Assembly (NCBI GenBank): GCA_032622095.1
Contig: CP136066.1
Span: 207,350,978-207,414,977, forward strand
DNA: 64,000 nucleotides
Reading direction: 5' to 3'
DNA from: Siphonodentalium dalli
Lineage: Eukaryota; Mollusca; Scaphopoda; Gadilida; Siphonodentaliidae
This document shows, in pieces, positions 1-64,000 of the stretch (position 1 is its first letter; each line of letters begins with the position of its first letter). The position numbers were made by a program, and so were the translations under genes. The notes below the pieces were generated by a model. The model ran no database searches and had not been told where the DNA came from. It saw nothing but the letters and a program-made list of their open reading frames with translations.

Positions 1-154
1 CACCCATACAGAGCCCCAGACAAACATGATCAGACGACACTCTTCTATATGCTTCTATATATGTGTGGGGCTCCCTGCAGGCTAATGAATGTTTTTTATT
101 TTATGTCCTAATAATTGTAAGAAACATTTATTTAAAAAAAATGATAAAAAATGA

Positions 155-207
155 TTAGGCCAATGGTCGACTCGCATATATAAGAGAATGCATTGGCGCA
201 GGGTAAA
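155..207. repeat. Half of the shared hairpin (family A remnant)
   Basis: AGGCCAATGGTCGACTCGC followed by ATATATAAGAGAATGCATTG is the second arm of the 69-bp hairpin next to a fragment of the first. Most of the first arm is deleted. Confidence 0.6.
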
Positions 208-479
208 ACAATTCCTGACTTACGACTGGATTTGATATGGCCGGTCAGATATGTTACACGACAACGGCTTATTGTTTACACAGATGATGTCTGTCTCAAC
301 GAAGTGTGAAATCAGATAATGGAATAAAGTGCCTTAAAGGCAAGAAATCGAAGGGGCACGTTCTAAATAACCATGGAAACAGGGGAAGCCACTTGGTCAA
401 TGGCAGTTTATTAGTAGTTAGTTGTCTCAATTTCTAAATTGCTGGGGCAGGGACCTGTCTAGAGGGCCATTTTTATCAA
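208..479. other. No recognised feature
   Basis: AT-rich sequence without repeats shared elsewhere in the window, convincing ORFs or splice-bounded exons. Confidence 0.5.
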
Positions 480-850
480 TGAACATTCATAAATATTTCA
501 TCACCCAGAAGATCCATATGTAGTTTGGTGATGATCGGACAAGGGATGCGGTCTGTAGGGTGTGCCAAAGATTTAGTCATGCAATGAGTAAATTCCAAGA
601 TGGCTGCCAGTGGCCATGTTTTCCATCGAAAATCATTCAAATTTGATAGCTCCTATGTAAACATGCCTGTAAATTTTCAAAATAATTCTCCAATAAATTT
701 GGGCTGCAGGGAGTGATGATGGACTGCGGAAAAAGTTGATGGCTCCGGTCCAGAGGTCACTCCGAAGATCCGTATGAAGTTGGGTGGACATATGATGGAT
801 GTCAACCCATGGCAATAGCTCAAACTTGACTTTGCCAAGTTGAGTTAAAA
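480..850. repeat. Dispersed repeat with AAGATGGCTGCC blocks
   Basis: Text such as TTTGGTGATGATCGGACAAG, CCAAGATGGCTGCCAGTGGC and GTAAATTTTCAAAATAATT is shared with 6700-7460 and partly with 4190-4290. Tandemly related sub-blocks, no ORF of note. Confidence 0.65.
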
Positions 851-954
851 AGAGTGATACCCCAATTAAAATAAGTTAGACAGATCTCTTATCTGTGCAA
901 AGTACAAAAACAATTGACAAGGAACGATAGAGTACAAACTCAGAAAAAATTATG

Positions 955-1165
955 TATCTATGAACAATTTCTAAGCTATCACAGGTGCATAGGCTCCCAT
1001 GGTGGTAAATATCGGTGCCATGTTTAAAAATAGTTGACTGAAAAGTTGCATCCATGGGCGGAAAGACAAACAGATGCTGGACAGACAAGCTATATTTACT
1101 CCCCCCACCATAACTTTGTTGGTGGGGGGGGGGGGGGGGGGGGGGGGGGGTGTGTGTGATGAAAA
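955..1165 (-). repeat. Dispersed mollusc-type repeat
   Basis: ATCACAGGTGCATAGGCTCC and CCATGGTGGTAAATATCGGT correspond, with divergence, to the 32.1- and 52.4-kb repeats; it ends at CCACCATAACTTTGTTGG and a long G run (about 1123-1150). Confidence 0.6.
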
Positions 1166-1242
1166 ATAAAAACTGATATGTGTCGCTAGCATTTTTTGTG
1201 GGTCCGGGTATGAAGTGTGAGATAGCTGTGGAGAATGAAAAG

Positions 1243-1372
1243 TACAGTAATGCCCAAAGTAACACGAGAGCTTTCCGATGAATGGCAACAAGCCATATTT
1301 CCGACTAAATCCTGAAAAATTACCCATAATTCTGCTGTGGTTAAGTGGTCAATTACTTTGGGCATTACCATA
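1243..1372. mobile_element. Family E palindromic element, shortened
   Basis: Ends TA-CAGTAATGCCCAAAGTAA and TTACTTTGGGCATTAC-CATA. Most of the left arm is deleted; the right arm (AAGCCATATTTCCGACTAAA ... TCTGCTGTGG) is kept. Confidence 0.75.
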
Positions 1373-2090
1373 GAACATTTATGGTGGGAGATATTCAAAC
1401 ATTTTTGAGTCAATATTTTCCGAAAGAGTATTAGGACCAAATTGAATACAATTAAACAACCAACACTCTAATATTTGTAGATTTAAGAAAGGCGCTTATG
1501 CCTCAAAAGTTAAACCCTAAATGGTAATTGATAGAGCAAATATAGTAACTGAATTCTACATCATATATCACAGCGTAGGTGCACGGAAAGGTATCTGGGA
1601 GCCACTCTGTATGCCTTTTGACCTCCCTCCTGGGATATCACACAATCGGTTTCAAAGATTTCTGCGAACCGGTTGTACATGGCCTAGGATGGGGAATTGG
1701 AAGTCTCTCAGAGTGGTCCCCGACTACTTTTGCCAAATTACTGTGATCCCACGCATCCCCCAAATGAGACATACCCAGACATAAATTAACACTTTTAGAT
1801 TCTACCCCCACCAATACCATTTAACAAAGAGAGATATAACTCACCCTGGACTATATAAACAAATTGACACATTACTGATTATATAATTTATTTGTTAATG
1901 TACTCGAGATGTTATATATTGAGATCTGAATAACGAGAGGCCGATCACGATCGGCAGATGTTAACCCATCCCTTGGCGATAAAAATTTAATATGATCGGA
2001 TAAATGAGAGTTTTGGTGTTCAATTATAGAGTATACTGTTATGTACTATTATAGACAAATGTACATAACACAAATTATTGGAATTTATGG
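1373..2090. other. No recognised gene; slightly GC-richer core
   Basis: Between 1560 and 1790 base composition is more balanced and frames are open on both strands (about 87 and 60 codons). No domain, splice pair or repeat partner was recognised; the later CEP78 exons were looked for here without success. Confidence 0.45.
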
Positions 2091-2150
2091 GTCACTGGCA
2101 TTTATATAAGAGAATGCACTGGTACAGAATCTGTAATGCTAAACCGCCAC
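2091..2150. repeat. Family C fragment
   Basis: GGCATTTATATAAGAGAATG and CTGTAATGCTAAACCGCCAC resemble the right hairpin arm and right tail of family C. Only a fragment remains. Confidence 0.45.
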
Positions 2151-2689
2151 AGCCAGCAAGCCCATGGGTTAAATGTGTAGGTGTGACCTGGACATGGAAT
2201 ACTTGGGTTAAGAGAGTCCAATTTAAGTTTACAATAATAATGTGTCCTAGTATACAGATAAGCAACCTCACCACTGACCCATTAATATCAATTATATAGC
2301 AGCACAGATGTCCATGTCTACTGTTAATAGCATGTGATGTTTATTGTTGAATCTTTATTTTAAATTAGATGCCATAGCCTTATGTATCAGATTATTTGCA
2401 CATTGGCATAAGTCCAAAGGCAATTGGTGAATTGGATTTAATGTTGCTCCAAACAGATTTACCAGTACATAACACAAGATTTTGGACCGATTTAATCAAA
2501 TTTGGTGTGGTGATTCGGGGTACCCTTGGCAGAGTTATATTAATGGTGTTAGTTTTTCAATTTTTTTTAACTTATTTAAAAAAATTAAAGGGACACATTG
2601 GAAATCTTTTTATCATAATCATCAATATCTAAATGAAAACAAATGACAATGTCAATGACATTTTTTTTATTATTATTATAAAAGTTAAA

Positions 2690-3125
2690 AATAAATTAAA
2701 AAAAAAATCGATTCAATTTTTCAATTTTTTTTCGAAAAAGGGTCATAACTCCTTTAAAATTAATCGGATCAAACCCATATTCGAACTCGATCTGTATTTT
2801 GGGCTGTGAAACTGACATACCAAATTTGGTTCCAATCAGATAAAAAATGTTTGAGTTATGGCAGAATGCGTGAATTATAAGTTGAAAAAGGGCCATAACT
2901 CTGTAACAAAATCTCGGATCAAACCCAAATTCGAACTCGATCTGTATTTTGGGCTGAGAAACCCATATACAAAATTTGGTTTCGATCGGATAAAAAATGT
3001 TTGAGTTATCGCATTAGTCGTAAAGTGTCTACGGACAGACAGACGGACAGACGGACAGACAGACAGACGGACCAACGACGAGTGGTCAATCCGGGCAACG
3101 ACACTATGTTTACCATACTATGGTA
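2690..3125. repeat. Dispersed GGGCCATAACTC repeat
   Basis: Two sub-copies of AAAAAGGGYCATAACTC, TTCGAACTCGATCTGTATTT and CAAATTTGGTTCCAATCAGA precede a GACGGACAGACGG run. It ends just left of CEP78 exon c (3219). This design is common in bivalve genomes from general knowledge. Confidence 0.7.
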
Positions 3126-3218
3126 TGGGTAAACATAAAAATGATTTAAAAAAAATAAATTGAATACTAAATCGAAAATCTAATATTCGTAGAACCCTAT
3201 AAAAATGCAAACACATAC

Positions 3219-3283
3219 CTCAGTATCACCTTTTCCACAGTTAATCATTAACTGTTCCATCAAGTTATGGAGAACATCATGGT
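3219..3283 (-). CDS. CEP78: CEP78 exon (exon c), end of LRR domain
   Basis: This 65-nt minus-strand exon follows acceptor ttttctctattgcag and ends at donor GAG|gtatgtg. Only one frame is open: AC plus 21 codons encoding HDVLHNLMEQLMINCGKGDTE. Joined to the last G of exon b it reads NPLI-D-HDVLHNLMEQLM. That fits CEP78 [20 protein letters not shown] in position, length and helical pattern. On its own this short exon would not be recognisable. The assignment rests on phase, splice sites and alignment to the family. The intron from exon b is about 16.1 kb and full of DNA transposons. The following exons (basic linker and coiled coil) were not found between 1 and 3218 and probably lie outside the window. 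Confidence 0.82.
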
Positions 3284-3408
3284 CTGCAATAGAGAAAATT
3301 CAAAGAATTAGAATAAATCAAGATTTTAAGGCTGAAATAATAGCTGGTGGCATAAGAAAATATAGCTAAAAAACTTGACATTTTGTGAGCAAATCAATCA
3401 TTGAGCTG

Positions 3409-3671
3409 TTAGTCATTCCATGACTGAAGCTTCGTGAAATTTTGTGAAAACCCTGTGCCAATGCATTATCTTATATATGCGCGTCACCCATAGGGAGCCT
3501 CATATATATAAGTGAATACATTGGCCTAACAGTATTTACCGTGAGCTTGTAATCCATTGCATTCTCTTATATATGCAAGACTCACTTTGGGTGACTCGCA
3601 TATATAAGAGAATGCACTGCCACAGGATTGTTAATGCTGCACCAGCGCAGCTCCCATCATGAAAGGGTTAA
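3409..3671. mobile_element. Family C TTAA element
   Basis: Left end TTAGTCATTCCATGACTG, right end CATCATGAAAGGG-TTAA. It carries two degenerate hairpins of the shared type, one with loop CACCCATAGGGAG. Central text (TATTTACCGTGAGCTTGTAA; GCTGCACCAGCGCAGCTCCC) identifies the family. It lies just left, on the plus strand, of a D-like element sharing its right TTAA. Confidence 0.72.
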
Positions 3672-4160
3672 TATGAACACAGCATTGGTTACTAAATACT
3701 CATTGACGAGTAGTTATCACTTAGGAAATGTTCAGCTTATAAGTTCAACTAACGACCATATCTGAACATTTCCCACCAAAGAACATACAGTAATGCCCCA
3801 AATAATTGACTCCTTAACCACAACAGAATTATGGGTAATTTTTCAGGATTTAGTGGGAAATATTGCTTGTTGCCATTCACCGGAAAGCTCTCACTGAGAG
3901 CTTTCCGATGAATGGCAACAAGCCATATTTCCGACTAAATCCCGAAAAATTACCCATAATTCTGCTGTGGTTAAGGAGTCGATTATTTAGGGCATTACGG
4001 TAAATCCTGCTGCAATTGTATTATCTTCTCGTCTGTTTGTTGTCAGCTGATATTACCTAAACATCGCTCCAGATGAATAATGAAAGTGTCAACGACACTG
4101 TAGCTCAACTTTGACAGGGGATAATATCATACATTACAGTCAATGGAGTGATAAGGAACA
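3668..4160. mobile_element. Family D element interrupted by family E
   Basis: Text like TACTAAATACTCATTGACGA and AGGAAATGTTCAGCTTATAA marks family D, with an internal foldback (GTTCAACT...AACATTTCC). A family E element (3786-4002) interrupts it, and D-like sequence (GATATTACCTAAACATCGCT) continues after. The right end is indistinct. Confidence 0.5.
3786..4002. mobile_element. Family E palindromic element (mariner-like MITE)
   Basis: A near-perfect 217-bp palindrome bounded by TA with termini CAGTAATGCCC and GGGCATTACGG. Each arm carries CTCCTTAACCACAGCAGAAT, a FRAGATTTAGT-type core (AGGATTTAGT) and GGCTTGTTGCCATTC-like text. TA duplication and CAGT termini fit Tc1/mariner-type MITEs. No coding capacity. 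Confidence 0.8.
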
Positions 4161-4313
4161 TGGAAAGTTTAAATCCTATATTGGGATCAATTGGATAAAT
4201 ACTAGCTGTTGGCAGTAGGGTATGCCAAAGTATTTAGTGATGCAAAGAGTAAAAGAGTAAAATCCAAAATGGCTGGTGGCATACAGCGATGTTTTTAAAG
4301 ACATATTATGTAC

Positions 4314-4713
4314 TTAACCCTTTACCCAACAGAACGGCCCTGTGCCAATGCATTCTCTTATATATGCGAGTCGACCATAGGTCGCCTCACATATATAAGA
4401 GAATGCATTGGCTTAACACATTAAAAATTATAAAATTGTTAAAGAATGTAAGAAAAAATGGTAAAAAGTGTTAAAAAAAGATTTTTTTTAGGCCAATGCA
4501 TTCTCTTATATATGCGAGGCGACCTATGGTCGACTCGCATATATAAGAGAATGCATTGGCACAGGGCATAACTGTAACTATCACAATGTGGTCAAGGAGC
4601 CGGTTCCAATGATATCCATATTTGTATGGTTCTATTGAGACAGACCGAAGATATTTTAGGCTGTTGAAGCTTTATTTGGCCGGTTTTGGCCGGTTTGTTG
4701 GGTAAAGGGTTAA
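4314..4713 (+). mobile_element. Family A TTAA element, copy 1
   Basis: It is bounded by TTAA, with terminal repeats CCCTTTACCCAACA and GTTGGGTAAAGGG. It holds two 69-bp hairpins in opposite orientation, separated by an AT-rich spacer, then a tail (CACAATGTGGTCAAGGAGCC ... GGCCGGTTTTGGCC). CCC termini and TTAA duplications are the piggyBac-superfamily pattern. No transposase is encoded, so it is a non-autonomous element of 400 bp. Confidence 0.85.
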
Positions 4714-6699
4714 TCGGTTGCGTAAAAATAATAAGTTAGTATTCAGACGCTATGCCAACTGGAGGAATATATCATTCTAGTAACATCGCCAAAAATATTT
4801 CAAACAAATCGACCATACCAATCATAGAAAACATCGTCTGAACTACGCCCAATTGTAAATATTTACTTCTCGATTCAGGACGCTACTATCTGCGATAAGC
4901 TAACGATCTCGCCATGAGAGTCACAGTATTTATTACTTGCGCCAGTCCATGCTGGACGCAAGTAATGTTTTCGGCTCGGATGTCTGTCCTTCCGTGAATA
5001 TGTTACGTCATACCAGAAGTACATATTGTAAAAAAATGAACACGCGCTAATATGAAATGGTTGCATCAATTGTAATTTAAATCCACATTTATACTTAATT
5101 TGCATTGTTATCTGGTTTTATTTTGGTAATAAATCGTTCATAAATGAACAATATTGAATTATTTCTTTCTGTAAACCGATCAAGACGCCATGACGTCACG
5201 ACGCACATCAGGACGTCACAAGCTACATGGGCACGCAAAACACCAGACATGATTGCGTCGATGTCCAGACAGCTGAGACTCGTATTACACGGACAGGCTA
5301 AACCATTCCATCTGCCAACAACTTCGTGTTTGATTATTATAAATATATATATATATATACTACATGTAAAACAAACGTCGGCAACAGTACATGTCCATTA
5401 GAAGCCTATTTTAATATCTTGAAACCTGAGGAAATGAGTTGAGATCAGTCTAAAAGATGCGTGCGGAATCGTTTTTTTTTTTCTCGCAGTGACTGTGAGG
5501 TGCTAACATATTTCTGGAAAGTTCAAAACATTTTCGAAAGATCCTGGTGCATATAAATCATGTCCGGTCAAACAGTCGGGCGCGTGGTTCAATTGAAAAA
5601 CAATTGCACTGAAAATGTGAATGTGGAAACATGGATTATTAAAATGCCTTATTAATTAACTGGGAAAACAAGCTTTCTCATTCTCAAACGCAATAGACAT
5701 TTTGATATGTTCCCGAAGTCTGTAGATCAGTCGCTAAGGGCATGTTCACACACATTGACACATTGTTAATCAATGACTAACCAATGATTCCTTTATTTAA
5801 TTGTGTCGGTATTTTGTAATTTATTTTGATGGTTTTTGCCACTGGCATACACACTTGATATCATTCTAGTCAAACTAGTAAGTTAACCCAATTGGCATAT
5901 AATATAGCATCGTCGGCAACCAATCGTCTTCACACCCTTCATATGAACGATGTCTATATTGTTATATTAATATGTCAAACAACTCGTACGTATTACTAAG
6001 ACTATCATTAGTGTAACTAGTGTAGATCAAATTGAGATAACAGAGATATTATGTCCGTACACACAACTATTTAAGCGATGGATGAACAGAGATTTGATAT
6101 CTAGATTTTTGTTATCAATCTCTCAAACGAGGGGCCAACACCCGTGGTTCAATCTGTTGTTGGCAAGACACCACACAACCAGTCCTTCCCAGGAGACGGG
6201 AGTGATTGCTCTCGCACCCGTATGCACTCGTAATTTTCAATTCACTGGTGCTAAAATTCGCACCCGTCCTTCTTCACAAAATACTAATGGAGACTGTAAT
6301 TGTTGGTTCAATATTGAACTATTTTAAGGTTTATTTAGATGCTTTACCATCTCAGTGCAACTATGGCATATTAAAGTGTAACTAGACATAGGTCTATTCC
6401 ACAATCGGCACAATGACTTTTTGTTTGAGCAAAAACCCACCTTACATGTACAATTATGGTATCGTATGGGTGCCTTATTACACCCGTCTTCTGCATTACG
6501 GGAGCAAATAAATGCTCTCGGTGTGTTTTCCTCATGGGAAGGACTGCACAACATGCCAAATGTGTGATGGGCGCAAGTATAGGCAGCTCCAGTGAGTGCA
6601 TTCTAGTTTAATATATAAGAATGAGGGTGTTTGTTGTCAATTTGGATATAATATTTGCAAAAAATACTAACTTCTATTTGATCACCCTACCGGAGTGTT
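4714..6699. other. No recognised feature
   Basis: Mostly unique AT-rich DNA. A small imperfect palindrome around ATTACTTGCGCCAGTCCATG (4933-4970) and another around AAGGACTGCACAAC are visible. Short frames only. Confidence 0.45.
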
Positions 6700-7465
6700 T
6701 CACATCACTTTAATCGAATGTCATTAAAATTTGATTACTCCCATCTGGAAGTGATCCTGAACATATCTGTAAATTTTCAAAACATTTTTCTAATAAATGT
6801 TTGCTGGAGAGTATTCCGATGTTTTCAAATGTGAAATCCAAGATGGCCACTAGTCTTGAACGAAATTTGAAACTAGAGGTCACCCTGAAGATCCACATGA
6901 CGTTTGGTGACGATCGGATAAGAATTGAATTTAGTCATACAAAGAGTAAAATCCAAGATGGCTGTTGGCAGCCATGTTTTATGACAGAATTCAGAAAAAA
7001 TTATAAGCTCCCATTGAGAGGTCACCCTGAGGATCTATATAAGTTTGGTGATGATCGGATGAGGGATGTGGTCTGTATGGTGTGCCAAAGGATTTAGTCA
7101 TGCAAAGAGTAAAATCTAAGATGGCTGCCAGTGGCCATGTTTTTCATCGAAAATCATTCAAATTCAATAGATCTAGAGGTGATCCCAAAAATACCTGTGA
7201 ATTTTCAAACATGTTGCCAATAAATGTGGGATGTAGGGTGTGCAAATGGAATCAAAAGTGAAATCCAAGATGGCCACTGGCGGCCATGTTTTTGAACGAA
7301 ATTGGGAAAAAAAAGTAATCTCCCATCAAGAGGTCAACCGATGATCCATATAAAGTTTGGTGATGATTGAATGTGAGATGTGGCCTGTTGGGTGTGCCAA
7401 TGGAAATTGTTGACGGATGCACACACGGATGACAAATATTGCAATAGCTCAATCTTGACTTGTCA
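6700..7465. repeat. Dispersed repeat with AAGATGGCTGCC blocks, longer copy
   Basis: The block (AGGTCACCCTGAAGATCC, TTTGGTGACGATCGGATA, AAATCCAAGATGG) occurs three to four times in irregular tandem. Ends near GCTCAATCTTGACTTGTCAA, as does the copy at 850. Frames within it are not coding. Confidence 0.7.
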
Positions 7466-7534
7466 AGTTAAGCTAATAAACCATTCCAATGTATACTTTT
7501 ATAACTGAATTATTATAACGAGATAACTGACAAA

Positions 7535-8480
7535 CAAGCCTGCAAATAGTGTGTGTCATTTTCAAAAAGAGGTCACCAGAGGGTGATATTTAGTGACGCT
7601 ATCCTGCAAGGTTGTCTAGCATCACCAAATTTACCCTCTGGGGACCTCATTCTGCTTAGGCCTCAACAGCTATGGGAGACCTGGGATCAGATTGAAGTTC
7701 CCCAGTTGAAGTTGGCGTTGTTCACCCATTAGTCACCTTGTTTATGTATTTTATCAGCAGGCTAAACACCAAATTCACCCTCTGGGGACCTTATTCTGCT
7801 GAGGCCTCATCTTCTAGGAAGTATGATGGTCTCAAATTAACATTGTTTTTAGTCATTTTTTTCCTTTCTGGGAAGTTTATAATCCCCTAATTTGGAGAAG
7901 TTAAATGCATATTAACCCTTTACCCAACAAAACGGCCAAAACCGGCCAAATAAAGCTTCAACAGCCTAAAATATCTTCGGTCTGTCCCAATAGAACCATA
8001 CACATATGGATATCATTGGAACCGGCTCATTGACCACATTGTGATGATTATAGCTATGCCCTGTGCCAATGCATTCTCTTATATATGCAAGTCGACCATA
8101 GGTCGCCTCGCATATATAAGAGAATGCATTGGCCTAAAAAAAATCTTTTTTTAACACTTTTTACCATTTTTTCTTACATTCTTTAACAATTTTATAATTT
8201 TTAATGTGTTAAGCCAATGTATTCTCTTATATATGCGAGGCGACCTATGGTCGACTCGCATATATAAGAGAATGCATTGGCACAGGGCCCTTCTGTTGGG
8301 TAAAGGGTTAAGGGTGAACATCACTGAACTTCAACTGGGGAACTTCAAAATCTGATCCTAAGCCTCACATAGCAGTTGAGGCCTAAGCAGAATGAGGTTC
8401 CCAGAGGGTGGGCTAGCATTACTAAATTCACACTCTGGAACCTCATTTTGCAAATGACAGACACACTATTTACAGGCTTG
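7535..8480. mobile_element. Family F (hAT-like) element, interrupted by family A
   Basis: Starts CAAGCCTGCAAATAGTGTG, ends CACTATTTACAGGCTTG. Two subterminal hairpins (GAGGTCCCCAGAGGG-type arms) flank a central region. Family A copy 2 (7912-8311) is inserted at a TTAA in the centre. An extra fragment of the hairpin (about 7755-7800) suggests internal rearrangement. Confidence 0.75.
7912..8311 (-). mobile_element. Family A TTAA element, copy 2 (inside a family F element)
   Basis: Full-length copy in reverse orientation, bounded by TTAA, with both hairpins. It interrupts a family F element (7535-8480) whose sequence resumes directly after the right TTAA. The A insertion is therefore younger than that F copy. 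Confidence 0.85.
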
Positions 8481-8545
8481 AATACTGATGATTTAGATGA
8501 GAGAGAAGACACTAATTACAGTCATCTGGTTGTCGCCTCAAAGGC

Positions 8546-8630
8546 TTGTAATTTTACAAATTACTAGCTGTTACAAATTACTAGCTGTTACAAATTACTA
8601 GCTTTTACAAATTACTAGCTTTCAGCTATT
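8546..8630. repeat. Short tandem repeat (about 18 bp)
   Basis: Four to five copies of TTACAAATTACTAGCTGT or its TTT variant. Confidence 0.85.
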
Positions 8631-8712
8631 CTGGTAACCTATATGAACTGAAGTAAGTGGCAATGTTGTTTGTTTCAATTAGCAGAACATTCACACTGAA
8701 TTCTGAGTGAAA

Positions 8713-9104
8713 TACAATAATGCCCTAAATAATCAACTCCTTAACCACAGCAGAATTATGAGTAATTTTTCAGGATTTAGTGGGAAATATGGCTTGTTGC
8801 CATTCATCGGAAAGCCCTCAAAGCCATATTTCCCACTAAATCCTGAAAAATTACCCATAATTCTGCTGTGATTAAGGAGTCGATTATTTAGGGCATTACT
8901 GTACAAACTAGAGATGTAACATGAGGCTGAAACGTCCGTGGAGATTTGAAGTATGGAAATGGAAAGTATCATGGAATTGCTTTTATATGGGAGGTGTCTG
9001 AAGTAAATTGTGAGTTGTGATAAGCCATATTTCCCACTAAATCCTGAAAAATGACCCATAATTCTGCTGTGGTTAGGGAGTCGATTATTTAGGGCATTAC
9101 TGTA
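8713..9104. mobile_element. Composite family E element with captured flank
   Basis: A complete E element (8713-8903) is followed by 121 bp (8903-9023) and then a right half E element (about 9021-9104), giving E-type ends on both outer sides (CAATAATGCCC and GGGCATTACTG). The 121 bp is identical, by my reading, to the DNA directly beside another E element at 45051-45172. The inner junction has AAG in common between flank and E arm. Confidence 0.82.
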
Positions 9105-9254
9105 TTCATGTTACAGCCCTTGAAATTGGCATTTTTACGCCTATGGCATTGATTTAGAATTACATGAAATTCTATAAAGGCTTGTTTGGCTTCTTCTATG
9201 GCCTTTTGCAGCAGCTGATTTCGAGTGAGAGGTGAGGTTGAGATAATGCACTCA

Positions 9255-9692
9255 CCTGCAAATAGTGTGTCTGTCCTTTGCAGAGTGAGGTCCCCAGAGG
9301 GTGAATTTAGTGACGCTATCCCACAGCAGGCTAGCATCACCAAATTCACCTTCTGGGGACCTCATTATGCTTAGGCCTCAACTGCTATGGGAGACCTAGG
9401 ATCTGATTGAAGTTCCCCAGTTGAAGTTGGTGATGTTCACCCATTAGTCACCTTGATTATGCATTTTATCTTCTGCAAATTAGGGGATATAGAAACTTCC
9501 CAGAAGGGAAACAGTAACTAAAAACAATGTTAATTAGAGACTATAGATACTTCCCAGAACATGAGATCTAAGCAGAATGAGGTCCCCAGAGGGTGAGATT
9601 GGTAATGCTAGCCTTCTGTGTGTGGTAGCATCACTAAATTCACCCTTGGGGACCTTATTCTGCAAATGTAAGACACACTATTTCCAGGCTTG
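9255..9692. mobile_element. Family F element
   Basis: CCTGCAAATAGTGTGTCTGT at the left, CTATTTCCAGGCTTG at the right. Left and right subterminal hairpins and central region (GGAGACCTAGGATCTGATTG ... ACTATAGATACTTCCCAG) are all present. Left CAAG is lost. Confidence 0.75.
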
Positions 9693-10129
9693 TATGTATT
9701 TATTGGTTAGAAAATGAATACCTGTGACAAACAACTGACATTTATATTTAAGCCAAAATAAAAAAGACCTGTGTTTATGGTGACCTATTCCGTCGCCCCT
9801 GACCATTTTCATTTTAGTGATTTTGCAAAATTATAACGCATATGATTTTATTTTCCTTGTAAACCGATTCATTTCTGTATAAAACGGACACATCGTATGT
9901 ACTGTTAAATTGCAAATTATACCACACTTCAATTAGGTCACAGCTGAATCAAACTTATGCCAAATCAAATTTATTTTTTCATGTGTTATTCAATAAAACA
10001 ATAAATTACACTATATATATTCTAATATTATGAACTTAGTCTTATTATTTTATAGTACATTACAAACAAGGAGAAGAAGTCTGGGGGGGGGGGGGGTATT
10101 CATATTTATTTTGAGCAAAGTTGAAAAAA

Positions 10130-10860
10130 TAAAATAAAAGGTCAGTCGACCAGTGTCCCCGAAAACGTGGCAAGTCGATGCCGCTTTGTTAAAGAAATTA
10201 AAACACAAATTTGAAATTTTTTAAGTCGAAAAAGGTTAATAACTCTGTAAAAAAAAAAAATTCCGTCATCTATATACATGTTGCACATCTCCAATATGTG
10301 GGTAACAATACTCTGAAGTTTCAAATATCTACAATCAAAACTGAAGGAGGAGTTGATTACACCATGAAGGTACCCTCATACAGAAAATTATAAAAAATGT
10401 TGAAATTTTCTAAGTAGAAAATGGTTAATAACTCTGTCAAAAATTTTTTTTTCTGTCATCTCTATACATGTTGCATATCTTCAATATATGGGCAACAATA
10501 CTCTGAAGTTTCAAATCTCTAGGATGAAAACTGTAGGAGGAGTTGATTACACCATGAAGGTACCCTCATACAGAAAATTATAAAAAATGCTGAAATTTTC
10601 TAAGTAGAAAAGGGTTAATAACTCTGTCAAAAAAAATAAAAAATTTATCCGTCATCTATATACATGTTGCATATCTTCAATATATGGGCAACAATTTTCT
10701 GAAATTTCAAATCTGTGGGATGAAATCTGTAGGAGATGATTTCACCATGAAGGTACTCAAAAGAATGACGGACGGAAGAACAGACGGACAGACAGACGCA
10801 CGGATGGAGCCCGTTTCTATAGTCCCCCTTTTCTTTCAGAACGTCGGGGGACAATGAAAA
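10130..10860. repeat. Dispersed repeat with tandem sub-units
   Basis: About three sub-units of roughly 170 bp (GTTAATAACTCTGTCAAAAA, CATCTATATACATGTTGCAT, GGAGGAGTTGATTACACCAT) end in a GACGGACAGACAGACGCACG run and CGTCGGGGGACAATG. Confidence 0.7.
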
Positions 10861-11636
10861 GCCACCTGCCTGCCCCTATTTTTTTCTTGAATGTCATTTT
10901 ATAGCTGCTAGCTGCAAGCTGCAAGGACCAATCAAAAGGGTTTATCAACCAATCGAAGGAAATCCATGCATCACATGACGATAACACACATAAATCAACT
11001 GATGCTATCACGGCAGCCTTAAGGTCTGCTTCCCTTGTGAATTATTTCGTACTGTCGTTTACATGTTAACTTTCCCCGATTTATACAGGAATTTCCCAAA
11101 TTTCAGACAAAATTTTCTTAATAAAGAAATACTCCAGAATAGAAAATAATAACACTCCTTAGAAAACCTTTGTGAATTTTAATGAGATTCTACACCAGTT
11201 GTTGAAATATCTGCACAGACATTGTCATTCATGCTCGCTCACGTAATCCTAAGTCATGTTATTAAATCTGTTGTCTATACTTTTAAAACAGCTTGTATGG
11301 CTACAGAGGGTGTGATAATTAATATGGTCTCAATTAGTACTGCTGATTAGTACTGAATGATGATGAATATGAAATTACTCTTGATGTTACTGATAGTTCA
11401 TTTCAATTTTGAGCAGTGTCGCTTATGCTGAAGTTACAAACAGTGCCTCTGCACATGTGGGAGAAATAGGATGTCTTCCGTATTTTAGAGGTTTTCCCTA
11501 TGACAATCGGGAAGTCATAGGGCAATCTGTGAAACTTAACAGCTCTGTTACACACAATACGACCGTATTTGGGCAATATTGGCATTTTGTTTTGATTGTC
11601 ACACAGCGAGCAAGACGATTCATGAACAAATTGGTC
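10861..11636. other. No recognised feature
   Basis: Unique AT-rich DNA with short frames; nothing supports a gene or element. Confidence 0.45.
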
Positions 11637-12040
11637 TTAACCCTTTACCCAACAGAACGGCCCTGTGCCAATGCATTCTCTTATATATGCGAGTCGACCA
11701 TAGGTCGCCTCGCATATATAAGAGAATGCATTGGCTTAACACATTAAAAATTATAAAATTGTTAAAGAATGTAAGAAAAAATGGTAAAAGGTAAAAAGTG
11801 TTAAAAAAAGATTTTTTTTAGGCCATGCATTCTCTTATATATGCGAGGCGACCTATGGTCGACTCGCATATATAAGAGAATGCATTGGCACAGGGCATAA
11901 CTAACTATCACAATGTGGTCAAGGAGCCGGTTCCAATGATATCCATATGTGTATGGTTCTATTGAGACAGACCGAAGATATTTTAGGCTGTTGAAGCTTT
12001 ATTTGGCCGGTTTTGGCCGGTTTGTTGGATAAAGGGTTAA
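11637..12040 (+). mobile_element. Family A TTAA element, copy 3
   Basis: Full-length copy bounded by TTAA on both sides, with two hairpins. It has a small duplication (GGTAAAA) in the spacer. It directly abuts the tail of an inverted SINE (from 12041). Confidence 0.85.
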
Positions 12041-12182
12041 TCCTATAGAAGCAAGTGTAATTTTGAGACAGTGCAAATTTGTTTTTTGGGATTGGGTGGG
12101 ATTCGAACCCCGGCCCATGACGGCGAGCGCACCTTGCGACTCAAAGTCCAACATCAATACCACATGGCCACCGAAGCGACAC
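12041..12182 (-). mobile_element. tRNA-derived SINE
   Basis: On the minus strand it begins with a tRNA-like head: TGGCCATGTGG fits an A box and GGTTCGAATCC a B box of the RNA polymerase III internal promoter, spaced as in a tRNA. A unique tail follows (CACTGTCTCAAAATTACA ... GCTTCTATAGG). The tRNA part does not look able to fold as a working tRNA. It ends where family A copy 3 starts. Confidence 0.72.
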
Positions 12183-12238
12183 CAAAAAAGGAACCTCAAA
12201 TGGCTGCTGTATTCCGACGTCGCACTTAGGACACTATA

Positions 12239-12296
12239 TGCACTTTGAGTCGCAAAGCGCCCTGTCTCAAAATTACAATTGCTTCTAAAAATAGGT
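12239..12296 (+). mobile_element. Inverted, internally deleted SINE copy
   Basis: CACTTTGAGTCGCAAAGCGC joins directly to CCTGTCTCAAAATTACAATT and GCTTCTAAAAATAGG. This equals the SINE at 12041-12182 in opposite orientation, with the B-box section deleted. Together the two form a foldback. Confidence 0.68.
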
Positions 12297-12404
12297 GCCT
12301 TGTGTGTTGTATAGTCCCAGGCATGTTTAAAGAGCAATGCTCGGCATGTTTCGAAGACATATATATAACATTATACTGTGCCATATCTGCTAAATCCTAT
12401 AGTT

Positions 12405-12672
12405 GTGACACATGCTTTCTCGTGGGCAGTGTTCATGATGGGCCCAAAAATCTTTTGGCCAATTTTTTTTACCGATTCTGTTACTGTTTCATAGCATTTG
12501 GTTGGCCCATTATTTGATAGTGCAATGTCATGAGTGCCTTTTGATACCCATTAAGCTGTATCACCTAATCAATTATCAGATGATCATACTATAAATTTGA
12601 TTCTCATGTCGCTCCTGTTACAAAATCAATTTGAGTTTTGATTTTCGATTTGGCCTATGACAGCATAAACCA
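12405..12672. repeat. Dispersed repeat, copy 1 of 3
   Basis: GCAGTGTTCATGATGGGCCC to GGCCTATGACAGCATAAACC. Internal text CATTAAGCTGTATCACCTAA and AGATGATCATACTATAAATT recurs at 35440-35632 and 51664-52146. The ends GTGTTCATG and ACAGCATAAAC are weakly inverted. No family assigned. Confidence 0.6.
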
Positions 12673-12806
12673 TGCTTGTGGGTTCCCACTCGAGGCCAAA
12701 GGACAAAATAACCAACATTTCAAGATACACATGTAAACAAAGAATAATAACACTAGAACATAAAACCTGAAGAAAAAAAAATGAATACTCCTCTGAATGT
12801 CCTCAT

Positions 12807-13060
12807 CAAGCCTTGAAATAGTGTGTCTGTCATTTGCAGCATGAGGTCCCCAGAGGGTGAATTTAGTGATGCTACCCCGCATAGCGGGCTAGTATCACCA
12901 AATTCACCCTCTGGGGACCTCATTCTGCTTACACATCAGCAGAATGAGGTTCCCAGAGTGTGAATTTGGTGATGCTAGCCCGCTATGCGGGGTAGCATCA
13001 CTAAATTCACCCTCTGGGGACCTCATTCTGCAAATGACAGACACACTATTTCAATGCTTG
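12807..13060. mobile_element. Family F element, short form
   Basis: CAAGCCTTGAAATAGTGTGT to TATTTCAATGCTTG. Two complete hairpins lie next to each other (GGGGACCTCATTCTGCTTAC, then ACATCAGCAGAATGAGGTTC); the central region is absent. Confidence 0.78.
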
Positions 13061-13542
13061 TGAACATCCATACCAAATTTTATTGAGATCTGACAACCTG
13101 TGGCTGAGATATCTAATTCATTCTAATAGAACAAAGTGGACCGCTTTACAGAAAAATTGTAGACTGCTATTATAAATTTTCATCCTAATTTACAGAGTTG
13201 TTGCCTTAATATGTAAAAATTTCCATTCTAAATGTTACGTGTTATGAGTTACTGCACTTCTGCCAAGACTTCTAATCACCCTGAATTCCAAAGATGATGA
13301 GATTAGTATTGGGTTTTCATGGAGACTATCCGTTCCAATCTTTTACACAGTCAATCACGTCTGTCTAGGTCTATGTTTTTTTCATATAGAAACTCATTAC
13401 GAATATAGTAATAACCTTAAGGATACAGTATTATGTAAATGGCAATTTGTTATTAGTATTCAAGAAGTACAGGCTTTGTATATTAATTAAGCAGCAATAT
13501 AAAACGGCTGATTTGTTTCGCTGAGAATTTCTCAATCATAAC

Positions 13543-14768
13543 CATGTCTGACATTTGCAGAATGAGGTCCCTCAGAGGGTGAATTTATTTTTGAAGAATT
13601 CATATTTATTAGTGGGAAATGATAATAAATAAGTATAAAAAAATAAATTCAACCTGTGGTCGTTTATATAACAATATAATTTTTATTATATAATTAAATA
13701 ATATAATTTATAATAGTTTGATTTATGGTTCCAATTATATGGGGAAAAAAGAGGATACATAAAGTTAAAATAATGTTCATCTCCTATATGTTTGGTATTA
13801 CATCTCCTATATGTTTGGTATTACATCTCCTATATGTTTGGTATTACTTCTCCTATATGTTTGGTATTACATCTCCTATATGTTTGGTATTACATCTCCT
13901 ATATGTTTGGTATTACTTCTCCTATATGTTTGGTATTACATCTCCTATATGTTTGGTATTACTTCTCCTATATGTTTGGTATTACATCTCCTATATGTTT
14001 GGTATTACATCTCCTATATGTTTGGTATTACATCTCCTATATGTTTGGTATTACATCTCCTATATGTTTGGTATTACTTCTCCTATATGTTTGGTATTAC
14101 ATCTCCTATATGTTTGGTATTACATCTCCTATATGTTTGGTATTACATCTCCTATATGTTTGGTATTACTTCTCCTATATGTTTGGTATTACATCTCCTA
14201 TATGTTTGGTATTACATCTCCTATATGTTTGGTATTACATCTCCTATATGTTTGGTATTACATCTCCTATATGTTTGGTATTACATCTCCTATATGTTTG
14301 GTATTACTTCTTCGGATCGCACTGGAATTGTCAGACTCTGATACATGCCAAATTTAGTCCTTGAGGTCGTGTACGAACCTTTGTGGTGCGAGATGAAAGT
14401 GAATGTTTTCAGTGATGCCGCCACCCATCACAGCAGGCTAGCATCATCAATTTCAGCCTCTGGGGAGCTCATTTTTCTTTGGCCTCATATTCTGGGAAGT
14501 ATCTATTGTCTCAAATTAACATTGTTTTTAGTTACTTTTCTCCCTTCTGTTCGTTTTTTTTATTTGCAGAATGAGGTCTCCAGAGTGTGAATTTAGTGAC
14601 GCTGTCCCGCTCAGTGGGCTAGCATCACAATATTCACCCTCTGGGGACCTCTTCTGCTTAAGCCTCAACTGCTATGGGAAACCTAGGATCAGATTGAAGT
14701 TCCCCAGTTGAAGTTGGTGATGTTTACCAATTAGTCAGCTCGATTACCGGTAGGGGATATAGGAACCA
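13543..14768. mobile_element. Family F element interrupted by an ~820-bp insertion
   Basis: The left bit (about 13543-13587) stops inside the first hairpin at GGTGAATTTA; the right part resumes at about 14411 with GTGATGCCGCCACC, the next expected bases. The insertion holds the 23-bp array. The right part is rearranged (hairpin and centre repeated) and ends near 14768. Confidence 0.62.
13780..14310. repeat. 23-bp tandem array
   Basis: About 23 copies of CTCCTATATGTTTGGTATTA plus CAT or CTT. Since 23 is not a multiple of 3 and the unit has no stop in any plus-strand frame, all three plus frames stay open for over 500 bp. The long predicted proteins with YMFGITSPICLVL-type repeats are therefore an artefact. 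The unit variation (CAT/CTT) is not regular. Confidence 0.93.
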
Positions 14769-14991
14769 AACATTGACCAGTAGTTCCCTTTGGAAAAATT
14801 CAGATGACACAGGTCATTGGTTCACCTTATTATCTAAACATTTGCCACAAATAAATTTGAATTCTTCTGCATTTGTGTTATCCATTTCGGCTGTCATATA
14901 TCCTTAACATCCCTCAAATGAATAATAGATTATTCCAATGTTTACTTTTATAACTGCAAGGAAGAATCCATTTAGTATAGACTGGGTTAAT
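14766..14991. mobile_element. Family D element, decayed
   Basis: Only the right side is clear: AATAATAGATTATTCCAATG, TTTACTTTTATAACTG and the terminus CATTTAGTATAGACTGGG-TTAA. The left end is diverged (CCAGTAGTTCCCTTTGG). Confidence 0.5.
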
Positions 14992-15259
14992 ACCACCAAT
15001 AATATATAACCCAATAAGGTGGGGTTGTGGCCTGTGTCCTTTTTTGTGTACATCGTAAGCATGGATAGCTTCCCTTGTCTAGTGGTAGTCAGAAAATGTA
15101 GAAGTAACCTTGTTATGCATATGCATATACACTCATTTAATCTGATATAAAAATTACATTATGCTACTGGTATACCTGTATGACATGGGGATTACCAATA
15201 ATGTTCTAATGCCCCTGACTATCACAATTGTTATTGTTATCTATAAATTGACACCTCTC

Positions 15260-15500
15260 CATTATAACATGTGATCCTAAATAGATATCAATTTTTAAAA
15301 TTTGTTATTTCTCGAGATATGTACTTATTTGTGGCCTGGAAAAAAAATTGTCAAGGCGACGATCTCAGACAAAATTGCGGATGAAGATGGATAACTCTAA
15401 AATCAAGTGGTAATACAGTCAAATTTCATGATAATCAAGTGGTAATAGCCTTATTTCGTTGAACAACATGTTGATAAATAACACGTTTTGGGAAATTTTA
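15260..15500. repeat. Dispersed repeat, inverted relative to 24.8 kb
   Basis: GATGAAGATGGATAACTCTA, CGATCTCAGACAAAATTG and ATGTTGATAAATAACACGTT match, in reverse, ACATTTTGTTC- and TTATCCATCTTCATCC-type text at 24760-25090. Confidence 0.55.
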
Positions 15501-15699
15501 TATCAGAGTTGACAGTGTTTAGCATTATTTTCTTGTAATTAATCGATTCCGATAACTAATGCACCTAGGGCCGATGAGGCTCGAGGTGATTTATGTGATT
15601 GTCCGATCTACTTCATCCGGGTTTCGGTATGATCCGTTCCATATCAGCTGAACATAAAATCCGCATTTTACATCTGTCGGGAATGCTGCTTATTTCCGT

Positions 15700-16590
15700 C
15701 GACATGAGTTTGTAAGTCATTTGCAAATTCTATGTGTCGCGATCCCTCCCTCCCCCTTGGAGCTCCATGCCCTGCCTTGTTCGGTGTCGCGGAGTGGCGC
15801 TCCCTCTTCTTTGTTGTATGATGCCATGTTTTGTGCCTCTGTCCTTGATTTTTTGCCTCTCGCTGCTGCTGTTATTTGTATTTCAGGTGCTGCGTCATCA
15901 GTGCCATTGGTCCAGCTTTTGTGCATCCTGCAGTGGTAACGGTTGTGTTTAATACCTGCCAGTTCGGCCTCTGGTAGGCTTATTCCATTCATGCTCTTTG
16001 CCAGAGCGTGTTCTCACCAGGCCGGTGCTTAGCCACAGGGAGTTGGGCTGTCCAGTGGTCTTTCCTGCCCGTACCTGCATCGCGCTCGTTGGGCCTCTTC
16101 CTGTTGGCCGTGTGTGCTTACTGGCGCCTCACAGCACCTCTTAGGCGTTTGCTCCGAATTGTATCTCGTCGGGCCATTCTCATATGTCCTGCGCTGTACA
16201 GCAGTGTTCTTCAGCGTTCTCTGCGTCGGCTTCTGGTCAGAGCTGAGGCTCTGTTATCAATTTGTTAAGTTGCGATTGGGCTATCTGCAGGACAAACTTG
16301 TAAATAATGTTGCATTAAAGCTGAGATCATACCCACTCATGTGTTGTCGCTTAAATATCCCACGCGGTCAGAGAGTGCTCTCTGTAGTGCCCAGACAATT
16401 GATGCAGTAGTGGCAGGGCTGTCACTGGTGGGGGTGGGGGTGTAGTGGATCGGAGTAGTCACATAAAGCACATTTTGACGAAATGTTGTTGTAATTTGAT
16501 GATATGGGTACCGTCTGATCGGATTGAGTACCAGTTAATGTTCTATGTCAATATATGTATATACATGATAATCAATCAATCAATCACATA
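15700..16590 (+). other. GC-rich block, possible non-LTR retrotransposon 3' end
   Basis: From about 15700 to 16420 the sequence is clearly richer in G+C than its surroundings, with CCCTCCCTCCCCCTTGG, CTGCCCGTACCTGCATCGCG and similar text. Short open frames run in several registers on both strands, none with a domain I recognise. It ends in a short (AATC)n tail near 16570-16586, as at the 3' ends of some non-LTR elements. A decayed retroelement is my best guess; a captured gene fragment is possible. Confidence 0.35.
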
Positions 16591-16882
16591 TATATGTTAA
16601 GAGTTCATGTATGTATGTTGCAATTAATGCTCAATATGTATGGTAAAAACATACCACAATAATTTTGAATTTATTTTTTTTACTTTGTTTTGGTCATAAT
16701 ATCAAATTAAAACTTCCAATGCAGGCATTTATTTCATTGCGGCAGCATCTGCGACTCAAATAATATTTTTTTATTTGGCCTAACATAAGTAGTTGGTTGA
16801 TACAGAAAACAAAAACAAGAGCAGAATGATTCATATGCATTGGTGGGAAATGTTCAGATAATAAGTTGATTAACCTATTATT

Positions 16883-17257
16883 CAGGGGCGCCGGAAGAGG
16901 GGGGCAGTTGACCCCCCCCCCCCCCCCTGCCCTTGACCAAGGGGGGCGAGCGGGGCAGGACTTGCCCTTTTTCTGGAGACAGAAAATGCTTTTTGTGTGT
17001 TTAATCTCGTGTTTTTATAGCAAAATGTGACGTTTTTGGTCCAAATACCACCAATTTCACAAGGAATATTAATTTTTTGTCAATTTTATTACAAAACGGC
17101 CATAAAAACCGACAAATACCATTAAAATAGGGATTTTTGCCACAATGAATTTATGGTTATTTTCCCGAGTTTGTGGAGAAAATGCCCTTTTTTGCCGAAA
17201 AGTGCGCTTTTTGTAGGCTCTGCCCCCCCCTGCCCTTGGATGCTCCCGGCGCACCTG
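16883..17257. mobile_element. hAT-like element with exact 8-bp duplication
   Basis: Ends CAGGGGCGCCGGA and CCCGGCGCACCTG, flanked by CTATTATT on both sides (16875-16882 and 17258-17265). Termini of the CAGGGGCG type and an 8-bp duplication are standard for hAT transposons. At 375 bp it has no transposase. Runs of C and GCCCTT motifs occur inside each end. Confidence 0.85.
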
Positions 17258-17265
17258 CTATTATT

Positions 17266-17681
17266 TAAACATTTTCTAAGGGAATTACTTGTCAATGTGT
17301 ATTTAGTATACCAGACAGGGTTAAAATTCTAATCCCGGCTATCCGTGATTATTTCTATATTTATTTTTATTCTTTTAGACAAGAAGATTTGTAGAACTTT
17401 AAAGAGGTAATGAGGAATATAATTTGTTACAGGAGCTTACAGCTAAATAAATCAATGATATCACAGAAAATAATATAAGAAGAATTTACAGCCAAAGTGT
17501 GTTGATGACCATCCATGTCTACATTGTCAGATCGCACAATGCCTTATGTGTTAACAAGACAATCCAATAAAGGCGATTGGGCTGGGAATTATCATACGAA
17601 TGAGGAAACACTTGGTAGTAACGAGGAAGCCTGATTCTCTCTGATCTAATAATATCTAGTCCTATATTACTAATACGTGGG
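17266..17681. other. No recognised feature (intronic)
   Basis: Unique AT-rich DNA inside the long CEP78 intron between exons b and c. Confidence 0.45.
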
Positions 17682-17691
17682 CAAGCCTAAA

Positions 17692-18116
17692 AATAGTGTG
17701 TCTGTCATTTGCAGAATGGGGTGCTCAGAAGGTGAATTTAGTGATGCTATCCTGCTAGCATCACCGAATTCACCCGCTGGGAACCTCATTCTGCTTAGGT
17801 CTCATCTTCTGGAAGTATCTATAGTCTCTAATTAACATTGTTTTTAATTACTTTTTCCCTTCTGAGAAGTTTCTATATCCCCTAATATGCAGAAGATAAA
17901 TTGCATAATCGAGGTGACTAATGGGTGAAAATCACATACTTCAACTAGGAAACTTCAATCTGATTCTAGGTCTACCATAGCAGTTGAGGCCTAAGCAGAA
18001 TGAGGTCCCCAGAGGATGAATTTGGTGATACTAGCCTGCTGTGTGGGACATCGTCACTAAATTCACCCTCTGGGAACCTCATTCTGCAAATGACAGACAC
18101 AATATTTGCAGGATTG
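17692..18116. mobile_element. Family F element with target duplication
   Basis: CAAGCCTAAAAATAGTGTGT to CAATATTTGCAGGATTG. The same ten bases, AATACGTGGG, occur at 17682-17691 and 18117-18126, consistent with the 8-bp duplications of hAT elements (two bases extra by chance or end slippage). Confidence 0.8.
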
Positions 18117-18165
18117 AATACGTGGGTGATTTAGTTTACGATGTATATTACAGGTTCCGACTCAC

Positions 18166-18235
18166 CGATAAGTGGATTCTTTCTGATGTTGAGAACTACA
18201 AGTGTCCTATTTAATTTGAGTACATCAAGAAACAG
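18166..18235 (-). pseudogene. CEP78: Decayed duplicate of CEP78 exon b
   Basis: These 70 bases match the 3' part of exon b with about six substitutions. The shared sequence extends into the donor (ATCG|gtgagtc). The minus-strand frame is still open, reading LFLDVLKLNRTLVVLNIRKN, with Phe-Leu, Thr-Arg and Asp-Asn replacements relative to exon b. The 5' half of the exon and its acceptor are missing; similarity stops a few bases before a family F element that starts at 18254. Another F element ends at 18116 on the other side. It is probably a relic of a local exon duplication. Use as an alternative exon would need a new acceptor, which I do not see. Confidence 0.8.
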
Positions 18236-18253
18236 GTTGATGATGATCCTATC

Positions 18254-18903
18254 CAAGCCTGATTATAGTGTGCCTGTAATTTGCAGAATGAGGTCCCCCA
18301 GAGGGTAAATTTAGTGATGCTACCCTGCAGAGTGGGCTAACATCACCAAATTCACCCTCTGGGGACCTAATTCTGCATGGCCTCATCTGCTATGGGAGAC
18401 ATAGACTCAGTTTGAAGTTCCTAAATGGTCAATATTGCGATGTACACCCATTGGGAACCTCGATTATGCAATATGTCATCTGCCAACTTGGGGATATAGA
18501 AAAACTAAACTAAAAAACAAATTGAATCCCAGAGGGTGAATTTAGTGACGCTATCCCGCACAGCAGGCTAGCATCACCAAATTCACCCTCTGGGGACCTC
18601 ATTCTGCTAAGGCAAACCTACGATCAGATTGAAGTTCCCAGTTGAAGTTGGTGATGTTCACCCATTGGGCACCTCAATTATGAATTTTATCTTCTGCAAA
18701 TTAGGGGATCTAGAAGGGAAATGTAACTAAAAACAATGTTAATTTGATACTATAGATACTTCCCAGAAGATGAGGCCTAAGCAGAATGAGGTCCCCAGAG
18801 GGTGAATTTGGTGATGCTAGCCCACTGTGCGGGATAGCATCACTAAATTCACCCTCTGGGGGACATCATTCTGCAAATGACAGACACGCTATTTGCAGGC
18901 TTG
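18254..18903. mobile_element. Family F element, nested or rearranged
   Basis: CAAGCCTGATTATAGTGTG to CTATTTGCAGGCTTG. It contains an extra left hairpin (about 18530-18610) within the central region, so two F copies appear fused. It lies between the duplicate exon b (18166-18235) and the real one. Confidence 0.72.
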
Positions 18904-19033
18904 TATGTCTTTCACTATACCTGAGTTGAAAAATGGAGAGGCGTTATAGTCAGCCAGTCCTCCATTCTGACTTGTTGCTGTCATTCTGGGGGACTAGATG
19001 TTATTTATACTGACCCTGTCAGATGTGTCACCT

Positions 19034-19288
19034 CAAGCCTTGAAATAGTGTGTCCGTCATTTGCAGAATGAGGTTCCCAGAGGGTGAATTTAGTGATGCT
19101 ACCCCGCATAGCGGTCTAGCATCACCAAATTCACCCTCTGGGGACCTCATTCTGCTTACAACTCAGCAGAATGAGGTCCCCAGAGGGAGAATTTGGTGAT
19201 CCTAGCCCGCTATGCGGGGGTAGCATCATTAAATTCACCCTCTGGGGACCTCATTCTGCAAATGACAGGCACACTATTTCAAGGCTTG
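19034..19288. mobile_element. Family F short form with exact 8-bp duplication
   Basis: CAAGCCTTGAAATAGTGTGT to CACTATTTCAAGGCTTG, flanked by TGTCACCT on both sides (19026-19033 and 19289-19296). It lies about 90 bp from the donor side of CEP78 exon b. The 8-bp duplication is the best evidence that family F is hAT-like. Confidence 0.88.
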
Positions 19289-19379
19289 TGTCACCTGCTC
19301 AAACACACACTTACCGATAATGGTTACCTATAAAACTAATTTTTTGTGATTAAATTTACAGAATATATTAAAGACTCAC

Positions 19380-19493
19380 CGATAAGTGGATTCTTTCTGA
19401 TGTCGAGAACCACCAGTGTCGTATTAAATTTTAGTACATCAAGAAACAGATTGGCACCTTCACACCCGAGGCCACATATCTGCATGTCCAATG
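19380..19493 (-). CDS. CEP78: CEP78 LRR exon (exon b)
   Basis: This 114-nt minus-strand exon lies between acceptor tttatatttatag|CATTGG and donor TTATCG|gtgagt. Its first two bases complete an Ala codon with the final G of exon a, giving [12 protein letters not shown]. It continues through [14 protein letters not shown] to [13 protein letters not shown], which corresponds to CEP78 ALDLQQCGLTNEGA and [15 protein letters not shown]. It ends with a single G that pairs with AC at the start of exon c to give Asp. The acceptor edge is the seed of the adjoining 31-bp tandem array (19482-20462), so the true acceptor is the last of a long series of near-identical copies. A second, decayed copy of this exon lies about 1.2 kb downstream in the gene, at 18166-18235. 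Confidence 0.92.
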
Positions 19494-20462
19494 CTATAAA
19501 TATAAAACAAACGCATGTCCAATGCTATAAAGATATAACGAACGCATGTCCAATGCTATAAAGATATAATGAATGCATGTCCAATGCTATAAATATAAAA
19601 CAAACGCATGTCCAATGCTATAAAGATATAATGAATGCATGTCCAATGCTATAAAGATATAATGAATGCATGTCCAATGCTATAAAGATATAATGAACGC
19701 ATATCCAATGCTATATAGATATAATGAATGCAAGTCCAATGCTATAAAGATATAATGAACGCATGTCCAATGCTATATAGATATAATGAACGCATGTCCA
19801 ATGCTATATAGATATAATGAATGCATGTCCAATGCTATAGATATAATGAATGCATATCCAATGCTATAAAGATATAATGAATGCATGTCCAATGCTATAT
19901 AGATATAATGAACGCATATCCAATGCTATAAAGACATAATCAATGCATATCCAATGCTATAGATATAATGAATGCATATCCAATGCTATAAAGATATAAT
20001 GAACGCATATCCAATGCTATAAAGACATAATCAATGCATATCCAATGCTATAGATATAATGAATGCATATCCAATGCTATAAAGATATAATGAATGCATA
20101 TCCAATGCTATAAAGATATAATGAACGCATATCCAATGCTATAAAGACATAATCAATGCATATCCAATGCTATAGATATAATGAACGCATATCCAATGCT
20201 ATAAAGATATAATCAATGCATGTCCAATGCTATAAAGATATAATGATTGCATGTCCAATGCTATAAAGATATAATGAATGCATGTCCAATGCTATAAAGA
20301 TATAATGATTGCATGTCCAATGCTATAAAGATATAATGATTGCATGTCCAATGCTATAAAGATATAATGAATGCATGTCCAATGCTATAAAGATATAATG
20401 AATGCATGTCCAATGATATAAAGACATAATCAATGCATGTCCAATGGTATAAAGACATAACA
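19482..20462. repeat. 31-bp tandem array seeded by CEP78 3' splice site
   Basis: About 32 head-to-tail copies of a 31-bp unit (GCATGTCCAATGCTATAAAG followed by ATATAATGAAT, with variants). On the minus strand each unit reads ctttatag|CATTGGACATGC, the same bases as the acceptor and first 12 coding bases of CEP78 exon b. The first unit overlaps the exon (19482-19493). The array lies in the intron directly upstream of the exon in the transcript. Units differ by a few changes (ATATCC/ATGTCC, AAAGACATAATC, TATAG deletions) that recur in blocks, indicating later block duplications. Two units reappear at 38578-38637 inside a composite element. Confidence 0.93.
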
Positions 20463-20696
20463 AATTTATACCATAATTGTCTGTTACTGTGTGTGTAACA
20501 CCTATTTTGTAAATTTCAGCTGTGGGTGTAGTAAATGTTTAAATGTCATTTCATGGGTTAAGCATATGAACACCATTATAACTAGTAAATATACTTTAAA
20601 TATGCTGTTCGGACAAATGCAAACTGGTATAAGAGTGAGAAGTCACTTCTCCCTGGAACAAAAATGGGGACAAGTGAAACAATTTAGGGAGAAGAT

Positions 20697-20787
20697 GTCT
20701 CCCAAGTCACCCTCTTGACTGGTCCCTGTCTCCCAAGTCACCCTCTTGACTGGTCCCTGTCTCCCAAGTCACCCTCTTGACAGGTCC
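20697..20787. repeat. 31-bp triplet repeat
   Basis: Three copies of CTCCCAAGTCACCCTCTTGA plus CTGGTCCCTGT. Two copies exist in the inverted duplicate near 38290-38345. The sequence just before it (GAAGTCACTTCTCCCTGG) recurs at 63935. Confidence 0.85.
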
Positions 20788-20899
20788 CAGTTAGATAGTG
20801 CATGTTTCAGAAAAATTAAAAAGATATAATTTTGATCAAACAGTAGATAGCATATGCATCCAATTGTTAATTTTGGTTAATTAGGTTCTGTAAGCTGCT

Positions 20900-21324
20900 T
20901 TAACCCTTTCAGTGCCAGGGGCCGATCTCATCGGCCCTAATTTACGGTCTGTAAAATCGGCCCTAAAAAAAAAATGCTTAAGCATACTATAGCGAACTTA
21001 AAAACAAACTGGATAAAACCTTAGGGGCATGTTATAATCCAAAACTATCACCAAGTATTCATAGTAATAATTTTGTTGCCCATGAAAACTGTAAGATTCC
21101 CTGGCACTAAACCTACAAAATAAGTTTGTTAAAGAATATAAGAAAAAATTATTAAAATTGTATAAAAAATTTAAAAATAATAACAAATGATGAAAAATTG
21201 TTAGGCCAATGCATTCTCTTATATATGCGAGGCGACCTATGGTCGACTCGCATATATAAGAGAATGCATTGGCACAGGGTATATGGGTTGATACAAAAAT
21301 CGGACCTGGCACTGAAAGTGTTAA
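20900..21324. mobile_element. Family B TTAA element (piggyBac-like MITE)
   Basis: It starts TTAA-CCCTTTCAGTGCCAGG and ends CCTGGCACTGAAAGTG-TTAA. The terminal bases CCC and the TTAA duplication are typical of piggyBac-superfamily elements. There is no transposase ORF, so it is non-autonomous. It contains one copy of the shared 69-bp hairpin (about 21204-21272). Its right TTAA is also the left TTAA of a family D element. Confidence 0.82.
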
Positions 21325-21586
21325 TACTTTCTATACTAAATACTCATTGATGAGTTGTTCCCTTACGAAATGTTCAGATAATAAGTTCAACAGGTAGTTT
21401 GTTGAACTTATTATCTGAACATTTCTCAGTAATTAATAGAAATTCGTCTTCACTTGTTTTATCTTTCCATTTGTCTGTCGTTGGCTTTTATTACCTGAAC
21501 ATACCTCGAAATGAATAATAGACCCTTCCAAAATATAACTTTTAAAACTGGGTGGGATAATCCATTTAGTATTGAAAGGGTTATTA
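21321..21586. mobile_element. Family D TTAA element, complete
   Basis: Left TTAA-TACTTTCTATACTAAATA, right ATTTAGTATTGAAAGGG-TTATTAA. It includes an internal palindrome (AATGTTCAGATAATAAGTTC and its complement). Its left TTAA is shared with the right end of the family B element. No ORF of note. Confidence 0.7.
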
Positions 21587-21753
21587 AGCATATATGACCA
21601 TATCATGAAGACAGACAAACAGAGAGGGTTAATTTCAATGGGAAATTGTGCTGCAGCACATAGAAACCACAGACCTCCACAACCAATTAAGCAACTCACA
21701 ATGTTGCTTGAAACCAAATAACTTCCCTTGTCTGGAACATCAGTGTCCAAGCA

Positions 21754-22024
21754 TTAACCATTCCATGACTAGAGCTTCCAGAAATTTGCAAAAACCCTGT
21801 GCCAATGCATTCTCTTATATATGCGAGTCTCCCATAGGGAGCCTCGCATATATAAGAGAATACATTGGCCTAACAATATTTACCTTGACCTTGAATAAAG
21901 CGAGTGAATTCTCTTATATATGCGAGGCTCCCTTAGTATGGGATACTCTCATATATATAAGAGAATTCACTGCCACATTATCTTTAATGCTGCACAATTA
22001 CAGCTCCTGTCATGAAAGGGTTAA
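21754..22024. mobile_element. Family C TTAA element
   Basis: Bounded by TTAA. The left end is CCATTCCATGAC, the right end GTCATGAAAGGG. The first hairpin has arms of the shared type and inner stem CTCCC-ATA-GGGAG; a second, diverged hairpin follows. No coding capacity beyond short hairpin frames. Confidence 0.8.
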
Positions 22025-22171
22025 TAAAACGATTGCTGAACGACTTATGATGGCTTGATGTGACATGATCACTGATATAACGTTATATTTACATACTCCG
22101 AAGATTGATTGTGTTTTTCTCATAGAGTTTTGATGGCCACACACACTGTTTTACTGCCGTGATTTAAGAAA

Positions 22172-22435
22172 TGAATGTAGTTTGGTAGTGTTTTATTGAA
22201 GGGTATAGCGCTGTCGTTATGTGAACAGCACTAAATGCTCCAACAGCCAGAGTGATATACCACTCAATAAAACAAACCCAAACTACATTAAGCAGAAAAT
22301 GAATGTAGTGGGTGTGGGTGTTATTGAGGGATACGGCATTGCGGTCGTTGGGGCACACTAGATATGCCCCCAATGACGACCACAGCACCGAATCTGCCAA
22401 TAACACACACATCCACTGCATTCATTTCTTATATT
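22172..22435. repeat. Two adjacent palindromes
   Basis: Two foldbacks of about 120 bp each start ATGAATGTAGT (22172, 22300) and end with the complementary CTACATT or CACTGCATTCAT. They share TTATTGARGGRTAYRGC and GGTCGTT-like text, so they are diverged copies of one palindromic element. Confidence 0.7.
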
Positions 22436-22639
22436 TATATAGATTTTTGGTGATTTATTCCCATACAAAAGCTGAGTGTATTCTTATTTATTTTCACAAA
22501 ATCTGCCGTGAATTTGAGACTAGCCCACACAGCACATTAAGTCAGCCCGATATAAGATTTCCAAGCACTAGCAACAATAACGTGATCGATATAAATAACT
22601 GGCTTCAGATGCAATTCGGCTGAAATTTGAAAAGCACGC

Positions 22640-23125
22640 CCAATTATTCGGCTAACCGCTTTTAGTGATTAGGTCAACAATTTGTGACATCATTTTCTGT
22701 GTGTTATTAGGGTATGAAACGGGTGACCCAATTGGCAGTTGACCAATCACCGAACAAGATTTTGTGTAATACAGGGCTATGTAAATATTTTCTTATATTT
22801 ACATAGCTTTTTCCTTATTAAGTGAAAAAAAACTTTTTTATCTGAAAGCTGTCTGCATTTTGAATTATTAAATTAGCCCAATATTCTACCGATCGAATCG
22901 ATCCGATTACTTTGGCCACATACTTTAAAAAAAAAAACATAACCAGTTATTATTGGCCACATACTTAAAAAAAAACATAACCAGTTATTCCATCTACAGC
23001 TTTTAGTCATCTAGGTCAACAAGATTACAAGATGTGACATCGGTTAGTGTTATGGTGTGTTTTATTGGGATATAAAACACATCACCCAATTGGCAGTTGA
23101 CTAATCACGGAACAGGATTTAATCA
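22640..23125. repeat. Direct repeats around CCCAATTGGCAGTTGAC
   Basis: A block (TAGGTCAACAA, TGTGACATC, CCCAATTGGCAGTTGAC, AATCACSGAACA) occurs at about 22660-22765 and 23000-23120. Between them AAACATAACCAGTTAT is also doubled (22936, 22972). Confidence 0.7.
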
Positions 23126-23390
23126 ATCAATCAATCATGTTTATTTGTACGTTACACCATATATGGTCAAATGTACATGAACACAGAATAACAAGACAAA
23201 ATGGACGGATTACATGAAACAAAGTTAAGTAACAACAATGATATATGGCGGTATACGATGATATATGGCAATATACATATGTTATACCGGTATATGCCTA
23301 CCATAAGTTGTGATAAAATATGTAGATGATTGGCAAATATACCATTCAGAATTGAGACTGGCAACACTGGCATGGTCTCAAGTCGAGGAA
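23115..23390 (-). other. Possible retroelement 3' end with (AATC)n tail
   Basis: A run of AATCAATCAATCAATC is followed by TGTTTATTTGTACGTTAC and a roughly 250-bp stretch. This resembles a minus-strand retroelement end with a simple tail. No coding sequence is evident. Confidence 0.35.
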
Positions 23391-23627
23391 TCTTTGTTTC
23401 TTTTTAGTTGTACTCAATTTAAGAGTTCGTTACTAGGTTGACAAACCCCTTATAATGCACCACTCACAGGCTATGTAAATATTAGCATATAACCAAACAA
23501 GGTATAGAAATTTGAAACATCATATTCCATATAACCAGAGGTTAATGCAGTTTGCTTAATTTTTCTTGCAGTAAAACTCCCATGACCACATTGAATCTGC
23601 CGTTCATTTTTAGAAAAATAAACTAAC

Positions 23628-23802
23628 CTTTGACCCAAAGGTCATCCTTAAGAGCTTCTGCAAGATAAGCAGCTCCTTCATCTCCGATCATGTTGTTGTT
23701 GTTAATGGTGATCCGTCGAATCCCAGACATCCTGTCAAGGTCCGGCCGACGATAACGGAGACTGTCTTTCCAGGCTTCATTGTGTCGTTTAACAGCCTGA
23801 TG
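23628..23802 (-). CDS. CEP78: CEP78 LRR exon (exon a)
   Basis: Read on the minus strand, this 175-nt exon encodes 58 residues plus one base of the next codon. It follows a strong acceptor (ttctctcttgtag) and ends at donor AAAG|gttagt. The residues RHNEAWKDSLRYRRPDLD, then a leucine-rich repeat with NNNNMIGDEGAAYLAEAL and DDLWVK, match the vertebrate CEP78 segment containing RRHEETWAESLRYRRPDLD and DLWLRALDL as I recall it. CEP78 is a centrosomal/ciliary protein with N-terminal LRRs and a C-terminal coiled coil. It sits at the mature centriole and is linked to the DYRK2-EDD-DDB1-VPRBP ubiquitin ligase; human mutations cause cone-rod dystrophy with hearing loss. There is no start codon because this is an internal exon. 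Its last base joins the 114-nt exon at 19380-19493 in phase. The intron between them is about 4.1 kb and holds family C and D elements and the 31-bp array. Confidence 0.92.
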
Positions 23803-24317
23803 CTACAAGAGAGAAAATATGAAAACAGGTTAGAATCCTCTTGATATCACTTTTCTGAGGTCTTATCAGATCTTATTGAAATCAAAGTTGGGCTCTCCCA
23901 ATTGGAGCATACAGGATACCCCCAATGGCAGCCAATGTTTAACCTCTTCACTGCTAATGACGTTATGATGTCGAAAGCGTCTGTAGCAGATAAATCCTAT
24001 GTTATTCCAGTTTTTTATGGAAATGTGTACTGTACTCCTCACCATCTGGATCACAATTTAGGATCTGGATGATTTGAATTCGGTTCTTTAGTAATCTGGT
24101 TCTCTGTGGTTCCTGTATTATTTGTAACAAGGAGTATTATCTTTGTCGATATCGGGGGAGACATAAGTGAGTGTTGCCTTGATATAACTCACGTTTTTTT
24201 TGGTATTATTTCCTAAAGTTTTTACAAGAATCACAGTAACATCCGTGCTAGAATCTGTTACAGCACTCACTAGTGATACTTTAATATTGACAGCCATGTT
24301 CTTGAGAAAATAACGAA

Positions 24318-24365
24318 CATAAACTATAAAGTAGAAGTTCTTTTTCTTCTACTTTATAGTTTATG
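24318..24365. repeat. Perfect short hairpin
   Basis: CATAAACTATAAAGTAGAAG and its complement, separated by about 9 bases, in the CEP78 5'-side flank or intron. Nothing else marks it as an RNA gene. Confidence 0.8.
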
Positions 24366-24759
24366 TACACTATGTACGCCGGTGATTCGCAATGTGGGCA
24401 GCTGGTGGTGTACGTTTCTCTTGGTCAACAAAAATTGGTTGCAATCATCTTAAGTGACTCATGCATTAAAAGATTACCTGTCAGGGAGTAATGGGTATTG
24501 TCAGTATGATAATTCTGATATGCATGCATATATGTTGCAACTCAATGGCATCCAGCTTCAGGGATGGACAATGACAATGGTGCCAACATAGTCTGATACC
24601 CATGGCTGAGAATTTATGGTTACCCATTAGTACACTATAAAGTATGAGTTCACTTAAATTTTGCTTTATATTTAAGGTACTGGATCCGATCCGATGGTCC
24701 ACATATCATCAGATTGCATACAACAACATTTTTATAAATGGCACTTTAGTTATCAGAAT

Positions 24760-25090
24760 CAATTAATTGCCCGGTATAGTCAACTATAGTATAAAATTGC
24801 CCAAAACCTGTTATTTATCAACATTTTGTTCAAAGAAATTTGGCCGGATTGTCAAATATCTAAGACCCGAAGCCTCTTGATTTAGAGTTATCCATCTTCA
24901 TCCACAATTTGGTCTGAGACCGTCGGCTCGTCAACTTTTTGCCAGGCCGTCAAAAAGTACCAGTGGTCAAAAATAATGGATTGCAAAATTTATATCTGAT
25001 AACTCTGAGCTTCCTCGACTCATATAAAAAAATATTTTTTACCCCCAAAACCAAAGAAATAGTAATTTGGGAGCATTAATTCAGATACTG
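24760..25090. repeat. Dispersed repeat, inverted relative to 15.3 kb
   Basis: AACCTGTTATTTATCAACAT, TTAGAGTTATCCATCTTCAT and CACAATTTGGTCTGAGACCG. Diverged partner of 15260-15500. No ORF. Confidence 0.55.
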
Positions 25091-25098
25091 CATCTTTA

Positions 25099-25279
25099 AC
25101 CCTTTCTATACTAAACACTCATCGATGAGTAGTTATCCCATAGGAAATGTTCAGATAATAAGTTTAACCCTTTCTATACTAAACACTCATCGATGAGTAG
25201 TTATCCCATAGGAAATGTTCAGATAATAAGTTTAACCCTTTCTCCACTAAACACTCATTGATGAGTAGTTATCCCATAG
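25099..25279. repeat. Three tandem copies of the family D left end
   Basis: A unit of about 80 bp (TTTAACCCTTTCTATACTAA ... GGAAATGTTCAGATAATAAG) is repeated nearly exactly, then a third, partial copy fuses after GGAAATATGG to family E sequence. The fusion uses the shared bases GGAAAT. Confidence 0.75.
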
Positions 25280-25425
25280 GAAATATGGCTTGTTGCCATT
25301 CATCGGAAAGCTCTCCCTGAGAACTTTCCGATGAATGGCAACAAGCCATATTTCCAACTAAATCCTGAAAAGTTACCCATAATTCTGCTGTGGTTAAGGA
25401 GTCGATTACTTAGGGTATTACTGTA
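25278..25425. mobile_element. Family E element fused to family D
   Basis: Starts inside the left arm (AAATATGGCTTGTTGCC), crosses the centre and ends normally (TAGGGTATTACTG-TA). The outer left arm is replaced by D sequence, joined at GGAAAT. Confidence 0.75.
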
Positions 25426-25612
25426 TATCAATATTTCCTAAGGCCACTGTTTTTTATGTGTTGGTTTACAGATTTATTAAGGAAAAAAAATGGGTCGGTC
25501 AGGAAAAAATGGCAATAAAATTGAAAAAAAAAAAATTCTCAAACTAATTTTTTCAGTTGTTTTGCCAGACGCTGAACGAAGTTACCAGTAATCATTGATT
25601 TAATCTCAATTT

Positions 25613-25704
25613 TTCATAGCAGGTTGGCATCACCAAATTCAGCCTCTGGGGACCTCATTCTGCTTACACCTCAGCAAATGACAGACACACTATTTCAAGG
25701 CTTG
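25613..25704. mobile_element. Family F fragment
   Basis: AGCAGGTTGGCATCACC to CACTATTTCAAGGCTTG: part of one hairpin plus the right terminus. Confidence 0.65.
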
Positions 25705-25776
25705 GTAATGACAAGATTGAAATGTGGCGACCATGGTTTTCTAACGGAATTATACTTTACATCCAATCTATTTCAG

Positions 25777-26271
25777 TTAAAGGGTTACTGTACACTAAAT
25801 CCGGCCATTTATGGGACCATCTCCTTTTACACTCAACAGAATATATGCAACAAATGAATGAAATTGAGCCATGAATGAGAGTAAAATACACTCGGAGCTC
25901 TATATGAAGGTTGCTGCAAACAACATGGCAGTTATAATAAAAACAAGTTAATGACTCGAGTCACGGACTCGTTTTCATTATAATTACCATGTTGTTTGCA
26001 TCATTCATAGAGCAGATGACTCGAAATGAGAGTATTTTTGCACTAATCCATGGTTCAAATTAATTCATTTGTTGCATAATGAGTTTATGTCTCAAGTCAT
26101 AAACTTACTTTCATTATAATTACCATGTTGTTTCACATCGTTCATAGAGCACATGAGTGTATTTTGCACTAATCCGTGGATCAAATTAATTCATTTGTTA
26201 TATATATTCTGTTGAGTATAATAGGAGATGGTCCCATAAATGGCTGGATTTGGTATACAGTCCCCCTTTAA
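25777..26271. mobile_element. Family H foldback element with TTAA ends
   Basis: A 495-bp inverted repeat bounded by TTAA. Left arm AGGGTTACTGTACACTAAAT then CCGGCCATTTATGGGACC; right arm GGTCCCATAAATGGCTGG then ATTTGGTATACAGTCCCCCT. The middle is a second palindrome (TTATAATAAAAACAAGTTAA ... CCATGTTGTTTGC). Only one copy seen here; TTAA suggests a piggyBac-type mechanism. Confidence 0.65.
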
Positions 26272-26620
26272 CATCACATCTGTTTGGGTTAATGTTGTTA
26301 GATGAAGTGTGTTAGCATGTACCATTTAACACCAAGATTTTCTTCGTTGATTAAATAGAACTAACATTATGAATGGGTTTGCTGGTCTTTTTGTATGAAT
26401 CGTTATTAACTTGGAAGCAATTTGTCTGAAAGGTTACATCATTAAATCATTTGGTTTATTTACCGGAATAACATAATACGACTGGTGTAAATGGAGAATT
26501 ATTGTTACAGCTCACAGTCAAGTATGTAACAACCTGAAGAGTGAGGACGTTTATATTGATGACCTAACCATTCAATGACTTCACCAAGACTGAGTTCAGT
26601 GTCAATCAGTGCCAATCAGT
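26272..26620. other. No recognised feature
   Basis: Unique AT-rich DNA, no conserved exon found. Confidence 0.45.
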
Positions 26621-27070
26621 GGGTCTGTCATTTACAGAATGATGAGGTCCCCATGAGGGTGAATTTAGTGACACTATGCCGCATAGTGGGCAAGCATCAC
26701 CAAATTCACCCTCTGGGGACCTCATTCTGCATGGCCTCATCTGCTATGGGAGACATAGACTCAGATTGAAGTTCCCAAATAGTGAATATTGCGATGTACA
26801 CCCATTGGGAACTTTATTATGCAACGTGTTGTCTGCCAGTTTGGGGATATAGAGAAACTAAACTTAAAAAGAAATAGAATCTATGTGAAGAAGTTTCTAT
26901 AGAAGTTTGATAATAAAGAAACTTTCCAGAGAAGATGAGGTCTATAAAGCAGAATGAGGTCCCCAGAGGGTGAATTTAGGTATGCTAGCCCGCTATGCAG
27001 GATAGCGTCACTAAATTCACCCTCTGGGGACCTCATTCTGCAAATGACAGACACACTAAACTCAGGCTTG
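26621..27070. mobile_element. Family F element
   Basis: Starts inside the left terminus (GTCTGTCATTTACAGAATG) and ends ACACACTAAACTCAGGCTTG. The central region is a variant (CATGGCCTCATCTGC ... TTGGGGATATAGAGAAACTA) shared with the 18.3-kb copy. Confidence 0.72.
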
Positions 27071-27127
27071 GTGACCTATAACCATTCAATAACTTCACCC
27101 AGCTGGAGTCTCATAAACTAAGTCTAA

Positions 27128-27200
27128 CCTTTTCTTAACTAAATACTCATTGACGATTGTGTATTTCCCTTTATAGGCAATGTTCAGGTAATAAGTTTCA
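27128..27200. repeat. Family D left-end fragment
   Basis: TAACCTTTTCTTAACTAAAT, ACTCATTGACGA and CAATGTTCAGGTAATAAGTT match the left end of family D. No right end follows. Confidence 0.45.
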
Positions 27201-27376
27201 CAAAACAGCCAGATTAACAAGAAATTGTTCGGGCGCTGGTCAGAGTAACTCCATGGAACGAACCCACAGATTTGATCATCAAATAAACTATATCTCACTT
27301 CAAAGCATGTACATGTATAATGCAGAAAAAAAATGTTTTTCAAGCAGTTTCATTTAAAACTTTTGGTGGATTGAAG

Positions 27377-27574
27377 TACAGTAGTGCCCTAAATAATCGA
27401 CTCCTTAACCACAGCAGAATTATGGGTAATTTTTCAGGATTTAGTCGGAAATATGGCTTGTTGCCAGTGAGAGCTTTCCGATGAATGGCAATAAGCCATA
27501 TTTCCGACTAAATCCTGAAAAATTACCTATAATTCTGCTGTGTTTAAGGAGTCTATTATTTAGCACATTACTAT
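27377..27574. mobile_element. Family E palindromic element
   Basis: TA-CAGTAGTGCCCTAAATAA to TAGCACATTACTA-TA. A short deletion at the centre of the palindrome (GTTGCCAGTGAGAGC) shortens the loop. Confidence 0.78.
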
Positions 27575-27637
27575 AATGCAGAAAAAAAAATGCTTTTCAA
27601 GCAGTTTCTTTTAAAACTTTTGGTGGATTGAAGTACT

Positions 27638-27888
27638 ATAGCCCTTTGAGTGCCAGGTCCGATTTTTGTATCAACCCATATACCATGTGCCAATGCATTC
27701 TCTTATATATGCGAGTCGACCATAGGTCGCCTCGCATATATAAGAGAATGCATTGGCCTAACCCTTTTTTTTTCTTCTTTTTTTTTACAATTTTTTACAA
27801 TTTTAATAATTTATTCTTATATTCTTTAACAGACTTAGTTTGCAGGTTTAGGGCCGATGAGATCGGCCCCTGGCACTCAAAGGGTTAA
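27638..27888. mobile_element. Family B TTAA element, short copy
   Basis: Termini GCCCTTTGAGTGCCAGG and CCTGGCACTCAAAGGG-TTAA enclose one shared hairpin (about 27690-27758) and an AT-rich spacer. Both termini carry the matched change CAGTG to GAGTG and its complement, relative to other B copies. The left TTAA has decayed to TATA. Confidence 0.75.
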
Positions 27889-28049
27889 TAGATAAACGGT
27901 AACTGTTTCGTTGGATATTCGGGGATTCGGCATCCGAACAGTTTGTTTTCATGTTTGAGTCTCCAAATATCAAACAACAGAGTACGTTAATCTCCTAAAT
28001 AGTTCCATTTTTAACTATATTTTCACTTTATTAAAGCTGCCTACACCAT

Positions 28050-28345
28050 AAATTGAAGATATACACAGAACGACATGAGTGTGTTATTGGGTTTGTTGAT
28101 ACAGCATGAGCGCAGCCTCGAATTCTATCATCCTGCGATGGCACAAGTGCTGTATCAACACATACATGTATGCGTCGTTCTGTGTTTATTACACGTCACA
28201 CATCCTAGAGTCCATTCATTAACAAATACAGGCTTACAAGGTTTATTTAGGCACACACAGGGCTTGTTTTGTCATGTGTGATAATGCTTTTATTTTTTGT
28301 TCCGGTTTCATGATTCAGGCAAACGTCATTTGACGTCAACAAGAC
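28050..28345. repeat. Dispersed foldback repeat, copy 1
   Basis: AGAACGACATGAGTGTGTTA, GATGGCACAAGTGCTGTATC, TTCCGGTTTCATGATTCAGG and GTCATTTGACGTCAAC recur in order at 49360-49620. Contains a foldback (TTGTTGATACAGC / GCTGTATCAACA). Confidence 0.68.
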
Positions 28346-28510
28346 GAGTATGCGTTTGGAACATATCTTCCATACGGATTTGTAAATATGGAACAGCAAT
28401 AACACTGTACTTCAAGGATCAAGCGTGTAATAAAATTCTGAATGAGCGCAAATAAATATGGAGAAGCACTGGGAGGGATAACGTTATTTTACAATACAGG
28501 CTTCTTCAAA

Positions 28511-28727
28511 TACAGTAATGCCCTAAGTAATCGACCTCTTAACCAAAGCAGAATTATGGGTAACTTTTAAGGATTTAGTCGGAAATATGGCTTGTTGCCA
28601 TTCATCGGAAAGCTCTCGGCGAGATCTTTCCGATGAATGGCAACAAGCCATATTTCCAACTAAATCCTGAAAAGTTACCCATAATTCTGCTTTGGTTAAG
28701 AGGTCGATTACTTAGGGCATTACTGTA
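28511..28727. mobile_element. Family E palindromic element
   Basis: Full-length, TA-bounded. Both arms carry the same private changes (AAGTAATCGACCTCTTAACC matched by AAGAGGTCGATTACTTAGG; CAAAGCAG matched by CTGCTTTGG). Confidence 0.8.
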
Positions 28728-29164
28728 CATGTTCAACTCAAATATTATTCTAAGACACCGGAATATGATTATAAAGCATCCGTAGATTGTTGACTTTGTA
28801 AATTCAGACCGAGCAAATAGACCTTCTCTAATATAATCCAGCGGCTGCACAGGAATGATGAAATAAATTGATTTATTCTCTGCATCACCTATTATCAGCT
28901 GTCCATAATGCTTTTGTGTGATTTTTGCTGTCACATTCACCGATTCGAATGACAGGCTATGGTTTGGAGTCAATAATTACTATGAATGGTAAATCATTGG
29001 GTGGCATGATATCACGATGTCACGAGAGTGAGTGTATCGGCATGCAACAAATATTCAATAATTTTATCTTCCTGCCGCAATAATATGACAAAACCTTCGT
29101 GTTCATTTGCATTGCATGAAAAACTTTGTATTGAACTTTTTATGTAAACTTAGTTGATCCGAAG

Positions 29165-29252
29165 CAAGCCTTGAAATAGTGTCTGTACATCACTAAATTC
29201 ACCCTCTGGGGACCTCATTTTGCAAATGACAGACACACTATTTCAAGGCTTG
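29165..29252. mobile_element. Minimal family F element (88 bp)
   Basis: CAAGCCTTGAAATAGTG directly joined to a single hairpin arm and CACTATTTCAAGGCTTG. The flanks ATCCGAAG and TTCCGAAG match at 7 of 8 bases. Almost all internal sequence is gone, so the termini alone seem to have been enough to move, or it was deleted after insertion. Confidence 0.8.
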
Positions 29253-29305
29253 TTCCGAAGGAATATTAATATAGTACTACAACATTCAACAAAAAGCTTA
29301 TAGAT

Positions 29306-29889
29306 CAAGCCTGCAAATAGTGTGGTGTCTGTCATTTGCAGAATGTGGTCCCAAGAGGGTGAATTTAGTGATGCTATCCCGCACAGTGGGCTAGCATCAC
29401 CAAATTCACCCTTTGGGAACCTCATTCTGCTTAGGCTTCAACTGCTATGGTAGACCTAGAATCAGATTTGAAGTTCCCCATTTGAAGTTGGTTTAAACAA
29501 TATTTATTTCTACCCTCAATTAATACCGGTACATGTATACACGAAACAAGACATTGAACATTATGATTTATATGACAGATTAGAATAGAAGAGGGTGAAG
29601 AGGATCTAACAACAAGTTTATGTTGGTGATGTTCACTCATTAGTCAACTCGATTATGCATTTTATTTTCTGCAAATTAGGGGATATAGAAACTTCCCAGA
29701 ATGGAAAAAGAAACTAAAAACAGTGTTAATTTGAGACTATAGATATTTCCTAGAAGATGAGGCCTAAGCAGAATGAGGTCCCCAGAGGGCGAATTTGGTG
29801 ATGCTAGCTCACTGTGAGGGATAGCGTCACTAAATTCACCCTCTGGGGACCTCATTCTGCAAATGACAGACACACTATTTACAGGCTTA
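29306..29889. mobile_element. Family F element with exact 8-bp duplication
   Basis: CAAGCCTGCAAATAGTG to ACACTATTTACAGGCTTA. TTATAGAT flanks it on both sides (29298-29305 and 29890-29897). About 130 bp of unrelated DNA (about 29493-29620) interrupts the centre at GAAGTTGGT. Confidence 0.85.
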
Positions 29890-30151
29890 TTATAGATTGA
29901 GACGACAATCAACACCGACAATCAACACCGCTATCACCATTCAGACACCTTTGGGGGTTTCCATGCAGTCTATCTGGGGATACATAAAACGACTTAATTG
30001 TTAAGTTAGAGTACCACCTGAATGAATCTATGATATCTGAAGACCACATCAAGCATATTATATAACAATAAAAATGTCAAAAAGATAACTTTGATCATAT
30101 TTTTTTAAAGCAAAATTTTGGAAAGACAGTGTTCTCAGCAAGTATATAAAT

Positions 30152-30525
30152 TTAACCCTTTACCCAACAAACCGGCCAAAACCGGCCAAATAAAGCTTCA
30201 ACAGCCTAAAATATCTTCGATCTGTCTCAATAGAACCATACAAATATGGATATCATTGGAACCGGCTCCTTGACCACATTGTGATAGTTACAGTTATGCC
30301 CTGTGCCAATGCATTCTCTTATATATGCGAGTCGACCATACATTGGCCTAAAAAAAATCTTTTTTTAACACTTTTTACTATTTGTTCTTACATTCTTTAA
30401 CAATTTTATAATTTTTAATGTGTTAAGCCAATGCATTCTCTTATATATGCGAGGCGACCTATGGTCGACTCGCATATATAAGACAATGCATTGGCACAGG
30501 GCCCTTCCGTTGGGTAAAGGGTTAA
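30152..30525 (-). mobile_element. Family A TTAA element, copy 4, one hairpin collapsed
   Basis: Reverse-orientation copy bounded by TTAA. The first hairpin has lost most of its second arm: the sequence runs from CGACCATA straight to CATTGGCC. The second hairpin is intact except for one base (AAGACAATG). This is a clean natural deletion of one hairpin arm. Confidence 0.83.
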
Positions 30526-31509
30526 AGGAAATGAATGCCATAAAAATTACATGACATGAAATAGGAAAAGGCTTGAATGACTATTTAGTTGGGAGCAGCA
30601 CTGCTTCAAGAATATTGTTAACAGATTACTAAAGGTGTGCTGGAAAATTGTGAGCATGCAGCCATTTACAAGAACTGATATAAATAGTTGTGCTGAGATG
30701 AGTTTTAGGTCATAGGTCCATAACCAAATACCCATCTGGCCAGGTATAATTAATAGTGTGGCCTATTTCCAGTTGATTGCTCCCTGCTTGAAAACTATAT
30801 ATAGCCCAGGTAATAGTTCACTTGCCGGGTAATGTTCATAACTACTCTGACACGTGATCACGCTTCGTCCAAACAAATGACAGTATGACCCTCTGTGAAC
30901 TCGAGACAATATGTCAATATTTATCAATATGTCTTGATGTGAAAAATGTTTTCTCACAAATGGTAAGACAAATGTCACTACAAATACAGTTGAGTCGATG
31001 GAGACCAAGATTAAAATTGTCATGTGTTTAGTGCATGATAAATCGACTGAAATTCCTGCAAAGGAATGCATTGCAAATTTTTGAGTGTGTGAATGAACCA
31101 ATAACAACCATACCTCGGAGAATGCATTTGATCCCAAGACACAGAAGGATCCAGAAGAAGATAATCAATGTTGAAATTGGTTTTCAAATGTGAATGAAAC
31201 AGAGACCAACACCTCGGTCTACAAAGACTTCTAGGCAACAAAGACCTGCTAATAATTAAAGATGTGGATGGGGCAGGGACATGGCTAGAGGGTTGCTGTT
31301 GGGGGGGGGGGGGGGGGTGTTCATCTTGAAACTGCACCCCTCCCCAACTAGATATACTTCAAGCTTTCCAACTTTGGTAATTTCCAATTTGACACCCCCC
31401 CCCCCCATAAGTTGGAAATGTGACGGTTTCAGACCATTTTTTATAAAAGTAGAAAAAATATGCTGCTGTTGCTATAAAAACAACATATTCCCCACTAATT
31501 ACTAATTGG
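30526..31509. other. No recognised gene
   Basis: Unique DNA with minus-strand frames of 105-124 codons (30763-31337) that lack recognisable domains. G run at 31300-31317 and C run at 31397-31407. Confidence 0.45.
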
Positions 31510-31914
31510 AAAGCCTGTAAATAGTGTGTCTGTCATTTACAGAATTAGCCAGAGGGTGAATTTAGTGACAATCACAAATTTTACCCTCTGGGTACCTATT
31601 TCTGCTTGGGCCTCATATTCCGGGAAGAATCTATAGTCTCAAATTAACATCATTTTAGCTACCCTTTCTCTTCTGGGAAGTTTATGTATCCCCTAATTTG
31701 CAGAAGATTATATGCATAATTGAGGTGACTAATGAGAGAACATCACTAACTTCAACTGGGGAACTACAATCTGATCATAGGTCTCCCATAGCAGTTGAGG
31801 CCTAAACAAAATGAGGTTCCCAGAGGGTGAATTTGGTGATGCTAGCCCACCATTTGGGGTATGTCACTAAATTCACCATCTGGGGACCTCATTCTGCAAA
31901 TATTTGCTGGCTTG
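31510..31914. mobile_element. Family F element
   Basis: AAAGCCTGTAAATAGTGTG to TATTTGCTGGCTTG. Hairpins are eroded (AGAATTAGCCAGAGGG). Flanks CTAATTGGA and TGGTTGGA are partly similar. Confidence 0.7.
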
Positions 31915-32094
31915 CTGGTTGGAAACTTAACTAGAGGTGTGACTGTCCCAATGGGACTACGGATACCCCCCTGTTTTTAAAATACTAAGATATTTCACAT
32001 GTCAGTAAACATTTAGTTAAAATAATAAAATAACAGTTCCCATTGCAGGTGTACAACCATAACCCTAATCTTAAACCTATTGACCGAAAAATGT

Positions 32095-32550
32095 AGGAAT
32101 AAAATATGGACAAAATTATGTATGTTGCGAAAAAAATTCTAAGTCGAAAAAGGGGAATAACTCATAATCGCAGGTGCACAAGTTCCCATGGTACTAAATA
32201 TCTGTGCCACGTTTTAAAAAAATTGATTGAAAAATGTAGGAATAAAAGCTCGGACAAAATTCTACATGTTGCGAAAAAAGTCGAAAAAGGGGGGATAACT
32301 CCACGAAAAAAAGTCCGACAGACATCATAATTGCAGGTGCACAGGTTCCCATGGTGGTTGAGTCTGTGCCAACTTTTACGACAAGTTGATCAAAAAACGA
32401 CTGAGAAAAGCCCCGAACAAATTTGTGTCCACGGACGGACGACGGACGACAGACGACGGACGGACGATGGACGGACGGACAAGCTGACTCCAGTATACCA
32501 CCCCTAACTTCGTTGCGGGGGGTATAATTTGTTGCGGGGGGTATAATTAA
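32095..32550 (+). repeat. Dispersed repeat ending in GACGGACG run
   Basis: Two or three sub-units (AAGTCGAAAAAGGGG, CATAATCGCAGGTGCAC, TTCCCATGGTACTAAATAT) then GACGGACGACGGACGACAG and CTTCGTTGCGGGGGGTATAA. Matches 52230-52830. Confidence 0.72.
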
Positions 32551-32624
32551 CAATGAGAAGAATTTCAGCTTATATGTTAGGTATGAAATTTCCTTCTGTT
32601 GAAATTTTTAAAAGTTTTACTCTT

Positions 32625-32712
32625 TCAACACCGCAGCCCGCTTTAGCGCACCGCAGCCCGCTTTAGCGGCCACGATGTAATTTACGTTCACCACCGCAGC
32701 CCGCTTTAGCGG
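32625..32712. repeat. Three copies of a GC-rich 20-mer
   Basis: CACCGCAGCCCGCTTTAGCG appears three times, two in tandem and one 40 bp on. CCGCTTTAGCGG is self-complementary apart from its centre, so each can form a small hairpin. Confidence 0.8.
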
Positions 32713-33268
32713 CATCTGGGTGATATTCTGTGTCAATACTAATTGATTGTTTGGTCGCAGACCTGACAAATACCGCCACAATGAGATGCTCCCGCCTAAA
32801 TATAGACAGCACATGTATGACATCACAATTACTATTTTGGGGTTTCCCTGGGTTTTTTCCTAAACTGTTGATGAAACAATGCCAACAGATGTTGTGTTTT
32901 TAATCAAATATACAATAACCGATTTATTTATTTTGTCATTGTTTATCACAAACACATTTCGATAACACACGTTTATGAAATAAAGAAGATTGTTGCTCTT
33001 TCTAACAATGTTTTATTTGTGGTATCCGTCTTGTGTCTCCTATTTTCGACGCAATGTTATGAAATTCATCATGCCAAGCAATAGTGCGACTTCAATAATA
33101 ATAGCTTCGAGTGCATGTTGTAAGCATGATATTGACATGCATAAACATTTTGGGAACGCAATGAGATCATTGGCAGTTGTAGTTGGAAAGTTACTCATAA
33201 TTAATCAGCGTAATCATGCACTCTTGAATACATGTGGGCCCAAATGCGGGATAATGTGACTATTTCAG

Positions 33269-33668
33269 TTAACCCTTTACCCAACAAACCGGCCAAAACC
33301 GGCCAAATAAAGCTTCAACAGCCTAAAATATCTTCGGTCTGTCTGAATAGAACCATACAAATATGGATATCATTGGAACCGGCTCCTTGACCACATTGTG
33401 ATAGTTACAGTTTTGCCCTGTGCCAATGCATTCTCTTATATATGCGAGTCGACCATAGGTCGCCTCGCATATATAAGAGAATGCATTGGCCTAAAAAAAA
33501 ACTTTTTTTAACACTTTTTACCATTTTTTCTTACATTCTTTAACAATTTTATAATTTGTAATGTGTTAAGCCAATGCATTCTCTTATATATGCGAGGCGA
33601 CCTATGGTCGACTCGCATATATAAGAGAATGCATTGGCACAGGGCCCTTCTGTTGGGTAAAGGGTTAA
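33269..33668 (-). mobile_element. Family A TTAA element, copy 5
   Basis: Full-length reverse-orientation copy bounded by TTAA, both hairpins intact. Terminal repeats are CCCTTTACCCAAC and GTTGGGTAAAGGG. Confidence 0.85.
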
Positions 33669-34468
33669 ATAACGTCTCTTTGTGCATACTATTGGTCTGT
33701 TCTCATCATGCTCTTTTTATATGCATTCAAATTACATTCCTAATCTCCAAGTATATGCTAAAATTACCACAAGTTATGGATATTATGATAATTATTTGAA
33801 TGTTTGGTCAATTTACTTATGTGGTGAAATATTGCAAATAAAGTCAACTGTGACAGTAATAAAAATTGTATTGAGTTCAAATGTATTTACGCACCTGTTC
33901 ACACATGATACCATGTTGATATAATCACAATTATTTGACGTCATCCATATGTTGGTAGTGCAAATTGATGGGCAGTCATCACTGGTCTTGACATCTATAA
34001 ATACTAGTATGAATGCCCCGAATTTCCATATAAACTGCTGTAAACCTGGTGTCTTGGATAATTTACCTCTGTAAACTGGTGGCGAAAGAGTTAACCACCC
34101 CCTCCTCATCTACACATCCCTGGGTGGGGTGGGTTAAGGTGTAAGTCAACAGAATGTGGAAGTGGAATTAACTGACAGTTTTTAGAAGGGAAATTTGAGG
34201 AGAGTGTCCTCTGAGAAGTATACAAATTGAGTGGAAATGAATAACTACCATACAAATCACAAGATCTGAACTATAGTAAAAGGCTTAAATGGCAACTTAC
34301 ATGTGATTGAGTTCAATATTGCTTCAAGAAACTCAACATTATGTTAGTTGTGTTCTAGAAAATTGTGAGAAGCCATTACCAGGAACTGTTACATCAAGGA
34401 ACTAGCCCAATGTTGGTATGCAGGTCCGTCTGACTCAAGCTGGGAGAAATCAACAATAGGTCACAGTG
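33669..34468. other. No recognised gene
   Basis: A 98-codon minus-strand frame (33813-34109) is the longest; it resembles nothing I know. Checked as a possible earlier CEP78 exon and not supported. Confidence 0.4.
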
Positions 34469-34867
34469 TTAACCCTTTACCCAACAAACCGGCCAAAAAC
34501 GGCCAAATAAAGCTGCAACAGCCTAAAATATCTTCGGTCTGTCTCAATAGAACCATACAAATATGGATATCATTGGAACCGGCTCCTTGACCACATTGTG
34601 ATGGTTACAGTTATGCCCTGTGCCAATGCATTCTCTTATATGTGCGAGTCGACCATAGGTCGCCTCGCATATATAAGAGAATGCATTGGCCTAAAAAAAT
34701 CTTTTTTAAACACTTTTTACCATTTTTTCTTACATTCTTTAACAATTTTATAATTTTTAATGTGTTAAGCCAATGCATTCTCTTATATATGCGAGGCGAC
34801 CTATGGTCGACTCGCATATATAAGAGAATGCATTGGCACAGGGCCCTTCTGTTGGGTAAAGGGTTAA
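34469..34867 (-). mobile_element. Family A TTAA element, copy 6
   Basis: Full-length reverse-orientation copy bounded by TTAA. Both hairpins are present; the first has one arm change (ATGTGCGAG). Confidence 0.85.
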
Positions 34868-35209
34868 GAGATAGCTGGTATGCTGGTTAGCTGAGAATTT
34901 GACATATGACCTAAAAATGAGGCTAAAACTCACCCCAAACCCCCCCTATTGACACGTCCCTAGACGGAAGTGTGGTAAGGTGTAAATCAACAAGAACAGA
35001 ACGTGGAAGTGGAATTAGTGCGGCTGATTAACTAACAGACAAGAAATTATTCAAGTTTGAGATGAGAAATGAGATGTCGATAAACATGAGGATGTATGGG
35101 CTTTCAGTGGGAGTGCTAATTTCATATGATATTCCTTTAGTTTCCTGACACAGGAAATCTGCCGGGGGTGTATAAGATCGATGGGTCACATACGATCGCT
35201 GGCCACTGA

Positions 35210-35410
35210 TCATTTGCTATGTGTTGGCGAAGTATCGGCGAAGTATCGGCATACTAATTTGGACACAGACAATTGATTACGCTGGTCATCATCTGAGGCA
35301 AATCAGCAGTTAATCAGTTATTGTCAGATTTCCTGGGACGCTAAATCAATTTTCAAACTGGAAAGGCCGAGAAAACACCATTAATGAATCAATTTCACTG
35401 ACACTATGCT
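35210..35410. repeat. Local repeat, three copies in the 35-38 kb region
   Basis: GATTACGCTGGTCATCATCT, CAGATTTCCTGGGACGCTAA and GAAAACACCATTAATGAATC recur at 35636-35765 and 37543-37712. No known family. Confidence 0.65.
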
Positions 35411-35439
35411 CAGCCTGATGCCAATGTTCGCGCTGTTAG

Positions 35440-35632
35440 CAGATGATCATACTGTAAATTTGATTCTCATGTCACTCCCGTTACAAAATCAATTTGGGTT
35501 TTTTATTTAAATTTCCGATTTTGGGACCAAAAAAATAAATTGCCCAAAAGTTTTAATTTTTTTGGGCCATTTTCTAAAAAAAAAATAAAATGGAATGGCC
35601 AATTTGGCTGTGACAGCATGAACCCTCCTGGT
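35440..35632. repeat. Dispersed repeat, copy 2 of 3
   Basis: GCAGATGATCATACTGTAAA to GGCTGTGACAGCATGAACCC; only the right part of the repeat is kept. Embedded between two copies of a GATTACGCTGGTCATCATCT repeat. Confidence 0.6.
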
Positions 35633-35898
35633 TGGAATATCAATCGATTACGCTGGTCATCATCTGAGGCAAATCAGATTTCCTGGGAAGCTAAATCAAT
35701 TTTCAACTGGAAAGGCTAAGAAAACACCATCAATGAATCAATGCACTCACATGCTGTGCTCAGCAAAGGTTCGTGCTGACACTTACCAAATTTTCCAATG
35801 TCATAACTAAATTTAATTTTTAATTTTTTAAACGCCTTCGAAATTCACTAACAAACCTACACAATTGACAAAATAGACATTCAAAGATGTATGGATAG

Positions 35899-36171
35899 TT
35901 AATCCTTTCATGATGGGAGCCCGCACTGGTGCAGCATCAAAGATCCTGTGCCAATGCATTCTCTCTTGTACCCGGTATATGCGAGTCTCCAATTGGGAGC
36001 CTCACATATATAAGAGAATCCACTGGCTAACAAGGTCAAGGTAAATATTGTTAGGCCAATGTATTCTCTTATATATGTGAAGATCCCTATGGGAGACTAG
36101 CATATATTAGAGAATGCATTGGCACAGGGTTTTAGCAAACTTTCAGGACACTCCAGTCATGGAAGGGATAT
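35899..36171. mobile_element. Family C TTAA element, decayed
   Basis: Left TTAA-TCCTTTCATGATGGGAGC; right end CAGTCATGGAAGGG followed by a mutated TTAA (ATA). Both hairpins are present but degenerate; one has an insertion (CCCGGTATATGCGAG). Confidence 0.75.
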
Positions 36172-36309
36172 GACAGGCAGAAAAAGCCATGTTCTGTAAA
36201 GTTTTTATTGAGGCTGGTATAACATGTTGAAAGCATTTATTTCAAATGAGAATTGTTCCTAAATTTTCCCAAAGAAGTGGACCCTCAATTCAATGCAACA
36301 ACTTTTGGA

Positions 36310-36615
36310 ATAACCCTTTATCCAACAAAACGGCCAAAACCGACCAAATAAAGCTTCAACAGCCTAAAATATCTTCGGTCTGTCTCAATAGAACCATAAA
36401 AATATGGATATCATTGGAACCGGCTCCTTGACCACATTGTGATAGTTACAGTTATGCCCTGTGCCAATGCATTCTCTTATATATGCGAGTCGACCATAGG
36501 TCGCCTCGCATATATAAGAGAATGCATTGGCCTAAAAAAAATCTTTTTTTAACACTTTTTACCATTTTTTGGAGAATGCATTGGCACAGGGCCCTTCTGT
36601 TGGGTAAAGGGTTAA
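36310..36615 (-). mobile_element. Family A TTAA element, copy 7, internally deleted
   Basis: Left end ATAA-CCCTTTATCCAAC is a mutated TTAA; the right end GTTGGGTAAAGGG-TTAA is intact. The second hairpin and part of the spacer are deleted: the text jumps from the spacer to GGAGAATGCATTGGCACAGG. One hairpin remains (about 36465-36533). Confidence 0.82.
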
Positions 36616-36707
36616 GGCAACAAAAAATTAATTTGGCAAGAGAAATTACTGGTCCAGAGCCAGCCCTCATTGAACAGAGCACCAAGTTCAGAAATAACAA
36701 GTCTGTA

Positions 36708-37104
36708 AAAAGTCTGTCTGTCATTTGTGGAATGAGGTCCCCAGAGGTAGAATTTAGTTATGCTATCCTGCACAGTGGGAAAGCATCACCAAATTCACCC
36801 TCTGGGGGCCAGACCTCATTCTGCTTAGGCCTCATCTTCTGGGAAGAAACTATAGTATCAAATTAACATTGTTTTTATTTACTTTTTTCCTTCTGGGAAG
36901 TTTTAATATCTCCTAATTTGCAGAAGATAAAATGCACAATCGAGGTGACTAATTGGTGAACATCAAAAACTTCAACTGGGGAAATTCAATCTGATCCTGG
37001 TCTCCCATAGCAATTGAGGCCTCAGCAGAATGAGGATAGCGTCACTAAATTCCCCCTCTGGGGACCTCATTCTGCAAATGACAGACACACTATTTTCAGG
37101 TTCG
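36708..37104. mobile_element. Family F element
   Basis: CAAGTCTGTAAAAAGTCTG to ACACTATTTTCAGGTTCG. The right hairpin has lost its left arm (CAGAATGAGGATAGCGTC). Confidence 0.7.
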
Positions 37105-37542
37105 GAAAAGAATTGTATGAGGTTCACCACTGAACACAAGACAGGCCTTGACATGTTCTGAAATATATACTAGTCACAGATGACAGATATATTTATTTGA
37201 CTTGTCCTTACTTTCAGGGATGTGGCTAAATGCATGGGTCTCATTGTAATTACGAACTGCAGCTACCCCCCTCCCCCATCTGAATCAGCCAAAATAAAAC
37301 AAAATTCCAAGTCCAGGAAATTCAATTTTCTCCGGCTTTCCCCTACTTAACCTGGAATAGATATTGATGGAATAGAAACTGATGCCTTCAGCATCCCAGC
37401 TGTTACAATTTCCAACCTAACACTTCCCTATATATGCTTGGAAATTTCCAACTGATGGTTACTTCAGTCAAAAAATCAACCAAAAGTAGAAAGATATATC
37501 ATTTTTCATCTCAAAAATAAAAATTTCACTCTAAATATTTGG

Positions 37543-37712
37543 TTGGAATATCAATCACAGACAATTGATTAGGCTGGTCATGATCTGAGGCATATCAGCA
37601 CTTTATCAGTTATTATCAGATATCCTAGGATGCTAAATCAATTCTCCAACTGGAAATGCCGATAAAACACCATCAATGAATCAATGCACTGCATGCTACT
37701 CTGAGCACATAT
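37543..37712. repeat. Third copy of the GGTCATSATCTGAGGC repeat
   Basis: GATTAGGCTGGTCATGATCT, CAGATATCCTAGGATGCTAA, CACCATCAATGAATCAATGC; lies just left of the composite B element. Confidence 0.65.
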
Positions 37713-37755
37713 CGACTTCATCTTTAACAGCCAACAACCAAGTTAAAAAATGAAT

Positions 37756-39017
37756 TTAACCCTTTCAGTGCCAGGTCCGATTTTTGTATCAACCCATATA
37801 CCCTGTGCCAATGCATTCTCTTATATATGCGAGTCGACCATAGGTCGCCTCGCATATATAAGAGAATGCATTGGCCTAACAATTTTTCATCATTTGTTAT
37901 TATTTTTATAAAAAAAATTAAAAAAATTTCTTATATTCTTTAACAGACTTATTTTGTAGGTTTAGTGCCAGGGAATCTTAGTTTTCATGGGCAACAAAAT
38001 TATTACTATGAATACTTGGTGATAGTTTTGGATTATAACATGCCCCTAAGGTTTTATCCAGTTTGTTTTTAAGTTCGCTATAGTATGCTTAAGCATTTTT
38101 TTTTAGGGCCGATTTTACAGACCGTAAATTAGGGCCGATGAGATCGGCCCCTGGCACTGAAAGGGTTAAAGCAGCTTACAGAACCTAATTAACCAAAATT
38201 AACAATTGGATGCATATGCTATCTACTGTTTGATCAAAATTATATCTTTTTAATTTTTCTGAAACATGTACTATCTAACTGGGACCTGTCAAGAGGGCGA
38301 CTTGGGAAACAGGGACCTGTCAAGAGGGCGACTTGGGAGACATCTTCTCCCTAAATTGTGTCACTTCTCCCCATTTTTATTCCAGGGAGAAGTGACTTCT
38401 CACTCTTATACCAGTTTGCATTTGTCCGAACAGCATATTTAAAGTATATTTACTAGTTATAATGGTGTTCATATGCTTAACCCATGAAATGACATTTAAA
38501 CATTTACACCCACAGCTGAAATTTACAAAATAGGTGTTTCAGACACAGTAACAGACAATTATGGTATAAATTTGTTATATCTTTATAGCATTGGACATGC
38601 ATTCATTATATCTTTATAGCATTGGACATGCATTCATTATTAAAATTTTTAAAAATTGTAAAAAATAATAACAAATGATTTGTTATTATTTTTTTTTTTT
38701 AATTTTAAAATTTTAATAATTTTTTCTTATATTCTTTAACAGACTTATTTTGTAGGTTTAGTGCCAGGGAATGTTACGTTTTTCATAGGCATCAAAATTA
38801 TTACTATACTTGGTGATAGTTTTAAGTTATAACATGCCCCTAAGATTTTATCCAGTTTGTTTTTAAATTCGCTATAGCATGCTTAAGCATACCCAAAAAT
38901 AATTCAACCCAAAAAAATCTAAAAAAAAATAATTTTAATTTAAATTTTTTTTTAGGGCCGATTTTACAGACCGTCAATTAGGGCCGATGAGATCGTCCCT
39001 GGCACTGAAAGGGTTAA
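37756..39017. mobile_element. Composite family B element carrying captured DNA
   Basis: Both outer ends have family B termini: TTAA-CCCTTTCAGTGCCAGG at 37756 and CCTGGCACTGAAAGGG-TTAA ending at 39017. Inside are a complete B element (37756-38169), about 470 bp matching 20433-20900 in reverse (including two units of the CEP78-derived array, 38578-38637), a short foldback (about 38634-38725), and the terminal part of a second B element (to 39017). The layout is element - captured flank - element, with TTAA on both outer sides. The inner junction falls at the microhomology ATTATTAAAATT. Confidence 0.8.
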
Positions 39018-39702
39018 GTTTCCATAGAACACTACTCTATAGGTGGAGAAATTATTCAATAAATCAGCCACCACAGCTAGAAGTATAGAGGTGATGGAGA
39101 GGAATTTACCTACCACTATGTAGAAACTAGATACACCTATAATGGATGATACATTGTATTGTTTAAATGTCAAAGGTTGGCTTTAATAGATCATTTTTAT
39201 CGAATGCTCATTAAAATTAATGATCCATATAGGTTTCAGTCTGAGATTTTCAGACCATTTCATAAAATATCCTAACAAATGCAGAATAAAATACCAGTGG
39301 CTCAGTCACTAAATGTGTATCGGAATGAGAGAGAAGTGCGGGAGTCACACCAAAATTTAGCAGCACATGGAATCGCCAAACGATCACCCATTCAGGGACT
39401 AACCAAACTTAACATTGCTTAATTATAACTACATATATGTACGTTGATCATACAAGGCATCTAACGACTGTACACGAGATCTATACCTCTCGTGCAGAGA
39501 AGTCACGGCTGCTACACATGAAAATAATACCATGAGTATTATAAAATTTAGGCCTGGGTCATAACGACTTCAATTAAATGTCGAGGATTGTATTTTCTAA
39601 CATTCATAGTGATATTTAGTACATGTTGACCAATCGTATCGAACGTCTGATATATACAATTACAGGGCCACGAATCAAGTCTCTTGAAAGCGTTTTTTTA
39701 TT

Positions 39703-40576
39703 TTAAGCCTTTCATGACTGGAGCATCCTGAAACTTTGCAAAAACCATGTGCCAATGAATGCTTATATTTGCGAGTCTCCCATAGGGAGCCTCGCATATA
39801 TACATTTATTAATTAGCTATAGGTTATCGGCCGCAATAAGTAGAACGCTGCTCGCGTCATAAGTAACAAAAAGTCGGTCAGTAAGTAGAAAACGTGGCCA
39901 ATAAGTAACAAAAAGTCGGCCAATAAGTAGAAATCGCGGCCAATAAGTCAAGGTAACGTAAATGACGTCATACGTAATTAGCTCGATCGGCAAAGAATAT
40001 GGGTCGACGGAAGATAGATTGCAGTTGATTTCGGATAAATTACAGACAGTCACTGTTTTTTGGAGTAAATATACATGTACGTGGATGAATTACAAGTATC
40101 CGTATCAATAGCATTCCCAGTGGAAACAGACAGTACTGTGAAATCGCTGCAAGTTCTTCACAAAGTTCACAAGAAAAAAGATTGCTGGAATAATTGTTAA
40201 TTTAATAAAACACACATATCTATGTTAATATATTCACCCTGAGAAACAATTATTGCCATTGTTGCTAATTAATAAAATACTTATTAATTGGTTGTTTCCA
40301 CATTGACCGAGTAATGAGGCCTCGGTCTGTCATATTAGCCTTCGGCCTGCGGTCTCAGCCCAATACGACAGTCCTCGGCCAATATGGAAACAACCAATTA
40401 ATAACATATAATATGAAGAGGACACATCAGCCTAACAATATTTACCTTTACCTTTTAAGCCAGTGCATTCTCTTATATATGCGAGGTTCCCTATAGGAGA
40501 CTCGCATATATAAGAGAATACACTGGCAAAGGGTCCTTAATGCTGCACCAAAAAGCTGCCGTCATGAAAGGGTTAA
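39703..40576. mobile_element. Family C TTAA element split by a ~630-bp insertion
   Basis: The left part (39703 to about 39800) has TTAA-GCCTTTCATGACTGGAGC and a first hairpin cut off at CTCGCATATATA. The right part (about 40431-40576) starts CCTAACAATATTTACC, has the second hairpin and ends GTCATGAAAGGG-TTAA. Placed together they make one ordinary C element. The intervening DNA contains short repeats around AGTCGGCCAATAAGTA (39835-39960) and a large foldback (40282-40408). Confidence 0.72.
39801..40430. other. Insertion within a family C element
   Basis: About 630 bp that separates the two halves of a C element. It contains irregular repeats of a roughly 25-bp motif (AATAAGTAACAAAAAGTCGG) and a foldback with arms TTATTAATTGGTTGTTTCCA and complement (40282-40408). 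Boundaries are approximate and no target duplication is clear. No gene recognised. Confidence 0.5.
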
Positions 40577-40825
40577 ATTTGATTAAAACATATATAAACA
40601 TTTATCTGACAGGATTAATAGCTGTTGAAATTCACAATGCATATTAAAAACTTACAAGGAAAATAAGTATCGATTGTGCCCCGATTTTGAACATCAAATG
40701 CACCTCAACCATTTAATAGATGTTCGTAAAATGCACATAATCCCTTTCAATCATAAGTATAATAACTCCTGCAACTAATATCTAGCTCATCCACTGCATG
40801 AATTCCAGATAACAGCTATCTGATG

Positions 40826-41640
40826 GTCTGAAGCGACGGTTCAGAGAATAAATTAGTAACGTAGGTTCCTGGACCTGAATGTCTGAAGCGACGGTTTATA
40901 GATTAAATTAGTAATGTAGGTTCTTGGACCTGAATGTATTAAGCGACAGTTTAGAGATTAAATTAGAGACGGAGGTTCCTGGACCTGAATGTCTGAAGCG
41001 ACAGTTTAGAGATTAAATTAGAGACGGAGGTTGCAGGACCTGAATGTCTGAAGCAAAGGTTTAGAGATTAAATTAGAGACGGAGGTTCCTGGACCTGAAT
41101 GTCTGAAGCAACGGTTTAGAGAATACATCAGAATGACGTAGGTACCTGAACGTCTGAAGCGACGGTTTAGAGATCACATTAGTGACATAGGTTCCTGGCT
41201 CTGAACGTCTGAAGCGACGGTTTAGAGATTACATTAGTGACATAGGTTCCTGGCTCTGAACGTCTGAAGCGATGGTTTAGAGATTACATTACTGACATAG
41301 GTTCCTGGCTCTGAACGTCTGAAGCGATGGTTTAGAGATTACATTACTGACATAGGTTCCTGGCTCCGAACGTCTGAAGCGACGGTTTAGAGATTACATT
41401 AGTGACATAGGTTCCTGGCTCTGAACGTCTGAAGCGACGGTTTAGAGATTACATTAGTGACATAGGTTCCTGGCTCTGAACGTCTGAAGCGACGGTTTAG
41501 AGATTACATTAGTGACGTAGGTTCCTGGACCTGAATGTCAGAAGCGACGGTTTAGAGATTACATTAGTGACATAGGTTCCTGGCTCTGAACGTCTGAAGC
41601 GACGGTTTACCGATTGCATAAGTGATGTAACTTCCTGGTC
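40826..41640. repeat. 55-bp tandem array
   Basis: About 15 units of GTCTGAAGCGACGGTTTAGA, GATTACATTAGTGACATAGG, TTCCTGGCTCTGAAC. Early units have GGACCTGAAT and GAGACGGAGG; later ones are more uniform with GGCTCTGAAC. Period measured from GACGGTTTAG at 41161, 41216 and 41271. Confidence 0.9.
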
Positions 41641-41668
41641 CTGAATTGAGAACACTGAAATTTATCTA

Positions 41669-42076
41669 TTAACCCTTTACCCAACAGAACGGCCCTGTGC
41701 CAATGCATTCTCTTATATATGCGAGTCGACGATAGGTCGCCTCGCATATATAAGAGAATGCATTGGCTTAACACATATTCAAAATGATAAAATTGTCAAA
41801 GAATGTAGAAAAATATTATAAAAATTGTTGAAAAATGTAAGAATCTTTTTTTAGGCCAATGCATTCTCTTATATATGCGAGGCGACATACGGTCGACTCG
41901 CATATATAAGAGAATGCATTGGCACAGGGCATAACTGTAACCATCACAATGTGGTCAATGAACCGGTTCCAATGATATCCATATTTGTATGGTGTTATTG
42001 AGACAGACGGAAGATATTTTAGGCTGTTGAAGCTTTATTTGGGCGTTTTTGGCCGTTTTGTTGGGTAAAGGGTTAA
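41669..42076 (+). mobile_element. Family A TTAA element, copy 8, diverged
   Basis: Bounded by TTAA, with two hairpins and a diverged spacer and loops (CGACGATAGGTCG and CGACATACGGTCG). It immediately follows the 55-bp tandem array. Confidence 0.83.
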
Positions 42077-42196
42077 AGGACAATTAAGTGAGGGGTCATG
42101 GTAACTCACACATAGATCTTGGACATGATTTCTACCACGTATAGAACACGTCTAATAACCTCAAGATCCCGTCATCAAAATGAAATTGAATTTTAA

Positions 42197-42399
42197 TACA
42201 GTAATGCCCTAAATAATCGACTCCTTAACTGCAGCAGAATTATGGGTAATTTCTCAGGATTTAGTATGAAATATCGCTTGTTGCCATTCATCGGAAAGCT
42301 CTCAGTGAATGCCAACAAGCCATATTTCCGACTAAATCCTGAAAAATTACACATAATTCTGCTGTGGTTAAGGAGTCGATTATTTAGGGCATTACTGTA
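42197..42399. mobile_element. Family E palindromic element
   Basis: TA-bounded palindrome with CAGTAATGCCC and GGGCATTACTG ends. A few bases at the centre are deleted (CTCTCAGTGAATGCC). Confidence 0.78.
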
Positions 42400-42940
42400 G
42401 CATAGTGGACAATTTCAAGCTTCAAGTCACAAGCCATGCCTTATCTCATGTCACAATCCATCCAGAATAATTCAATCAGTCAGTTAAACTCAAATCAACT
42501 CTGCTGCAGCGTAATCAGTTTAATTTGCAACAGAATTTGTAATGTCCAATAGAAGCAGCTGAAAGGTGATTTTAGATGTATGTCACACACAAAAACACTT
42601 TCATCTGTATATTTAAAGATGTATGCAGTAACTTTCTTCAAACATACCCAAGCCATGAAATAGTGTGTCTGTCATTAGCAGAATGAGGTCTCCAGAGGGT
42701 GAATTTAGTGATGCACAGTGGGCTAGCATCACTAAAATCACCCTCTGTGGACCTCATTCTGCTTAGGCATCATCTGATCTGGGAATTTAGTATCTGCTAC
42801 TATAGTCTCAAATTAACATTGTTTTAGTTACCTTTTCTTTCTGTTGAGTATCTATATCCCCTAATTTGCAGAAGATAAATTGAGGTGACAAATGTGTGAA
42901 CATCACCAACTTCAACTGGGAAATTTCAAACTGATCCTTA

Positions 42941-44541
42941 GGCCCGTTCCAAACGACGGATTTTTGTCGACTCGAATCTAATTGTATTAAATCCGTCGGT
43001 GATGCATCTGCGGTCGATTTTGTTACAAACGGACGCATCTTTGTCGCGTCGAATCTAATACATCGGTAGATTTATTTAAAGGTGGATTCCCGGTTACTGT
43101 CAAAAATTGGTCACGCGTAGATATAGAGGCCTATATATACCGGTATATGTTATACATATATATACTAACATACAATATAAATTATGTATATATATATATA
43201 TATATATGCGCGACTGCAGCGCGAATATATGTGCTCATGTATATGAGGATGTATATAGTACATGCAGGTATATAATATACTATAATAGGCGCTACAAATA
43301 AATGTTATATCGTGCAACCAATTGCCATCTATATATGTGTATACCATGCATGTAAATACCGGTATACAAGAATTATTATAAATCAGAGACTACCACCCCT
43401 ACCACTTATAATAAGGATTACCGGAATATATTAATTATTATAAATCATAGGCTACCACCCTATATCCTTTATAATAAGGAATAACGGCATATATGAATCA
43501 TTATAATTCATAGGCTACTATCCATACCCCTCATAATAAGTAATACCGGTTTATATGAATTATTATAAATATGAGGCTACCACTCTGCCCCTTCTAATAA
43601 GGAATACCGGAATATATTAATTATTATAAATCATAGGCTACCACCCTATATTCTTTATAATAAGGAATACCGTTATCTTTGAATATTATAAATCATAGGC
43701 TACTATCCCTACCCCTCATAATAAGTAATACCGGTATATATAAATTATTATAAATCATAGGCTACCAATCTGCCCCTTATAATAAGTAATACCGGAATAT
43801 ATGAATTATTATAAATAAGAGGTTACCACCCATATACCCCTCATAACAAGTAATGCCGGTATATATGAATTATTATTAATCAGTGGTACCACCCATACCC
43901 CTTATAATAAGTAATACCGGTATATATTAATTATTATACATCAGACTACCACCCCTATCCCTTACAATAAGGAATATCGGTCTATATGAATTATTATAAA
44001 TCAGTTGCTACAACCCATATCCCTTATACCGGTATATATGAATTATTGTAAATCATTGATAATATATCCATTATAAGATGTGAGTCAGTGACATGCCATG
44101 TTCGTTGAGAAATCAAACTGCCATAATAATTAAAATTTTCACAATGTTACCTAAGCAATTCTTATAGATATATCTTTCTTTATAACAAAGAGAGCGTGCG
44201 ACAAATGATGTCATGTGGGTATTTCCGCAGATAAGGGGAACTCCCTCATTATTATCCCATTATCATATCATTATCATAGCATTTGCATTCGTTATTCGGA
44301 AACTTTCGGCTCTTCTCGTCACATGTATTAGATTCGAGTCGACAAAAATCCGTCGTTTGAAACCAAGACGGATTTCAGACGCATCACCGACGAAGATTCG
44401 TCTGAATTGGACGGAGATTCGTCTGTGGTGTGTCTGACACGGATCTAATTGTTTCAAACGTCGCATTTTAGACGCATTTAATACAATTGTGGGTCTGGTA
44501 TTAGATTCGAGTCGACAAAAATCCGTCGTTTGGAACGGGCC
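42941..44541. mobile_element. Harbinger-like element (1601 bp) with internal satellite
   Basis: Long terminal inverted repeats begin GGCCCGTTCCAAACGACGGA and continue with TTTTTGTCGACTCGAATCTA. TTA is present on both sides (42938-42940 and 44542-44544), as in PIF/Harbinger insertions. Near each end there are further repeats of the ATCCGTC / GACGGAT text. The centre is a tandem array of AT-rich units (43375-44060) and a TA run (43185-43206). No transposase or Myb-like ORF is visible, so it is non-autonomous. Confidence 0.82.
43375..44060. repeat. ~62-bp tandem array inside the Harbinger-like element
   Basis: About 11 irregular copies containing GAATTATTATAAATCATAGG, CTACCACCC and CCTTATAATAAGTAATACCG. 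Units vary by small indels. The array is confined to the transposon interior. Confidence 0.8.
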
Positions 44542-44851
44542 TTAGTCTCCCAGAGCAATTGAGGTTCAAGTAGAATGAGGTTCCCAGAGAGTGAATTTGG
44601 TGATGCTAGCCCACCGTGTGGAATAACGTCACTAAATTCACCCTCTGGGGACCTCATTCTGCAAATGACAGACACACTATTTCAAAGCTTGAATGGACCC
44701 CAACACATGTGAATAGAACAGTACCTGGTACAATGTATATATTTATGTTTTCTTGGTCGCTGAACGATGCACAGAAAATAAGTGATAAAAAATGAAATCC
44801 CCCCCCCCAAAGTTTCCAAGAAAATCTAAATCTATAGGGGTTTATTTTGAA

Positions 44852-45051
44852 TATAGTAATGCCCTAAATAATCTACTCCTTAACCACAGCAGAATTATGG
44901 GTAACTTTTCAGGATTTAGTCGGAAATATGTCTTGTTGCTCATTGAGAGCTTTCCGATGAATGGCAACAAGCCATATTTCCGATTAAATCCTGAAAAATT
45001 ACCCATAATTCTGCTGTGATTAAGGAGTCGATTATTTAGGGCATTACTGTA
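44852..45051. mobile_element. Family E palindromic element (donor of captured flank)
   Basis: TA-bounded palindrome (TAGTAATGCCC / GGGCATTACTG) with a shortened centre. The DNA just to its right (45051-45172) reappears in the composite at 8713-9104. Confidence 0.78.
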
Positions 45052-45260
45052 CAAACTAGAGATGTAACATGAGGCTGAAACGTCCGTGGAGATTTGAAGT
45101 ATGGAAATGGAAAGTATCATGGAATTGCTTTTATATGGGAGGTGTCTGAAGTAAATTGTGAGTTGTGATAAGAAGTTGACAGTCACTTTTTCCATTTCCT
45201 CCCCGCTGCCTATCTCTAGAATTAAATCACTCCAACATTATTTTCTCAAACCATCAGAAC
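45051..45260. repeat. Local direct repeat, copy 1 (capture donor)
   Basis: AGAGATGTAACATGAGGCTG through CATTATTTTCTCAAACCATC is repeated with divergence at 45637-45845. The first 121 bp also occur at 8903-9023. Confidence 0.8.
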
Positions 45261-45636
45261 CATTAAAGACGAATTCGAGGTTCCAGGCGAATTTTTCCGA
45301 AACCTATTTTACATTTTGTAAATAACATTTCTGGGACAAGATGTGCTACAAGAAAGGCACTATTTTGTTTGATATTGGGTTTTCTATACATTTATTTCGA
45401 TGTTTTAGAGGGACACCAACAATTAATTTCTTAAATTTTCAATAACAAAATGGTAATTTTTGGGGGTAATTTTGCTCTAGTTTATGTCATATTTGGTTTT
45501 AAAAAACAAATTGCAAAAGAACAAACCGGAAAACGATGTTAAATTAAATATTTATGTTGTTGTTGTAACTGATCTGGAAGTTACTAGAACCCTATTTTGA
45601 TGGTTGGAAAGTGACAAAATCGAGCATTAAATATAC

Positions 45637-45845
45637 AATACTAAAGATGTAACGTGAGGCTGAAACCTCCGCAGGGATTTAAAGTATGAAAATGGAAAGT
45701 ATCATGGAATAGCTTTTATATGGTAGGCGTCTGAAGTAAATTGTGATTAGTGATAAGAAGTTGACATCGTCACTTTTTCCATTTCCTCCCCGCTGCCTAT
45801 CTCTAGAATTCAATCACTCCTACATTATTTTCTCAAACCATCAGA
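45637..45845. repeat. Local direct repeat, copy 2
   Basis: AAAGATGTAACGTGAGGCTG through CATTATTTTCTCAAACCATC. It is about 585 bp from copy 1. The 8903-9023 segment agrees with copy 1, not this one. Confidence 0.78.
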
Positions 45846-46424
45846 ATTATATTGATTTTTTTTCCCGCCAGTTGAGAATGGAAAGATTTCCCTTGACAGC
45901 GACAATCTACCGTGATTGTGGCCGCGCACAACATGCTTACTTTGTATTAGCTGTTTAATAGTTACAACTTGTTGCAACGAGATTCCTAAAAAAAATATGA
46001 AAATTTTATTGAAGGTTTATTTTGTGACACTGAATGACTTTTTGTGATGTTTGTTTTTCTACACATGAGTTCTTTGGAGCTTCGACAAAGTATTGTAAAG
46101 GTATGTTGCTTCGATTGTTTAGCTAAATTATTGGCAACATTACAGGTGTAAATTATAACTGTGCGGCAACGTACATCAAAGGGAGCTGTTTAATGTAGTG
46201 TGTGCTCGATATTCCAACCCATTTCCTGTATACATCTCTCTAACATTAAGACTCACTTGGACAGGTCGATATGAAGTATGAATATTACCGGCTGAATTCA
46301 TTGAGATACACAATTTTATGTCACTCACATATTGTATCCAATGACAAACTGCCAACATGCCAGTCATAATGCTCGAGAATTACTTTTTTTTTATGATTTT
46401 ATATATGTTTGCTGTTTTAACGCT
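45846..46424. other. No recognised feature
   Basis: AT-rich unique DNA, short frames only. Confidence 0.45.
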
Positions 46425-46580
46425 TTTCATGACGGGAGCTGTGCTGGTGCAGCATTAATGATCCTGCGTCAGTTCCCTTATGAATTTCCCTTAGGGAGCC
46501 TTGCAATTATAAGAGAATGTACTGACTTACAAGGTGAAGGTAAATATTTTTAGGCCAAGGTATTCTCTTATATTTACATA
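46425..46580. mobile_element. Family C element, left part only
   Basis: TTTTAACGCTTTTCATGACG starts a C element with a degenerate first hairpin. The sequence leaves the family after TATTCTCTTATATTTACA, so the right end is missing. Confidence 0.6.
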
Positions 46581-47207
46581 CACCTAACATCTCCTCCGAT
46601 TTCCCCATAGCGTTACGGTAGACACGCCCCCGTATTCAATGCGTTCATAAACCTATGAACGCAATGTGACGTCACTTCCAATGTCGTTCATAGGTTTATG
46701 AACACATTGGTCCCGGAAATGACATTGCCGACTGCTTGAGTATCTATATAGTACGTCCGGATTTGGCAAGAATTTTTTTTTTTGGTCTATAATCAGTGTT
46801 GTTGCCCGGTGTTACTGAACGTTGATGTTCAAAAATCCCGCTACTTAATAACGTTTTATCATATTCCTTACCGCTACAAATATCCCCCGAACCTCACAAA
46901 TATATCATTATGGTAGAACGGCGTGTTGTCGATTTCTTATCCACAGCCGAAACTTAATTGTTAGTTTCAGTTATCATTCTTGAAATCAACACGTCTACAT
47001 TAGTTACTAGCTAAACAAGACAGTTTGTCATATGTGTATACTAAACTGTGAAATTGCGTGGTTTTTTTCGTTCTTCAAGAACGGATTCTCAAAATGTTTG
47101 GTTTTCCAAAAAACGAGGATTCGCACTTTCTGAACTGAACTCCATGCGTTCATTTAAATAGATGAATAAATAGTGGGAAAGACAGACAATCCTGAATAAA
47201 TATATAT
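46581..47207. other. No recognised gene; short palindrome
   Basis: A palindrome around ATGCGTTCATAAACCTATGA / TCATAGGTTTATGAACACAT (46635-46705) is present; the remainder is unique. Confidence 0.45.
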
Positions 47208-47327
47208 AATAAACGGCGGATTCAACGTGGTCATGGGTTTTGACCGCGATAAAAAATCAGCAAACTCTTTTGCTGATTTTTTCTCGCGGTCAAAATCCCA
47301 TGACCACATTGGAACCGCCGTTTATTT
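47208..47327. repeat. Near-perfect 120-bp hairpin
   Basis: AATAAACGGCGGATTCAACG, GTGGTCATGGGTTTTGACCG and AAAAAATCAGCAAA pair with the right arm (GCTGATTTTTTCTCGCGGTC, CATGACCACATTGG, CCGCCGTTTATT). Loop of about 6 bases. Probably a small foldback transposon; could be an hpRNA if transcribed. Confidence 0.8.
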
Positions 47328-47342
47328 CTTATATAAATTCAT

Positions 47343-47516
47343 GAAAACCCTGTGCCAATGCATTCTCTTATATATGTGAGTCTCCTGCAGGGAGCTTTAC
47401 ATATATAAGAGAAAATACTGACTTACATATATAAGTGGGAGACTCACATATATAAGAGAATGCATTGGCACAGGGTTTTCATGAATTTTCAGGAAGCTCC
47501 AATCATGGAAGGTTAA
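47343..47516. mobile_element. Family C element, right part
   Basis: Two C-type hairpin arms run into each other (AACCCTGTGCCAATGC ... GGCACAGGGTTTTCATG), ending AATCATGGAAGG-TTAA at 47513-47516. The outer left end is absent, and the whole forms one larger foldback. Confidence 0.62.
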
Positions 47517-47689
47517 TAACACCCAATTTCAACAGTTCAGAATTCATTTGGGCATGAACACAGCTCTCATATATAAATTGAATCCATATCAAATTTTAAT
47601 TTCTTATGATGTGTCTGTCATGTGGTTGTCAGCCATAATGCAAATTGTTTTTTTATATATTGTCAGTGTTGAGTGAATATTGAATATTA

Positions 47690-48680
47690 GGCCTTTTTTT
47701 TTTTATAAGATGGTTTGCGAATCCGACCGACCTCAAATTTTCGTTTTTCTAAAAAAAAAAAAAATGAAATTTCACGTTATTTTTTTTGCCGCCGATCCTT
47801 TACAAGCCCACCTGATGACATAAAAATAAAAATATTGATTTCATTTAACAACATCGTTGATCGTGATGTCGACGAAAATAGGAAATATAAACTGCATAAA
47901 TCGTCCATTTCTGTTATTCCTATTTTTACACTATAGCGACTACACATGGGGAATTCCCCTGTTAGAACTTCCGCTTTTGGTACATAAACATGGCCGCGCC
48001 CGCAAATTCGGTCAAACAATATATTTTGTGTCATATTCAACAGAAAAGGTGAAACTATGCAATCGTTAAGAACGTTGTCCAATAATGGAACTGTGGCAGA
48101 TATATGCCTTCAACATTAGGATGAGGATGTGGCGCTTAGATATGACTACAAACGGGCGACGCATATTCCGGATTGGACTGTACTTGTCAGTTGATGTTCA
48201 GGCCGATAACCTTATGCAGGCTGCTACTCAAAGGGCATTATCCCCGAAACGCCGTGAAAGTCGGTGCCAAGAAGAGGAAGATTTAAATGAACTAATAAAA
48301 AATAATCTACATTTTAATAATATTGTCTCAATTCAATATTAATAATACTATCAATACAGGTAGTTCAATACCCACACACGGACCATCTCTACCACACAAC
48401 CTGCAGTTTAAAATATGGTGCATATTTCTGACATCTGTGAATTCTCTGTATTCAAGGATTCCAAGCCAATATATGTCCTATCATATAGCAATATATTAGA
48501 ATTATCTATAATTCCTTTATAGTATAAATAAAACAGTGTTGGGAAAAAAAACATGTTTTCAGCCTGTTTGTGTATTTATTTATTTTCCCAACCATGTTTT
48601 TTTTTGTTTTTTTTTCCGTCCGACCGACCCACTATTCTGGGGAAAAAATCTGCAAACCATCTTATCAAAAAAAAAAGGCC
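47690..48680. mobile_element. Second Harbinger-like element (991 bp)
   Basis: Termini GGCC plus a T run, then ATAAGATGGTTTGC at the left; the right end is the complement (GCAAACCATCTTATC, A run, GGCC). CCGACCGACC-type text lies just inside both ends. TTA flanks both sides (47687-47689 and 48681-48683). The interior (about 47780-48340) has balanced base composition and short open frames on both strands but no recognisable domain. Confidence 0.72.
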
Positions 48681-48856
48681 TTATTATTAAATGTTGCCAC
48701 TCAAATCACTAAATTGACATGTTTTTTCGGGGATGCTGGTGCCATTGTGAGGAATATTGTTAAGCAGATGTACATATGAGAATCGTGAGTGTCGAGTAAA
48801 TATTCATAAAGATGATGAAAAGTTGTCACTAGAATCTGCAAATTGACATGTCTGTT

Positions 48857-49298
48857 CAAGTCTGCAAATAGTGTGTCTGTCATTTGCAGAATGAGGTCCC
48901 CAGAGGGTGAATTTAGAAACAATACCCCCTCACAGCGCGGGCTAGCATCACAAAATTCACCCTCTGGAAACCTCGTTCTGCTTAGGCCTCAACTCCTGTG
49001 GGAGACCTAGGATCAGAATAAAGTTCCCCAGTTAAAAGATGTTCTCCCATTAGTCACCTCGATTATGCATAATACCTTCTGCAAATTAGGGTATATAGAA
49101 ACTGAACAGAAGGGAAAATATAACTTAAAAACAATGTTAATTTGAGACCATAGATATACTTCCCTGAAGATGAGGCCTAAGAAGAATGAGGTTCCCAGAG
49201 GGTGAATTTGGTGATGCTAGCCTGCTGTGCAGGATAGCATCACTAAATTCACCCTCTGGGAACGTCATTCTGCAAATGACAGACACACTTTTTGCTTG
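48857..49298. mobile_element. Family F element
   Basis: CAAGTCTGCAAATAGTGTG to ACACACTTTTTGCTTG, with both hairpins and the central region. No clear 8-bp duplication. Confidence 0.72.
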
Positions 49299-49359
49299 TA
49301 CCTGCTCTGAATACTCGTGCTGTTGTGAGGAACATTGTTATGCAACTGTGCATATTAGA

Positions 49360-49620
49360 AATGCAAAGACATACATAGAACAGCATGAGTGTGTTAATGG
49401 GTTTGTCGATACTGCACGAGTATTAGTGCGAAGATTTGAATGATCGAGAGGTGCAGCCTCAAGTTCTATCCTTCCGCGATGGCACAAGTGCCGTATCGAC
49501 AAACCCATTAACAAATTTGTCAGTCTATTTTATCATGAATGATAATGATTTTATTTTATAGTTCCGGTTTCAAGGATGAGGGGAACGTCATTTATGTTGT
49601 GTGACGTCAACGATTGCATA
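49360..49620. repeat. Dispersed foldback repeat, copy 2
   Basis: AGAACAGCATGAGTGTGTTA, GGGTTTGTCGATACTGCACG, GATGGCACAAGTGCCGTATC and GTGTGACGTCAACG. Diverged by about a quarter from copy 1. Confidence 0.68.
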
Positions 49621-49689
49621 TGGAACTCGTGTTCCTTTCGGATTTGTAAAAATGAAACAGCAGGAACAATCATGTAGTAAAAAACATAA

Positions 49690-49862
49690 TAGATAAAATC
49701 CTTACTGCCTCGTCCATAACACATACAGTAATGATAGAACATTTATAAGATAAAATCCTTACTGCCTTGTCCATAACACATACAGTAATGATAGAACATT
49801 TATAAGATAAAATCCTTACTGCCTCGTCCATAACACATACAGTAATGATAGAACATTTATAA
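49690..49862. repeat. 57-bp triplet repeat
   Basis: Three units of TAAAATCCTTACTGCCTCGT, CCATAACACATACAGTAATG, ATAGAACATTTATAAGA, starting at 49694, 49751 and 49808. TACAGTAATG in each unit matches a family E terminus, and a half E element directly follows. The array may have grown from the left edge of that element. Confidence 0.85.
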
Positions 49863-49933
49863 TCCTTAAATCCTGAAATGTTACCCATAATTCTGCTGTG
49901 GTTAAGGAGTCGATTATTTAGGGCATTACTGTA
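49863..49933. mobile_element. Right half of a family E element
   Basis: CTTAAATCCTGAAATGTTAC to GGGCATTACTG-TA, joined on the left to the 57-bp tandem array. Confidence 0.7.
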
Positions 49934-49978
49934 TAGTAAGACAAATTTCATGGAAATGTGGTATGCAAGACCTAACTG

Positions 49979-50247
49979 TTAACCCTTTCATGACGGGAGC
50001 TGTGGTGGTGCAGCATTAAATATCATGTGCCAGTGTATTCTCTTATATGTGCGAGTCTCCCATAGGAAGCCTCGCATATATAAGAGAATGCACTGGCTTA
50101 CAAGCCAATGTCAAGGTAAATATTGTTAGGCCAATGTATTCTCTTATATATGCCCTGGCTCCCTATGGGAGACTCGCATATAAAAAAAAATGCATCGGTA
50201 CAGAGTTTTCGCAAAGTTTCAGGAAGCTCTAGTTATGGAAGGGTTAA
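49979..50247. mobile_element. Family C TTAA element, complete
   Basis: TTAA-CCCTTTCATGACGGGAGC at the left and CTAGTTATGGAAGGG-TTAA at the right. Two hairpins with the CTCCC-ATA-GGGAG inner stem are present; the second has changes in one arm. This is the most complete C copy in the window. Confidence 0.82.
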
Positions 50248-50480
50248 CAAATGATAGATTATATTTCTATTCTATTATTTCAACCATTTCTATACTAAAT
50301 GAATTCTCCCATTCAGTTATAAAACTATATATTGGAATGGTCTATTATTCATCTGGAGTGGATTTCAGGAAATATAGGCAGACAAAAGTACAGAAGGAAT
50401 AATATTGATTGGAGGGAAATGTTCAGATATATTCAACAAACGGCTATTTGTTGAACTTATTATTTGAACATTTCCTATGG
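50244..50480. mobile_element. Family D-like sequence following a family C element
   Basis: Contains CCATTTCTATACTAAATGAA, GGTCTATTATTCATCTGGAG and the D palindrome (AATGTTCAGATATATTCAAC ... TTATTATTTGAACATTTCC). It starts at the right TTAA of the C element. The arrangement is rearranged relative to the complete D copy. Confidence 0.5.
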
Positions 50481-50622
50481 GAACTAACAATATTTACCAT
50501 GACCTTGTAATCCAGTGCATTCTCTTATATTTGTCATGACCTTGTAAGCCTATTGGAGACTCACATAATAATTATATAAGAGAATGCACTGGCACAGGAT
50601 CTTTAATGCTGCACCAGTGCAG
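50476..50622. mobile_element. Family C element fragment
   Basis: Starts AACAATATTTACCATGACC, has a rearranged hairpin (the GACCTTGTAA block is repeated inside it), and stops at GCTGCACCAGTGCAG, where a family E sequence begins. Confidence 0.6.
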
Positions 50623-51164
50623 AAATATGGCTTGTTGCCATTCATCGGAAAGCACTCACTCAGAGCTTTCCGATGAATGGCAACAAGCCATATTACTGAC
50701 TAAATCCTGAAAAGTTACCCATAACTCTGCTGTGGTTAACTCTTTACCCAACAGAAGGGCCCTGTGCCAATGCATTCTCTTATATATGCGAGTCGACCAT
50801 AGGTCGCCTCGCATATATAAGAGAATGCATTGGCTTAACACATTAAAAATTATAAAATTGTTAAAGAATGTAAGAAAAAATGGTAAAAAGTGTTAAAAAA
50901 AAAGATTTTTTTAGGCCAATGCATTCTCTTATATATGCGAGGCGACCTATGGTCGACTCGCATATATAAGAGAATGCATTGGCACAGGGCATAACTGTAA
51001 CTATCACAATGTGGTCAAGGAGCCGGTTCCAATGATATCCATATGTGTATGGTTCTATTGAGACAGACCGAAGATATTTTAGGCTGTTGAAGCTTTATTT
51101 GGCCGGTTTTGGCCGGTTTGTTGGGTAAAGGGTTAAGGAGTCGATTATTTAGGGCATTACTGTA
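50622..51164. mobile_element. Family E element interrupted by family A
   Basis: E sequence starts inside the left arm (AAATATGGCTTGTTGCC), continues to CTGTGG-TTAA, is split by family A copy 9, then resumes GGAGTCGATTATTTAGGGC to the TA at 51163-51164. The next 97 bp (51165-51261) are the donor for the composite near 61.4 kb. Confidence 0.8.
50736..51136 (+). mobile_element. Family A TTAA element, copy 9 (inside a family E element)
   Basis: Full-length copy whose flanking TTAA is the internal TTAA of a family E element (CTGTGG-TTAA-GGAGTCG). E sequence resumes exactly after the right TTAA. The outer terminus is CTCTTTACCC instead of CCCTTTACCC. Confidence 0.86.
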
Positions 51165-51277
51165 TTTAAGATTATTTTTTAGAATGAATTTTGTTTTTCT
51201 ATTAGTTTTATCACCTAATAGCAACATTGTAGACCGTCCAATGGAAATAAATTAAGATGTGAATGGCAAACCTGGAA

Positions 51278-51348
51278 ATATGGTATCTGAAATTTGCAGA
51301 ATAAGGTCCCCAGAGGGTGAATTAAGTGACGCTATCCCACATCGAGCA
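51278..51348. repeat. Family F left-end fragment
   Basis: GGTATCTGAAATTTGCAGAA and GGTCCCCAGAGGGTGAATTA match the left terminus and start of the first hairpin; the rest is absent. Confidence 0.55.
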
Positions 51349-51663
51349 TCTTTATCAATTACTCTTGCCCAATATGATTTTATTTTTTCACAAAGAATAC
51401 ATTGAGGATGACAGCTTAATTTGTGATATTATAAAGAGATAGGAATGGCGATCCCTCTCAAATCCAAACTCCTCTCAAATCCAAACTCGTGTGGCTTCCA
51501 TGCTGTGTAAAAAATAGGAAAATGAAAAGAACTTTCAAAGGTTTCTTATCTTGGAGCCTAAATAATACCATGGTTAATTAAGTTTATGTCTAGCATCATC
51601 CAGGATTCTGATAATTAAATGCAAAATGCGGTTATTTTAGAATTAATCATTCTAGATAGGTTT

Positions 51664-52146
51664 CTGACAGTGTTCACTCGAGCCCAAAATATCTTGTGGC
51701 CAATTTTTTTGACATTATTCTGATTTTTTTTGGCCAAATTAAATCCTCATGTTCTGGTCACACAATTAATGAATAGTTTTGATTTATGTAACATCTAACA
51801 TTCTATTTAATTATGTCCATATCTTTAAATACCGTGTCTAGACTTTTTTAATCCCACCATTGTTACTTGGCAATACACCACTACCCACCATCTATCATTC
51901 AGCCATATGACAGACAAAGAATTCATTAGTGTTAATCTCATTACTGTTTTATTACATAGTGCACTGCCATTAGTGCCTTTTGTTACCCATTAAGCTGTAT
52001 CACCTAGTCAATTAGTAGATGATCATACTATAAATTTGATTCTCATGTCGCTACTGTTACAAAATCAATTTTGGTTTTTGAATTAGATTTCGATTTTGGG
52101 TTCAAAAAAACTTTGGCTAATTTGGCCTAAGACAGCATGAACATTG
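51664..52146. repeat. Dispersed repeat, copy 3 of 3 (longest)
   Basis: GACAGTGTTCACTCGAGCCC to GGCCTAAGACAGCATGAACA. Longest copy, with an extra central part (TGTCCATATCTTTAAATACC). No coding frame. Confidence 0.6.
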
Positions 52147-52224
52147 AGATGGTAATAAGAAATCAACTCAGTTAGATCGTCAATTCTGAAAATAATGTTT
52201 TCCTATGATTAGAACCAGTTAAAA

Positions 52225-52830
52225 ACTAGAGATGAGCCTGTCCCAGGTGGGACTGAGGTATACCCCCCGTATTCAACATTTTATTTGAATGTAGTAGCCA
52301 TTACTGTATATTGGGCACTGAAATTATTTGAACAGGTAACCCTAAATCTCCTAAGCCCTAACACTAGGAAGCTGGGACAAAATTATGCATGTTGCAAAAA
52401 CATTTCTAAGTCGAAAAATGGGGATAACTCCACCAAAAAATGTCGGACAGACATCATAATTGCAGGTGCACAGGTTCCCATGGTACTGTATATATGTGCC
52501 AAGTTTTTTTTAAATTGACCTAAAAATGAAGGAATAAAAGCTCGGACAAAATTATGCATGTTGCGAACATTTTCTAAGACGAAAAAGGGAGGATAACTCC
52601 ACCAAAAAAAGTCTGACAGACGTCATAATCGCAGGTGCACAGGTTCCCATGGTGGTTGATGTCTGTGCCAAGTTTCACGGAAAATGATCATAAAACGACT
52701 GAGAAAAACTCCGGACAAATATGTGTCCACGGATGGACAGACAGACAGTTCGACAGACAGACGGACGGACAAGCTGATTCCAGTATACCCCCCCCCCCAC
52801 AACTCGTTGCGGGGGGGATAATTAGTGAAA
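52225..52830 (+). repeat. Dispersed repeat ending in GACGGACG run
   Basis: Same family as 32095-32550: GCTCGGACAAAATTATGCAT, AAGACGAAAAAGGGAGGATA, TCCACGGATGGACAGACAGA, ACTCGTTGCGGGGGGGATAA. It ends shortly before the 89-bp satellite. Confidence 0.72.
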
Positions 52831-52858
52831 TTAGCCAGAAAAAGCAATAAAATTATAA

Positions 52859-55176
52859 TGAGAAATGCGCTCCATATAGCTAACGTTCTGCGTATGTGTT
52901 AGTATGATGTCATCTGCCATCGGGAGCAAAATGGAAGTATCTATATATGAGAAATGCGCTCCATACAGATAACGTTCTGCGTATGTGTTAGTATGATGTC
53001 ATCTGCCATCCGGAGCAAAATGGAAGTATCTATATATGAGAAACCCGCTCCATACAGCTAACGTTCTGTGTATGTGTTAGTATGATGTCATCTGCCATCC
53101 GGAGCAAAATGGAAGTATCTATATATGAGAAATGCGCTCCATACAGCTAACGTTCTGCGTATGTGTTAGTATGATGTCATCTGCCATCCGGAGCAAAATG
53201 GAAGTATCTATATATGAGAAATGCGCTCCATACAGCTAACGTTCTGCGTATGTGTTAGTATGATGTCATCTGCCATCCGGAGCAAAATGGAAGTATCTAT
53301 ATATGAGAAATGCGCTCCATACAGCTAACGTTCTGCGTATGTGTTAGTATGATGTCATCTGCCATCCGGAGCAAAATGGAAGTATCTATATAATGAGAAA
53401 CGCACTCCATACAGCTAACGTTCTGCGTATGTGTTAGTATGATGTCATCTGCCATCCGGAGCAAAATGGAAGTATCTATATATGAGAAATGCGCTCCATA
53501 CAGCTAACGTTCTGCGTATGTGTTAGTATGATGTCATCTGCCATCGGGAGCAAAATGGAAGTATCTATATATGAGAAATGCGCTCCATACAGATAACGTT
53601 CTGCGTATGTGTTAGTATGATGTCATCTGCCATCCGGAGCAAAATAGAAGTATCTATATATGAGAAATGCGCTCCATACAGATAACGTTCTGCGTATGTG
53701 TTAGTATGATGTCATCTGCCATCGGGAGCAAAATGGAAGTATCTATATATGAGAAATGCGCTCCATACAGATAACGTTCTGCGTATGTGTTAGTATGATG
53801 TCATCTGCCATCCGGAGCAAAATGGAAGTATCTATATATGAGAAATGCGCTCCATACAGATAACGTTCTGCGTATGTGTTAGTATGATGTCATCTGCCAT
53901 CCGGAGAAAAATGGAAGTATCTATATATGAGAAATGCGCTCCATACAGCTAACGTTCTGAATATGTGTTAGTATGATGTCATCTGCCATCCGGAGCAAAA
54001 TGAAAGTATCTATATATGAGAAATGCGCTCCATACAGATAACGTTCTGCGTATGTGTTAGTATGATGTCATCTGCCATCCGGAGCAAAATGGATGTATCT
54101 ATATATGAGAAATGCGCTCCATACAGCTAACGTTCTGCGTATGTGTTAGTATGATGTCATCTGCCATCCGGAGCAAAATGGAAGTACTAGTATCTATATA
54201 TGAGAAATGCGCTCCATACAGATAACGTTCTGCGTATGTGTTAGTATGATGTCGTCTGCCATCGGGAGCAAAATGGAAGTATCTATATATGAGAAATGCG
54301 CCCCATACAGATAACGTTCTGCGTATGTGTTAGTATGATGTCATCTGCCATCCGGAGCAAAATGGAAGTATCTATATATGAGAAATGCGCTCCATACAGC
54401 TAACCTTCTGCGTATGTGTTAGTATGATGTCATCTGCCATCCGGAGCAAAATGGAAGTATCTATATATGAGAAATGCGCTCCATACAGATAACGTTCTGC
54501 GTATGTGTTAGTATGATGTCATCTGCCATCCGGAGCAAAATAGAAGTATCTATATATGAGAAATGCGCTCCATACAGATAACGTTCTGCGTATGTGTTAG
54601 TATGATGTCATCTGCCATCGGGAGCAAAATGGAAGTATCTATATATGAGAAATGCGCTCCATACAGATAACGTTCTGCGTATGTGTTAGTATGATGTCAT
54701 CTGCCATCGGGAGCAAAATGGAAGTATCTATATATGAGAAATGCGCTCCATACAGATAACGTTCTGCGTATGTGTTAGTATGATGTCATCTGCCATCCGG
54801 AGCAAAATGGATGTATCTATATATGAGAAATGCGCTCCATACAGCTAACGTTCTGCGTATGTGTTAGTATGATGTCATCTGCCATCCGGAGCAAAATGGA
54901 AGTATCTATATATGAGAAATGCGCTCCATACAGATAACGTTCTGCGTATGTGTTAGTATGATGTCGTCTGCCATCGGGAGCAAAATGGAAGTATCTATAT
55001 ATGAGAAATGCGCCCCATACAGATAACGTTCTGCGTATGTGTTAGTATGATGTCATCTGCCATCCGGAGCAAAATGGAAGTATCTATATATGAGAAATGC
55101 GCTCCATACAGCTAACGTTCTGCGTATGTGTTAGTATCATGTCATCTGCCATCCGGAGCAAAATGGAAGTATCTAT
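52859..55176. repeat. 89-bp satellite with 8-monomer higher-order repeat
   Basis: About 26 monomers of 89 bp (GAGAAATGCGCTCCATACAG, GATGTCATCTGCCATCCGG, GGAAGTATCTATATAT). Variants CAGCTAAC/CAGATAAC and CATCCGG/CATCGGG are shared among monomers. Rare variants recur at fixed spacing: GTCGTCTGCC at 54251 and 54963, CGCCCCATAC at 54299 and 55011 (712 bp, 8 x 89), and GGATGTATCT at 54091 and 54809 (718, explained by a 6-base insertion at about 54186). Confidence 0.93.
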
Positions 55177-55511
55177 ATTATTTTCAAGACAGTGTCAGAC
55201 TTTAATTTATGGAAATAATGTTTCAATGCAATTAAGCCCCTATGCAATAATGATAACCTGATGCCTTTAATCGCTGAACATTGAAGACAAATGAGTAGCA
55301 GTCAGTCGCATGTTTCGTTGTAGTTTCGAGCAAGTTTACTGTTTTTCATGCCGCTATTATCAATTATTCCACCTCATACATCCTAAAACACAATGGTCTT
55401 CGTGAGTTAATAATTGCCACTAACCTTAACACGAAATTTTGCTTTATCATACGATTTAAGAATTGTACATAGATGATTCGCAAACAGCAATCCGCCCCAT
55501 GTCTATACATG
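55177..55511. other. No recognised feature
   Basis: Unique AT-rich DNA between the 89-bp satellite and a family E element. Confidence 0.45.
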
Positions 55512-55728
55512 TACAGTAACGCTCAAAGTAATCGACTTCTTAACCACAGCAGAATTATGAGTAACTTTTCAGGATTTAGTCGGAAATATGGCTTGTTGCC
55601 ATTCATCGGAAAGCTCTCAGGGAGAGCTTTCTGATGAATGGCAACAAGCCATATTTCCGACTAAATCCTGAAAAGTTACCCATAATTCTGCTGTGGTTAA
55701 GAAGTCGATTACTTAGAGCATTACTGTC
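55512..55728. mobile_element. Family E palindromic element, diverged ends
   Basis: TA-CAGTAACGCTCAAAGTAA to TTACTTAGAGCATTACTG. Both arms carry the matched GACTTCTT / AAGAAGTC change. Confidence 0.78.
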
Positions 55729-56210
55729 GATCGATGCATGGATCCTCTAGCGACGAGTTCATATTTCAAGCAAATGACAATTTGATGTACCAAGAAATTT
55801 TTGTTACTGGCAACAGTTTTGGTGTTAAAACTGACAAAATGACATTCTGTGTGGATTGGGGCCTATATAGAGGATATTCTGTCAGATCTTATAAATGTAC
55901 ATGACTTTAAATCTCATATATATTTGTGAATGTCTATCTGTCCAATATGATATTATCGTGGGACCATCTATAGTGTTTCAAAGTGGTCGAACAGGGGTAA
56001 CACCTAACAGAAAAGGGTTAACATTAAGACCCCAAATTCGATGGAAACTTATAAATAGTTATCTCCATGATATGGAGGATGAGATGATAATCAACTAATG
56101 CAGGGATGGGGGTAGGGATGAGGGTAGGGACTATAGAAGAGGGACACCAAAATAAATAAAAATGTTTGGTCGCCGATTTTTCTATGAACCTTATATGTGA
56201 TCATCTCCAT
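55729..56210. other. No recognised feature
   Basis: Unique DNA with short frames. A GGGTAGGGATGAGGGTAGGG run at about 56108-56129. Confidence 0.4.
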
Positions 56211-56297
56211 CAAATAGGGAATATAATTGTATGATATAAAGACCCCAATGGGTGCCATCCATGCCAGGAATGGGGGTCCCAGGAGGGGCACATACAT
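56211..56297. repeat. 87-bp direct repeat, copy 1
   Basis: CAAATAGGGAATATAATTGT to AGGAGGGGCACATACAT is repeated at 56971-57057 with two substitutions. Both copies share a short minus-strand frame starting MYVPLLGPPFLA, too short to call a gene. Confidence 0.85.
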
Positions 56298-56970
56298 ATC
56301 AAAAATACAAGCAGGTAAACACGCACATATATGCATATAATTAAATAGCGTTAATTGTTATAAATATTGCGGACTCCAACAGTCCAACTCATTGCACGCA
56401 TAAAAGACGCTAATACATATATTTAATATATAATGTAGGATAACGTTTTGTGGCCGACATTCAATGTCTGCCGTTTAGTCAGTCCGCCCGTCCGCCTGTT
56501 TGCGTCTGTTTTCCGCGAGAGATTTTTATGTCTCACCTGTATGCCATAATTTGTGTATACTATATTTAATATGTAAAATACGCATATGATAACGCGGAAA
56601 TATGTAAAATATAGGAATGTATGCGCCCGATGCGATCTCGGTGGATTCCGATAACTCCCGCTAACAACAAGGGCACCTCCGATGTTTATGTAAACAATAT
56701 AACCTGACTACGACTGTTGTTGAATTTATAGTTGTAAATTTTGGGCTTTGTAAGTGTATACCATCATGTAATCAATTCATGATATTCAGGATTCTCTACA
56801 ATTTTATTTACACTAATTTTATTTTTGACTGGCTAAAACTGCTCCTACGGCAGACTGTCTGTTCATCATTAGCATAATATAAGCTTCTGGTGAGCAAGGC
56901 GGGGTACCTTGTTTGTGGGCCCAGGACACTGTGGCATCACCTGCTCATTTTGTATATGGGCTCTATAAAA

Positions 56971-57057
56971 CAAATAGGGAATATAATTGTATGATATAAA
57001 GACCCCAATGGGTGCCATCCCTGCCAGGAATGGGGGTCCGAGGAGGGGCACATACAT
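56971..57057. repeat. 87-bp direct repeat, copy 2
   Basis: Second copy of the 56211-56297 segment, two changes (CCATCC-C, GTCC-G). Its conservation against weakly related flanks suggests a recent copy. Confidence 0.85.
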
Positions 57058-57939
57058 TGATACAACATTTTTATCGCGGATTTCCTACACACTTATATAC
57101 AGACATTTCCGTGATATAACAGACCCATGCAATAGCGTAGTTTAAATTTTTCCGAAGTGCATCAGCACCAACACATATTTATATGCGTCACCATAATACG
57201 ATAATCAACGATGTAACAGAATATGACATGGGAATGGTAGTTTGATGGCACGATGAAATTGTTCACAAGCTTACATTATTGTGCATCATAGATAACTGAA
57301 TAATTTCATAGTGTATAAATGTTCCAAGAGATGAGGGACACTGTAGGTTGACACATAAAATAAGTTGCTCTTTAAGAGCTTTCGCCTTTGGGCCTTCTTA
57401 TGCCGAAGGCCGAAATCTTTTGAAGAGCGACTTCTTTTATTTCAATAATTTACATTTGCACCAAGTGCAAGTACATAATATAAAGAGATCAATGGTATTT
57501 TGTGCAGTTTGTTGTTTGATACCACAAGCCTAGAAGCAGAATGCATCAATTGGCCAGTTTGGAACTAACGGTACATTTTCTGAAGGGGATAGTGCTGAAT
57601 TTGTCATTGTGGCACTTTCAGCATATATTATAATCTAGTCCAATCATTAAATCAATATGTGGTTCTACCTAAAAAATATTAGCATAGAACTTGTTTAAAT
57701 TGTGTGTGTGTATTTGTCCTTCGAAAACAAATTTTGCGACGGACTGCAGAAATCACCAGTGTCCGTCAATGCATCCATCAGTCCGCACGTCCGTCCCAGA
57801 TGGTTTCTGAATGCCATCTTCAGTAATAGTAAATCAAATTTAATTCACATCAAATATAGCAGAGTATCATTGCAAAATTTAAACTGCCGCGGTCACAAAC
57901 ACATGACCACACATGGTGAATCATTGTGACAGTGAGGTA
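57058..57939. other. No recognised gene; small inverted repeat
   Basis: An imperfect foldback, TCTTTAAGAGCTTTCGCC / GGCCGAAATCTTTTGAAGAG (57369-57428), is visible. The rest is unique AT-rich DNA. Confidence 0.45.
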
Positions 57940-58248
57940 CTACTCACAGGTCCCCTGGTGTATCAACCCCACCATGAGTATATAGCTTAAGGCATATACA
58001 GTAATGCCCTAACTAATCAACTCCTTAACCACAGCAGAATTATGGGTAACTTTTCAGGATTTAGTCGGAAATATGGTTTTTGGCCATTCATCTGAAAGCT
58101 CTCAATGAGAGCTTTCCTATGAATGGCAACAAGCCATATTTCCGTCTAAATCCTGAAAAATTACCCATAATTCTGCTGTGGCTAAGGAGTCGATTATTTA
58201 TTTAGGGCGTTACTGTACTCATGGTGGGGTTGATACACCAGGGGACCG
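57940..58248. repeat. Foldback containing a family E element
   Basis: Arms AGGTCCCCTGGTGTATCAAC + CCCACCATGAGTA and complement surround the E element at 57997-58217. A third, diverged arm lies at 58498-58535. Confidence 0.7.
57997..58217. mobile_element. Family E element inside a larger foldback
   Basis: Complete TA-bounded E element (CAGTAATGCCC ... GGGCGTTACTG). It sits at the centre of a longer inverted repeat with arms GGTCCCCTGGTGTATCAACC (from about 57950) and its complement (to about 58248). Confidence 0.78.
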
Positions 58249-58542
58249 GTGGTAATACATTTTATGGGAATCTGTTCAAGGATTTGTCCTGTTTCGAAGG
58301 TATGCACATATTTCTATATATCTTTGGTGATCTTCAACCTATCGATGCAGGAGTTACATCAACTTAAAGGTGCGAATATGGTCTAAAGAACTGGGTTGGT
58401 GGCATTATCTCATGAAGGGGATTTTGATGAATTCTGAGGACAAGTGAGTCTATGCTCAATATAGTTGCGGTAGTTATTAACCTTGTATTAAGGTATATAC
58501 TCATGGTGTGGTTGTCACAACATGGGGGACCTCTGGTTAGAG

Positions 58543-58592
58543 TACAGTAATGCCCTAAATAATTGACTCCTTAACCACAGCAGAACTGTGGG
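58543..58592. mobile_element. Left end of a family E element
   Basis: TA-CAGTAATGCCCTAAATAA to CACAGCAGAACTGTGGG; the rest is missing. A diverged copy of the 58.0-kb foldback arm (CTCATGGTGTGGTTG) precedes it. Confidence 0.65.
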
Positions 58593-58996
58593 AAAAAGGA
58601 CATGATCATTCTAATGATGTATAACACTTATCACTACACAGAATGTTTTGCGAACTCATTTTTTAGGACATATAACTAATATACTACAATGTAATTATAG
58701 TATAACATGATTTAGTTATATAAATATTAACACCAATCATTTTTACATTCATAATATGTGAGTAAAGAATCTGTCTAGGGACAAAGAGTAAACGTTCCTA
58801 TCAGAATTTTCACAACGGATACTCATTGGGACAATAGAATTGTGTATTGTGCCAATAATTAATCAAATTCATTATTTTCTGCCAGGACTCATCGACAGAG
58901 CCCATTTCTATAACCCCCCCCCCCCCCCCCCCACCCCCCCCACCCCCCAAACTTTATTTTCAGGTGATAATAATATATAGAGGCTGAACTAGCATC

Positions 58997-59396
58997 TTAA
59001 CCCTTTACCCAACAGAACGGCCCTGTGCCAATGCATTCTCTTATATATGCGAGTCGACCATAGGTCGCCTCGCATATATAAGAGAATGCATTGCCTTAAA
59101 ACATTAAAAATTATAAAATTGTTAAAGAATGTAAGAAAAAATGGTAAAAAGTGTTAAAAAAAGATTTTTGTTAGGCCAATGCATTCTCTTATATATGCGA
59201 GGCGACCTATGGTCGACTCGCATATATAAGAGAATGCATTGGCACAGGGCATAACTATAACCATCACAATGTGGTCAATGAGCCGGTTCCAATGATATCC
59301 ATATTTGTATGGTTTTATTGAGACAGACCCAAGATATTTTAGGCTGTTGAAGCTTTATTTGGCCGGTTTTGGCCGGTTTGTTGGGTAAAGGGTTAA
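58997..59396 (+). mobile_element. Family A TTAA element, copy 10
   Basis: Full-length copy bounded by TTAA, two hairpins (one arm ATTGCC). It is inserted in a locally repeated unit: GCTGAACTAGCATCT lies to its left and TCTCACCTAATCT to its right, as in the uninterrupted copies near 59720-59950. Confidence 0.85.
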
Positions 59397-59995
59397 TCTC
59401 ACCTAATCTTATTAGATTCGTGTGAGCTAGAAACTCAATACAATATCAAATAGCCATGAAGAGATGCTGCAGACGACAAAGATATAGAGCTTCAAAGATT
59501 AACTGAAGGACAGAGCTTATTTCATAACCCCTCCAAGATATGCAGGCTGAAATAGCATCTCTCTCCAGGGGTCGATTAGATTAAAAAAAATTGAATAGCA
59601 TTTAGCATCATTTGATGTATGCAGGGTAGATTTTGTATAGAATTCCCCACCAATACATGTTTTCATTGTAAATTTGTTGGCAGAAAATAATAATTGCATC
59701 ACAAATTGTGATTCCAACTAAATCGAGCCATGTCTCTCTCACCTAATCGCATTGAATTCATGTGAGCTAGATACTCATACAATATAAATTATAAAATAGC
59801 AATCACGAGAGGACTGCTGGTGACCAAAATATAGAGCTTCAAAGTTGTTATATGGGCAAGCAGACTCACTGACGGACGGACTCATGGACGGAGCCCATTT
59901 CTATAATCCCGCCAAGATATTGAGGCTGAAATAGCATCTCTCTCACCTAATCTCTGTGAATTCGTTTGAGATACTCATACAATATAAAATATCTA
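59397..59995. repeat. Irregular direct repeats (TCTCACCTAATC units)
   Basis: Units with TCTCACCTAATCT, ATTCRTGTGAGCTAGA, TACTCATACAATATAAA and ATAGAGCTTCAAAG start at about 59397, 59738 and 59939, with part of another unit at 58880-58996 before the family A insertion. Confidence 0.7.
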
Positions 59996-60429
59996 TGAAG
60001 AGAGGACTCAGATTCTTCCCCCATAAGATATGGAGGACATTGTTCAGGTCGGAGTTCTGGAGGACCACGTGTGACAGTCAGAGACAAGAATTCTTTGTCG
60101 ATGAGTAATGAGCTGGCGAGATTGTCTCCGATATGACATCTCCAAGTTGCTTTGCGAATCAACACGGCATCAGCCGCAGATTTGCCAGCGGATTACTATT
60201 GATTTAATGCCGTTCTAACTGGAATTCCCCATTCACACATTGTACTGTCCAATAATGCACAGTGCCTGTCAATTGAATTTCCAATTTCCAAGTTCTAAGT
60301 TTCCATCATCTTCAGTATAAAACCAAGATCTCAATCACGAAACGACAAATTAAACAAGCCGGTATGCGTGAGAATGCATCGACTGAGGCAATACCATGAA
60401 ATTTGCCTGAAGCAAGGAAATAATTAAGA
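59996..60429. other. Unique block with a possible unassigned exon
   Basis: A minus-strand frame over about 59985-60195 has balanced composition and includes CHIGDNLASSLLIDKEFLSL. A weak acceptor-like AATAG precedes it. No family recognised and no matching donor is convincing. Confidence 0.3.
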
Positions 60430-60600
60430 TAATTGTTTCATGGGGCACTCTGTTTGCAGTGGTAGAGAACGAACTCGACATCCTGGGTTTCCGTGTAAAG
60501 GAGATGGCATTTTAAGTGCATCATCAATCACAGACGACTCATTCAATGAAATATTCCATTTTCGGTAAAAAATTTAATGCGATGGTACGTTGCTTAAACA
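60430..60600. repeat. Paralogous segment, copy 1
   Basis: AATTGTTTCATGGGGCACTC, GTAAAGGAGATGGCATTTTA and GAAATATTCCATTTTCGGT match 62218-62360 with about 25 extra bases (GGTAGAGAACGAACTCGACA). Confidence 0.72.
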
Positions 60601-60689
60601 CTCCATCTCTGGGTAACAGAATTGAGGACAATACCAATGATATTTATTATATTTTACTACAGACCTATATCTTATAACTTACAATAAAC

Positions 60690-61340
60690 GGCCGCTCGGC
60701 CAGTGTCCCCCGAACCGGTGGCTTCATTTGGAGCAGAGGCTTTGTAGAAGTATAGTATATGGATAAGACACTTGTGCATTGTCTCATTACTGACATGCAT
60801 ACAAATAACCAAATCAAATTCGAACTTGACCTGTATCTTGATATGACTGATCCATATAAAAATGGTATTTGCAATTAAAGGATCCAAACTTGAGATATAT
60901 CATCCGGAAACGAAAAAGTGAGAAATTTTCTGAGTAAAACAAGTCGAAAAAGGGCCACAACTCTCGCAAAAATGGGCGGAGCATACCCATATTCGAACTT
61001 GACCTGTACATAAGGCTGATAAACTCACATACCAAATTTGGTTCAGATATGATCACACAAACTGAAGTTATCATCCGGAAACCAGAACATTACAAGATTC
61101 TAAGTAAAAAAAGGGCCATAACTCACGCAAAAATGGGCGGAGCAAACCCATATTCGAACTTGACCTGTATTTTGTTCTGATAAACTCACCCATGAAATAT
61201 GCTTTTGATCTAATAACCGAAACTAAAGTTATCATCCGGAAACCATTTCCGGACGCACGCACGGACGGACACACGGACTGACGCACGGACGTACACCGGC
61301 TATTTTAATAGTCCCCCGAATTTTTTTCTTTCGGGGAACA
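60690..61340 (-). repeat. Dispersed GGGCCATAACTC repeat
   Basis: Three sub-units (AAAAAGGGCCATAACTCACG, ATATTCGAACTTGACCTGTA, GTTATCATCCGGAAACCA) then a GACGGACACACGGACTGACG run and GTCCCCCGAATTTTTTTCTT. Confidence 0.7.
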
Positions 61341-61350
61341 ACTATACACC

Positions 61351-62066
61351 TTTAGTCGGAAAAATGGCTTGCTGCCATTCATCGGAAAGCTCTCCGACTA
61401 ATTCCTGAAAAGTTACCCATAATTCTGCTGTGGTTAAGGAGTCGATTATTTAGGGCATTACTGTATTTAAGATTTTTTTCAAAATGAATTTTGTTTTTCT
61501 ATTAGTTTTATCACCTAATAGCAACATTGTAGACCGTCCAATGGAAATAAATTAAGATGTGAGAGCTTTCCGATGAATGACAACAAGCCATATTTCCGAC
61601 TAAATCCTGAAAAATTACCAATAATTCTGCTGTGGTTAACCCTTTACCCAACAAAACGGCCAAAACCGGCCAAATAAAGCTTCAACAGCCTAAAATATCT
61701 TCGGTCTGTCTCAATAGAACCATACAAATATGGATATCATTGGAACCGGCTCCTTGACCACATTGCGATAGTTACAGTTATGCCCTGTGCCAATGCATTC
61801 TCTTATATATGCGAGTCGACCATAGGTCGCCTCGCATATATAAGAGAATGCATTGGCCTAAAAAAAATCTTTTTTTAACACTTTTTACCATTTTTTCTTA
61901 CATTCTTTAACAATTTTATAATTTTTAATGTGTTAAGCCAATGCATTCTCTTATATATGCGAGGCGACCTATGGTCGACTCGCATATATAAGAGAATGCA
62001 TTGGCACAGGGCCCTTCTGTTGGGTAAAGGGTTAAGAAGTCGATTATTTAGGGCATTACCGTACTT
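61351..62066. mobile_element. Composite family E element with captured flank and family A insertion
   Basis: Part E element (61351-61465), then 97 bp (61466-61562), then part E element (61562-62066) holding family A copy 11. The 97 bp matches 51165-51261, the DNA beside another E element, with a few changes. The inner junction falls at GTGA, present in both the flank and the E centre. Confidence 0.78.
61636..62035 (-). mobile_element. Family A TTAA element, copy 11 (inside a family E element)
   Basis: Full-length reverse-orientation copy inserted in the same internal TTAA of a family E element as copy 9, but in the opposite orientation. E sequence continues as GAAGTCGATTATTTAGGGC after the right TTAA. 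Confidence 0.86.
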
Positions 62067-62217
62067 CTTATAATTTAGTTGACTTCAAAATTGTCCAAGT
62101 GGTGCTTCGGAATGTGCACCTAGGTTTATTACACACCTTTGTCCATGTTACCGGAGACAGGTTTACCCCTGTATTATGTGGTGTTCCCAGCCCCCAAGGG
62201 TTTCTATATCTTGCAAC

Positions 62218-62360
62218 AGATAATTGTTTCACAGAACACTCTGAGTCTCACTGTAAAGGAGATGGCATTTTAAGTGTAACATCAATCATAGACACCTCCT
62301 TCAATGAAATATTCCATTTTCGATGAAAATTTTAGTGCTGAAAATCGATGATAAATTGCT
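62218..62360. repeat. Paralogous segment, copy 2
   Basis: AATTGTTTCACAGAACACTC, GTAAAGGAGATGGCATTTTA, GAAATATTCCATTTTCGATG. The overlapping plus-strand frame (62099-62326) is not kept in copy 1, so I do not call it a gene. Confidence 0.7.
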
Positions 62361-62939
62361 TAACACGTTCATTGCTGACGACCAGTTATCATCCCCTGGC
62401 CAAGTGGTCCTGCAAATGTGCTGTGAATCGGTTGGGTCCTGCTGAATTGCTATGATGCTGTTAGGACAAACTGACGCTGTTAAGAAAAAGTACCGTTATT
62501 TTTTCTAAAGTTGTAATTTTTATGGTTTTCGAATAATCTGAGCATATCAAGAAAAAGCCATTATTTGTATCAAATATTCGAGAAACATATATTTTGCGAA
62601 ATAGTTACTAATTGTATTAGTTGTTGAAAATCGACTCTAATCAATTTTGGCTATTCATGCCGTTTAACAAACACCAGCGCAGCCATTATTCAATTTTCAA
62701 AAATATATATGTTCTTTAATGTTTCATAGAGACGCTGGGTTTTTCTCAAATCCCTCCAATTAGCCAAACACCACAACAATGACAACTTTAGAAAAAATAA
62801 TTGTACTTTTTCTTAACAGCATCATTTTGCCCTACCAGCATCATAGCACATTTGCAGGACCATTTGACCAGGGGTGGTTATCTCATACTTTTTGCTTGTA
62901 ATTGAATGGGTGTCGGCAATGAAAGTTAACCCTTTCACG
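62360..62939. mobile_element. Family G foldback element with TTAA ends
   Basis: TTAA-CACGTTCATTGCTGACGACC at the left and GGTGTCGGCAATGAAAG-TTAA at the right. The interior is a long inverted repeat (GGTCCTGCAAATGTGCTGTG / CATAGCACATTTGCAGGACC; GTTAAGAAAAAGTACCG / GTACTTTTTCTTAAC). Its right TTAA is the left TTAA of a family C element. Confidence 0.72.
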
Positions 62940-63215
62940 ATGGGAGCTGCGCTGGTGCAGCATTCAAGATCGTGTGCCACTGCTTTCTCTTATGTATGTG
63001 AATCTCCCATAGGGAGCCTCGCATATATAATATAATGTACTGGCTTACATAAACATGGTTGAGGTAAATAATGTTAGGTCAATGTATTCTCTTATGTGAA
63101 TCTTCCATAGGGAGCCTCGCATATATAATAGAATGTACTGGCTTACATGGTTGAGGTAAATAAAGTTAAGCCAATGTATTCTCTTATATATGTGAGGCTC
63201 CCTATGGGAAATTCT
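62936..63215. mobile_element. Family C element, truncated
   Basis: TTAA-CCCTTTCACGATGGGAGC starts it. Two diverged hairpins follow and the copy stops at CTCCCTATGGGAAATTC. An internal stretch (ACTGGCTTACATGGTTGAGG) is duplicated. Its left TTAA is also the right TTAA of the family G element. Confidence 0.7.
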
Positions 63216-63244
63216 GTTTGCAGCCACAGAAAGCTACTCCACAT

Positions 63245-63680
63245 CCTGAAAAAAATTGTTCCGGACATTTTCAGAACAAGATCCTCAGATGGTGAGTTTA
63301 GTGACGCTACCCCCACACATCACTAAATTCACTTCGGGGGACCTCATTCTGCCTAGGCCTCATCTTCACTGGAAAGAATCTTTATTATCAAATTAACAAG
63401 TTTTTTTTAGGTTCTTTATAAAGTCTTTGGAAAGTTTCGTTTTCTTTTTTAGTTTCGTCTCTCTATATCCCCAAATTGGCAGACAGCACAATGCATAATC
63501 GAGGTGCCCAATGGGTGCACATCACCATCTGGAAATTTAAATCTTTGGTGTCAAGTTCTCCCAAAGCAGATGAGACCATGCAGAATGAGGTCCCCAGAAG
63601 TTGAATTTGGTGATGCTAGCCCACTAGCCCTCTGGGGACCTCAATTGCAAATGTCCGGCACCATATTTACACCCCCCATC
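63245..63680. mobile_element. Diverged family F relative
   Basis: Inner parts match family F (TTTAGTGACGCTACCC, CCTCATTCTGCCTAGGCCTC, GGTGATGCTAGCCCACTAG). The outer ends differ (TTCCGGACATTTTCAG and TGCAAATGTCCGGCACC), still forming an inverted pair around CCGGACATTT. It may be a sister subfamily. Confidence 0.6.
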
Positions 63681-63708
63681 ACCCTTCTAATATGTGTTAT
63701 GCAATATG

Positions 63709-63845
63709 TACAGTAATGCTCTAATTAATCGACTCGGGGAGAGCTTTCCGATGATTGGCAACAAGCCATATTTCCGACTAAATCCTGAAAAGTTACCCAT
63801 AATTCTGCTGTGTTTAAGGAGTCGATTAATTAGAGCATTACTGTA
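63709..63845. mobile_element. Family E element, short and diverged
   Basis: TA-CAGTAATGCTCTAATTAAT ... ATTAATTAGAGCATTACTG-TA. The changes to GCTCTAATTAA occur in both ends in matching form. Most of the left arm is deleted. Confidence 0.76.
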
Positions 63846-63929
63846 TTATGCAACACAAGAGTACCTTTAAAATGAGTAAGATCACCCATTATAATCATTA
63901 AATTAAATATGTTGCCGGGATATACATGT

Positions 63930-64000
63930 ATGAGAGAAGTCACTTCTCCCTGGGACAAAAATAGGGAGAAGTGGTTCATTTTAGGGAGAAAATGTCTCCG
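63930..64000. repeat. Third copy of the AAGTCACTTCTCCCTGG block
   Basis: GAGAAGTCACTTCTCCCTGG, then GAGAAAATGTCTCC, matches 20635-20700 and (inverted) 38340-38400. It is cut by the window end, so a further copy of the 20.4-21.3 kb segment may continue beyond. Confidence 0.6.

Follow-up and report, generated by a model that had tools for sequence, protein, structure and literature searches.

A 31-bp minisatellite of mirage-type anatomy at a 3' splice junction of a CEP78-like gene

Exons and tandem array of the CEP78-like locus

The window (the whole stretch of DNA that was analysed, 64 kb) contains two exons of a CEP78-like LRR gene on the minus strand, separated by an intron of 4134 bp (19494–23627, minus strand) that carries a tandem array close to its 3' end. 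The tblastn query was a provisional human CEP78 sequence. Exon A (23628–23802, minus strand, 175 bp, donor GTTAGT) was found with E = 6e-18, 34/61 residues identical; the LRR segment of exon B with E = 6e-11, 29/46 identical, an alignment that ends beyond the donor; both alignments overrun the exon ends by a few residues. Exon B (19380–19493, minus strand, 114 bp) was placed by tblastn, reading frame and sequence; it is in phase 1 at both ends, and its donor GTGAGT reads from 19379. The two exons were joined by script and gave an open reading frame of 96 residues, the join being in frame and falling between adjacent residues of the provisional human CEP78. Exon B starts with CATTGGACATGC; in tblastn the translated start was aligned with the human ALDLQQCGLT of the provisional query at the A/B join, and the LD...LG.EGA pattern of the exon was also aligned with an LRR chain in PDB. 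Because it fits both the human join and the PDB chain, the start of exon B looks ancestral.

Five further pieces of the provisional protein gave no match above reversed controls in the 64 kb (best E 0.044 against 0.037); the N- and C-terminal parts of CEP78 may be located beyond the window or may have diverged too far. No Pfam family was found for a 37-aa stretch, and neither Rfam families nor tRNAs were detected in scans of the window. Other genes may lie in the window, whose open reading frames were listed.

About 1.1 kb downstream, at 18126–18239, lies a partial copy consisting of the 3' part of exon B and its donor, 82% alike; over its exon portion 7 codons are changed, 3 of them altering the residue, and the copy has no stop and is open in frame. 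It may be a dead relic or may once have been used. This copy, together with the recovery of just two exons from 64 kb by the provisional human query, would suit a reading in which the whole locus is a partial or decaying copy of CEP78 and the array is without consequence. Exons A and B are, however, open and joined in frame, both with a donor, and residues that exon B shares with the provisional human protein have been replaced in the partial copy (T to R, D to N); decay of the locus is therefore considered quite unlikely.

The array was detected by TRF at 19481–20460 (31-bp period, 31.9 copies, 91% matches). When the minus strand was cut at each 12-nt exon-like segment, 32 units of about 31 bp were obtained at 19482–20465, the real junction included; in each, 17 or 19 nt from the end of the intron precede 12 nt from the start of the exon. 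Units 10, 14, 17 and 21 are 29 bp long (2 bp short), the remaining ones 31 bp. Unit 32 (19482–19512, minus strand) is the real junction; it joins the last 19 nt of the intron to the first 12 nt of exon B, exon base 1 being at 19493. The sequence-only reading had taken the unit for the gene's own 3' splice junction (intron end plus the first 12 bases of exon B) and had placed the array directly upstream of the true acceptor; both statements were borne out, unit 32 being the exon B acceptor itself. It had also counted some 32 decoys: 32 is the correct number of units, but the 32nd is the real junction, which leaves 31 decoys (19513–20465, minus strand), 29 of them with an intact AG. Thus 30/32 units end in AG, at a spacing of 29–31 nt; in the two decoys farthest from exon B, whose exon-like parts begin at 20446 and 20415, AC and AT, respectively, stand in its place.

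Mean pairwise identity of the units is 90%. The window contains 31 copies of the 17-mer TATAGCATTGGAYATGC, of which 29 are in the array (real junction counted) and 2 in an inverted copy at 38.6 kb. The 17-mer was absent from 100 dinucleotide-preserving shuffles; chance similarity of the units was ruled out on this ground. Unit 29, a decoy at 19575–19605 (minus strand) whose exon-like start at 19586 is 93 nt upstream of the real site, is identical to the real junction over 31/31 bp; all other decoys differ from it at 3 to 8 positions. Exact matches to array patterns were sought in two collections, neither of which consists of animal genomes: none was found for three patterns in viral_contigs, and none for one pattern in genome_contigs, negatives that carry little weight in view of the contents of these collections.

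Tandem repeats are also present elsewhere. A second minisatellite of 31-bp period and unrelated sequence (3 copies) lies in the A/B intron at 20696–20788, with about 2 copies at 38277–38342 in the 38-kb duplicate. Four more arrays of more than 10 copies were found at 13778–14311, 40826–41645, 43355–44028 and 52854–55178 (units of 23, 55, 61 and 89 bp, respectively); the window is a minisatellite-rich region, and its repeats give a molluscan impression.

Origin of the units and the copy at 38 kb

Units three apart differ at 2.14 positions on average, against 3.09 in shuffled order (p = 0.0004, 5000 shuffles); neighbouring units are also more alike than in shuffled order, less strongly (p = 0.014). 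The similarity of units three apart suggests that units were exchanged in blocks, for the most part three at a time. The variant TTTG was found in units 1 and 32 and in the edge unit of the 38-kb copy, and is rare in the interior; there its last two places are occupied by CA, GA or CG, most units having TTCA. It is present also in unit 29 and, by half, in unit 31, so that its exclusion from all but the edges is not strict. TTTG is read here as the older state, apparently held at the edges during homogenisation of the interior. The gene is the most likely source of the units, given that the start of the exon agrees with the LRR reading and that TTTG is common to both edges.

On the preferred explanation, a short stretch covering the 3' end of a CEP78 intron together with 12 nt from the start of the following exon would have been tandemly duplicated; the copies would have multiplied and been partly homogenised by unequal exchange, in part as blocks of three units; and the original junction would have remained at the downstream end, so that the gene retains its acceptor and the additional copies fall within the intron. 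Such a mirage-type minisatellite, as judged from one haplotype (DNA only) and two CEP78 exons in 64 kb, is considered probable.

Mobile elements occur near the array. A MITE-like, TTAA-ended inverted-repeat element is located at 20900–21324 in the A/B intron, and the two distal array units recur inverted at 37756–38640, together with the intron next to them and a TTAA-ended element; the array part of this copy (38570–38640, plus strand) comprises two units and a small part of another. At 37756–39017 the intron piece and the two units are bracketed by a whole (37756–38169) and a truncated (ending at 39017) TTAA element, an arrangement that resembles composite transposition; the inner end of the truncated element looks, by eye, like a small fold-back. 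A family of elements of about 400 bp is represented by the copy at 4313–4713 and by ten more in the window, of which that at 36311–36570 is partial; its members are 92–99% identical to the 4313–4713 copy, lie in both orientations and are partly self-complementary.

The array as a part of the intron MITE was considered and judged unlikely, the element lying outside the array. A broader reading is that the array arrived with a mobile element, overwrote the exon start and donated the present acceptor and the first four codons. It may draw on the two array units, about 400 bp of adjoining intron and the TTAA-type MITE being found inverted at 38 kb between two such elements, and on the tandem repeats carried by mobile elements that are described for bivalves in excerpts of the literature. 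Against this, the exon start holds the frame and the expected LRR pattern, the MITE of the CEP78 locus begins 435 bp beyond the array, and the 38-kb copy consists of the intron-side edge of the array plus intron and so reads as derived from the CEP78 locus; donation by a mobile element is regarded as highly improbable.

Comparison of the 38-kb copy with the CEP78 locus gave 8 differences in 730 bases of flank (summed by hand from 5/231, 2/349 and 1/150) and 5 in 67 bases of the array stretch (Fisher p = 0.003), the comparison leaving out 20696–20788 (second minisatellite), 21141–21174 (badly aligned, AT-rich) and the bases past 21324. Two of the five differences in the array stretch fall on the bases through whose change the two distal decoys lost their AGs. 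The 38-kb copy may derive from another allele, and for this reason no conclusion on selection is drawn.

Features of the true acceptor

The pyrimidine and branch-site scans were crude motif counts. The tract of the true site, GTTTGTTTTATATTTATAG, has a T fraction of 0.69 at −20 to −5; 28 of the 29 AG decoys have 0.50–0.56. The sequence-only reading had held that the true site differs by a T-richer tract and that the decoys may be tolerated for want of a good one. The higher T content was found relative to 28/29 AG decoys, but unit 29 matches the real junction at all 31 bp, so that the tract alone cannot mark the true site and was ruled out as a sufficient mark; and 14 decoys equal the true site in pyrimidine fraction and in the −3 base, so that a poorer tract cannot silence every decoy. 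Among 182 AGs of the intron, 19 have T or C at −3 and a pyrimidine fraction at least that of the real one: the real acceptor, the 14 decoys and 4 elsewhere. By motif scan the real acceptor of exon B is weak compared with that of exon A (pyrimidine fraction 0.875, CTAAC 28 nt upstream). Because local sequence fails to separate the true site from every decoy, we think that position sets it apart: it would be picked mainly for being the AG nearest to the exon body and its GTGAGT donor, i.e., by exon definition.

Branch points have been sought in the AG-free zone and about 15 nt upstream of it, a search zone that follows from the possible bypass of AGs closer than 12–15 nt to the branch point (PMC1431707, in excerpt). 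This AG-exclusion-zone rule was derived from human introns, and non-canonical branch sites are possible too. Here the motif yTnAy was sought at least 12 nt from the splice site, the 12-nt floor being our own setting. For the real acceptor a single canonical candidate was obtained, the A at 19528, 35 nt upstream, in the TTTAT at 19527–19531 (minus strand) inside the last decoy; the real site's branch point may thus lie in a decoy. The same scan of the 29 AG decoys gave one candidate for the decoy at 20291, four for that at 20384 and two or three for each of the others.

The real acceptor might accordingly have become dependent on its own decoys, the TTTATAG of the last decoy supplying the branch A 19528. 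The AG of that decoy, 2 nt from this A, would be too close for use and would be bypassed for the real AG; with a 31-nt period each unit could give the branch point of the next, as in a ladder of splice sites. Dependence of this kind is offered tentatively and held to be rather unlikely; if it were true, deletion of the array would cost exon B.

Use of any of the 31 decoy positions was found to lead to a premature stop (30 in the inserted sequence, 1 in exon B by frameshift), and the products would presumably be removed by nonsense-mediated decay. The array contains 18 GT dinucleotides, none of them within GTRAG, GTAT or GTTAG, and array-internal exons are therefore not expected.

The stops in every decoy product, the AGs kept in 29/31 decoys and the branch candidates, by motif count as many in the decoys as at the real site or more, would also be expected of an array that selection maintains as a splicing regulator, the decoys binding U2AF/SF1 and tuning productive CEP78 mRNA via stop-containing isoforms. 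Homogenisation by itself, however, keeps units alike, the AG is lost in the two distal decoys, and the amphioxus arrays discussed below are reported in excerpts of PMC3087553 and PMC3902484 without disturbance of splicing; a regulatory role is accordingly given very little weight.

Relation to known systems

Mirage minisatellites, first reported by Canestro et al. in 2002 (cited via PMC3087553), are described for amphioxus Adh3 and for the globins BflGb6 and BflGb9 in excerpts of PMC3087553, to which those of PMC3902484 add TnC and, as imperfect repeats, PGBD5. In the same excerpts (PMC3087553, PMC3902484) they are tandem repeats over an intron–exon boundary that adjoin the authentic boundary; splice signals are present in many, not all, units; concerted evolution acts in the cluster with the boundary units excluded; splicing is reported as normal; and the hosts reported are cephalochordates.

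By anatomy the CEP78 array is a mirage minisatellite, of a kind already known from amphioxus: its units span the intron–exon boundary (32/32), it is contiguous with the authentic boundary through unit 32, and the splice signal is kept in many, not all, units (29/31 decoys). On concerted evolution with the boundary units excluded, the array gives a mixed picture: units three apart are alike (p = 0.0004) and units 1 and 32 share the edge variant, but unit 29 equals unit 32. The arrays differ in dimensions: 32 units of 31 bp in CEP78; units of 10–72 bp in Adh3; units of 150–160 bp in BflGb6, with 6 and 3 copies in two haplotypes (excerpts of PMC3087553). Splicing and instability were examined for the amphioxus mirages according to these sources, whereas the CEP78 array is known from the DNA of one haplotype.

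Two other systems are comparable in part. In the intron gain of potato RdRp (PMC4974935, in excerpt) a duplication likewise spans an intron 3' end and exon start; there a single duplication made a new intron, whereas the CEP78 array has many copies, and a new intron as in potato is not expected since GTRAG, GTAT and GTTAG do not occur in the array. NAGNAG tandem acceptors likewise present more than one acceptor AG before one exon; their isoforms differ by three bases (PMC3250501, in excerpt), whereas the AGs of the CEP78 array are 29–31 nt apart and all decoy products contain stops.

A literature search, which was not exhaustive, gave no report of such an array in CEP78 and none on CEP78 with bivalve as a search term. 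Three points are new here: one decoy duplicates the real acceptor exactly, each product of decoy use contains a stop, and the branch point is predicted to lie in the last decoy. The locus is a natural experiment on how the spliceosome selects the correct 3' splice site from many near-identical candidates, one decoy being identical over 31 bp, and illustrates how duplication of a splice boundary can multiply splice signals with the true junction left in place. If the host is not amphioxus, mirage minisatellites would not be peculiar to cephalochordates.
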